From Pezizomycotina sp. ARF18 (lineage: Eukaryota; Ascomycota): 64,000 bases of DNA. Below are positions 1-64,000 of the stretch, one piece after another. The stretch covers positions 1 to 64,000 of the forward strand of contig AZLU01000049.1 of assembly GCA_002224055.1 (NCBI GenBank), read 5' to 3'. The notes beneath the pieces were generated by a model, which was not told the origin of the DNA, made no database searches, and saw only the letters and a list, made by a program, of their open reading frames with translations. The position numbers and the translations under genes are program-made. Each line of letters begins with the position of its first letter. Within the stretch, counting starts at the first letter, position 1.

Positions 1-1844
1 TATTCCTCTATATATTAATTTTCGTTCGCCCATGTTACCAATTGTTCCCTTTACCTTATTTTTCTACATCCCGGTTTAGTACTTCAAAAAAGGCTCGTCC
101 TAGTCATGATCTAATTTCTATTTCTTTTTTCTCCTTTGGTCTTTTTTAATTCGGGGTTTTGCTTTTCCTTTGTTGCGTTTTGTTTCTCATCCTTGCTTTT
201 TGAAACGGTTCTATTTTTTGCGTCTTTTTTTATCTTAAGCTACTTCATCCCTTATAAAATTCTTTTGTTGAAGTTTGGTATATCTTCGTTTTCTTTTTCA
301 TTAAACACACATGACGTCTCGGGATTTTGGGGTGGTTTTCAGAACGTATAAAGTCTTTTTTCCTTCAATTGCTATTTTGTAACGATTTTACACAGCTTGG
401 TTTTACTGCATGTCGGGTTCCTCTGGCTTTTTTTCTACTTTTCTTCATTTTACTTAACCTTCTTTTCTATATAATTCATTTACTCTTTTTCTTCTCAATC
501 TTTGATACCTTCGCTTCGGTTTGGCTTTCTCTTCTGTCCTTTCTTTCCCTCATACCATTGGGCCTTTCATTTGTCAAATGTAAAAACAATATTTGTCGTT
601 ATATTCCCGAGTATATGTTTTTCTGGTTGCCGTTTTTCAATTTCAAATCGTGCACATGTCACGGTTCATAGTACTTGCTTGATTTCTTTTTTTTTTCTGT
701 CCCCATCTCTTATTTCACTACAATTTTTTTACGTCATTTATTAATTTACCAGCCACCAGAATATGGCATTTTCTTCGTATTTCTTTTGAAAAGAATAATC
801 TTCATGTACAGATGAGTTTTGTTTATTTCGTCTCATTTTGTATTTCTTCTGGAGATCGAAAAAACAAATTAACAAAAAATACTACTTTTTGTTGATGGAT
901 CAATCTTGTACAATTTTTTAGTATATATTTTCTCACCAGATGGGCTACTGTTAGAAGTAGTCCGAGTTTTATTTTCAAACAGAACTATATCCTGTTATAG
1001 TTTCTCTTTTCTGAACTTTTCTCTTCTCTGTCTAGAAAGAAAAGAAAAACATTCAAATAATAAAAAAATATATTCGAACAGAAACCTCCCACCGTTCTCT
1101 CATTTTTCTCGCGATCTCTTGCAATTGTATGGTACACATCTCTATTTCTCTTATTGTGATTCAAGTATGAATCAGTTCCCAAATTCATTAAACTTGCACC
1201 GGAGTTTTTTTTTTTCTCCTTTCTCTATCTTTCACTTTGGCGTATTTTAACGAAGCGATTAATAAAAATTTGACGATGGCGGGAAATTTCCTCAAAACGG
1301 ATGGAACAATTCCTTTTTCCATTATAGTTTATAAAATAGATTAGATTAACCAGCTAATGTAAATAAAAACTTCGAAGAGATATTTAGCAACAGGATAAAC
1401 CAGTAGTATTTATCTACCTTGATAATAAAGTCATGAGAAATTATTTTAGAGGTGATCTTTTTTCGGTGTGTGCGGTCTGCCATTTAATTGCACGCTGTGT
1501 ATTACATAATCGGCCTTTGGTAATTATTTTTTCGCTAAGGCTCCTTAGACTGCTCTCTCACGCACTTAACCTCCGGACCACGCTTTTACTTTCTCACAAA
1601 AAGCTAGATAGGCTAGCTACCCTCAACTACACAAAAACACACGACGCCTTCTTCCCCTCTCTCTTCCCTCCTGTCTACGCTTAAACTCCTTGCTTATTTA
1701 CCCTATCACCTTACTCCCGTTATATATATCTCTTTTTACACAGAAACGCAGCTGGTAAAAAGTAGCAGGAAACAGATATCCACGAAAAACAGCCTCCCAA
1801 ACAGCTTGTAAACCCAAGCCAAAACAGGACACAAGACAAAAAGC
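1..1844. other. Intergenic, T-rich, no gene seen
   Basis: Strongly T-rich on the + strand, with many poly-T and poly-A runs. Short open frames here encode only Phe/Ser/Leu-rich strings with no family resemblance, as expected from T-rich noncoding DNA. The last 100 bases are the leader of RPT5. Confidence 0.6.
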
Positions 1845-3591
<1,747 letters not shown>

Positions 3592-5849
3592 CCTCGTGCC
3601 CAACAATCTCATTTTTTCGTCTTTTTTCTTTATATAGTATATAATGGGGGACCTCCACAACACCGGGGAAAATTCAAATTTTGGAAAATCTCACGTGTGC
3701 CTGTGGTATGGTGATGATAATCGCGAAAAACATTATTATTAAAAAACCTTAATTTAATGACTTTTTTCTCCCTTCTCTCCGTATTTTTTCGCTAGACGAC
3801 TGTTGTATAAAGAAGACTAGGCACGACACTTTGTATTCATTCATTATCATTACTACGAAAAAAGGGGGAAAAAAAACCTAGATAGATAAATTTCAAAGTG
3901 CGTCATAAATATGGCGAAATAAATGCGAAAAGCTTTCATTATTTTTTTTTATATTTGAAGAATCTAGATTCCTTTTGGATTATATATAAGAACAAAAAGC
4001 ATACGAACTACAGTTACATTTACAGTGCCGCTTTTTCTTCTAGGTTAGGAAGCATAGAAGGGTTAAAAGAGAATAGCAGTTAAACTAGTCTCGGACCCTC
4101 CTTTGGAGGGTCGAGACTAAGTTAAACGTAATAAAATTTTTTTTTTTTTTTTAAAAAAAAGGAAGATCTGATTCGATCCCTCAAGTATAGCGTATCGCGT
4201 ATGATGTTTAATATATCCGCCGAGTATAGTAGAACGAGGTGGTGTCGTCGCTGACGTGTACCCGCGCCCCCTTCCTTCTGCAGCATTACTTAAACCGTTA
4301 AACTACTTCGTTATTTTTAATATATCTGACGATTGTATTGTTATATAGACGCAGTGTATCGCGGTGACGGCCTGACGGGGTCGGAACAAAATAGAATAAA
4401 TTTTCTGCCCTGAAGTTTGAAACAATCTCTTTGATATCGACACCTCCATCTCTCAAACTTTTACCTCTTTCCCCCATAACAAAGAACGTTTTTAGATGGG
4501 ATGACAGGGCCACCCCTTCGAAACTGATCGAAACAATGGCGCAATATAAGGAGAAATACCCCCAAAAAAGGGAATCTGAATTCTAGGAGAGTAAATAATA
4601 AACCTGCGAGAGTGATTAATTAATTAGAAAGAAATTTCGAGTCCTTTCGTTCTGTCGAGAACTGAGAGAGAAGGGGAGATTAATGATTATATCGTATAGG
4701 GGAATGTCATCATCATCTCGTATCGGTGAATAATAATAAGCATTTGTTTTCCGTCAAACCAAGAAACACTTTTTATAATAATAATAGCTTATATATCCAA
4801 CGCGGGTTGTTATTTCCCATAGAAAAGAGTCAGTAAGCCCCTAGGAACCTTTAGAAACGTCAAGCGGTTCAACAAGGGTTGATTTCTCTTCCTTCTTTTG
4901 TTCCATTACCGCGTTGTTTTTTTTGTGGCGTCGGACCTGGTGGCCACACCGATTCGTTTATCTCAAGGAGGTCAGTATGGCACACACTTCCTGACTCTAG
5001 GAGGTATTTTTCTTTTCTATTGCTCGGAGAATGTTTTGAAATATTCAAAAATCCAAGGACATTTTTCGCAAGTTTGATGCCACTTTGGGTATTTCGCTGC
5101 GTCTTAGGTCCTCTTGGGGAGTGGGATCCACCCCACTCAACCCAACAGAACCAACCTTGTCTTTTTTTCTTAAATGTTCCAACGAAAGCAACCCACGGTT
5201 ATGCCGCGTGATGGCTTGCTTTAGTTTGGCTGTATGATTTTTTTCTTGCTACTAAAGAGCTTTGGGGGTTTACCTCCGTTGAAAGGGTATTAGATTGTGC
5301 AGTTTGCAGCATGCGGCGCCCTTGAAAAAAAGGAAAAAATAGTTAATGATAATCGTAAATAAACGTATGATGTAGGTTACTTACATTACTTTCGTTGCAT
5401 ATAATAATCGTTTAAGACTGTCTTTCCCCGTTTTTTTTTTTTTTTTGCTTTTCAAACATGTTAAGAATGAGATAAATATAAGACTCAGGCACCGACACCG
5501 ACCCGCGCGGAAGGGGGGAAAGTGAAATAAAGAAAGGAAATAATAAGAGCTCTCTATTGGTATACAAACCAGACCTTTCGCACCTTTTTTTCCCCCAATC
5601 TTCTCTTCTCCAGCTGATTCTCCACACTTTTTCTTTTTCTTTTCAATTTTTGTTTGGAGCTGTCAGACGACAGACGAGTTTGTACTAGCGAAAGTAAGGA
5701 AACAATATTAATAGCTTGGTCAGGAACAATAATAGTAATTATAATCGATATCCACTTTGCTGCGAACGAAATCCATCAATTAGTTCTCTGTTCTCGGCAA
5801 AAAAGGAAAGATATAATAGGATAATACTTCCCCCACAAAACGAGAAATA
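3592..5849. other. Intergenic, AT-rich, with one long hairpin
   Basis: I see no convincing gene. The stretch holds poly-A/T runs and a strong inverted repeat at 4079-4125 (listed separately). An open frame of 110 codons at 4879-5211 has no recognisable content and is not called. Confidence 0.5.
4079..4125. repeat. Long imperfect hairpin followed by a T-run
   Basis: Two 7-bp arms stack: AGTCTCG (4087-4093) pairs with CGAGACT (4112-4118), and ACCCTCC (4095-4101) pairs with GGAGGGT (4105-4111). One G (4094) is bulged and the loop is TTT. Outer bases (TTAAACT against AGTTAA with one bulged A) extend the stem to about 20 bp. A 16-nt T-run starts about 18 bases after it. No Pol III A or B box was found upstream, so it may be a structured 3' end or a small foldback rather than an RNA gene. 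Confidence 0.6.
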
Positions 5850-7655
5850 ATGCCTGGAATACACCGCTCGTTGTCGCAGGCCCTGCGCATGCCATTCACC
5901 ATGCCTTCGAATAACTCCTCCCAAAATTCCGGCCATAGGATATCGGTGGTATCGGATCACTCCGCCTCTGGCGCAACCCCTTCTTCCTCCGTATATAACT
6001 CCCAGCGCAACTCGCATATCGAACCTACAGGCGGTTACAGCCCAGACGACGAACGTTCGCCGTCGACTCCCACAGCGAACGTGCAGTACAGCACTAGCGA
6101 CACTAGCAACGACGTATCCCGGCGCAGCTTCGCGCCAACGGCGTACGCCAGCAACAACGGTATCAGCCAGCCTATAATATCGAGTCACGAGCGAGATGCG
6201 TCACTGTCGACGCTCCCGTCCATGCGCGATTCCGCGTATATGCAACAGCAGCAATTCCACGGCAACATCGCATTCGACAACGTCGGCGACCCCTTTCCTT
6301 CACCCCTGACACCCAATGCGGCGACATTTTGATAAACCGCCCGAGGATAACGATGCGGCCAGGCACAGCAGGCATTCCAGCAGGGATTTCCGTTTCTCCA
6401 CGACGTCGAGCTTATACAACGACAATTACGACAGTACGAGTCTGTACACAATCGACAGTAAAATTGACGATGATGCGCTGAACACGCTTGCACCGCGGCC
6501 AGGGATTCACCAGAGCGACAGTTCGGCCGGACAAGCCGTAGGACGAGCAATCACGACGGAGATTCGGACGACGACGACGCCGACTGGAACACGGAACCCG
6601 AGCGCATGAGCCTTAGTAATGTAGGTGAAGCATACATGAACCAGATGCTTCTGGGCGGAGTCTCGCCGGAGGCATCACCCTTGTCCGACAAGGTTATTAT
6701 GATTGGCAAGGAGACGGGGAAGTATAAGGACATGGACAAGGACAAGGACAGGGATAAAGGCAAAATGCGAGATGGAAAAGATGGATTAATGATGACGATG
6801 AGGAATTATATACAACGGAGACGTACCTGCTAGGGCTTCCACACCGAAACCAGGAGCTGAAGGTTTTGGCGTTAAGGAAAACGGGGAATCATCGTCTTCC
6901 GCAGCGGTAGCGCAACTGCACGGCAGTTACGGCAGCGACTCCTACGGCGACGGGAACTACCGGATATGCAGATAGCAACAACAAGCGGAATAGCAAGAGG
7001 CAGAGTGTGGCTGTGGCAACGGGAGGAGAGCCTCGAAGTTCTGAGAGAAGAAATTTGGAGGCTTATGTCGGTAGTGGAGGACGAAGTAGACAAACGGGAA
7101 CGGATGAGAGCCGAAATGAAAACTTTCAAGCAGGTTATGTATGTTGTTTTTCCGCGCATATCTCGTCTTACCTGGTCCTTGCACCTACTTTTGTTCCCTC
7201 ATTTGTGAAATGGCGTGCTAATCATAAGCAACACGTCGCACAATGTAGGTACCACAACACCAAGTGTCTCATCAAGAAACTCGCATGTGGACTTGAATAA
7301 GTCGTATATGCGCATCCAGCCGCTGCTCAACGATGCTGGAAGATTTCCAGATCCTGTTATCTTCCCATTGACCGTTGGAGCGTTGATGAAGCTGAATGGT
7401 AAGCAATTTTGCCCCTGCGTACATATTCGAGATCGAAATCCAGGTTCGATATGTGTTAGCTGCTAAACTGTTAAACATCGTCGAATATTAAAAGCAAAGC
7501 AGTGGAAAATTGCAAAGAGCTAACCTTTTTTCCAAACCTTTCTTACAGATGCTACCCTGACAAGCCTGATTGTCTTTTATGGCCTCCAACAGGCTGATAT
7601 GCAGTACTACAGCAAGTTTTCAGCATTGCGAGATCACCTCGGTATCGATCCTTAA
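5850..7655 (+). CDS. Unrecognised low-complexity protein
   Basis: I do not recognise the family. The N-terminal two thirds is Ser/Thr/Asn/Gln-rich (for example NNSSQNSGHRISVVSDHSA) and looks disordered. A short charged repeat of Lys/Asp (MDKDKDRDKGK) lies near 6731-6770, and a coiled-coil-like Arg/Glu stretch (DEVDKRERMRAEMKTFKQ) near 7080-7133. The C-terminus looks folded: SYMRIQPLLNDAGRF, then DPVIFPLTVGALMKLND, then FYGLQQADMQYYSKFSAL, ending at TAA 7653-7655. Introns are at about 7134-7248 and 7399-7548 (GTAAGC to TTACAG). Frame changes occur near 6320 and 6610. The start at 5850 is the first ATG of a long open frame after an AT-rich leader. Function unknown; the conserved-looking C-terminus suggests a fungal orthologue group. 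Confidence 0.7.
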
Positions 7656-8256
7656 AAATGCCTTTGGAGGTTCCACTTGCCGCTTTCTTTACTGTCGCTT
7701 CTTCGCAGTTCGAGCTATCGTTGAATATGCTTTCTACTTCGCGTCCTTTTTCTTTGGCTTTAGGATTGGTGGTGTTTTGTATATTTACCTGGAGGTCCTT
7801 TCTTCCTTTCTTTCTTTGTATTATACCTTCATATAAATTAGCATGCTTGTGGTGCGGATGAGGAGATATGGAGTACTTTTTGATACTGGTCAATTTGATT
7901 TTTATATATAATGAAATAAATGAAATACTACAAAAACCTGCCTGAAAAACTATAATACTCGGTTTGAAAAGTTCACTGGTTGCTTTATAATACGATATTC
8001 AAGTCCCGGTTTCTAAGAAATCAACCGTGGCTATAAAGGCACTCGAAGAGGGTTTAGCTGAGCGGACTTTGTCTGCATCGAAGAAAGGATCCTGTGGATG
8101 ATAACTGTTGGTTTGGTCATCTCTATAAGTCGACTGAGTTTCGAAAGTGAGGATAGCAAGGGATCTTCTGTAGATTTCATAGGTGATTTGTCACCGCAGT
8201 ATATATTATTTCTTTGGTGACATTATTTATTTATTTTTATTTATTTATTTTAGAAT

Positions 8257-8295
<39 letters not shown>

Positions 8296-8631
8296 ATATA
8301 AATAATCTCAGGGTCGGTATTACCGTTATTGATTTCCTCGTTCATGATCGTCCTTTTATTCCCCTGCGCCCTCTCTATTTTGTTCTCCATATAAAGTGTA
8401 TAATCCACCACCTCGTCCCTTTATTATTTTACATCACGACTTTCAAGAATTGCCCTTTGACGAAATCAATACATCGTGTATCGTCTAGGCATCTAAATAA
8501 AATTACAGATATTATCTCATTCTACTTGTAACAAATTGCTAAATCCCTATATAAAGATATCGAATATATGCTGTTCACACACTCTCAATATTAAAAGATC
8601 TTGAATTGTTAAACAGCATCTACAGGTCGCA
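7656..8631. other. Intergenic with a GA microsatellite
   Basis: AT-rich spacer between two genes on the same strand. It holds a (GA)n run at 8259-8292 and no gene that I can support. Confidence 0.5.
8259..8292. repeat. (GA)17 microsatellite
   Basis: About 17 uninterrupted GA units. It lies about 340 bases upstream of the PARP-type zinc finger gene start. Confidence 0.9.
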
Positions 8632-10638
8632 ATGGCCTTTATCGTGTTGGTAGTAAGTTTATCCTTTCAACGAAAAGCTTCCCTTCCATCAGCTCCCGCG
8701 ATGCTTTGTTGAAGGTTTAATTGTTCAGCGTCATCTCTCCTCTGCTCCACAAGCCTTCCATCATGCCCATCTGCTCTCTCTCCGTGGGTCCCTCTATACC
8801 CTACTTTTGAAAGCATATATCCTCTCTAACGTGAACACTTTCTAACCTCTTTCCACTACAAAAATTTCGCGGAATCTACAGAGGTGTCGCCATCAGCCAG
8901 GCTAAGTGCCACGGAGGAATTTGTAATAAGCAGCAGAAGATTCAGAAAGGCGAGCTTCGTCTTGGTACCTGGCTTGATCCCGCTGAGAGGGTTGGGAGGG
9001 CCATCCTCACTGGGAGTGGAAGCACTGGTATGTCCTTTTTTAACATGATGAAAGAATCAGGACCTAATGGAGCGGCTTTGCTGATGCTTGAGAAATCTGT
9101 ACCATAGGGGGGAAGTCACTCCAAAGATCCTCGATAACATTAGGAAGGCCATATACGACGATCTTGAGGCCCTTGACGGCTTCGGGGAGTTTGACGAGAG
9201 TACGAGTATTACAAGAAAGCTATCCGCCGTGCCTTCGAGCAGGGACATGTTGATGATGAGGATTGGAGGGTGTAAGTACAATCTTGTTGTCCTCTGTCAA
9301 ATTTGCCATCACCCGCAGAGCCACACATTCTTTAGTCCGGTTTACAATCCCAAAATTCTGATCTCGTAAACAGGACCCAGACTTTAATCGTCCTGGGAAG
9401 CGTGGAATGGGCGCACCAAGGAAGCGTGCTGAGAAAGTAGAGGTTCGTCTCCGGACATCCCTAGCTGTATACGCATTTTTTCGAGGGAACGTCCTTGGTT
9501 TTCGCCTCTTAGAAGACAGACTAACAGAAATCAATTTCTATCTATGTTCTATACGCTTCAGGAGAATGATTCGGACAAAGAGTAGGTTGCCCATTAGCCT
9601 TCTTAGTTCTACTATCTCCTGGGCTTTGTATCCTTTGCAGCTGCTGAACTGGCTATTAACTACACTCTATTTCCTTATTTATTCGCAGGAACCAAGAATA
9701 TATTCCCGAATCCCAGCCAAAGCCCAAGAGAGGACGTAAGAAAGCTTCCAATAAATTGCGCAAGATGACGACGACGTGATCATTATTGAAAGCGAGCCGG
9801 AACAACCCAAGCAGCAGAAGAAAGTCCCCAAGAAGACTGCGAAGAAGCCCACGAAGAAAACGGCACAAGCCGATGATGGATACAAGCCGAAGAGGGGCAG
9901 GGCAGGCCGAGGAAAGTTGTAGAGCATACGGCTGACGAGTCTCCCAAGAAAGATAATGGTGTCGTTGAATCGAAGCCATCCGCTCAGGATCGCAAAAGGA
10001 AGGTGGAAGACGACGGCTTTGCAGAGAACGACAATGAAGCTAACGAAGAAGCGGACAATCCAAAGAAGAAGGCCCGCAAGGAGATAGGCAAGACCGAGCT
10101 AGGTCTTCATCGGAACGCCAATGGAGCTGTTAGCACGGAGGGTTGTATGGGTGTCACCGTGGATGATAGTGGCGACCGCAATCGCAAGAGCCAGGACAAT
10201 CATATCAATGGCGATACCAATGCCAGTATCATTCAGACTACTAACGGTGGTATTGATTTCAACGAAAATTTTGCTGTCGATAGTAATGCCGAATCCAATG
10301 ACCACGTTAATGGCAAATTTAAGGACGCTAGCAACGGAAATATCAATGGCGATATCAACGGTAATGCCAATGATCATAGGAATGGCTCTTTTGATGAGCA
10401 CGCTAATAGAAAGGCTCATGAGCAATTCGGCGATGCTAGTGGTTGCACTGACGAGCACGATAGCGGATATTTCAACGGAGAGTCCATCGGATGTCTAAGT
10501 GAAAACATTTTTGAAGTCGCCTCTGAATATTGTCCCCGGTTGGTGATGGTAGCGAATAAGTTAAGCTATGTACACAAAAAGGATTTTACGGAAGAGATGG
10601 TTTTAGAAGGAAAGGCACGATTAATATTTAAAAGATGA
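8632..10638 (+). CDS. PARP-type zinc finger protein with an Asn-rich tail
   Basis: The N-terminal part matches the fungal PARP-type zinc finger, a nick- and break-binding DNA module. Visible are KCHGGIC with KIQKGELRLGTW (about 8890-8975), the signature WEWKHW before an intron (8998-9025), then VTPKILDNIRKAIYDDLEAL and a conserved DEDW near 9260. Introns follow at about 9271-9373, 9440-9560 and 9573-9687. After the finger comes a basic KKxKKxAKK tract and DDDDVIIIESEPE (9764-9802), which fits a SUMO-interacting motif. The last 210 codons are rich in Asn, Gly and Asp with NG/ND repeats (10170-10500), and the gene ends at TGA 10636-10638. No PARP catalytic domain is present. A small first exon at 8632 encodes a Tyr-Arg-Val start typical of the finger. 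The fourth zinc ligand appears as Glu instead of Cys after the splice, perhaps a sequence error. Confidence 0.75.
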
Positions 10639-13010
10639 GTTACTTTCTTCTTTCTTTCTTTTTCCTTTCTCTCCTTTTTCTTTGATTTGCTATATTTCCT
10701 AAGTTTTTCTTTTTCTTATAGGTGCATATTTTGCTTGTAGGGGCGTCTCAGGGCGGTTTGGAGGTTGTCGTTAGGATTTGCTTGAGGGTTTTCTTTTTAT
10801 CTACGCTGTTAACATGTTCATGCTGCTGGCTCTTTACTACTATCCTAGCTCCGAGATGGAGATTTCTTTACTTTTAATTTTATCATTTAGCAATTGTTAC
10901 TTTTGGCACTCAAGAAACTCTCAGGGGAAGATAGAAGATAAGAGATTTTAATGAATCCAAAAACAATCTAAGGCGAAATTGGCTGGCGCTTAAAGTCATC
11001 TAACGATATATCTCTAGTGTAATATATTACTCGGCTCATGCCAGCAGTTCTAGGATGATAAAATACTGCACGGGGATCTTCGCTCGGTATGGCCAGTATC
11101 TCATATGGCTTTATAGCCTAAGGGTGTTTGAATAGTTAAACCTATTATCGTCAATTAGTAGGTGCTAGTTGCTATTATTCGGAAGCCTGAATTTTTTTAA
11201 ATTTTTTTTTTTGAAAAGTAGACTGCTTGGAGTCAGCAAACCCCAGCTTTTATCTACCTCGCTGGGGCTGAAAACAAATGGCATCTGTCACCAGCAAGGG
11301 CCTCAATTGTTGGTTGGCCTTGCTTTGACGAGTATCATATCTAGAGATGGGGGGGAATGCCGCTGAATTTTTCTATATATATTTTTTTTTTCGCCGTCGC
11401 AAATATCGAAACATGGTGTTGAGAAACCCAAAATCTCATACCCTCTGAGCTCGTGAAGAGACGATTGCAAACTCGAAGGCACTCCCAAGTTTTCTTCGTT
11501 GCAATACCTCGTCCGCGACGAAAAAATGTACACGTATGACAAACTCAAAAAACACCATCCCCAAGGGCATCCCGATGTTTCTGCAAGGCTCATGCAAGCT
11601 TATTTCCTTTGCCAGCAAAACGACGATATCTCGTGTATGAAGAAAAACCGTTTTTGTTGTTCGTCGTTGGTCGCTTGTCGCCAAAATAATGTACGAACTA
11701 TGCACGTCCTGCTGCCGCATCCAATGGAATCTGTAGAAGCACGTAACCAAGCAGCGAAACAATTGTGGATCTCACAGGTTTTTGGATGCTTTGGATGCTT
11801 TGGTATAGGGCCGACGGAAAGGAATAGCTCCCAATCCAATAGGCACACGTCTCCCTTCCGATGTATAGCAGGGGGTAACACTATATGGATGGCCCAAGAT
11901 GCCCAGGAAAAAGAGGACATGAGACGATTCTGTTTTGATCGTCTATACCTAAATAGGCACTATAATTGAACGCCTCACTTTTTGCACACAGGGAAGTAGC
12001 AGATGTTTTTTTTTTTTTTTTTTTTTTTGCTGGCTTACTTTATAGCCCCTACTGTCTATCTTTTTCTTGCCCCTGGATTTTAGAGGTCTCGCCTCTTTGG
12101 AGGAAAAAAACCGTCGACCACCCCTTTTTCTTTTTTTCTTTTTTTCCTGACCTCGTGTATATAAGAAGAGTAATAAAAGGCGACCTGTCGTCTACTTTTT
12201 TTTTCTTATTTCTTGATTTTTTTTTTTTTTTTTCTATTCGAGTTCTTGGTTATTGTCGTTATTTTTCTCCTTGGTTCGTCGTGACTTTTTGTAAAGTTCC
12301 TTCTGTTTATTGGTATATTTCCCGAGTTTGACAGCATCCAGATTCCGGACTAATAACACCTAGTATTATAATACTAATATAATACTAAGTAATAATACTT
12401 TTAAGTATTTAATAATAATAATTTGTATTATTATTGTGTGATTTTATTTTTAATTTGTTTTTTAATATCCGAGAATTTATAATTATTGTATTTTCACAGA
12501 TTAACTGACGAAAGATCTCCTCCCCCAAAAGCTCTTCTTTTTATTGGCCACCCTTCTCGTCTTTTCTTTCCCACCTCTTCACTATTATTAGCATCAGCCG
12601 GCCTTTCCTCCTCTCTCCTCATTTCATACATATATATCATAGCTGCTTTCCTTTCTCATTGGACGATTCCATTTTTCTCTTTGTGCAACCTTCCCTTGAT
12701 ATCCTGTCTGTCACAGATACCGTCTTATCTTTTTTGTTCTTAAACTCTCGAAACTCTCTCTTTCTATTGGAAGTTGGGAGCTTTATTCCTACGAAGGCCG
12801 GCATATATCTACAGCTATTTATCCCGCATTTAACGACCAGATCATCAGACTTCAAACCCTCGAGCGGCTCTTTTCTCTCTAAACTCACGGTAAACAGCTT
12901 ATCTACTACTCCTTCAAAGGACCTCAAAAACTAGTTGAAAAGAAACAATCTACTCAAAGGCCAAGTCAACCCATCCCGAAAAAGGATTAGTAGCAACAAA
13001 AAACACAACT
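10639..13010. other. Intergenic, AT-rich, with a palindrome cluster
   Basis: I see no supported gene. An open frame of 156 codons at 11499-11969 has no recognisable content. A 26-nt T-run is at 12006-12029 and an AT palindrome cluster at 12361-12435. The last 500 bases are pyrimidine-rich and probably hold the promoter and leader of the next gene. Confidence 0.5.
12361..12435. repeat. Cluster of AT-rich palindromes
   Basis: A perfect 16-bp palindrome TAGTATTATAATACTA (12361-12376) is followed by a hairpin whose arms AATAATAATA (12411-12420) and TATTATTATT (12426-12435) enclose a 5-base loop. The whole stretch is over 85 percent A+T. It could extrude as a cruciform or act as a DNA-unwinding element; no function is shown. 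Confidence 0.7.
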
Positions 13011-14034
13011 ATGGCTTCCCCACACGCTCCGATCCCCGTCGCTACCCCTCCGCTCCACTCCCCAACGCAGTCTCAGACCCCTCCACCGCGCCCGCCGTCG
13101 GCTCCATCGGTCTACGCTCCCCGTCCGGTCCGGGTCCCCGCCTACCGTCCCGCCTTCTCGCGTCCGATGTTCATCTCCGAAGGTCCGCCGAACGTATCGT
13201 CGCAAACCCAAACCGGCCGCACGAGCTCCCCTTTAAACACCGGCATCGGCGCGCGCCGCAGCTCCTCCGCCTCGATATCCAGCATCACCGGCGCCATCAC
13301 GAATACCACCACCGATAGCAAGGAAGAAAACCCGGTCCCGCGTCCACCGTCGGGAGTCGGCGAAGGGGGCGATAGTAGGATCTCGATCTACTCTCCGGCG
13401 ACGGCGAAGGATGCTCTGGAGGAGCTGTTCAAGATCATGCGCAGGTCGGCGTCGAGTACTTCTCCCCCCGTCGGCGCCGTCAGCGTTAAGGGTTTCGTAG
13501 GCTTGCCGACGAGGTCTCCCAACTTTAGGGGTTACGGGCACAGGAGGGACGCGAGCGATGCTTCGGATTCTAGCCTCAGCGGTGCGATGTCCGGGCTTTT
13601 GTTAGGGTCCAGGTTGTCGCCGGATGCGGATTTGAGACCTTCACGTACGTTATATATCATTCTTAATATCTCTTCTCTCGATTATCTCTTTTAACCAGCT
13701 TGCTAACATTTTCGTAACTCGAACAGTGTCACCAGTCGCCCGTACCCTCGTACGCAACCCCATGGTTCGCGACCCGAGCTTCAACCGCGAACCGAGTCCG
13801 AACCCGAACGCGCCCTTGCAACCGACTGCCATCAACCCGATCGTTACGGTCAACTTGGAGGGTGTCGATGATGCCGCCGCCGAGGCCGACAACGCCAGCA
13901 GCAATAACTCGACCGCTGCCGTCATGGGCGAAATCTTCCCGCCGACTCCCGTAGAGAGTAACTCCCCTTCCTCGGAATCGCAGCAGCAGGCGCCATCGCA
14001 GCCGTCGGAGGCGCCGGATGTCAAAAGCGAATAA
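13011..14034 (+). CDS. Unrecognised Ser/Pro-rich protein
   Basis: I do not recognise the family. The protein is about 310 residues in two exons. The intron at 13645-13726 is clean (GTACGT donor, TGCTAAC branch site at 13700, CAG acceptor) and joins in frame. The N-terminus is Pro-rich (PPRPPSAPSVYAPRPVRVP), the middle Ser/Thr-rich and the C-terminus acidic with poly-Gln/Ser. A short stretch, TAKDALEELFKIMRRSAS (about 13411-13455), could be a helix. Unlike its neighbours it is free of frame changes. G+C and third-position bias fit a real gene. Probably an intrinsically disordered fungal protein; no catalytic motif is seen. Confidence 0.75.
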
Positions 14035-14872
14035 AATAAAAACAAAATAAGTTTAAAAAAAAAAAAAAAAACTTTCAAAATATTATGGTATGATGGGTTT
14101 ATTGCTATTTAATCAAAAATTTCCCTTTCTCGCTATTAAACAGGTATGATCCTCAGATAGGATCCAAAGAAAAAATCTTCGCAGAAAACAGAGGCGTCTT
14201 TTACTTCTTTAAAAACAGATCATGACTTTTCGATGGAAAAAAAAATGTCATAATGTGTAATGACACCTATAGCTATCTAACGCTTTTCCTTTCTGCATAC
14301 TTTTATTATTGTTATGCCAGTTTTTCTTTTACTATACCTTCTTTCTATGGTGTTAATCTTCTTTTCATCTTAAGAAGTACTGGTCAAGCGTTTACTGTTA
14401 TATTTTTCTTTTTCTTTAGGTTATTCAGTGGGCCCGTTTTAGTTAGCTTTTCTATTTCGTCTTCGAAATCCAAGCTTACCATCTCTTCTCGTCTTCCTTA
14501 TGGAGCCTTTTCGATTTCTCTTTTTCCTTATTGGTGTCTCTCTTCGTAACGTTTCTTTCTCTCCTTTGTATCAAAAAAGAAACCTCCAAGTAAATAATTG
14601 TAATTCTACCTTTCTTTTCCGACCGTCAATTATGATGTTTCTTCTGAAATTATCTTACTCGTGAAAGTAGCGAACTCACTTCGCATACATATATGCGGCA
14701 GTTGAATAATCTGTATTGAAAAACAGACCCACTTTTTTTAATTTCCTGTTACTATCTAATGCTTAAAGCTAGAAAGCTATAGTTCGCAATGACTACTAGC
14801 TAGAAAAATAGGTCAATGGCCAAAAAAGCACTACAAAAAGCTAAACACGCTGCCAACCAAGCAAAAACGTCC

Positions 14873-14907
<35 letters not shown>

Positions 14908-15227
14908 GAGCAATGACCTATAAAATGATGCACCGGAGAGTTCCTCTTCTTTAGAACTTCTCCATCTGCTGTATCCTCTTTCCCTTTCTACCATTGAGGA
15001 ATCCTTTAAATGAGTATAACCGTAACCTTTTTTCGTTGTCTTCTGCATGTCATAAGAAAAAAAAAAATAAAGAAAAGAAAAGACACCTAATGATGCTCAA
15101 ACTGAACGTGCATTGTATCCATATTACCCGAAATGCCCGCAATGTCCTCCAAGTTTATCAGAGCATCGTACTTGAGTTTGGCAGCGAAGGCCACGAGGTC
15201 GGCGCTGGCTCGCTTCGGCCTACCGTA
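14035..15227. other. Intergenic between convergent genes
   Basis: AT-rich 3' regions of the Ser/Pro-rich gene (+) and PCM1 (-). It contains a T-run flowing into a 26-nt A-run at 14872-14907 and no supported gene. Confidence 0.55.
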
Positions 15228-17248
15228 CTAGGTGAGCAGTTCGGCCACCTTCATCGCGAGCTCGTCCGCTTCCGCCCTCGTAGACGCCTCCGCGTACACC
15301 CTGACCGCATCCTCGGTCCCGCTCGCCCTGACGAAGCTCCTGCTACTCTTGTACTTGTGCACCAGGTCGTCGATCTTATCTTGCACGCCCTTCGGCTCAA
15401 CGAGCTTCCTCTCGGCGTCCGTCGTCTTGAAGACGTTCCTGTCGGGGACGACGACGCGGACGAGGCGGTTGGGGAGGTCCTGGTAGCAGCTGTCCCAGAC
15501 CTTCGGCGACCACTGCTTGTGCGCCAGTATAACCTCGACGAGGAGGAGGTCCGACAGGGCGTCGCCGACGGTCTGGTTGATCAGCTCGGTCAGAGCGCGG
15601 AGTAAATCCAGGGCTTGCTTCTGCGCGGGGCTCATCGGCTGGTGCTCCTCGATCGTCTGGACGAACCTGTGAGAGAACAGGACGGTGCCGTGGCCGTTTG
15701 CTTCGAGTAGACGCCGCAGTCGTATTTCAGCGCGGCGTGGTGCAGGTGCTTAACGCCCGTCGGGTGCAGGCGACGGGTAGGCCCAGTGTTTGGTGATGTA
15801 AGTCGTGGAAGCGCCGTTCGCGTAGGCTGTCTGGACGACGCCGACGCGGATATTAGATAGACCGGCTGCCCTCGTTAGATCCATAATAAAGCCGGCGGCT
15901 AGCGTGGCGATCTTGTCGCCGTCGAGGAGGTGGAAAATGTTGTCGTCGTCGACGTAGTAGTAGACGATCCGGTCCGCGTCGCCGTCGAGGCTTGCGTACC
16001 TTTCAAATGGAACAGCGTTAGTGCCCACGGGAAGCTCTGCTTCGTTTTGACGTGATCCGCTCCGCACTATATTCAGAGTATTAGCGAAGACAGGCTCCTT
16101 TCAGCTTGGGGGTATCTAGAATGATCTTTTACCTGAGCATTTAATTTGGAAAAAGTCTCTGTATCATCATTTGCAATCTCAATATCCAAGGCATCACCGA
16201 TGACAGCAGCTAGCTCCTTCAGCTTCGGTGCGCCAACTCCGTTCGCGCAGTCCACCGTAACCTTCCCCATTTTAGGTTTTCCGTGCATCAGAGTCTTGAA
16301 GGCCGTCGCGAGCTTGTTGTAGTAACCCTGCTCAGTCGGTTCGCCGTACGAAGACGGCGAATTGGCCGTGTTGAGACACCTCACAAGGTAATGCAGTTGC
16401 GGGGTGGTCAAGGTGCCGCAGTTGCTGGACTTGGCGTTGACGGACTTGAGGGCGGCTTCGAGGGCTGCAACGAGCTTGGGCCCTGATTCGCGGGTATCCT
16501 TAGCGAAGACGATAGAAGCTTCAACGGCGTCGTGTTTCACCTTAAACTGTTCTGGAGTGCCGCATACTTCTCGGCCAGCTCAGCATCGGAAGCTGCGTTT
16601 GCAAGCTCCGTAGCATGAGCTTCCCAGCTTGCCTGGAGAGGATTTGCAGATTAGTGATTGCTCGTTATGTGCACTTCAGCATGGCTTCAGAGATAAGTAC
16701 CTCGAGCATTTCGCCCTAGAAGAATAATTAGCAAACTGTCAAAAAGATCGTACACCACAAGTCAGAAAGTAGAAACCGGGTGAATTGAGTATACACACCA
16801 TCGGATCAACCAATTGACGCCATTGTCCTCCGGAACATTGTGCGATGCAGTGATCATTACTCCAATCGTTTGTCCTTGGAGCTTCCTCGATCTCAGCGCG
16901 GCAAGAAGTCCGACCCGGAAGACGACTGAGGGTAGCAGGTCTCTATGGGATACGACAAACAAAAGTAGGCCAAAATTCAGCTTATTGCAAAACTGTCGAC
17001 AGCTCCAGAAAAAAGGTTACTTCCGCCATAAACAGCCGTTCGTATCTTGACGTTTGAGGAAGGGGAGCTCACGCTTTCATCCTGAACTATTCAAAAAGAA
17101 CGCCACGTTAATCCACACTGCCCGGCAAATTTTCGAGGGTGAATTGGGCTTTTTGGCTACTTACACCGGCTGTGCCATACTGGAAGGTTTGATCAGCTTT
17201 GGGAAACCCGGCTGAAGCTTCCGCGATCTGGTGCTTGTAAGCTTCCAT
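15228..17248 (-). CDS. PCM1: Phosphoacetylglucosamine mutase
   Basis: Converts GlcNAc-6-phosphate to GlcNAc-1-phosphate in the cytosol, the step before UDP-GlcNAc, which feeds chitin, N-glycans and GPI anchors. The start at 17248 gives [12 protein letters not shown] followed by FQYGTAG. Next comes the catalytic phosphoserine loop [14 protein letters not shown] (about 16800-16840), then a conserved [16 protein letters not shown] (about 16200-16262), the metal-binding loop DGDADR (15969-15986) and the C-terminal phosphate-binding loop [18 protein letters not shown] (about 15280-15335). The domain order matches eukaryotic Agm1/Pcm1. Introns lie at about 17100-17180, 16900-17060 region, 16702-16800 and 16070-16130. 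Several one-base frame shifts occur but the active-site loops are intact. The stop is at 15228-15230. Confidence 0.93.
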
Positions 17249-18710
17249 GATGGTCGACCTCGTAACTCGCAATTTTCGCGACAGAAAGCTCTTCAGTTGA
17301 TTTATACACTAAGACTGTGGTGAATTGAATTGATATTATACACAGAATTGGGAATAGAATAGAGAAAGGAACTGGCTTTTTTTTTTTTTCTTTTTTTTTG
17401 CTGAGCAAATGGTTTTCTTTATTTATATAAGTACGAAGTGGGATGATGATCACTTCATGCAGTGAGAACAGAGCTTGGAGGGGAAGAAAGAAAGAGAGGA
17501 GGGAGAGGGAGAGGGAGAGGGGAGCTACTTTTATTTTAGTAAGTAGCCGTCCTGCTTGCGCCTGCCTGTGGTGGTGGTGGGGATCAATTATTTTTGGTTG
17601 CTTCTGCATTTGCGGCAAGCTCGGAGGTTAACTTCCCCCATCCAAGGCTGAAAAGGTCCTCCTCCTCCTCCAATTAATGAACCCTTGTCCATGCTTACAA
17701 TTTCTTGTATTTTCCCGTCAATCCACTACTAAACTAGTTCCTTTTTCTTCCTTTCTTTCTTTCTTTTCTATCCCCTCGTCATTCGACCATTGGCCAACGA
17801 ATTGAAAACGTGGCAGCGCCTGGTCCCTTCTGGACATTAAATTTTTTTAAAAAAAGCCCTCTTCTTTTTTTTTTTAATTTTTTTTTTTTTTTTTTTTGCA
17901 AGATCAGAAAAAAACCAACGAGCGAACAGATCGACCAGTACCGGACCTGACGAGCATTCCCGGTGGCTGAGCGGAGAACCGCCGCTGTATACATTTTCTT
18001 TAGCGTGGGAACGAGGATCACGCCCTTGCCGCGTTTGTGCATACCGCCTGTAAGTCACAGCCCAGAGTCTGTTCCGTGTGGTTGGTTACATCAATAACAT
18101 ACGCTTGATTCCCCGCAGCGTTATTAACCAATTATCTGAATACAAGAGCAGGAATGAACAAATAAGGGACGCACACCCTTTCCCGGGACAGTTCTGATGG
18201 AAGCGATTCGTGCCCTCTGAAGCTGCATAGATGCCTCAAAATGATATGAGCCTACAGGGCCCATTGCACCCAACAAGAGGCCATGAAGGCAAGTCGCTCT
18301 CCACATTGAAAAATCTGGATACGATCTATACATAATTATTGCAAACCCGAATCGCATGATGAACAGCTGGGGCCATGGTAGAGAGATGTACAACGGTCTC
18401 TGATGCCCTAAATAGCCAGCTTCGTCCAAATAAGAACAAAAACAAAAATACCAATGACCAATATTCTGAAATTTGCACACACTTTAATGGAATATTCTCG
18501 AGTACACTTTGGCTCAGCGACCTTAGCATGTTATTTATGTGTGACTAACAACTACTGAGCTGCATTTGTGATATAGGTACACGGGCCAAAGCCCAAGAGC
18601 TACAGCCAGAATGCGTTCAGACTAGACTGGTCCTTGAGACGAGGTCAATAGGACAACAAGCTAAGGAACCCTCACGGAAGCGACGATGTTGCGCACTGGT
18701 CCTTGCCACC
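17249..18710. other. Intergenic, no gene seen
   Basis: Upstream region of PCM1 and downstream region of the deaminase-like gene. It contains poly-T/poly-A runs (17379-17400, 17860-17898), a purine-rich GAGGGA stretch near 17490-17522 and no recognisable coding sequence. Confidence 0.5.
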
Positions 18711-20618
18711 TTAGCCTTGAGAATCGACATCCATTCGTCGCTCCTCTTCTCTTGCAGCGACAAAAGCTTTGTACACTGTTCCCGGTCGGTCTTGCGCACT
18801 ATACCCTCCTCCTAGACGTCTGCTGAGGTTTGTGAGGTTAGTCGAGAATGTAGCTTGGGAAAGCTTTGCAAAGCTGAGGATGTGATCTTTGCCGAGCCGA
18901 CACGCCGAGTCGGTGTGGTTGCCGGGTTCCGAGACGAGAAGTTCTGGGTCCGGAATAGCCAATTAGCATCTAACCTTCCGTCTGTACCGATATCTCGAGA
19001 CGAAACCTTTCATTTACTTTTACCCGAGAAGTTATGCCCAATCTCCTTCATATTATCAACGAGAAAAGAGGAAAACTCCCCTGTGTTAGCGCAGTTCGGT
19101 ACATACACAGAAGGAAGAAGAAAAGCACTTGGGAGGCTAAACTGACTCCGCTGTAGCACAGCACATGAAACAGCTGTACCTGGACAGGCCTACGAAGCTT
19201 CCCATTGGATATATATGGGGATTCAACCAATAAAAGAGCAAGAGCTTTATTTCTTGGTGTAGAGGGCGAGGAGCTCTAGGATTCCAATTGCGCTCGACTT
19301 CTTCGACTTCGTGAGGCGTGAAGAGATCCTCGATGCGGATCCCTTGATAATCCAGGGTTTTCATAAAATTGGCAAAGCCAACGACATTCCCTTCCGACTC
19401 GGGAGACAGCTCGGTACGGAATCCCGAAACAGGCTTGACCCTAAACATTCCGGCCCTTAGCATGCCGTCCCGGTGCAAACCTATCAGGAAGTCCATAAGG
19501 GTTTCCGCAGCTACGTAATACCTGCTGAGCTTGTCCAAGTACCGGAAAGCGAAACTTCTTCGCTTATCCTCGACGCTTAGCATGTCCTCATTTTCGGGCA
19601 TGCCGTTTCGGTGTAATGACCTGTAACCAGTTCTTCTGCCAACCACTCGTCGTACATATCTTGCAGAGCTCCTGGGAGGCCCCACTTAATCCGGCCGCTG
19701 CTATCCACCCTTTTGCGGGAGAAGCCATGGATGAAGTAGAAAGCAAAGTGCATCAGCGACTCCACGTTCTCCCACGTTTCAATAGGTGCAGTTGGAATTT
19801 CAGCAAGAAACAGTGCGCCTCCGTCAAATCCGGATTGCGATCAACAAGTCCATCACTCGCTTATACTCAGGGTCCGATGGCCTGGTGAGGAAATCTTCCC
19901 AGCGGCGTACATATTCTTTCAAGCTGTCGTGGTCGAGAGATTACACCCTCTCCATGCACCTTTGGGCGATGAGAGACAGTGCAGCATGGGTTTGAACTTC
20001 TTCCAACTGTATGTACGCTGAGTTTTAACAAGATGTTAGCGTCTTGGGACTTTTTTTTTCTTCTTTTTGAGTCCCCAAATGCCTTTTTTACCTTTCGACT
20101 TTTTATTCTTCGGAACCTCTTTTTACCAAGAACATTTCCCACCATCGAATCTAGAAGCGTCTGGAACTTCTCTACCTCGTCCGTACCCATGAACCACCCT
20201 TCTTCGCGACCCTGATAGTAAAATTGGGTACGCTGGGCGTATCGAGGAAAACTTGCTCCTGCTCGATCGTGGTCGCGAAATCCTGGTCGTCCCGCTCGGC
20301 TACGATGAACGCTAGGCTCGTCGCCAGCTTGCGCGCCTTACTTATCGCTTTTGGACACTGTTTCCTGACGGCGCGCAAGCACCGGGGCTTCGGCATCGCG
20401 TAATATCGTCCAGATCGTCCCACATCCTCTTCGGTTGCTCCCAGCCTGGCATGACGTCGTGTTTTTTACCCTGCGCGCGTATCCTTTCGCCAAAAACGTC
20501 GAGCGTTTTCAGTAGGCCCAGTAAGGGTAAAGGCGCGGTTGCCAACCGCCATCACTTTTGTTCGGGGATCTGTCGTCCTCGTTTGAGAGTATTGTGCGCC
20601 GTCATCCTCGGTGTCCAT
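18711..20618 (-). CDS. OTT_1508-like deaminase family protein
   Basis: Probably a member of the OTT_1508-like branch of the cytidine-deaminase-like superfamily, predicted nucleic-acid deaminases seen in Orientia/Wolbachia and in many fungi. What I see is a first zinc-ligand motif LHQEIKLLLFYWLN (HQE at 19251-19259, in the place of the usual H-A-E) and, about 27 residues on, SRYSCFMC with a Cys-x2-Cys pair (19161-19172), followed by a block that fits the family tail (LDANW, then LSRRLGGG near 18800). The long N-terminal part (FGERIRAQGKKHDVMPGWEQ, SKARKLATSLAFIVAERDD) is helical and unrecognised. The start at 20618 is a guess among several ATGs. The frame is interrupted in several places, as in neighbouring housekeeping genes. 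Family call is by motif only; substrate unknown. Confidence 0.6.
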
Positions 20619-21284
20619 TCGGAACTCATCCTTTTTCTAATCCCTTTTCCAATTCTTCGGGCAATGGATTTTAAAGCCGGACCGAGCATTTGGATTTGAA
20701 AAACCAAATATTTTTCTAGGAATTCACGAACTGTGAAAAAGAATGGATAGGAATATTATTATGGGCTGTGGCATCCTCGGGGGAAGCAGCCATGGAGGGC
20801 GTTTTGGCATATATCATTGCGATTGCACTAATCACTCGAAAAAAAAGCATTACGGCTTTAAGTTTGCTGGAACTATTGTTTCTCCGAGTGCTTGGCAACG
20901 CATTGTATGGGTTTTTAACTCGGCGTAAGATTTCTATCTATACAATTTGCGTGTGGCAAACCTAGCACACAACATTAAAAGTAGGTCTCAGGAAGTTTTT
21001 GTGACATAAGTTCGAATTTTGCTGCAGATTCGTTTCTATTCATTTCAATATCATAATGGAATTTTCTTGTGTCTAAGCTAAAACGCGGTATTATATATGT
21101 CAATCTAAATAGTTGGGAACGCTTCAATATCAAAAAAAAGCAATATTGTGAATGTAGCAACACCATACACACAAAGGAAATTCTAAATCTGCCCAAGAAA
21201 AGCACATGCACCAAGAAAACCTCCAACGCCGAAAGCAATAACGTTATAACAATGAAAACTGGAATTAATCTCCTTTTATTCTTA
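20619..21284. other. Intergenic, no gene seen
   Basis: Promoter side of the deaminase-like gene and 3' side of CCC2, AT-rich. No recognisable open frame. Confidence 0.5.
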
Positions 21285-24200
21285 TCACTCCATCTTCCTC
21301 CCCCTATATCCGACTCCCCAAATCCTCGTCTTCAGCAGGAGACTACTGCACACGACGCTGACGCTGCTACACGCCATCGCCAGCGCCGCGAACGCGGGAT
21401 CCAATCCCGTCCTATTCCTCCAGTAAAAACAACCCGCCGCGACGGTATACGATGACGTTATAAACACCCGCCCAGAAGAAATTAAACTTAACACGGTTAA
21501 ACACCTTCCGCGAAAGCTCCAGCAGGACGAGCACCTGGTTCAAGTTCGACCGGACTAGAATAAAGCTCGCGCTTGCCCAGGGCTATATCACTCCCGGAAC
21601 CGACTGCTATGCCTACGTCCGCCGTCGCGAGCGCTGGTGCGTCGTTTATGCCGTCGCCGACCATTGCCACCGTCGGCCGACGTTTTGAGTTACGGTGGAA
21701 TAGCTTCGAGATGCCGCGGTGCTGACGGAGCGGTGCGGTCCTTTGTAGGTACTGTATCTTTTCGGCTTTTTGGTGCGGCAGGACGCCCGCGATGACGTTT
21801 TCAGCGGGTATACCGACGGAAGCAGCGACGGCTTTAGCGGTTATGGGGTTGTCACCGGATATCATCCACATTGAAATTCCCATGTTCTTCAGCTCCTTGA
21901 TGACCTTCGGGCTTTCTTCCCGTATCGGGTCCGCGGCGGCGAGGGTGGCGGATAGGCGGAAGTGGCCGACGTATCCGTGAACGCGGCGAGTATGACGCTC
22001 TTTGCTTCGTTCTGCCACTGCTCGACGATTTCGGTCGTAGATTCGTCCACGAACACGCCCGTTTCTTCCATGAGCGCTTCGTTTCCCACGACGGCTTCGA
22101 TTTACGCCCGCTTTCAAGCTTGAAGGTTCCTTTCATGCCGCGTCCGGGTATTTCTTCGATTGATTCACGCTTCAGTTTTTCCCCGCCGAGGATTTCCTTG
22201 TCAGCGCAGTACGCGACTACCGCCCTCGCGAGCGGGTGGCCGGACTCGCTCTCGAGGGAGTGTAGTATACCGGTGACGAGCGAATCCTCATTATCCTCGA
22301 CTAGGTATCCGGCATCCGTAACGCTCGTTCCACCCCTTCAGTAAGCGTACCAGTCTTGTCGAAGACGATGCAATCCAGCCACGAAGCTTCCTGGAACGCC
22401 TCGCCGCCGCCCTTCGCGAGGATGCCGTACTTCGCTACTAAACCCGTACCGATGAACAGTGCCGTCGGAGCAGCGAGGCCGATTCCGCAGGGGCACGCGA
22501 TGACGAATACGGATATAGCGAAGGACATAGACCATATCGCCCACCCGCCTTGGTCCATATTTAGCCAGTCGCGCGGGATAGCGCCCGAGTAACCAGCGAG
22601 AGCCATATCACCCACGTGAGCACGGCGAGGTAGCTGACTACCGGTACGAAGTAGCCCGTAACACATCCGCTATGCGCTCGATGGGCGCGCGCTGGCCTGA
22701 CCGTCGCGGACGATCTGGACGATCTGGTCGAGCATGGTCTTCCCGCTGAAGCTTGTAATCTCGACCGTTATGGGATTTCCCTGGTTGATGGTACCCGCGT
22801 AGACTTCATCTCCGGGCTTTTTATCGACGAGGCGGGATTCGCCCGTCAGCGAGGATTCGTCGAATTTGGATTCGCCGGAAGCGACTTTTCCGTCGGACGG
22901 CGGAGATGAGCCGCGGCTACGGATACTTTGTCGCCGACTTCTAGCAGTTCTACTTGGACTTTTTGCGTCTTGACGTTACCGTTTTCGGTCCCGACGATGA
23001 GCTGTGCTTCCGTCGGCCGCAGGTTTCCTAGCAAGCTAACCGCATCCGCGCTCTTACGCTTGCTGAAAGCCTCCAGTAGTCGTCCGATGAGCAAGAACAT
23101 CGTAAGAAACACGACGGCATCGAAAACGTCTCATTGTGTTTCTGTTACCGCTATCCATCCCGTGCATCGGCCGCTTCGACGTAGCGTCGATAACAAGTAG
23201 CGCCAGCGACGCAAAGTACGCGATCGTCGTTCCGAGCGACATGAGCAAATTCATGCTCCCGAACTTTACGAACTTCATCCACACTTTCTTCGGATTCTTC
23301 CTGGTCCACAGTCCCCGTAACTCTGCTATAGCGCGAACGTGGAAGAGATCCGCCGCGAAGAAATACACGGGCGTAGCGAGTATGAACGTCGCCCATTCCG
23401 CCCGACTAACCCGCCCGACCCACACGTCCTCCTCAGCCCATTTCCTATATTTATTACCACTCTTCAGCAGGCTCATGAACACGACGCCGATGATAAACGT
23501 AGGTATCGCGACGACGACGCTGAGGATTAACCGGATGGCGATGCGCCGCATTTCGGCTCTGTACACGAGTGCGGAGCGCTCTTCTACGGTTTCACACTTA
23601 TGGACGGATACTGTCCACGAAGGGTCTACCGCGCGGATTTTTTCGATGATCTGCCGGGACGTGATATCCGGTTGGGGCGTGTAGCGGAACCTGACGATGG
23701 GGTCATTTTCCGTGAAGGGTTTAACGATGATAACTAAGTCTTTAGGGTATTTTTCAAAAACTTCCATCGCACGCGGGGGACAGTTACTAATTGTAATGTT
23801 AGCGTTGCCTTCCAATAAATTAAAAAGTAAGTAGTATAAAAGAGATGTATACTCACGGGCAATGGAAACCGTCAACTCTCAGCGCCATCGTCCTTTCAGT
23901 AGATTTTGAAATCACTTTCTCCCTGGGGGTTCAACTCGAGCACTTCAGCGTCGTAACCTAGATCCTCGATACCTTCCACTATAGCAGAAGCGTGCTCTTT
24001 CCCTTGGAATACTATGTTGCCGCCGTTGGTCAAAGCGCTTATATCCATCTTCTTGATAAACGGCAGCTCCGAGAGCGCCGTCCTCACCGTATTAACGCAG
24101 CTGGAGCACGTCATACCCTGTATCGACAGCGACGCATTCCACATATCATCCTGAACGCTCTCCTCGCTCTTATCAATCTTCACGCCTTCCAAATCCGCAG

Positions 24201-24704
24201 CACCGTCCTTCTCCTCGCCGAGAGCTGCTCCTGTCACTTTGGTATCCGCCGTCGACGTCGAAGCAACTTTCTCCCGGCGCTTCTGCTCCTGGCAGGACCT
24301 GCACGTATCTATATGCCGTTGCCGCCGTCTGAACCTTTCCGCGGCACTAACGCTGACGATGCTAGGCCGCCTAGAGCCCACGACGTGGTCCAGCCAGGAA
24401 TCCCTCTTATTAGTCACGGGTACTTCGACGCTATGCTATCGCTTCCCGTCCTAGTTTCGCAGGCGTAGATCTCGAAACCGGCGTAGAACAGCGCAGCGAC
24501 GATGTCCTTGGGGTCGAGCTGGGAGGTGTGTTCGACGGCGACGGCGGGTTGCATTATGTTCGCGCGGTGGGATATAATGTGCGGAGACAGAGCGCGGAGG
24601 GTGGCGTCTATAAGGCTCGTGCAGGTGGCGCAGTGGATGTTGGAGATGTAGACTGTCGTAACGACCGCCAGCAACTGCGGCGCGGAGTGTGTCCTCGTTG
24701 CCAT
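21285..24704 (-). CDS. CCC2: Copper-transporting P1B-type ATPase
   Basis: Pumps Cu(I) into the late Golgi to load secreted cuproenzymes. Domains in order are a first heavy-metal-associated domain with IHCATC (about 24630), a linker, a second HMA domain with GMTCSSC (about 24090-24110), a degenerate third repeat, a membrane block ([19 protein letters not shown]), the A domain region, the transport motif [14 protein letters not shown] (about 22480-22520), the phosphorylation site DKTGTLT (about 22345-22365), a P-domain [20 protein letters not shown] (about 21800-21860) and the hinge [19 protein letters not shown] (about 21610-21665). The last membrane helices run to the stop at 21285. An intron lies at about 23770-23860. 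The linker between the HMA domains holds an extra CRSC at 24292-24303. About six one-base frame shifts are present, but every catalytic motif is intact. Confidence 0.94.
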
Positions 24705-26007
24705 GTTTTGCTCTTCGTTACGAAGTCTCTTCTTCTTTGGTGATATGCTGTTATGTAGCGATGTTCGTTTATGAACGGTGAAGAGGTTTACGTAGGTATC
24801 GCGAGAGTATAAAGGGTCTTTAGCCTTTAAGGTTTTTATGACTGAGACAAATTATATCATATAGTTGGTGTCGTGTGAAAGTGTGCGACTAGCTTCGAAA
24901 GTTTCCTTTAGTATAAAGATATATAGATGCGATAAGATAAGGGCATAAAGTAATGAAGAAACGAAGACAACCAATAAAAATGAAAGAAAAAACCAGCTCA
25001 CGATAAGATGGTGTGAAATGGTAAGGAAGGGGAATGCTCTGAAATAAATAAATGAATAAATGTTTCCGTCGGGGCTAGTAGACCTCTATGCTGCTGGTAG
25101 AGCTAGAAAAGAAAAATATATTTATTGATCACCTTTCTTTTTCCCTCTTTGCTCAGGAACCAACCACTCCTATCATTCCTCTCTCTCTCTCTGTTGTATG
25201 CGAAGGTTTTGCGACCTGTGCGGAGGGAACGTTCTGGAGCGCCTCCACTGTCTTATTATTTTTTTTTACGCGAAAATTGCTCTCCACACTTTTGGTTCTT
25301 TCCTTTCTTTTTTTCTTTTCCCCTCATCATCGCCTGAGAAAGAAGGGGCTGTCGTATGCATATCTTCGTCTTCCTGAAAGAAGCAGTAGTACTAATACTG
25401 GAGGAGTAGCAGCGGGAGGAGAGCGACGAACTTGGAAACCGGATTCATGCCAGGAGGGAGTTGTGCGTTATTCGCAGCGTCATCTAGGAAAGAAAAGAAG
25501 TCCCGCCCCAACATTATATCGATCCTTGTCTGCAAGAGAGTGGAAAGCGACAAGGAAAGGCTAGAAAAAAAAAAAAAAAAAACAGGGTCCAAGCAACAGC
25601 GGATAATTAGATCCACAGCGCTAACCCACAGTAAAAAGAGCCTTAGGTGTAGGTAGTGTGACTGACTATACATTACTACTCAAGAAACTACAAATGCCGG
25701 GTGATTATTTGTCAAATTGTAGACAAAAGTGTTTTTCGAATGTGAATACGAAGCTTCGGAGGGTTCTGGTTACTGGTGAATACGGACCCTTGTCAATTTC
25801 TATTTTTTGGTCAACGAAGCTAGTATTTCCAATATATAAAGGGGAACCGTGCTTCTCCCTTCCCATCCTTTCTCCTCTTCCCTCCTCCTCCTTCCCTTCC
25901 CCTTTTTCTATTATTTGCGTGTGTGTGTGTGTGTGCCCGCCCGCGCAATCTAAGGACGAACATCACAATCCTAGGTACTATAGCCTCCCATATAATTTGG
26001 GATGCAG

Positions 26008-26162
26008 ATCGCACAGTGGGTCCCGTCTTTTAGTGCGATTACAACTTTTGCCCGCTATTTTGCATGAGAGATCAGGTATATGTGATGAAATCTAAACCCA
26101 CTGTGCGATTGACGCGCGGGTATTAGATAAGTGGCATGCACCACTTCAATCGATCGCGATCG
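26008..26162. promoter_or_regulatory. Nested inverted repeats of unknown role
   Basis: A perfect 14-bp inverted repeat, ATCGCACAGTGGGT (26008-26021) and ACCCACTGTGCGAT (26096-26109), is separated by 74 bases. Just to its right are a 6-bp hairpin AAGTGG/CCACTT (26129-26134 and 26141-26146) and a perfect 12-bp palindrome CGATCGCGATCG (26151-26162). The density of dyads is far above the surrounding DNA. It could be a structured RNA, protein-binding sites or a foldback remnant. Confidence 0.55.
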
Positions 26163-26249
26163 CGACGATATATTACACCTAAAAAGCTGGTAATTTACAT
26201 ACAATAACGTGTAACAACTTAAAAAAAAAAGAAAAGAAATAATACATGA

Positions 26250-26303
26250 CCATTTGAAAAAGAACCATTTGAAAAAGAACCATTTCGAAAACGAGAAAAA
26301 GAA
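26250..26303. repeat. Three tandem copies of a 15-bp unit
   Basis: Two exact copies of CCATTTGAAAAAGAA (26250-26264 and 26265-26279) and a third diverged copy (26280-26303). It lies about 120 bases past the 3' end of the TAG-rich gene. Confidence 0.85.
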
Positions 26304-26423
26304 CCACAGCACCATGGCTAATGTAACAAATAACTGGTGATAATGTATACGCAGGCCTAATAGTAAAAGCGTTGAAGCCCGGAAAACAAAAGGAAAGAGA
26401 TCTGGCACATTCATCTCGGCCCG

Positions 26424-27756
26424 TCAATGTTCATTACCGGCTCCGGCAACCTCAGGTTCGACCGTTGCTTTGCTTGGCGGCATTTGGGAGAACGTTGACC
26501 ACGTGATCGCGGGTTCCAAAGCCTTCGTTGCAGGGACGATGGACACCAGCAGCGGTTCGAGGTGCTCGTGCTCCTTCAGCAGCCCCTACTTCTTCAGCGA
26601 CTGGAAGAACTGCAGATCGTCGGGCTCCTGCTCCTTCTCGATGTTGTTGTTGCTCGTAGAACGCGCTATTCGATAATAATTGAAGAAGTGCTTCATGTAC
26701 CTGATGAACTCTCGTTATTGTTGAGGTGTACCTCGCCGAGCGGAAGAACGGTCCGGGATAGGAGGTTGCCGTCGTTGTTGTACGCGGCCCAGCCGTGGAC
26801 GCCGTACTGGCTATGCAGGGGTAAGCCCCATGGACCGCAACGCATCGGCTGCTACGTCCCGAAGTTTCATAAGCCGAAGCGGGAGCCGTCGATGCGCGAG
26901 AGGATGGGCCCATACAAATCTTGTACGGTTATGAAAGGATCAGGCACCGGAGGATTTGGCACGGGGAAGATAGGCTGGGGTGCTGATTAGCAAGAAAAAT
27001 AACAACAACTCTAGGAACATTTCTTACATGAGAGGTAATGCCTCCAAGGCGCCTAATTTTCAGTACTGACTTTACTCTCGAGCCCGTTGACCGTAACTTT
27101 TAATAATTTGACGGTAATCACCAGTTGTACGTTTTGCACACCACGGAGCCACATTAAGGCGTCCTATCCGAGTTTTCGGTCACTTTTACTCTATGCTGAC
27201 TTAACCACTACTCGAGGTTCGTCGTAACCGCGGCGCTCGATTAGAGTGTCTGGTTCCTTATGTGAGCCCATATACGGAGCTCCGAAGTTCGTGTATACTA
27301 TAAAAGGCATTAGAATAATTTATTTCGATCAGAGAAGATGCTACTTACTCGGTAAAGCGTAGATATCGAACTCATCTTTATAGGACGATAGAACTAGTCC
27401 CTACTTATCCTAATTGGCGCTCTCTTTATTAACCTACGTACCGACGCTTTCGTGGACCTTAGTGGGTATGATTACGTATACTTTATAAAGGAGTGAGTTA
27501 TACGCGAATCTAATAAAAATATATAAATTAGAATAAGGGCTTCTACTTCGCTAGCTAGAGAGGAGAATACGTACCTAAATCCTATGCCCTCGAGATTATT
27601 GGACGGGTAGACGAGGGAGGTATAAAGAAGATCGGCGTAGTCTTGATCGACATTCTAGAAGGAAAGGGAGGTCGTTTCCGGGTTGGGGTCTTTGAGGCTT
27701 GACACGATGTTCTTAAAGATGGAGCCGACTATTCGGTCGGAGAGCTTTACGGACAT
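26424..27756 (-). pseudogene. Unrecognised gene with eight in-frame TAG codons
   Basis: Four exons can be followed: 27575-27756, 27349-27509, about 27022-27297 and 26424 to about 26990. Donors GTACGT, GTAAGT and GTAAGA and acceptors TTAG, ATAG and CTAATCAG keep one frame across all three introns. The peptide begins MSVKLSDRIVGSIFKNIV, continues with VYVIIPTKVHES, VQNVQLVITVKLLKVTVNG and QYGVHGWAAYNNDGNLLS, and ends VEPEVAGAGNEH before TGA at 26424-26426. I do not recognise the family. The in-frame stops are all TAG, at 27655, 27434, 27410, 27401, 27191, 27164, 27053 and 26586 (lowest + coordinate of each codon); none is TAA or TGA. Exons 1-3 have no CAG codon but keep CAA; the last exon has both. 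Two frame changes in exon 4 match the one-base losses seen elsewhere. It is either a RIP-type mutated copy or a gene whose UAG is edited or read through. Confidence 0.6.
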
Positions 27757-28684
27757 GATCGCTGGCAGGCTTACAGTAATCGTATAATCCGAATTAGGTA
27801 GGCTGAGGTCGAGAGGGCGAAGAAATAGAGGAGGGAAAAAGGTTAAATCGTGTTGAGATGAGATACAGCAGATATTATATTGTGGAGGCCGAAAGAAACT
27901 GTTTTTTTATTTTTTCGAGGGGAATAATGTCGAGGTGATTTCTTAGGGTTATATAGGTACAGCTTGTTTTTCCCCAGTAATAAAATACCTCATCGCCATC
28001 ACTATCTAGGCCTAACCCTCGCCTCTCATTTTGGCCTCGTCCAGTTATCTAATTCTTCCTCCTTTTGTCTGCTATCTAGTCCACCGTTTCTCAAAATTCC
28101 GTCATCGGCGTCGCGGTGCTGCAGGTGGAAGTAGCTGCAGTGCGCCGGTCGCTACCTCCATCTCCTCCACCTCCACCGCCTGGGTTTCCAGGAAAAGTGC
28201 CTCTCGAGCCCATTCTCCTCTCCAAGTCCCTCTTCACTTCTTCCTTCCTCTGCCTGCTCCGCTTCGTTCCATCTCCCTTGAGTACATCCAGCTGCCTGGC
28301 AGTCACCGAGCACTGCGGTTCTTCTTTTTCTCAACAGCCCATTGGCTGCGACGCATGCCCGCCTGCTTAAAAGCTATATTCTCTTTTAACTAGCCTGTTT
28401 CTTCCTACTTCCATACTTCATTTCTCTACATCATTCCCCCCCCGTCCTTGTCACTTCTCTTTCTCAGTACACTCTCTTTGTAACTACTCATCACCATCGC
28501 TATCGACAACAACCTCGAGAGCTTTACGAAGATCATCCGTGCAGCTCGACTCGAATTTCCAGTGCTTTATTTCACTCGCTGCAGAGCTGGGGGTCTGAAC
28601 TTGTTTCCCGGTGTTCTTCCCCGCAGCCTCTCTTTGAGGGGTGGCAGTCTCGATATATATTCTTTCTTCTTTTCTTCTTTCTTT

Positions 28685-28735
<51 letters not shown>

Positions 28736-28856
28736 CCACTCACAAATATAGGTTCCAGATTACTACAACCACTAAATTATTTTCGTTCCATCCTTTTTCT
28801 TCTCTCTTTGGTACTTGGTTCAATTTTACGCCTTTTTCAATTGTCTCACCGAACCA
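27757..28856. promoter_or_regulatory. Shared divergent intergenic region
   Basis: 1.1 kb between two head-to-head genes, the TAG-rich gene (-) and the HNH gene (+). It is pyrimidine-rich toward the HNH start and includes a (TTTC)n microsatellite at 28677-28735. The G+C-richer part near 28080-28370 has open frames in several phases but no recognisable product. Confidence 0.5.
28677..28735. repeat. (TTTC)n microsatellite
   Basis: About 14 TTTC units ending about 120 bases before the start codon of the HNH-domain gene, so inside its leader or core promoter. Confidence 0.9.
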
Positions 28857-30175
28857 ATGTCTAACGCCTCCCTACTACTAGCAGACGCTTTTAAGCTGAT
28901 CTGCCGATCCCTCGACAATACCCTCTCGTACTCTAATCCGGATTACGTCCAGGGCGGCTGGCAAAATTTCTCTCCCCCCCTCCTCTCCAGTTCCCGTTCG
29001 ATGGTCTCGAACATATTAGCGTTGGTACACGCTCCGTCGGGGTCCTCCGTCTCGTTCACTCTCTCATGAATTTTGCCCACGACAAGTCCTCAGTTGCATT
29101 GAATCTTTGGCAGAAGCTAGTCGGTAGCCCGGCCATTAAATTGGAGATCGAGCGCCTAATACAGATCGACGGGACGGAAGCTGAAGTCACCGAAAGCTCC
29201 AGAATTGCGCCGAAACGCGGTCACTCATGGGATACTATTGCCAAAGCAGTTTCAGAGTCCACTCTTATCAAAGCATGCCTGAAAGGTTTCGCGCAAGAAT
29301 GGTTCGAAGACCTTCTACTTCCTTGTACGTAGCAGCCCACAACGTAAAAGTTTTTTTTTTTTTTTTTTTTGTTTATAACGTAAAACCAGACATGGCCGTT
29401 AGAGGTACCCGACGCCCGGCTCCGCCAAAACTGCAAATAGAAAGCAGGCCGTGCTTCGTGAACAGGTAAGTTTCCTTGGTATCTCACTTCTTTTTCTTTT
29501 TCTTCCTTTCCCCGTAGTCGATATTATATTTGCTAACCGCTTCCAAACAGTTGTTCTCTAGAGACGGCTACGTCTCACCCATCGGTCGCGTTCTCGACAT
29601 CAACGCCCCTCTTGATAAATCCCCGGAATCGGAGTATTCGTCGTCGGCATCACTTCAGGCTGCCCATATCATCCCATTCTCTGCATCTGGCCGGGAACGT
29701 ATGAGGGAAATGTTGCAGATATTTAGCGGTGGTGATGCGCTTGCTCGTGAGTTTGTTGGGCAGAACATTAACAACCCAACAAACGGCTTTCTCCTCGCTA
29801 TGGACCACACGACGCTTTCGCCAAGTTCACCTTTAGTGTCGATGTCACCGCCGCAAAGACGCCGACTAGGTATAGGATCAAGCTCTTCAAGCCGATCAAG
29901 AGGCTGCCCGCAGGGCTACATGGGTACCGCGACGATGATGAGGTTTGGTTTGGCGCGGCCCCGAGGGCGCAACCATTCAAAAACCATCCCCGGCATTCTT
30001 GAGGATCCACACTGCACTGGCGAAAGTATTTCAGGCGAGTAGGGCCGCTGAAGTTATAATGGCCATTATGAAGGACGAGGAGGATCTAAAGTTATCCGGA
30101 GCTATGGGAATGGAATGGGGAGCTGTGGGAGCTGATTACATTGATCACCAACTGCGAGGCCTACAGGTTGCTTAA
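28857..30175 (+). CDS. HNH_2-type nuclease domain protein
   Basis: The start at 28857 gives MSNASLLLADAFKLICRSLD. A helical N-terminal region follows, then the HNH core: FSRDGYVSPIGRVLDINAP, then AAHIIPFSASGRERM (the His-His pair of the fold), NNPTNGFLLAMD, and a family tail around the strand FTFSVDVT and RYRIKLFKPIKRLP (about 29825-29905), ending at TAA 30173-30175. This arrangement fits the HNH_2 family (PF13391), common as multi-copy proteins of unknown substrate in filamentous fungi. Introns are at about 29325-29390 and 29466-29550. The Asn and His of the core are present, so the nuclease fold may be active. It is divergent from the TAG-rich gene across 1.1 kb. The frame is interrupted in a few places, as in other genes here. 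Confidence 0.72.
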
Positions 30176-32314
30176 AGAGAGAATTCTCCTCTATGTTTTA
30201 TATATATCGTTTCATCGTAGGAGCCGAAATAGAGCAAATCGCACGTATATAGGAATTAAATAGAAAGCTACGACAAAATTTATATAAATTCTCTGTCATC
30301 AGCAAGAAGAGCCTTGAAAAGAAGTTCTCCCGTTGATGATCTTTGCCTAGAATCTTTTATTCCTACTTTAAAACATTGCTATTACTCTCAGTCTCGTAAC
30401 CAGACTATTTTAATTTTTTTAGCTTGCGTTAAGATTGCGCTTCTAGCAAAATTCCTCCTTTTTTTTCTTAAAAAAAAAAAAAAAAAAAAAGACTATCCTA
30501 TTTTCTAGACCAGGAGGGAATTTAGTAAACATATAACTATCTCTTAAGCGCATTAGGGAGGGGCTTGTCTCGTACCCGGAAGTTTTTTTTTTTATTCGCG
30601 GGGCGCAAGACGGTTTATATACAGAGTTGCAGTGTAGAAGACCTGCAGTTCCCCTACACGTTTTCTTATTTCTTTTTTAATAGCTCTTAGTATTAATAGT
30701 AAAAAGATAGTCTCGAGTCTCTCCGAAGGAGCGTAAAAAGAATAACCTACTGCGGTGGATTGCACGTACGGGCAGTCTGGAAACCCTAAAAAAAAAAAAG
30801 AAAAAAAAGGGAGGCACTATGAAGAGATGCGGGAGGGGTCTCTTTTAATACCAGCTTCACTAACCAAAAAATAGAAATCGGCAAGGGTGCCTAGACAGGT
30901 TCGCATTTACATTCAAGATAGTCAATAATTTGCCTTCTATTTTTTCTGGACCTTTGGTTAGCCTCGATCTAGGCGGTGGTTTTGAAAGGAGGTCGTTTAA
31001 GGCAGTTTATTTGTCCAGAACCTGACAATTAACCGCTGACATCTAGAGTTGCGCGAGTGCATGTAAGTAAGTCTGTCTGTAGATGCCACTCGGATGACCA
31101 GAAAATGCGTAGTAGTTCAGGCATGACGTCGGAGCTGGATGAGCGGCTAAGACACGGACGTGAACCACGCTAAAATACGCAAATTACGCTCAAACCAAGT
31201 ACAGAAAGGAAAAAGGAAAGAAAATACGCAAAACTCGCTCCTTCTTTCTATTTCTTTTCTCCAACATCACCAGTTGTTGAAAATGCACATGCCGGTGAAC
31301 GAACCGCCGAGAATCTAAAGAAAGAATTGCTGAGGGAAAGCATATTATTATCAATCAGGTAGCGATTACCAATCGCGTACAAGTGCCTCAGTCTATTGCC
31401 TATTACTACTATTCCCATGGTACGAGCAACTTTTGCCCTTGCTTTCCAAAGTCATATTCCAAAGGGCAGGTATGTTGCTCCTTCTCCTCTCCCTCTCGGG
31501 GATAAGTTCAAGTACGATACCCCTACCGTTCCGGTACAGCCTGAAATCCTAAGTGTCACCGACATACCTAAATGGATCAGCAGTGAGCACAGGCACGTTT
31601 CCCTTGATAATTCACACACTCTCTCCCTCTCTCCTTGTGCGACTCCTATACTTCTGTGTAATAATAAATGCTTAAGCGACGATATCCTACTCAACACATC
31701 TACAACCGAGTATCCCGACCAGCCTTGGCAAGCCTTAGGTAGTGCAATGCCTTACACGTTTGGGTGATAAGGGATAAGAAACACACATTTTTATCCAAGC
31801 GTCGCGATAAGGGTTCTTTACTCTTTTTCTTCCAAATACCCTAGAGCCTGTATATATCGCACTAATAAGTGTTCAGACTACTTTTGAAGATTAAATCATT
31901 CTTTTCTATTAAACAGCTTAATTCTGCGGGGACGGCCGAAGGTGCTTTGATCTGCGAATTTGTTGCATCAAGATATCTAAATAAAATAGATGTATGAGCT
32001 CTTTTGAAAGCTACCGAGCAGTCAACAGAGCAGCTCCCCGAGAACTGAAATCATTCAATAATCAAATAAATACGATTCTAAAAAAAAAAAAAAAAAAAAC
32101 CACCGGTTTTGAGATTCCGTAGTCTCAGTTACTCTCGAATTCAAATGCAGAGAAGGAGCGAGATGAGACTTCTCTGACAAAGGTTCGATAATATCTGTGG
32201 AGTTCCTTTCAAGAAGAATTTCGCACACGATGCACAACATAGAGCTTGTCCCGAACACTCCCCTCCCTCCCTCATAGAGCACATTTTGAGACATGTTATT
32301 TCAATGCTTTCAAA
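30176..32314. other. Intergenic, one possible small gene
   Basis: AT-rich spacer with A-runs (30471-30490, 30789-30808, 32080-32099). One 124-codon open frame at 31396-31767 is listed separately with low confidence. Nothing else is supported. Confidence 0.5.
31396..31767 (+). CDS. Possible small hypothetical protein
   Basis: A 123-residue frame with ordinary composition, unlike the Phe/Lys-rich shadow frames around it. A second start at 31417 would give MVRATFALAFQSHIPKG. It is Pro/Ser/Thr-rich with two Cys residues (SPCATPILLCNN), and the stop is TGA at 31765-31767. No intron sites, domain or neighbour supports it. It could equally be a chance open frame. Confidence 0.25.
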   Translation: MPITTIPMVRATFALAFQSHIPKGRYVAPSPLPLGDKFKYDTPTVPVQPEILSVTDIPKWISSEHRHVSLDNSHTLSLSPCATPILLCNNKCLSDDILLNTSTTEYPDQPWQALGSAMPYTFG

Positions 32315-32408
32315 GATCAGGTGGCCGAGCGGTCTAAGGCGTTAGAATCAGGTCTATATGATATATCTAGTGGAGCAATCCGCGCGAGTTCGAATCTCGT
32401 CCTGATCA
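32315..32408 (+). tRNA. tRNA-Leu(CAG) with a 12-nt intron
   Basis: Acceptor stem GATCAGG (32315-32321) pairs with CCTGATC (32401-32407), with A as discriminator. The D arm is GCC...GGC. The anticodon stem TTAGA pairs with TCTAG, and the loop reads A-T-CAG-G then, after an intron TCTATATGATAT between positions 37 and 38, A. A long variable arm with a GGA/TCC stem marks it as class II. The T arm is GCGAG TTCGAAT CTCGT. The A box (TGGCCGAGCGG) and B box (GAGTTCGAATC) are present. Decodes CUG as leucine. Confidence 0.9.
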
Positions 32409-32413
32409 ACATG

Positions 32414-32428
32414 TTTTTTTTTTTTTTT
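32414..32428 (+). terminator. Pol III T-run terminator
   Basis: A run of 15 T begins 6 bases past the tRNA-Leu 3' end, the usual RNA polymerase III stop. Confidence 0.85.
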
Positions 32429-33201
32429 CTGTTCTTCCGGTTCCTTGAATGACCGCTGGTTGTATTTCTCGGCCTTGAGTATATGGGAGTAATCAGATTA
32501 GAATGAATGCATTTCATGAGATGTAACCAACCGTTGATAAAGAGCTTTTGCTGCAATTTCTTAGAATTCACTTCCTTTTTTATTTTCTTTCTATAGTAGT
32601 GAGGATGTTACAAAAGGTCGAAAGTGGTGATAAAAGAGATGGGTACAAGAAAAGCAAAGAAAGAATTAGAGAGAGAGACGGAGCAACTTGACTCTTGAGC
32701 TTAAAACGTGTAGTATTTTTTTTTTATTTTTTTTGGGCCTAAGGGAAAAAATTTTCTCCCACCCCAACTTCAAAAAAAAAAAAAAAAAAAAATTTGAGCA
32801 GCTGAAGGGGGGAACTTGCCATAGCTGTCTTAACTCATTAACTTCCTTTTTCCTTTCCCAACCTTATGACTAACAAACAGCAATTCAGCCAGTTAAAAAT
32901 CTGCATGCAACCCTAAAAACTCCCACCTATCACACAAATCACCTATATCCATATCCCATCAACCACCACTCATATCATATAGCTCAAGAGTTCGAATCCA
33001 ACCACCGACATACATACGAAATATCATACACATTTTTAAAATACATTTGTTTATTCTCATCGTAGCAATCCCTGTCAACACGCTTTTCTTGTGCTCTCAA
33101 TTGACAAAGAAACAAGAAAGGATAAAAGGAATATACAAAGAGCGCAGTAGAGTACAATAACAAGCGCACAAGGGAATTCCTAAAAGAGTCGGTACTTTAA
33201 A
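32429..33201. other. Intergenic, BRF1 upstream region
   Basis: AT-rich, with A-runs at 32773-32791. It contains a lone B-box-like GTTCGAATC at 32990-32998, about 200 bases before the BRF1 start, with no tRNA around it. The last 100 bases are A-rich like other leaders in the window. Confidence 0.5.
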
Positions 33202-35198
33202 ATGTCCGGGCAATCATGCACGAACCCGGCCTGCTCCAACCCGAGGGTGGAGATCTCGACGATAAGCGAATCTGTACCTCCTGCGGTACCGTTCTAAGCG
33301 AGTCCTTCATCGTCTCAGAGATCACCTTCGGTGAAACATCCTCGGGTGCCGCCATCGTCCAGGGTTCGTACATCGGCGCAGATCAGAGCCATGCCAGGTC
33401 AGCAGGGCCGTTTAGGAACAGGAAGCAGAGCTCGGAGGACAGCCGCGAGCAGACGCTACTACAAGGTGAGTGAACCCTCTTTTCTTTTCTTCTTTTCTTT
33501 TCCAATCAATTGCATTCACTTAGCTGTTCATTCTTCTTCCTTTCCAAGCGTAAATTGTTTGCTATCTTTCTCTCTTTCTTTCTTTTTTGTACTCTCGTTA
33601 CTCCAAGCACTGACGTGGTGTTTTTTTTTGCAAAAATTTAGGTCGCAGGTCCGTTGCCCAGCTGGCATCCGCGCTAGGAATACACGACCGCTTCGTCGAG
33701 CTGCTGCTCGCTACTTTACTCTCGCCGTTACGCACAACTTCATCCAGGGTAGGCGCACGCAGCACGTCGTAGCATGCTGCCTCTACATAGCATGCCGCGT
33801 GGATTCGAACCATGGATGTTGATCGACTTTTCGGATGTCCTCGAGGTAAGGTTGATTCAGTTCAAAGTCTCTTGTTTTTTTTTTTTTTTTTTTTTTTTTT
33901 GTGCATTTTTCATGACAACTCCATCTAACATTGTTTCCTCCCCCCTCTTTCCAGATTAACGTCTTCAGCCTTGGTGCTACTTACCTCAAACTCATCAGAA
34001 CCCTTAACCTCAACATCCCGCAGCTTGAGCCGAACTATGGATCCGACGCTCGCCAATAAACTCGAGTTCGGTGAGAAGATGCAAGCCGTCTGCACCGACG
34101 CCGTCCGCATCGTCCAGAGGATGGACCGCGATTGGATCATTGCAGGCCGCCGCCCTTCCGGTATCTGCGGAGCCGCCCTCCTCATCGCAGCTCGCATGAA
34201 CAGCTTCCGCAGGACAGTTACCGAGATCGTCTACGTCGTCAAGGTTGCCAACATGACCGTCAGCAAGAGGTTGGAGGAGTTCAAAGCCACGAGGAGTAGT
34301 GACCTTACAGTTTCGAATTCAGGAACATTCAACTTGAGCACTGCCACGATCCACCGTCGTTTACGAATCCCGTTGGAAAGAAGGGTAGGAAGAGGGTCAG
34401 GCAGGTTAACGATGACGGAGAGGTTGTTGACGATGTTGAAGCTGCGAGGATAGCTGCCGAAAGGCTGCGGCTGCACCCGAGGGCCATGCCGCAAACGTCC
34501 CAGGCTCGACAAGGATGGATTCGTGATCCAGATCTTCCGCCGATGCTTCTGCTTCCTCTGCTTCCTCTGCTCCAAAAGCAGCGCTGCCGCCGGCGCCGGG
34601 CCTTCCAGGAATAAACGTGCCCGCTCTTCATCAGGGATAGTCCGAATCCCCGCACCGTCTTTCTCCGGCTCGACTCCCACACCGAAGCCCATGTACGATG
34701 TCCGCCGAGAAGGAAATCACCGACCTGATCAACGATCCGGAAACCCTCTCCGCCGTCGAAGAGCTGCGCCTCGCTCGCTTGCAGGAAATGGCAAAGATGC
34801 CGCAACGCAACATCAGCGACGACCCAGAGGATCTCGCGGACGTGGACGACGACGAAATCAACTCGGTCATCATGAACGACGATGAAGTCGCCCTGAAGAC
34901 GAAGATCTGGTACGAGTACAACCGCGACTATCTCCTCAACGCCGAGAAGAGGAAGTTACGCCAGGAAACGGAAGCCGCCAAGAAAGGTGGTTCGAACGCC
35001 GGCAGGAAGAGGAAGAAGCACAAGCCAGGGATTTCTTCGTTCCCGGATATGCCGGCTAGCCCCGCTGACAGCGCGAGGGAGATGCTCAAGAAGAGGACGT
35101 TCTCGAAAAGATCAACTACGCTGCCCTTGATTGCCTCTTCAATGAGGACCATGCTATCAAAACGCGTGATAGTAATGATCAAGACAAGTACAGATTAG
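33202..35198 (+). CDS. BRF1: TFIIIB subunit Brf1
   Basis: Brings TBP and RNA polymerase III to tRNA and 5S genes in the nucleus. The start at 33202 gives MSGQSCTNPACSNPRVE. With a downstream CTSCG this forms the TFIIB-type zinc ribbon, followed by the Brf1-typical SEITFGETSSGAAIVQGSYI and a conserved linker. The two cyclin-like repeats follow across introns at about 33467-33641 and 33845-33954 (FSLGATYLKLIRTLN, then AVCTDAVRIVQRMDRDWI with GRRPSGICGAALLIAARM). The Brf1-specific C-terminal half holds EINSVIMNDDEVALKTKIW (about 34850-34905), the TBP/Bdp1-binding homology block II. The C-terminus is uncertain: a frame change near 35110 leaves NYAALDCLFNEDHAI in another frame. About six frame changes in total. 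It lies about 800 bases from a tRNA gene, its own type of target. Confidence 0.93.
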
Positions 35199-36566
35199 CG
35201 AATCTTCTTACAAGTAATTTTTCCTTAACGACTATATACTTCGAATATTGCCATCAAGCTCTGAGCTTTTCTCGACGCTTCCGCCGATTTCCATCAGCTA
35301 TCCTTCTCACCTTCTTACTCATTTTTAGCCCCAGCTTACAGGCATATCTAAACTTATAATAAAACCGGTACTGGCGTTTATTGGACGAAAGTAAAAGCGT
35401 CTTTTCTTTTTCTATCTCAAGCTTTCTTTTCATCTTCATCTTCGTTCTATCTTGTATTACTCCTCCTTTCTAATTACATTTTCATCTTATATCGTATCGC
35501 TTCGTAATGTCCTTCTTTCTCTTTGTCCACCCGCTATAACATGTTTTTCCATAGGATATTGTTACAACTCTCCAGGAACACAGGTACTTGACATCATTTT
35601 TTCTCAGTTTATCGACTTTCACATGTCTAATACAATAACTATCATTCATTATATTCAACTTATCATTACTTAAAAATCATACTTCTACTTTTTCTCTTTT
35701 TATTTTTTTTCTCTCTCCTATACTTGCTATCCCTAGAGCATTTTTTTATGTATTGTCTCGGAGTTTCACGTACGATACTTTTTTTTTCTTTTCGGGTTTC
35801 TTCCTTTTTTCTCACAGTGTGCTTATAATTAGTTTTTACATCTCGAATCTACTTCATTTCTAATTGTTGTGTCTGGGAGTTCTCAATGACTGCGTTCAGT
35901 TTAATCATATACTTGTACAAATATAACAACAGTAAGACGAACATATCTAATTTTATTAACCAGCACGAAGAATATATTGTAATGTCCTGTTGCTAATCCC
36001 CAGTCAGTTTTTGTTTCTTGCAAGATATAATACTTTCTTTCTAAAATTGACATTTATGTTTGTCGTAACCAACACTCGTCCGTCCAGGATTATCGATAGC
36101 TAAGGGCAGTAGCATACATCGAAGAGTCCGCGTATTTTGTTAGGTCTATTCCAATAATAATGTAATGCTATGCTCTACTATACACGGATTGATATGGCTG
36201 CAGCGGTACTCGACCAAGTGACTGGCTTGGTGTTAACGTCGACGAATGTGGGTTTTTTTATGGTTTATTACCGGCTTGGGCAGTTCTTAATCTGTAGTAT
36301 AACTATCCAGAATCAATAAATTCCCCTAGGCTCGCAATTCTAACGCCCCCAGATCCTATAATTGTATGCAAGCAAAGCATGCTTTTTTCTCTTCTTCATA
36401 TTCTTATTCTATGAGTAATATAAGGTATATTTTGATATCAAATAAACTCTGTACACCAAAAAAACGAACCATCCGCCTCCAACCTTCTAGCTCTAGTAAA
36501 TTTTCTCCCAAGGTATATAATCGAATTTAATAGAGTAATACGGTGAATATATCGTTTTCTTTCGTT
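35199..36566. other. Intergenic between convergent genes
   Basis: AT-rich 3' flanks of BRF1 (+) and PER1 (-). No supported gene or strong repeat. Confidence 0.55.
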
Positions 36567-37732
36567 CTATGCTTTTAATCTGTGCCCGTGGATGTCCTCC
36601 TTCGCGTCTACCACCAGGAACCTACCAAGGCAAAGACAAGTTAGCCTAACCATTACATCTTACCACTCCAAAGAAGTCTGAGAGAAGAGAGATAAGAAAC
36701 CACCGGTACCACCAATACGTCGGTATATCGTCGCCGCGTGCCACAAGCTGTGAGCATCGATCGCATCCCACACTGGAGGAAAATCCAGCAGCTCAAGGCT
36801 CATCGCCGCGATCAACCACGTCACGATAAGTCCCGGCCACGCCGCCCACGGCCTCCTCAGCCTCGAGTAGTAGCTGCAGCTGTAGTACGTCCACAGGCAA
36901 TTCTGCAGCGATCCCACGATCACGTTCGCGGCCATGTTGTACGTGTAATCCCACCTGACAAACTGCAAATAAAACACATGGCAAAAATACAAGAACGCGC
37001 ATATAGTCCCCCAGACTTGAATTTTGTAAAAAATTCTGCCGCCGCTCGTAGAGGCGAAATATCCGTACCGGAGCGTAAAAAACGAATACATTACGTTGCC
37101 CCCGCACCGAAGTAATCGAGCCTTTCGTGAGAGATGGAATCGCGCGTGTGGAACACGCTGGAGAAGAACCAGCACGCACATACCGACGTAGCTTAGCCAC
37201 TCGTAAGTACCTCCTCATAGGGTATGATTTGGGTAATTCGCGCTGGATGTGCGGAGCCCCGCAGGTGCTGGTGCCCGTTCATTATTGAGAATAGGACGGA
37301 AAAGGTTCCTGGATGCCGTAGAGCGGAGGACGGCCATTTGCCGTGGAACTGCTCGATGGATTTGTGGTCGCGGATGCGTTCGGTGTTATATGGCGCTGGC
37401 AGACGTAGTCGCACTCGGAGGGGCAGTCCCAGAAGAGGAGGCGGAGGTGGAGGGGTAGGCGGACGGATGAACCCGGTTGGCAGTTTTTCGTCCCTACATC
37501 TCTACACAGAAAAAAAAAAAAAGCAAGCAAGTGTTAGTTTGATAAATAATCCGCGAAAAAAAAAAGCGGTGACAGGGAATTGGGTCTTACTTCGACGCAA
37601 TCTTGGAACTCCGGGAGGTCGTCGCCGACGGAACGCGAGCGCGGGCTAGCTAGGCCAGTAGGAGCGCGAGGATCAATGCCCATGTTAGGAGCGAGGATGC
37701 TGCGGAACGTGTGAGCCCCCTAATTGTCGCAT
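36567..37732 (-). CDS. PER1: Per1-like GPI-phospholipase (CREST family)
   Basis: ER membrane protein that removes the sn-2 acyl chain from GPI anchors so that a C26 chain can be added. The N-terminus has a hydrophobic signal (LLTWALILALLLA), then VGDDLPEFQDCVE. The Cys-rich part CDYVCQRHIT and QFHGKW with the block SVLFSIMNGHQHL are diagnostic. Several membrane helices follow, then the catalytic region WLIAAMSLELLDFPP and DAIDAHSLWHAATI with its conserved His residues. The last exon encodes WFLVVDAKEDIHGHRLKA and stops at 36567-36569. The last intron is only 42 nt (36622-36663) with a GGCTAAC branch site. The start is set at 37732 because the signal helix follows directly after a frame change. 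The C-terminal HxRLKA fits a cytosolic tail. Confidence 0.92.
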
Positions 37733-40009
37733 GTCTTGACCGGGACGCCGAAAAGGATGACTGACTGACGACTTCGAGCTTTATAGGAAAATGGTAGTGT
37801 ACAGCTAGAAGAAAGGGAAGAACATCACAATGAGTTTTAAAATTGTACAATGTCTGGACAGGTGGAGTGAATTGATGAAAATTGGAAATCGGAAATAAAA
37901 TACGAACACCTGAGATAAGGTGAGAAAGTAAGCAATGTCGCGCAGCAAAGCCAACTTTTGAAGATCTGTTTATATTTCTAACTATACATTGCCGATAGTG
38001 GCTTAACAAATTTGTGTTGGTGCTGCATCCTTTTTCTTTTTGCGGTTGCCGTACGCAGTGCGGCCCACTTATACGGTGACATATAAAAATTTGCTGCGAT
38101 CAGTGCCATTTCATTCGCATCATTGGAGCTGCCTCGAATGCAAGGAATTGCTGCATTGAGGGTGCATTTTATCACCGGATATTGTCATCATACATACGGG
38201 AACTTTTTTTTTCCATTTTTCAGAATACGAGAGCATACGCCCTCTGACAGTTTGGTCCAGGCTAGGATATCCTCTTTCGTGTGTAACGCTGGTTATTTAA
38301 CGAAGCTTTTGAAAAGCTTTCAAGGTTTTTTTGACCTTCGAGTTGTTATCAGCCTCCGTCATACTATAAGGCCGGATTCGAATTTGCTAGGAATTGCAAA
38401 AAGCATTGCAAATGGCGACTTCCGGCTACGTCATTAAACAGTACGCGCGATCAATCATCAAAAAGCTTCACCGTCATCGTTTAAGCGCACTTTGCTGCTT
38501 GCGCATCTCTCTAAGCAACCAAGCTCAACCAAGCTCCAATGTTAAAAGGGAACCTTTGGAGCTCTTGTCTCGATCCAAGGGATATTTATTCCGGGCGGAG
38601 CTGCAAGAAATGGGTTTTTCCCACCTTTCTCACAAAAGCCAAGATTTACCCAAGAGGAACCAAGAGATCGTCTAAGGTGTTCTAAAAGACGCGAAGTGCA
38701 TCGCCAAGTGTCTGGGGAAAGCTATTCCGTACAGTATGTACATATCGCTTTGTTTTGAACGCGAAAGTACCGTTTTGCATTTTTTCACTTCGAGGGAAGG
38801 GGGGGAGAATAAAAAAAGAAGCAAAATAACGAGCGATCCTACTGGGGACAGATTGAGCTCTACAGATCGGAATGTCATCGCTCTCACGATGATTTCGAAT
38901 GTGCGCCTCGGCGAAGTTCATATTCAAAAGATATCGGGGCTATAATTACTGAAAAGAAAAATTTGTTGTTGCGAAAGATCCGGACTTGAAGCGATATCGG
39001 GCGCGATTTCTCGTTTTCTTGCCTTCTCTTTGTTCACAGGAATCAAAAGGATCTCGACTTGGCCGTGGTTTCGCTGTGAGCAAAGCAAGCGCCGAGGCGA
39101 CGAGAGCACAGACCAGATTTCGGTGGGTTGGCCAATTAAAACCGTGAAAAACCCGAACGCAAGGAAAAAGTGTTGGGTTCGAAAGTGAATGTACCCAAAG
39201 TGACATTGAAGACGAGTTTTTTCCATCGCCTTGATATCTTCTTCTCGTCCTTTCTCGCTCATACTCTGACCTTATCGACTTTAAGGTACCTTCGCCTGAT
39301 AACGCGTCTCTGCGGTTTAGTCGATGGCAAGCAAAGCTTCTACTTGCAACTAACTGCTGTGGCAAGCAAAGAAACACGACTATAATTGTTTCGAGGTCCC
39401 TAACTATATCGGGACTTTACTTGGCGGATATTTCGGCAACGAGTATCGTTACTCTCCGGCCGGATATGAGCGAATTCCTTTTTAAGGCAAAAAAAAAAAA
39501 AAAAAAAAAAAATTGAGGCAGTAGGGACTGGGAAGTATCCGAAGTATTGCATTTTCCTTTTTTCCAGAGCTCCGATGCGTTAGGGAATAGGGATCTTCTA
39601 GCCCATGTTCCGCCCGGCGAACCAGAAAAAGCCCGCATCCACGCTTTTTGTGCTCTTTTTTCTCAGCCCTTTCCGCTTTTGCTTCTGGTTAATGCGCTTT
39701 GCTTCTTTTTTTTCCCCTCGTGTGTCTCTAAGAGTCTTTCCACGATAATGGAGAGACATTTTTAGTTACATTTTTTGAGGGAAGCCGCAAAAATTTTTTC
39801 TCCTGCTTTTTTGCCATTGGGTGGAGACTTGCTTGCCCTTTTTCCTTAAGACCTTTCCTTATCTCGCATGGTTATAACACCCCGACACAAGCAAGCACAA
39901 GCAAGCACCACGCTACCCAGGGAAGTTTGGGTGATTATGGGTGTAAGGGTCAATGAGCGATAGTAGTAGTAGTTAGTAGATAATATGGAAAAATTTTCAA
40001 AATATTAAA

Positions 40010-40044
<35 letters not shown>

Positions 40045-40182
40045 TAATATCAAGCGGAATTTTCTTTTTCCTCCTTGTTGGTGCGACTATAGCCCAATTG
40101 ATCGATCTTTCATGAACCACCTGATAAACTATTGGTTGCTTAGCTCCTATATATCTCTTTTTAGATCTTTTCTAATTTTCTT

Positions 40183-40216
<34 letters not shown>

Positions 40217-41378
40217 ATCTTACTTTTCAATTCTGCTTTTCTTTCGATTCCTTGTTTTGACATCTCTTCATCTTTTGTTTGGATCCTTTACATAATTTTA
40301 TTTCCATCACGAAAGCCCGGACTCTCACCAAGATATTCCCTCAAACAGTAAGTCTAGAAGCGTTTATATTTAATTCTCTCGTGTATATCCAATCAAAACA
40401 TCTGGTTACTTCTAATTAGAAACCTAGAAGCAATATTTCTCTATTCATCCAAAGCCAGCGATAGAAAGACCCCTCAAGAAAGAAAAAAAAAAACTTTCTA
40501 AAAATTTTGCGAAAAGTTATTATTTTTTTTTGGAGCACTTTAAAAAAAAAAAAAAAAAAAACCGCAACTCATTTTCCTTTTACTCACAATTTTTTCAATC
40601 AAATCCGATAGAAATACACCAACTCTTCTAAACAACAAGAACATACAGCTTTACCTCCTAACCGTCGCTCACATTCTACACGCTTACACGTCGCGAAAGG
40701 GGAGAAAAAACACGTCTTGGTTAACCATCTAACATATCTCATATATAGTCGTCATCTCGTCACTACATTTTTTTCTTCTTTTCTTTTAGGTGCAACTATC
40801 AGCACAGCACGTTTTGGATCTTCAAGAACGATTTGTGAAAGGCGAAGCGAAAGCTCGCAAAGCGGAAACCATCTTATCGCATTCGAAACCCGGAGAATTC
40901 CCGTTGGTCCTTTTTTTATTACGAACCCTTTCGAAAAACCGGATTTGCGTTTTTTGGAACAAGGGAGCGAGAACGCGAACGAAAGAACTCGAAACCCTTT
41001 TTTGGCGAAACGACGAGGACTTGGTGATTACCAATTATGAAAGGGAGAAGGGAAGAAGGCCAATTAGTCAAAAGTACTTTTGCGAAAGGGCAAAAAGATT
41101 GGAGGAAGATACGAAGCAAAAGTATTGAAGATAAAAATTCTCCTACATATCGCCGAATCTTACATAAAGGCGGAGAAAAAAAAAGCAGTAAGAATAGAGG
41201 AAAAAAAAAAAAAATCTCACCATCTATTCCCTGCTCCTTAACTACGGAGGAAAAGACAAAAGTTTGAAAAATTCGAAAAAAAGAAGGAAAAGCAAAGGAC
41301 TGCAGGAAGGGAAGAAAAGGAAAAAAAAAAAAAAAAAAAAAAAAGGAAAGAAAGAATCGAAAAGGACAAAGAGCAAAG
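37733..41378. other. Long intergenic region with microsatellites
   Basis: 3.6 kb upstream of SCH9 and of PER1 (divergent). Open frames at 38123-38675, 38946-39377 and 40717-41128 have no recognisable content. It contains (ATA)n at 40010-40042, (ATT)n at 40186-40215 and several A-runs. The last kilobase has intron-like TTTTAG/GTGCAA sequence near 40790 and is probably the long SCH9 leader. Confidence 0.5.
40010..40215. repeat. Inverted pair of trinucleotide microsatellites
   Basis: (ATA)11 at 40010-40042 and (ATT)10 at 40186-40215 are complementary and 143 bases apart, so a transcript or single strand could fold them into a stem of about 30 bp. Confidence 0.75.
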
Positions 41379-44300
41379 ATGGTGTTGAATATCAACCTGT
41401 TCACGGCTATTCGTCATAGTAGCACGAAACAGCAAAGCAATAATAGGGACAATAAGGACAATAAGGAACTGCAAGGAAAAGGAAAAGAACGGTACCAAGA
41501 ACGACGGGAGCAGCAGTAGTACTTCCAATAACGGTGGTAATAACGTTGATGTGAGATGCACCTCCGCCTCGCCCCCGATCCTAAACAGCAGCAGCATCTC
41601 TCTCCTCTTTCTTCCTCCGCTGCCAACACAACAACCACGAAACCCACTACAGCTACTACGACATCCACCACCACCACCAATACATCCTCTCTCAGCTCTG
41701 TTCCGACAACCCCAACATCCACGACTCCACCATACTCCTTCTCCTCCTCTCGCAAACAATCATCACCGTCGAAGAAAACAGCAGCAACTCCATCCCTCAC
41801 TACCGTTAAACAAGCTGAACCCACGACAGCAGTAGACATCGAGCACTCGATAAGAGACCTCCAGCTATCATCTACTACCGTCAACCAGTCTGGGAGCAAG
41901 AGATCTTCCAGGAACTCCTGGCCGCACCACCGCTATCCAGATCGACATCCTCTACTTTACAGCAACTTGGACAGGAGAGAAAGCAGTCTAATACAACTCC
42001 TTCTAACGCCACTGCGGCAACGTCAAACGTCGTTGCATCTTCACACAAACCTCGGCTGTCCGTGAACGCTGTTGAGAATTCAACTACAGCGACAGATTTG
42101 CTTCGAATGGCCATGGCTCAAAGGTATGAACTTTTTTTTTTCCTTTGCCCAATTTCCCCGCCTTTGCCACAGATTATTATAGGCCTTCTCGTTGCACAAA
42201 AAACAACTCCCACAAGGATGGTTTCTACCAACTTATAAAAACTCGAAGGAGATATATGTCGATCAAGAGCTTCATTCCTTTTCCCTTGGAGTAATTTCTA
42301 TTTCATCAGCTCTTTTCTCCACTGCTTGACAGAGTTTATCAATACAGCGTATTGAAATACCCTTCTCGGCCCTCATTTCTTGGCTTTTTTCCCTCCCGCC
42401 AAAGAATTTTTATTATAGTGCCCTATCTCTGTGCTATTTATGACACCCGTCAGGCACAGCTTAGGCGACATAAATTCTGCAAACAGGAATATGTATAAAC
42501 TTACATCTATTCGGTCTTTCTCGATACCTTGAAGAGCGATTTACTTCATTGGAATCCCTTTCACACTGTTCTTTCTTCGAATATTGTCGCTTGAATACAA
42601 TTGTGATTTTTCCCCTCCTTCTTAGTCAATCCATTTTTCCCCACCTTTCATTATTTATTTTTCTGCTTCTCTTTTTGCCCCTTCGCTTGTTTTTGAAACA
42701 AAGTTTAGCTCTCCTTCTAGCTTTTGATTATCCAGAAAAATTCCTTCTACCTTTGCCCTACAAACCTTTTCTTTCCCTCTTTTTTTTTTTTTTTTAAATT
42801 TCTTCCGGAATTTTCTAGTTTTACGTGATGACGTTGTAATAAAGTATCGCTAATAACTTCCTTCTACCCGACAGTGGTGGACTCTTACATAGTCGGACGA
42901 CGAGGAGCGTCTGGAGGAACCTCAACACCCCGTCCGGATATGGTAGATAAGAGAATTCCTGGGATCATGCATACTTTCCAGCAGGTCTGTAACACCGGTT
43001 TTTCAAGCCTTTACTCTCGCCGCAGACGCCAGCTGAGGAGATTGGAACAAAAGAAGATGCTGCAGTCACAATCTCTGTGGTGCCTCGTTCTGCCCCTTCA
43101 CTATTTACTCCTTTTTTGAAAGATTTTCTCCGTGCACTTCTCCGTCCGTGTCTTCTTTTCCGGAGACCAAATCACCGAGCTGACAATACTTCCATCATCT
43201 AATTTGAAGGATACTCCGCCTGCTACACCTCGGGCAACTATATCGGCGGGATCCGAGGCAGCTACACCTCCGGAAATTCCACCCCCGCCACTAACGGCGC
43301 CATCGTCGACGTCTTCCGGACGCAAACACAGCCGCGCCCACAATTGGCGTCTCCAAAGGCCGCTTAACCGTCAGGATCATCTCGGCTCGAAACTTGAGAA
43401 CAACCCAAACAGTCCAATGGCCCACAAGATCCCTATGTGTCTGTACATTCGAAAGCAATGAGTTTATTTCCAAAGTCCACAAAAGCCCGGAGACTCAGCT
43501 ACCAAAGCTATGGGAATTCCAGGCCAAAAGGCATCTCTATACCATGCGCAGCGTCAAAGCTCCAATTCCAACCTGAAAGAGCTTGCTGGCAAGAGGGATC
43601 ACAGCTCCGAGTTGGGACCATGAAGCGGTCTTGTAAGTTGCCATTGTTCATTATTTTTTTATACGCGCATACATTACTTGAAGAGAAACAATACTGACCG
43701 TTTGTTTCAATCAATAGCGATGTCGTTCAAGAACATTCCGAAATAGGGATCACTATATAAAGAGAAGATCAGGAATCGTTCTACGGGACCGTTCGCATAT
43801 GTCCGGTCCTAAAGCACGAAGGCATAGTTGTAGATGACTGGTTTCTCTTCAGGCACGCTCTGAGGCGGAGAAATCTCAGGTTAGCGGAGAAATCCAGCTT
43901 CGAATGATTTATGAGAAGACATCGAAGAGGCATTACGGACCCGGTGACTTCACAATCTCCGTCTAATCGGTAAAGGTAAGCGTTTGGTGACCCTGAACTT
44001 TCAAATTGCGTGTAAAACTGTCGCTGATCAAAAATCAGGTACCTTTGGTCAAGTGTATCAGGTGAGAAAGAAGGATACGAATCGGATTTATGCTATGAAG
44101 GTGCTTTCGAAGAAGGTCATAGTCCAGAAGAAAGAAGTTGCCCATACCATTGGGAGAGGAATATTCTCGTCCGAACGGCTACTACGGAATCTCCGTTCAT
44201 TGTCGGCTCAAATTTTCCTTCCAGACGCCGACTGATCTATACCTCGTCACCGACTACATGTCTGGTGGAGAGCTGTTCTGCATCTGCAAAAGGAGGGTCG

Positions 44301-45350
44301 CTTCTCCGAAGCGCGTGCCAAATTCTACATCGCGGAGCTGATCCTCGCTCTAGAGCACCTCCACAACCATGATATCGTTTACCGAGATCTGAAGCCAGAA
44401 AACATCCTTCTGGACGCCAATGGCACATCGCACTTTGCGATTTTGGCCTCTCCAAGTCGAATCTTGCTCGAATATGACCACATACTTTCTGCGGTACGAC
44501 TGAGTATCTCGCCCCGGAAGTTCTGCTGGATGAACAGGGTTTACACGAAGATGGTCGATTTCTGGTCCCTTGGCGTTTTGGTGTTCGAGATGTGCTGCGG
44601 ATGGAGCCCATTTTATGCCGAAGACACCCAGCAATGTATAAGAACATTGCATTTGGCAAGGTCCGGTTCCCTAAGGATGCTTTGAGCAGGAGGGCGCAGC
44701 TTTTGTCAAGGGGTATGTAGTCCACCGATTATTTATCATTCTAGAGATAAAGCTTGTCACAAATTGTCTAACCGATAACACCCCCTCTGGAAATAGTTAC
44801 TTAATTAGAACCCGAAGCATCGTCTCGGTGCGACACGGGATGCAGCTGAACCTGAAGGAGCACCATTCTTTACGACGTTGACTGGCAAGCTCTTCTTAGC
44901 AAGAAGAGCATCCCTCCATTCAAGCCAACACCTAACCTCGGAAACCGATACCTCCATTTCGATCCTGAATTCACGAATGCACCCATGACCGGGTCACTCA
45001 ATGCTAGGGCTGCAGCCGCAGCAGCCGGAAACATAGCTTCTACTCCTCTCTCCCCGACAATGCAGGCGAATTTCCGTGGCTTCACCTTCGTGGATGAGAG
45101 CAGTATTGACGACCACTTTGGGCAATAGATTGCCGACGTATGGACGAAGACACCGACAACAACGGTTGGGGCAACGAAGATAGGTTGATACTCCAAAGCA
45201 ACTAGATTCAGATGATGAGGATTCCAGGAATTTCAACAGAATGAGCGGCATCGTCAAAACTGGGGAGCACGACGACCTTTTCAACACCGGCACTTTGAAA
45301 TATAAAATTTTTCTGCAGTGCAAGATATTGTTTAATTGCGCAGCAGTTTG

Positions 45351-45351
<1 letters not shown>
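41379..45351 (+). CDS. SCH9: AGC protein kinase Sch9 homologue
   Basis: TORC1-controlled AGC kinase that links nutrients to ribosome synthesis, growth and stress. The start at 41379 gives [14 protein letters not shown], followed by a Ser/Thr/Pro-rich region. The C2 domain shows [16 protein letters not shown] and [13 protein letters not shown] (about 43350-43470). The kinase domain has LRLIGKG split by an intron (43976-44038) from [12 protein letters not shown], then YAMKVLSKK (ATP lysine), [17 protein letters not shown] (about 44370-44425), the [18 protein letters not shown] activation segment (about 44475-44540) and [20 protein letters not shown]. The hydrophobic motif [13 protein letters not shown] lies at about 45070-45110. 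The frame just after it has TAG at 45126, but an adjacent frame continues with NNGWGNEDR and [13 protein letters not shown] to TGA 45349-45351, as in fungal Sch9 tails. Many one-base frame shifts are present. Confidence 0.92.
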
Positions 45352-45382
<31 letters not shown>

Positions 45383-47317
45383 TAATTGAAACTTAAGCAT
45401 TGGAGAATGGGAAGGTAAATGGGATAACCTTGGGTCTAAGGGCGTATCCTTTTGAATAATGTATCGAGGTCCTCGTATTCTTACTGATATGGTTGTAATT
45501 TTGCTGCAATATCGCTTTTTTTTTTTTTTTTTTGCGTCGTTCTTGAGCTTTGGGTTCCTTCCGCTCCTCCCATTCTTTTTGTACTACCATGATCACAAAT
45601 CCTTTCTTTTGACTATTGTAATGCCCTCGTTCCCCCTTCTTCCCCTATTTTTTTCTCTCTAATTTATTCTCCTTTTGTATATTTTATTCTTATATTTCTG
45701 TTTTTATGGGTTCTTCCTTTACAGATGACGATGAACAATGCGCATGACTTTAACGTATCTCCTTGCTCTTATGTCTACTTTTCTTTTCTAATTACTTGTT
45801 CCAATAATCCTCTAGTTCACTATTAGTATATGCATTGACAAGGTATCATGTTTTAGTCTTGATTTAAGAAAAGAAAACACTTTCTGGTTCCGCTTATGTT
45901 TTCCAAAGTCACTACTGTATTTCGTTTTTCTCACACTAATTTGTCTTTGGACTTGTTATCACAATATCACAATATCACAAACGTCAACTAAAAAACACAA
46001 AAAATGCCGTAACGCGAAGCATCAACAGATATACACGCCTATCTAAAGAAGTTCGTGAAGGAAGTTAGAGACCGTTCCAGTAATCTGTTTTTCCTTTTTA
46101 ATTCACGCTCTTATGTATTACGCACCCTTCCATGGCACTACTTTCTTCACATTTTTAGTAGTTTTTTTTTTTTCCTGTATACTTAAGTAATTACCAATTA
46201 ACCAAAAAAAATATTTAAAAATGAACTTGGGTTTTATGACCTCCAGTGTCGGTTTGTGCAGTCAGTTATACGACTATTGCCTTTGTTTGTTTAATTTATA
46301 ATATATCGTCGGATCTTTGAGTATCTTCTCCGAGTATTCTGGTACACATATAGCTTTAATATATATATATATATATTTAAGACGGGGATTTTTTTTGCAA
46401 TCAACTGGGGAGTTTGATAGATCCATATATCCGGGGTTACAGCGAATATTTTCGATTTATAATCACGCGAAACGTTGAATTTTTTGTTTTTCTAGTCAGG
46501 GTTTTTTTAAGCGAGAAGCGAAGATGCACTAACCTAAGCGAGAATGACGGCGAATTGCAGTCGAATTTTTTTTTTTTTTAATACTTTTCGATTTATACTT
46601 ATATACCATGAACCCCAAGTATCTATTATTTCCTGGATGATTGGAGATAATAGGGAGAATATAATAATATGTGCCTCAATTTCATAGCTATAATATACTG
46701 GTTTAACAAAGGCTAAAAAAAAAGAGTGACATTCAATATAATATCCAAGGGGGAAAAAATAAAAGAAAAACATGTTCGTAATAATCATGGATGCCAAAGT
46801 TATCAAGGAAACAATGCACGCCAAGAAGGAAAAAAAAAAAGAAAGAAAGAAAGTGGTATGGACGGATTATAAAGTGAAGGGAAAGAGGGTATTTGACAAA
46901 GGGTGAAAAAAGGAGAAATACATCCAAAGATTACCGTCATCGACAAAAAGGTATGGAGAAAAAATAAAAAATTAAATCCCAATAATAGAGATATTGTTAA
47001 GCACGATCAAGAAGATTGAAACAAGAACAAATGACGATCCAACTTCCAAAAGAAGTAAAAAACAACCAAAACAACACCATCGTAAGACCAGGGGCGAATG
47101 CGATTATGAGTACGGTGAGGATAATAAATGTTAGAATGAAGAAACGGACATTATGGATCAATTTCCAGCATAAAAGGATCCGCTTGCTGCGAAAAGCGAA
47201 CCGATAACACAATTATGACGCATCGCATTTTAACGAAGATGAAAAGCCTAACGCTCATGAGAAATTTGATTCCATTGTCAAGATTCCCGTTTGGGTCGGA
47301 ACCAAAAAAATACTTGC
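45352..47317. other. Intergenic between convergent genes
   Basis: Very AT-rich, with A/T-runs at 45350-45377 and 45517-45532 and an (AT)n run near 46360-46376. The open frames at 46534-47212 are Phe/Ile/Lys-rich and not called. Confidence 0.5.
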
Positions 47318-49756
47318 TTATCTGGGACACGTGATTGGGAAAACTTTGCGGCTGGTTAAATCGATAGAGTATTCAACGATGCCGGCGGTTGTAGCCACAT
47401 ACCTACAGAAAGTTGTACCTATCTCAGCAATTGATCCCCCGTCGAAATTTTAGAGGTGGAGTTAAAACTTACAATTTTTTGCCATCACAGCTTAGTGTGC
47501 ATCCGGTGATGTCAACCTCGTCGCCGTGCAAGTCACTTGAACTCTCGTGGACAGTGACAGAGTGAACCCTTCCGTCCCTTTGAGAATGGGAGGATCGAGA
47601 TGCGCTGCTTCGCTCGAGAAGCGGACCCCTCCTAACGTACTCATAACGTGCAAGGCGATGCCGCGCCGTCCTGGTACTCCTACTGTCGTTTTGATTTCCA
47701 TTACGTTCGTGCTGCGCACTGCCAGAGGCTCCCTCGTTGCCCGACCTCGTGGATACCAGATGCCACTGATACGGGTAATCATCCGAATTGCTCGACTCAC
47801 CAGCCGTAGGAGCTACCTCACGCCGACGAGACAATTCTCCGTTGCGGCGACGCGTGCGTTCGAGGTATTCACGCTGAAGGAATGACGAAGAAGGAGGCAA
47901 CGTTCCGGACCGAGAGCTTTCTCTAGTTAAGTTTGGCGTCAAGGCCGACGCCGAAGTCGAGGCCAGAATGTGCCGGGTCAAAGCGGACGCTGGCGTCAGA
48001 ATTGCCGACGAAGCGGGCACGGACGACGCTGATGATATCGCAACAGACGATGAAGGACCATTTGCTGTGGTAACAGTGGACCGGTAAACGCCTGTGCCGG
48101 CTGAAAAAATGGAATCGTGGATGGGGCAGTCTCACTAGAGGACGGATCACGGGAATAGCGATGCTTTCTGCCGGCGAAGAACGCTCAGATGAGACGATAC
48201 TGGCGGGTCGCTGCTGAACTGCACGAACGCTTCGATACCTGAAGTACGCTTCGTCTTCAGCTTCGGCAGAACCGCTGTGACCATCGTGGCCTTCTTCATC
48301 AATATCGTGGTGAGAGTGATGACGTGGATCTTCAATCGTTGGAGAATCCGCAGCCGCATCCTCAGCGTCTTCGAAGAGACCCAAAATTTCCCTCTCGATG
48401 ATATTTTCTCCTTCAAGCTCGACCTCAATCACTTGGCGCTTGTAGAATCCTGACCTGACGTCCACGATCGACACGCGTCCGGTATGCTCGGCCCAAACAA
48501 GTAAATCCCAGGGCTCGGTGAGAACTGAACGCTCCTAACAGCCCCGACCTGAGTTTTCGGACGCGAGGAGAGGATAACCTCGAGAACAGGCGATTTACTA
48601 CCGGAATGACGAACATCGTGTCGTACGTCTCTAGAAAACTTTCGGGTATCAAAGATGGTGATTGTTCCTTCTTGAGATGCCACTGCACATAGCGTAGATG
48701 AAGGGGAGAAGCTTGTAGAAATAAGCGCTTCGGTGCCATTGCTGGTCGAAAACGGGGATGCGATGACATGACCCAGTTGCTGCAGGTCGTTGGGGAGTAC
48801 GGTAGGCCCGGCAGGTTATCTTCAGAAGCTAAAGAGTTTGGTGAAGGGTGGTAGAAGTGAACCTTGGGCGAGTCTCCGACGACGACGAGATGGCGGCCGT
48901 CGGGAGATATCGATGCGTGGTTTGTAGCAAATGAAAGGCGAAGTGTCGTCAATATTTCGAATTGGGAAAGGGAGAAAATGCGAACGACTGATCATTATTA
49001 CTAAAAAAAAAAAAAAAAAAAAAACGATTCGTAAGCCAAGAGAAAAAGTCAACTACATATAGAAGAACATACGTGATAACGGCGACTACATCCTCGTCGC
49101 TTTTTGTGATGCAGGTTTATGTAGCGTGATCGAGTTCACAATGCTGCCACCGAGCTCGGCAATGCGGACGTATTCGACATTTCTCTCGGCACATTCGTTC
49201 TCCGAAAGGAAGTGAACGAGTCCAGATTCATCTACGTAGATGGAGAGGTCGACAGGGTTCTCGCAAACAGCCGCTAGGGTCGTTGGTTGGCCTTGGCAGA
49301 TTCAGCGTTAATGGACGATTGGTCTCCAACGCGAATTGCCGCAAACTGCCCGTTTTCAACTCCCCAGCACATATCCAGCCATATTTCGCTCCGAGACACC
49401 TAGGTTCGAAGGGTAGAACGGCAATGAGTTTTCTTTCTCTGTTTCCGTATTAACGAGAAGACTTTTGAATCGTAGGATAGTACAGGATGTTCGGGAAGGC
49501 GAGCAGAGTAAGGATCGTAGCTGCCAGTGTCTGGAAAAAAGGAAAAGAAGGGAAAATTAAGCTCCAGAATTCAAGAGAAAAATTATACGCCGTCATCAGA
49601 CAAAAGAGAGATGAGGAGGGGAAGGGGAGTGGGGAGTGGGGAGTTAAACTCGCTTCAAACACCCCAACAAGACAGACTGCCACTTACTTGAAGGGTATAG
49701 GTGCATTGTAGTATATTGAAGAAGCTTGTGTTTGGAGAAATGACGTCTCCTGTGAA
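47318..49756 (-). CDS. WD-repeat protein with a DUF2415-type C-terminus
   Basis: A fungal WD40 protein of unknown role. From its N-terminal side it shows KLIAVLPFEPRCLGAKYGWI (about 49370-49430), CENPVDLSIYVDESGLVHFL, HASISPDGRHLVVVGDSPKV (about 48855-48915) and a second blade with SQEGTITIFDTRKFSRDVRH. Next come SPSPGIYLFG and GRVSIVDVRSGFYKRQVIEV, then a long acidic and Ser-rich insert with a His-rich stretch (DPRHHSHHDID). It closes with VDITGCTLSCDGKKL, a 70-nt intron (47403-47472), and YVATTAGIVEYSIDLTSR, stopping at 47318-47320. The closing block fits DUF2415 (PF10313). The first exon was not resolved; an acceptor at 49757 shows that coding starts further right, perhaps near 50.1 kb. 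Several one-base frame shifts occur. Confidence 0.8.
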
Positions 49757-52645
49757 CTGTAGACCAAAGGAATGTTAGTTCTTTCCAAATTTTTCCAACT
49801 TTTCCCCCCAATTTATAGGGTTTTAAATGGTGGATGGGTAACTCTCAGAATGAGGCTGTCAGGTCTCCCCAATCTCTTGTACTGCCAACGGTTACGGGGG
49901 TATGATGTATAGAAGCAAAGATTAATGGGACCTACAGGGTTCTTCTATCGTCATTTTCTTTCCCCCAAACGATTTGCTTAAGCCTCCTCGAATGAGTTTT
50001 TTTTTTTTTTTGAGAAACGAGTGACTATCCTCGATGTTTGAAAACTTCTTGGAAATTTTCTAGGTACTCTGCCTTGAATTCATAGAGTTGAAAGGCCGGA
50101 TGAACTTGAGGGAACTATGTGGAGTAAAAGAGGTGGATGGGGACTTGGGATGGGCGTATTCTTTCTTCTGGGTGGAAATCGACCTGTGATGAAGAGAAGG
50201 TGGAGATGGAGAAGTGCGTAGAGAGAGAGAGAGAGGGAAGAAGTGATAATGAACGAATCTGTGAGGTGGTGGTGTGAGCTGGTTAAAAATATATATATAT
50301 TAAGTATTTTATTACTATTTATTTATTTATTTATAATTTTTTTTAAAGTTGGATGGGCGAGACTCGCCAATTTTAGGAATTAAATAAAAAATAAATTTTA
50401 ATAGAAGACGTATAATATGAGAGGCAAGGCAATGAACGGGAAATCTGCTCTTTCAATCTTCTTCTCTGGTCACCCAAGTTTAAATACCCTTTGTTATATA
50501 ACCGCTCCAAAAAAAAAAAAAAAAAAAAAAAAAAGGTGTATATCATATAAGTAATAAAGTAAGTGCTGGAACAGCTAAGATCGATGGCAAAAAGGAAAAT
50601 TTGTCCCCATCTAAAGGAAAAAAGGAAAAAAACAATACGAAGCGGGGGTGGGAAGGGAGGAGTTCTGATTTTCGCCAACGGTTTAAGGTGAAGGGTTTAA
50701 AAAAAAAAAAAAGAAAGAAAGAAACACTCCCGAAAGAAAGGATGAACACTTTAGCGCTTCAGTCAGAAGACGAACAGCAAATACTTAATAGTTCCTGCCA
50801 ATTGATTCATTGCCTCTAAGCTGCTAAGCATGCGTTCAAGAGTATCCTAAAAGTTTACAATAACCTCAGTAAATTTTTGCTCGCTTCACCAAGAAAAAAA
50901 AAAAAAAAAAAAAAACCTTCTCGAGAATACAGTTCCAAGTGAGTGGTTTACTTTTTTCTTCTCTTCCACAGCAAAGCAGAAACCGCATGAACAACGAACC
51001 CTACCCAATTGCGACGAGTTGTTGTCGGCTTGCTTGGGTGGGGAGAGTGGAAGCAGATCGCATGCTTCTCGCCATTATTGCACAAAGGTTTGAATAGGTA
51101 ATGTGTAGGTGGCAGACAGAATGGGGTTGGTGGCTATCTTTTTTGCTGCAAGGTGTTATTGCCTCTCAGAGTCCATACAGCAAAGTGGGAATAGTAATAC
51201 TGCTACCCTTTAAGTATGTGGTAGCATGTAGGTGTACCCCCGCCCAAAAAAAAAAAAAAAAAAAAAAAAAAAGGAACCGGAACACCTACCTACAGGTCGA
51301 ATATACCACAACAACCGCCAAGTATTTTCTATCCAGTAAAATGGGAGCGCTTTTTCCGAATAGATATAAAGACGGCCGCGATGTCACGGCGTTTAAGGCG
51401 TGATCGTGCACGTTTTCCAATAAATCTCATGGGAGCTGGCTGCGTTTTGAGCGCTTTAAAAAACGACAAAACGAAAGTCTTCTGCGTGTCGTGTAAGTCT
51501 TCCCAGGCATCACCTCTCGAAGAAGACTGCAGCGTATAGGAACAGATTTCGAACACCTCCTGCATTGTGCAACGTAAGAGAGATGGGAATTTGTAGGAAG
51601 CCCGACGTCCTGGCTTGATCGCGCCATTTTCTGTCACCTCAATTTAAGTATTATTGCGAGAATACAAATTGAGGCTCAGCGGGGGACAATCACGCGAGGG
51701 TTTCGGTAGTTGACAGGAATCTGCTGAATGTGGGATTGCTATCATGATGATAATGTTTTTGCGGAACAGATATACTGCCGCATATCCTTTCACAGAGGCC
51801 AATGCTTTGAAAAAAATGACGAGATATGCACCGTGCCCTCGAGGCCCAGTTTGAGTGTATTTTAATTTGTAGATATCGTTAATACGCAAGCAATTTCGTC
51901 GAAAGAGAAGTGATGCTTGATTGTTACTGTCAGACGCAAATATACTTAATTAGCTCCATCTACTAGATGCAAAGTCAGTAGAACCAAATAATTCTTTGAC
52001 GGGTTAATTGGCGAGGTAGGTAGAAGAAGCCCTGCAATAACCTCGTGGGAAAAGGGTACTAGTTCAAAGCGCAAAGAATATCTTCAACTTCAGAGGTCCG
52101 GTTCACCGCTTGGAGGAAGAAGGATTAGGCTTGAAGCGCCGCTGGTAGTCGAGTATCTAGCTCTTTTGCTTAGTGTCTTTTTCTCTCCCTATAAGAGAAA
52201 TAATTGCCCTTCCTTTTTTCCTTTACCTGCCCTTCCTTGCTTCTTTCCGTCTCTTTCCACGGTCTTCTACGCTGTGTCGGCGGGGATTCGAGATTTTTCC
52301 TTTTTCCCACTCCGGAAGAGAGAAGAGGCCTTTTTTTTTTAAAGCTCGGCAGGATAAAAGGGCACATAAAAAAAAGAAAAGAAAAGAAAAAAAAAAAACT
52401 TCTCTTCGACTGCTCTCTCTCTACTTAAACCTCGAAATTTTCATCTCAATTATTTTCTATCAAACCTCCTCTTTCCCACTATCGTCATACTGACACTTGC
52501 CTTTCCCTCTCTCCCCTATCTCTCTCATTTCATCTCATATCTGTATATTGTACAACACCGTCGCCTTCTCCTCCTCTTCTTTTTATCTTATCTTTTCTTT
52601 TATTTCCCGTTCCTATATTACCCGAATATATACCATTCATTCACA
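49757..52645. other. Intergenic, probably holds a first exon of the WD gene
   Basis: An open frame on the - strand near 50000-50100 (FQLYEFKAEYLENFQEVFKH) may belong to the first exon of the WD-repeat gene. The rest is AT-rich with A/T-runs at 50511-50534, 50893-50914 and 51245-51272. An open frame at 51329-51637 (-) has no recognisable content. The last 500 bases are pyrimidine-rich, fitting the SSC1 promoter. Confidence 0.45.
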
Positions 52646-54920
<2,275 letters not shown>

Positions 54921-55785
54921 ATTAATCGTAATCGCCTAATTTTAGAAATCTAGTATGGCTCTCCGAATTACGAACACCAAGTACCTTTCTCCTATTTCCT
55001 TCAGAAATTTGTATTTCTACGAAAGTTCTTTCCCGGTTTCTTCTCAAAAAATGTATATATATTTTTTTTCAAGCGCTTCACTTTTCCTAAGTTTACTCTC
55101 GATAACTAATATTTTCCTGACAACGTGTTATATTTCAGCAACCCTGTTCTTTTTCTTCTTTCTCAATCTTTTCTCGCTATGATTACCCTAAATAAAATTC
55201 TATGTCTCCATTCACCTATATCATCTTTTTGACCTCACTCTTCAAAAATCTTTGTACATTTTTCTTCTCTTCTATTCATTCGTTCACATCAACTAGGGAC
55301 TACAAAAAAAGCTTTGGGTTTTTATTTATGTTTATCTTTTTATTCTTTTTTTCTCTTAAGTCTAAGGTATTTTCTATTACTGTAAATTTGCATCGGAATC
55401 TCCCTCGCACAGCGGGAAGGGAAAGGATCTGAGAAAAGAATAAAAAATCTCCCTCTTGTATTATGGAAAACCACACCATGATCTCTTAGATAGAATAGGT
55501 ATCTAGAATAAACTGAATATAAAAAAAATTGTCAAGTAGTCTGAGATGTCTATATATAGTGTACCTAAAAAGATCTTTAATGCTTATTACCAAAGTTATC
55601 TTTGCTAATATTGTCTGTTGTGTCCGGCTATGCGCTAACGATACGCTTACATTAAGGACGAAGAGAGAAAAACGCTTTAACCTCCAAGGTGCTTGTATAT
55701 ACAGTCAACACCTATATATCCCTAATATACCACCATATTTACACGTAGCGCATCCTGTACATTCAAATTCCTTTCGCCATCAAAT
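54921..55785. other. Intergenic between convergent genes
   Basis: AT-rich 3' flanks of SSC1 and of the small membrane-protein gene. No supported gene. Confidence 0.55.
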
Positions 55786-56202
55786 TTATTTCGCACCCTT
55801 AGCAGCAGCGCTCCTCAACCTCTCCATCTCCCTCTCCATCTCCTTGTCTTGTTCAGCACCACTTCCTCCCCCGTGTCCCCTGTAGCGCGGATCCTCCTTG
55901 TCTATGACGTGGATCTTCGGGATTATAGACTTTAAGCCTTCTTGTCTTCCTCGGTAGGGACCATGTCGAAGGCCTGCTCGGCCTTGTCCGTCAGGTACGA
56001 GCCTGCTAAGCCGTAGGCTATCAGCCCGCCGCCGATGATAATGCGGTACGAGGGAGAGGGAGGTGAAAGACCTTTTTGTAATTAGGAAAAATAACGTAGT
56101 TTTAGTCAACGTTGTATTTTACCGCTTGATTATTGAGTTCAATTTACACTCTTTTAGGGAGGAATAAATCGAGGAATCAACGTACTTCCATAGCGAACTC
56201 AT
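55786..56202 (-). CDS. Small single-pass membrane protein, probably mitochondrial
   Basis: About 110 residues in two exons. Exon 1 (56186-56202) encodes only MSSLW and part of a Lys codon. An intron (56072-56185, GTACGT donor) follows. Exon 2 encodes SPSYRIIIGGGLIAYGLAGS, one hydrophobic segment of about 20 residues, then YLTDKAEQAFDMVPTEEDK, LKSIIPKIHVIDKEDPRYRG and a charged tail EMEREMERLRSAAAKGAK with the stop at 55786-55788. This layout is known from small fungal mitochondrial or ER proteins, but I cannot name the family. Two frame changes, one at the splice and one near 55940, resemble the one-base losses elsewhere. Confidence 0.65.
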
Positions 56203-56969
56203 CTCCTGGTTGGAATAGCCGGCCGTACTAGTCGTAGAGTTGTTGCGCAAGCTCTTGTAAGCTGGGAATATATGCGCAACTCTAATTCCGATTGTCCTCT
56301 AGACCTTCGGAAATTGATCTTCCAAAGCAATGGAGCCCTCAGAACAAGTGATATGCAGCTCTCATTATATCGTGCATCTGCTCGTTGGTCGCGCGATCTG
56401 CTAAAGCGTCTGTCGGCGGAGGAAGATCTAGTTTTGTTTAGATTGAACGTTTGGGTAGCTGCAGCTGATTGGCTCGGGGTGCGCAAATGTTCTAGATGTT
56501 GCGTGCAAGGGAGTGTTTTTTCGCATTCAAAGAGAAAAAAAAAAAAAAAAAAATTTGAGACCAAGCTGTCTCTATTGTATACAAAAGGCCCGACACACAA
56601 CACACCTTATTTTTATTGAAAGCACTCCTACAAGTCAAAACAATATATATACATATATACATTACTCCTGCTCTATTTATATACCTTACTTATTCTCATC
56701 CCCTATAAAATCTGATTTTTACTTTCATTCCCCCTTGCTATTTAGAGCTCATCCTTTTCCTCCCCCCTTTCCTTTAGTCATTTGCAATTCCTACTTCTTC
56801 TTTTCTCTCGATCTCTTCGTATCCCTTTTATCTCGAGCATCGCCTATATCCATCTCTCGAGGAGGCTCCGAATCCGTTGATCCATCCCAAAGAAACAAAA
56901 AAGCTTCAAATTCTCGCCACTAAATTCTCTCTCCCGACTTCAACAAACCCGAAGGAAAAAGAAGAAAAA
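56203..56969. other. Divergent promoter region
   Basis: Shared upstream region of the small membrane-protein gene (-) and GLO3 (+). It has an A-run at 56536-56553. The open frames here are not convincing. Confidence 0.5.
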
Positions 56970-58831
56970 ATGGCTTTAGCAGACAAAACAGAGTCCCAAA
57001 AGATTTTCGACAAGCTCAAGTCGAAGCCTGCAAACAAGGCAAGTTGCGAATGGCGCCCCCCGATACTCGAGTCAGTGAAAGTCAGCAGCAGAGAGGCGAA
57101 GATATACTAACAAGTTTTTTTTTTTTTTTTGCTCTTGGTATCTTAGGTCTGCTTCGACTGCGGAGGTAAAGCGCCGACGTGGGCTTCGGTGCCGTTCGCA
57201 ATATACTTGTGCTTGGACTGTAGCGCGAACCACCGCAACCTCGGTGTCCACATTTCCTTCGTCCGCTCGACTGTCCTAGATCGTACGTGTCCCAAAGGAG
57301 AGAAGCAGTACAAGAAGAATGCTTGGCTACACGGAAGAAGCCGAAACATTAAAAGCTAACAATTGTGTTGCTATCAAGAATGGCAATGGGACCAGCTTAG
57401 GCTCATGAAGGTCGGCGGCAACAAATCGATCCAGGAGTTCTTCATCGACAATGGCGGCTCGGCTGCGCTCAGCTCGAAGGATCCCAAGGTGAAATATACC
57501 TGCAACGCCGCCGTGAAGTACAAGGAAGAGCTCAAGAAGAGGGCTGCAGATGACGCTAAAATGTAAAACTTCCAAGCTTTTAACACGCATATTTTTATTC
57601 CAATTACCGGAGATGCTAATGACTTCCTTTTTTTTTTTTTTTCTCTCACAGCTACCCGGATATGGTTGTAGTGGACGAAGGTTCGTCGGCTGCTCCAGCT
57701 GAGGAAAAGGAGGAAGATTTTTTTGCGTCTTGGGACAAACAGCCATCAAGCGGCCTAGTAATCCGCCTTCGCGCACCGGAACCCCGCCCGCCGTCGGCCG
57801 GACGCCTTCTCCTTACCTGAAAGCCGGCGGTGAACCTCCGGCCCGGTCAAAGTCCCCACTCTCAGGAACCTCATCAACTTCCAAGGACGGCACCATGTCA
57901 CCCCGGCCGCGAGCACTACTAGGACTACATCTTCTGCGCTGCTCAAGTCGAAAACGACGACCACAGGTGGCGTCCAGGGAGCCCGCGGCCGGGTGGGAGT
58001 GCTGGGCGCCAAGAAGGCACAGAAGGTCGGCGCGAAGAAGATAGCCGGCGGCGACATCGATTTCGACGCTGCCGAGAAGAAGGCGAAGGAGGAGGCCGAG
58101 AGGATCGCTAAGCTCGGGTACGATCCCGACGCGGAGGAAGCCGAAGCTAAGAAGGCGGCTGCGTCATCGTCGACGGCGTCTTCCGGCATCGTCAGCCCCA
58201 CGCGATCGCTGCTAACAGGGTCCCGCAAGCCGAAGGCATCGTCGGCTGATACAGAGCGGCTTGGCTTATCGATGGGCAGGCTCGGTTTCGGACAGGTGGT
58301 ATCGAACGCGCCGAAAGCGCAGCCGAAGAAGGCTGGAACTGGAGGCTTCGGGTCCGTAGGACCGATCCCTGCTGCTGGTAAGTAACGAGATATTCCGGTT
58401 ATATTTTCGCAACCCGATATCTTATTTAGATTTAATCCTGAGTACTAATTCACTCTCCTTATGAATTTTAGCCGATGAGGAACGTTTCGCACGTGATAAG
58501 TTTGGTAGCCAAAGGGTATCTCGTCGGACGAATTCTTCGGCAGGAACCAATTCGATCCGAACCAACTTGCAGAGGCGAGGACCAGGCTGGGCAACTTTGA
58601 CGGCGCGACGTCCATCTCGTCCAACCAATACTTCGGCCGCGAGGAAGAGGAGGCTGCTCAAGGGGGTGCTAACGTGGACTTTTCCGATATGAGCAGCATA
58701 GAAGCCACCGCCCGCGACTACGCTAGGAGATTAGCTAACACTGCGGAGACGATCTCGAGAATATCACGGCGGCCGTGGGACAAGGTGCCGAGAAGCTACA
58801 GAGCTACATAAGGAATTACCTGCAGCAGTAG
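56970..58831 (+). CDS. GLO3: ArfGAP Glo3 (ArfGAP2/3 type)
   Basis: GTPase activator for Arf1 on COPI vesicles in Golgi-ER retrograde traffic. The start at 56970 gives [20 protein letters not shown]. The ArfGAP zinc finger follows as CFDCGG...[15 protein letters not shown] with [12 protein letters not shown] (arginine finger, about 57250-57282). Then [19 protein letters not shown] and [17 protein letters not shown]. The middle is Pro/Ser-rich, then comes [18 protein letters not shown] (about 58052-58105). The C-terminus shows two Glo3 motifs, ISSDEFFGR and ISSNQYFGR (about 58515 and 58615), and ends in a helix [18 protein letters not shown] with TAG at 58829. Intron 1 (57039-57146) starts with GC rather than GT. 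Several one-base frame shifts occur. Confidence 0.93.
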
Positions 58832-59355
58832 TGGAACAATTTTGATACTTTGCTCTTTCTTTATGTACCTTACCTTTCAACAGCTCTATTCTTTTTTATG
58901 ATACACACGGTTTAATATGACATTATGCAAAAGAGACGCAGATATATTTTACTTTGTTTTAGACGCAATCTTGGGAAGGAAATGGGAAAAGTGCGGCTAC
59001 GTTTGGCTCGATACCTGCTTTCTTTTATTTCTAATCTTCTCCTGTACCATTTAGGCTTGTTGTGAAATTATTTCCCGTAGTACAAATCGAATTTTTTTTT
59101 ATTTATCAAACACCAAGATGTCGTGAGCCTTGTTGCGAACAATTCACCAAGCGCTCCGTATTCTCAGTATCCGTTTTTTTCACATCAAATTGTACACTTC
59201 TTAATATCACATGTCAAAAAAAAATGTTTACTTTTGAAAACTTTATGGTACAGGCTTCCCCGTGGCTACACAATATTTACGGCCAGGAACGGTGCTCATC
59301 TTCACTCCTGGCTGATACGGATCTGCTTCACCGTACTTTGGATGCCACCAGTGAC
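58832..59355. other. Intergenic between convergent genes
   Basis: 3' flanks of GLO3 and the PHD finger gene. No supported feature. Confidence 0.55.
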
Positions 59356-60673
59356 TTACTGTTCTCGTTGGCGTCCTGCTCCACGACGGCGGCAGTTCCT
59401 TTCGTTCCTTCCCCTCTTTCTTTTCTCTTCCTTCGCTGCCTGTATTGAAGCCACAATCTTTTCAGTCTTATGAGGATAGATGGGGAGGTCGGGATGTAGC
59501 TTTTCGCAGTACAGGAGGAGTTCGATTAGCTTCGCTGCGGTAGCATTTCTAAATAATACCGTTTCTGCGTAGAAAGTAAGAAAGATGGTTAAGTCGAGAA
59601 TTAAGCTAATAAGCCGTAATAAACATTGTAGGAGTAAAGGGTGCCATGAAAGGTTCAAAACATTCACGTACAGTCTCCGGACTTAATTTTTCACCGCTCA
59701 TTCCGCTCCAGACCGGTGCATCTGGATCCTCGCCTTCTCAATTTCTTCAATAAGCTGTTCCTGCCTCTCCTTCATGCAGTGTCCGCAGAACCAATCCACT
59801 TCGACGGCGTCGATAGCCTCCGCAGCTACGTGCGGGATGTGGCAGAGCCTGTGGTATGGCTTATTGCACCCGTCGCAGAACACGATCTTGTTCGCGTCCT
59901 CCCACCTGCCGTTCTCGCATATTACGCATGCTTGCGTATCGAACTCCAACGCCGTGACTTTTGTAGTAGTAGCTTTAGTTCTCGTCGGATTCGCTTTCTC
60001 GTGATGTGTGTTTGATTTCTTCTCGACGGCTTGTTTAAAACGGACTTTCGTTATGAGTTTTTTCGGTGTCGGTGGGCCAGTAGTAGTACTGGTGAAATTT
60101 TTTGCCTTGACCTTCTCTCGAGCGTGGTTTTGGCATGTAGTTGAGAACTTGAGCTTGAGCCTCGTGTAGTTGGACCTCGTTTGGACGCCGACTACATCTT
60201 CTGATTCCTCTGACTTGACCCGTGAGCTCGTTTGTTCGTCTTGTCGAATTGCTTTTTCAGTTGGTACTCTGCGCCGTTTTGCTCGTTGCTCAATCCTATT
60301 GGCATGTTCTACAAGGTAAAAAAGAAATTTGTTTAGCGCCTTTCGTACATTGACAAATTCAATTGTGTGAACAACGAACGAAAAAAAAAAAAAAAAAATT
60401 GAAGACAATTTATAGAGATACTAAGTAGATCAACAGGGAAAGAGCAAAGAGCAGAGAACAAGTATGTAAAAGCTACCTCCACCAGAGATTTGTCGTTTTC
60501 GTGAATTCCTTCTTTCTCCCCTGGCATCGTCTGAAGGTCTCGGGTGAGGCTTTCAGCGAGCCTTCTCGAGTTCGTTTTCGAGTACGCTCTAATTCTCCAT
60601 CGTTGCGTTCGTTCAGAACGGATGCTTGCGGCTTTATCGTTATCCGCACCATCATTGGAACGCGAAGGTCCAA
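59356..60673 (-). CDS. PHD finger protein
   Basis: A nuclear chromatin-reader-like protein. A basic N-terminus (MMVRITIKPQASVLNERND, ERTRKRTREGSLKASPETF) is followed by an intron (about 60309-60478), then EHANRIEQRAKRRRVPTEKA. A long basic and Ser/Thr-rich region leads to the PHD finger: CVICENGRWEDANKIVFCDG (about 59862-59925), then C..YHRLCH and WFCGHC, a complete C4-H-C3 set. Next come a Glu-rich helix (QEQLIEEIEKARIQMH), a further intron, and KLIELLLYCEKLHPDLPIYP with a basic tail ending at 59356. The aromatic cage residue before the H-C pair (Tyr) is present. I cannot match it to a named fungal complex; a role in histone reading is inferred from the finger alone. Confidence 0.8.
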
Positions 60674-61760
60674 TGAGACGATCTTGGAGCTGCTGGTTCT
60701 TTCAACGTAGCGGCTACCTCTTCAACAACATTAGAACTCCTATCCGTCTCCTAGGCGTATATATTTCTTTGACTGTTAACGACAGTCTTTGAGGTAATAA
60801 GTATTTATTTTGTAAAGCCTGTTATAATAAAATAGGCATTAGAGCCACGCAGTAGCTTTTATTCTGGACATCCGTAAGAGGTGGAGAATAAGGCTCATCT
60901 CGTTCGTATACCTATTACAGACCACCGTCGTTCCCAAAAAAAAAAAAAAAAAAAAGAACAGAACAGAAAACCAGAGAACCAGAGAACTTAAAATAGTTCC
61001 ATGCATCTCGTTCCGACGAAATAAGCAAAGTAGTGTTTATTATATTTCTTGCAAAAGCAATTTCCTACTTAAGTATTTACAATTTCCTTTTATTACCATT
61101 ACATGTGTACTCGGTCCAGTATCGTCGTTTGAACCCCTTTTATACAAAAAGCACATTTGCGGCAACAACCACGTTTTGTACTTGAATTACTTAAGTAACT
61201 GCGGTGTTCTGCCCATCTAGTATGGACATTCATGTACATCGAATGAAGGTATACCTCTCTCGGCTAAGAAATAATGGCTCCCAGGAACTGCTTTGCTTTA
61301 ATTAGCTCAAGATCCAACGTGATAAGAAGGTCTTTTCCAACCTGTTTGATATTAGGAGAGCAGCTTGAACCAAAAACTGGTAAGAAAGAAGACTCGATTG
61401 ACTCTATAATTGAACCAGAGCTTGCTTATATTTCCAGCTTCAAGGTTCAATTCTTTACGGTAGAAACAGTTAAACCCCCGGTATAGACCACCGCCGAAGC
61501 GAGTTTTCTTGTTTGTAGATGGGACGGAAACTTGCCGCGCTTCAAAGGGACGTCAATTTGTTGCCAAGTTTGCCACAACTTTAAACCCTCCCAAACGACA
61601 CCTCTACCTCAACCTCTCCCTCAATTGCGCCTAAACACTCCTAACACCCAGAACAGAAATCACCACAAAGCCCCATCGTCACCTAACCATCTTTCAATAC
61701 TGGCCTATTTCTTAAATATTTTCCCCCTTCGTTATATAGTCTATTTAAATCTTTGAAACA
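60674..61760. other. Divergent promoter region
   Basis: Between the PHD gene (-) and UFE1 (+). It is AT-rich with an A-run at 60938-60956. The short open frame at 61274-61486 has no recognisable content. Confidence 0.5.
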
Positions 61761-63027
61761 ATGACGGACCTAGCTCCGATCTTCAACGAGGAGCTTACCA
61801 AGCTCAGCGCACCGGCTCTGCGACCTTACAGGCGGAGCGAAAGCACAGATGAATTCATGAAAGAAGCATACGCGATAGTAATATTTTCACGAGCCCCCGT
61901 TTCCTGGGCTACATTCAATTTTTTTTTTTTAAAAAAAAGCAAAAGCTAAAGAAAAAAATACTTACTTTTATTTTTATTATTTTAGGTAGCCCACATAACA
62001 AGCCTAACAAACTTCCTCCTCTCGATACGGCAAGCGTACCTCTCGACCGTGAAACCGCCGCGGCATCTGAAGCAGCAAGTCCAAGGCGACTCGGGTAGCC
62101 GGAAATACTTCACCGACGAGGAGCGGGACGACATCGACTACCAAGCGAAATCGATGATCCGGCAGCACATGCAAGTAATAAAAAACCTCGAGGAGGCAGA
62201 AAAACTCCGCGTGCGGACGGAGCAGGAAGCTCGGAAGCGGGATATTAGCATCAGGCGGCTTATACGGGATATCCGCCGCGGTATGGACGACGAAGCCAGC
62301 GAAGAGGAACAGAAAGGAAAGCTACTGGCGACGCATAGGGAGGGAGTACTGTGGTTACTGAAGAATAAGTTGGAGAGGCTGAGCGAGGTACAACGGGAGC
62401 AGCAGGAGACGAGGTCATGAGGACGATAGAGAAGAATAAGAGCATACTGCAAAAGTCCGCCGTCGCCGGCGGGAGCAGTAGTAGAACGGTTGCGGGTAGT
62501 TCGGTGCAGCAGGCAATGGCGGCGGCGATAAGTCAGGAGGCAGCACACGATCGGACGAAGGGGCCGGTACGCGGTGGGATGGCGCCGGAGCTGTACGAGG
62601 GCGAGGACGTGGAGAAGATGCTGTCGCCGGAGCAATTGCAGATATTCGCCAAGGAGAACCACGATATGCTGCAGCACTACGAGGACACGCTGGATCAAGT
62701 CAGGTAAGTCTTTCATAACGCAGCAATTGCATATTATGCTATGCGGTTGTAGTTGTTATGCGATGGCTGATAAATTCTACGTAACAGGGCGGCTGAGAAA
62801 TCCCTGGTCGAGATATCGCAGCTGCAGTCTCAGCTCGCCGCGAATCTGGTAATCCAGGATGCGACGATCGGCCAGTTGGAATCAGATTCGATTCTGACGG
62901 CTGACAACATGACAAAGGCTAATGAGCAGCTGAAATCGGCTGCGGCAAGAGGGTCTTCAGCGAGATGGGTGTTCCGTATCTCAGTGGGGTTTTGCGCATT
63001 TTAATATTCATGGATCTCATAATGTAG
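61761..63027 (+). CDS. UFE1: Syntaxin-18-type SNARE (Ufe1)
   Basis: ER t-SNARE for COPI vesicles returning from the Golgi, a partner of the Dsl1 tether. The start at 61761 gives MTDLAPIFNEELTKLSAPAL with SESTDEFMKEAYAI, the syntaxin-18 N-terminal signature. After an intron (about 61878-61985) comes VAHITSLTNFLLSIRQAYLS and a long helical region. The SNARE motif includes EDVEKMLSPEQLQIFAKEN, MLQHYEDTLDQVR, an intron (62704-62787), and AEKSLVEISQLQSQLAANLV with DATIGQLESD. The membrane anchor begins RWVFRISVGFCAF. The expected continuation LIFMDLIM and TAG at 63025 are in the next frame, one base out in a T-run. Glo3 nearby acts in the same pathway. Confidence 0.9.
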
Positions 63028-63728
63028 TATTTTTTCCGCCTTGGTATTCTGTTTCTCTCCCTTTCTTGTTTTCCCCGGTGGTGTATTTGCATATTTCGAA
63101 GCGAGCGTGTCTGAATTGTACTATTCTCAAATAACACTTGCATCTCAGAACTTGATTTATGACCCGACTCCAAAGACTATCTACGTTGTGGGTCTGTCGA
63201 CGTTTTTTATCATCTTTCAGAGGAACGGGTTACTATCATTAATATTGAAATCGTCGGTAGGTCTAATGTGGTTCACTAGCTAGTATATCCTGCATTCCAA
63301 TAGCGAGACAGGCCTAGCTTTGTTTTGCTGAATGTGAAGTAATAAAATATTCTTGGAATACAATTTTATATCCACGTGAACATACGATGCTCGCCGTGTT
63401 GTTCACAGCTAGGAAAAGATACAAAAGATTCCCTGGGTAACGCAATATATATAGACTGCAAGAACAAATAGCATTTTGGCGCAAGTCCGTGGTTTGTAAG
63501 CTGATGCAAGAAGATCAAATGACAGGAAGGAATCAGGCTAGCAAGCTGAAGCTACAGAAAAGAACGAAAATGTTTTAATTATATAATGTATAGAGGAGGT
63601 CCTCAATGTTGGTAGAATGGGAGCATTGATCGATAAAACCAGGGCAATATGGAGAAGGTAAGAACAAAAGTGAAACAATAGTCGCTGAAGAACTGTAGAC
63701 TTGGAGATTTTTTAATCAGAACATTCGC
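63028..63728. other. Intergenic between convergent genes
   Basis: 3' flanks of UFE1 and the right-edge gene, AT-rich. No supported gene. Confidence 0.5.
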
Positions 63729-64000
63729 CTAAGCATCACTACCACTCGAACGGAAAGCTGCACAAATAGAAGCGTAATGATGTGTCAAGTCGAGTGCAGG
63801 CTGAGGAAGGCTCTGTGATTGGGTAGATTGGACGATGCTTCTGAATTTGATAGCTCCTTCCTCGGCGATGAGTTTGCGAACCGAGTATAATAATGCCGGA
63901 GAAAACTGAATGCGTTTACCAGTTAGTTTTTGATCACTTTACAGCAAACTTGAGCAGAACGTACCTCAGAATACCAGCGATAGTTCCACGCGGTTAGGCG
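63729..64000 (-). CDS. 3' end of an unrecognised gene, cut by the window edge
   Basis: The last two exons are visible. The penultimate one (63965 to the edge) encodes LTAWNYRWYSE. An intron at 63906-63964 (GTACGT donor, TTCAG acceptor) follows. The last exon encodes FSPALLYSVRKLIAEEGAIK, then FRSIVQSTQ, then LDLTHHYASICAAFRSSGSD and stops at 63729-63731. The two exons join in frame and the peptide looks conserved and helical, so this is a real gene, but I do not recognise it from the tail. Confidence 0.6.

Follow-up and report, generated by a model that had tools for sequence, protein, structure and literature searches.

Repeat-induced point mutation (RIP), a known genome defence of fungi, acts on duplicated DNA in Neurospora and other ascomycetes, and both copies of a duplication are usually hit, which is the usual outcome and not a strictly defining one. 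The sequence context of RIP is CpA/TpG, and the process has been described as costing gene duplication (PMC12543289). How far mutation reaches is described as depending on how far the copies are homologous, and homology that is weak and interspersed can be enough (PMC4858203). Ascomycetes, including a Pezizomycete, have also been described to edit RNA by A-to-I conversion (PMC4817773, PMC5381528), and in the Fusarium work a hairpin loop is given as the preferred setting of the edited A (PMC4817773).

The window analysed here is a stretch of 64,000 nucleotides from Pezizomycotina sp. ARF18 (assembly GCA_002224055.1, contig AZLU01000049.1, positions 1 to 64,000). It carries a gene interrupted by eight in-frame TAG codons (Table 1), which very probably arose when one copy of a duplicated fungal gene was mutated by RIP. 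Most likely it is a dead copy, ordinary for such a genome.

Gene model and paralogue

Three-frame translation places the gene on the minus strand, from an ATG at 27756-27754 to a terminal TGA at 26426-26424, in keeping with the coordinates first assigned to it. The spliced exons 27756-27575, 27509-27349 and 27297-27028 contain seven TAG, no TAA, no TGA, no CAG and three CAA codons. These counts cover exons 1-3, for which the first-pass annotation had given the same seven TAG, zero CAG and three CAA. The eighth TAG is found at 26588-26586 and is followed, as had also been reported, by 54 codons including the TGA, with a GC3 of 0.65.

The organism's genome, 46.4 Mb in 408 contigs, was searched with 26424-27756, and among the best candidates, which alone were scored, two places matched, the window itself and positions 55226-56201 of contig C249 on the opposite strand at 77% identity. 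A paralogue, which the original reading of the locus called for, is thus present at 77-78% DNA identity. The gene on C249 may be intact, and its alignment with the window copy contains indels. The last 352 bases of the gene (26424-26775) and exon 4 as a protein query each matched only themselves among the best candidates scored in this genome, so that the region of TAG 8 has no second match there by either query. A distant third relative on contig C25 is 44% identical over query residues 8-56. Next to the paralogue on C249 (3803-4403 of the stretch read) lie two ubiquitin repeats with a ribosomal L40-like tail. In the second repeat three Gln codons, taken to be numbers 31, 40 and 41, read TAG, and relative to the first repeat it shows six CA>TA changes against one, so that it forms another RIP-like case.

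The statement that TAG is the only stop codon in the frame stands under one splicing of intron 1 (27574-27510) and falls under the other. The paralogue-type intron (27546-27510) brings the TAA at 27500 into frame, so whether the frame is TAG-only depends on which exons are chosen. The donor GTACGT at 27574, required for the TAG-only reading, is probably itself a C-to-T product, since the paralogue has GCACGT at the aligned position.

Table 1. Features of the gene copy and its surroundings, in coordinates of the 64,000-nt window
Feature	Position	Strand	Basis or remark
Gene copy as first outlined	26424..27756	-	Three-frame translation and codon counts
Exon 1, to the intron position common with the C249 paralogue	27547..27756	-	In the TAG-only model, only as far as 27575
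Intron 1, paralogue-type, GT...TTATTAG	27510..27546	-	27574-27510 in the TAG-only model
Exon 2	27349..27509	-	Translation, splicing of the model
Intron 2, GTAAGT...TTTATAG	27298..27348	-	Splice sites also in the C249 paralogue
Exon 3	27028..27297	-	Alignment, splicing of the model
Likely intron 3, GTAAGA...CTAATCAG	26983..27027	-	Found in the window copy and the C249 paralogue
TAA	27498..27500	-	Paralogue CAA; in frame with paralogue-type intron 1
Stretch homologous to the C249 paralogue	26780..27873	-	blastn, 860 of 1106 aligned columns identical (78%)
Downstream block common with C249	26238..26421		83%; CA>TA changes 1 in window, 2 in paralogue; no RIP bias
Further block common with C249	25779..25935		82%; CA>TA changes 1 in window, 5 in paralogue, some in a CA/TA repeat; no window RIP bias
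RIP-like patch	27001..27900		TA/AT 1.24-1.56, (CA+TG)/(AC+GT) 0.40-0.57, 500-base sliding windows
TAG 1	27655..27657	-	Paralogue CAA (Gln)
TAG 2	27434..27436	-	Paralogue TGG (Trp)
TAG 3	27410..27412	-	Paralogue TGG (Trp)
TAG 4	27401..27403	-	Paralogue CAG (Gln)
TAG 5	27191..27193	-	Paralogue TGG (Trp); by-eye alignment of the distant C25 relative gives Trp as well
TAG 6	27164..27166	-	Paralogue CAG (Gln)
TAG 7	27053..27055	-	Not a codon in the paralogue frame (AAA ATT AGA; window ATTAGG)
TAG 8	26586..26588	-	Outside the duplicated and RIP-like part

Pattern of substitution and origin of the TAG codons

Over 26775-27884 there are 35 sites, 21 sense and 14 antisense, at which TA in the window copy faces CA in the paralogue, and the reverse is seen at eight. 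In the narrower interval 26775-27860 the corresponding CA>TA changes number 34 in the window copy and six in the paralogue (Fisher p 2.4e-5 relative to other transitions). There, among C/T differences with the next base the same in both copies, 34 of the 68 sites with T in the window copy are in CA, the others being CC (14), CT (13) and CG (7), whereas T in the paralogue falls at CA in only 6 of 49 cases, with CG at 20, CT at 17 and CC at 6. Paralogue CG against window TA gives eight counts, or about four further sites, and the CpG totals of the two copies are 73 and 69. The paralogue also has TG (or CA) against CG in the window copy at 20 sites and the reverse at seven, an opposite CpG bias that is without explanation.

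The RIP-type changes of the window copy are distributed over exon 1 (10), intron 1 (4), exon 2 (10), intron 2 (1), exon 3 (6), intron 3 (0) and the aligned part of exon 4 (4), thinning out within the shared stretch toward exon 3 and exon 4. In the shared 5′ flank (27757-27884) the window copy has no CA>TA change and the paralogue has three. What the alignment shows is that, throughout the part common to both copies, CpA of the paralogue is matched by TpA in the window copy on either strand, and that TAG stands at CAG, CAA and TGG. The direction of change would be from paralogue-like CpA to window TpA, as judged from sequence context rather than from a close outgroup.

Comparison of TAGs and codons was made over the segments 27756-27547, 27492-27351 and 27285-27086, gapped columns being excluded. 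Each of the six TAGs that share the paralogue's frame stands opposite a Gln or Trp codon (TGG three times, CAG twice, CAA once). The paralogue has nine such codons in these segments, six of them replaced by TAG in the window copy and the remaining three reading CAG/CGA, TGG/TGG and CAG/CAA (paralogue/window). The attribution of the TAGs to RIP is thus supported for six of the eight. TAG 7, which is in frame only because the window copy is two bases shorter than the paralogue near 27085, and TAG 8 are not attributable in this way. The first-pass annotation had proposed a gene with a bias to CAG; of the six comparable sites two have CAG in the paralogue. That RIP would give TAG rather than TAA follows from the fact that CAG and TGG yield only TAG and that this genome seems to prefer CAG over CAA. 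The preference is seen in six pieces of a conserved HSP70 gene in the window, which in 561 codons contain 22 CAG, 3 CAA, 1 TGG, no TAG and no other stop codon (the count leaves aside a seventh piece at the 5′ side, which has one TAA).

Codon positions separate two kinds of difference between the copies. Differences that are not of RIP type are spread over codon positions 1, 2 and 3 as 16/14/78 (counts, 183 aligned sites each), whereas RIP-type changes in the window copy affect 35%, 40% and 34% of the sites open to them (8/23, 6/15 and 11/32). In the paralogue the RIP-type changes are 0/0/2. The third-position share differs between the window RIP-type changes and the other differences with p 0.0096, in a test that rests on 25 window RIP-type changes. 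This comparison shows two copies that had diverged under protein constraint and RIP-type changes that ignored it. Because the other differences concentrate at third positions, the gene family was formerly translated and constrained, and the lack of a codon-position filter on the RIP-type changes speaks against the TAGs being used as coding triplets today, either by editing or by suppression. The earlier proposal that the frame was or is translated can thus be kept for the past of the family, and its present use is disfavoured.

Base composition singles out the same region. In 27361-27600 the computed counts are CA+TG 7, AC+GT 24, TA 36 and AT 25, identical to those previously counted by hand. 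Sliding windows of 500 bases in steps of 50, scored by TA/AT and by a CpA index, (CA+TG)/(AC+GT), have medians of 0.87 and 1.07 over the whole 64,000-nt window. The nine lowest CpA indices all belong to sliding windows starting at 27001-27401, so that the gene region stands out in the scan that had been proposed for it. Under a laxer cut (TA/AT at least 1.1, CpA index at most 0.75) 21 of 636 sliding windows pass, five of them at the gene; the other 16 are milder, with a lowest CpA index of 0.63. The indices are ordinary at 27901-28400 and at 26424-26923.

Twenty control stretches of 10 kb elsewhere in the genome gave 1846 N-free sliding windows (74 with N were dropped), with a median TA/AT of 0.90 and a median CpA index of 1.05. 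Among them 43 are as extreme as 27201-27700, and 39 of these lie in one RIP-like repeat on contig C38. Counting itself, this repeat matches 27 places in the genome, and 18 of the remaining 26 are 80-83% alike; the copy read has a CpA index of 0.00-0.28 along roughly 4.7 kb (approximately 200-4900 of the stretch read). By this composition RIP acts, and acts strongly, on repeats of this genome. Matches to PF00145 (DNA methylase) are found on contigs C51, C13 and C16. Judged from motifs, the C51 match presumably belongs to the DNMT1/DIM-2 group, the C13 match resembles DNMT5 (a methylase with SNF2-type sequence) and the C16 match looks RID/Masc1-like. Fifty-four tRNA matches were found, with 63 of 1606 first-look candidates scored. 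Thirty-three of them lie on one strand of contig C50, up to position 230876, and C50 is perhaps a large mitochondrial genome. A tRNA gene, of unclear anticodon and perhaps with an intron, is located at 32315-32408 (+) of the window.

The main proposal of the first-pass annotation, a RIP-mutated duplicate, is therefore backed by the paralogue, the 35 to 8 excess of CpA-to-TpA changes and the absence of a codon-position bias. A formerly constrained duplicate would have undergone RIP, with C-to-T changes in CpA on both strands turning Gln and Trp codons into TAG. The mutation would have taken place before meiosis, the partner that triggered it may have been the gene on C249 or a further copy that has since been lost, and the window copy would make no full-length protein. 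Counting against RIP are the small number of RIP-type changes in the paralogue (8 against 35 in the window copy), their thinning in the window copy toward exons 3 and 4 and absence from its 5′ flank, the single such change in each of the two short downstream blocks, a direction of change judged from context, the opposite CpG bias of the paralogue, the unexplained TAG 8 and an assembly that looks error-prone.

Alternative explanations

Given the quality of the assembly, the strongest rival is a base-calling artefact in which long reads, assembled without polishing, showed T for methylated CpA cytosines, the true gene having CAG and TGG at the TAG sites. The HSP70 gene of the window (53036-54818, + strand) is conserved and has about six frame changes, at which its pieces, covering consecutive profile positions 39-149, 161-200, 200-329, 329-393, 391-485 and 482-597, mostly adjoin or overlap. 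The HSP70s on contigs C70, C208 and C303 are similarly fragmented among the same matches. These frame changes seem to be one-base assembly indels, of which there would be many, and the assembly seems poorly polished; its long-read origin is a guess. Against miscalling of methylated cytosines stands CpG, a common methylation context that is little affected here (the seven sites and about four CG/TA sites against 34 in CpA, with CpG totals of 73 and 69). The near-total loss of CpA in the C38 repeat is hard to obtain from miscalls, and TAG is absent from the 561 HSP70 codons. An artefact of this kind is highly improbable.

If UAG were edited to UGG in sexual tissue, the protein could in principle be restored, a process with the ascomycete precedents cited at the outset, and three of the six comparable TAGs align with TGG. 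The other three stand at Gln codons, which UGG does not restore, and the A of the TAG lies in a predicted hairpin loop at only one of the eight sites. The RIP-type changes show no selection by codon position, and five of them are in introns. Editing is thus a very unlikely explanation. It is just as doubtful that the gene survives RIP because sexual tissue either edits UAG to UGG or reads through it, giving a full-length but altered protein; if this were true, the protein would have Trp at former Gln sites.

Reading of TAG as an amino acid through a suppressor tRNA or a changed code would suit the exon model in which TAG is the sole stop, and one internal TAG is present in 3 of the 38 HSP70 matches of the genome (two on C303, one on C44), where introns or something else may be responsible. 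A single tRNA would not suit sites divided equally between Gln and Trp, and the six HSP70 pieces of the window have no TAG, so that suppression is extremely unlikely. Editing and suppression, both named as alternatives from the beginning, have gained no support, the six comparable sites being mixed three and three. A last rival, in which a duplicate free of selection simply decayed and RIP played no part, can point to the indels between the copies, which may be assembly errors and make frameshifts in either copy weak evidence of decay, and it is hardly credible in view of the one-sided, CpA-specific excess and the patch of extreme dinucleotide indices.

Comparison with RIP and editing in other ascomycetes

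The locus offers a worked case of how a gene containing CAG and TGG codons acquires TAG-only frames through RIP, and with it a warning that such frames resemble recoding or editing. The apparent assembly indels limit every reading-frame-based claim from this genome.

As in the PUK1-type edited genes described in Fusarium (PMC4817773), the frame contains TAGs, three of them at Trp positions. It is unlike those genes in its three Gln sites, in RIP-type changes that extend to introns and third positions and in a hairpin loop at one of eight TAGs, and it is known from DNA alone. The locus differs from RIP as known in Neurospora and other ascomycetes in that, of the two copies, a single one is clearly hit, and moderately so, and in that the process is known in this organism from its sequence alone. 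The resemblance lies in duplicated DNA with C-to-T change at CpA on both strands, in TAG arising at CAG and TGG codons and in repeats that are heavily hit.
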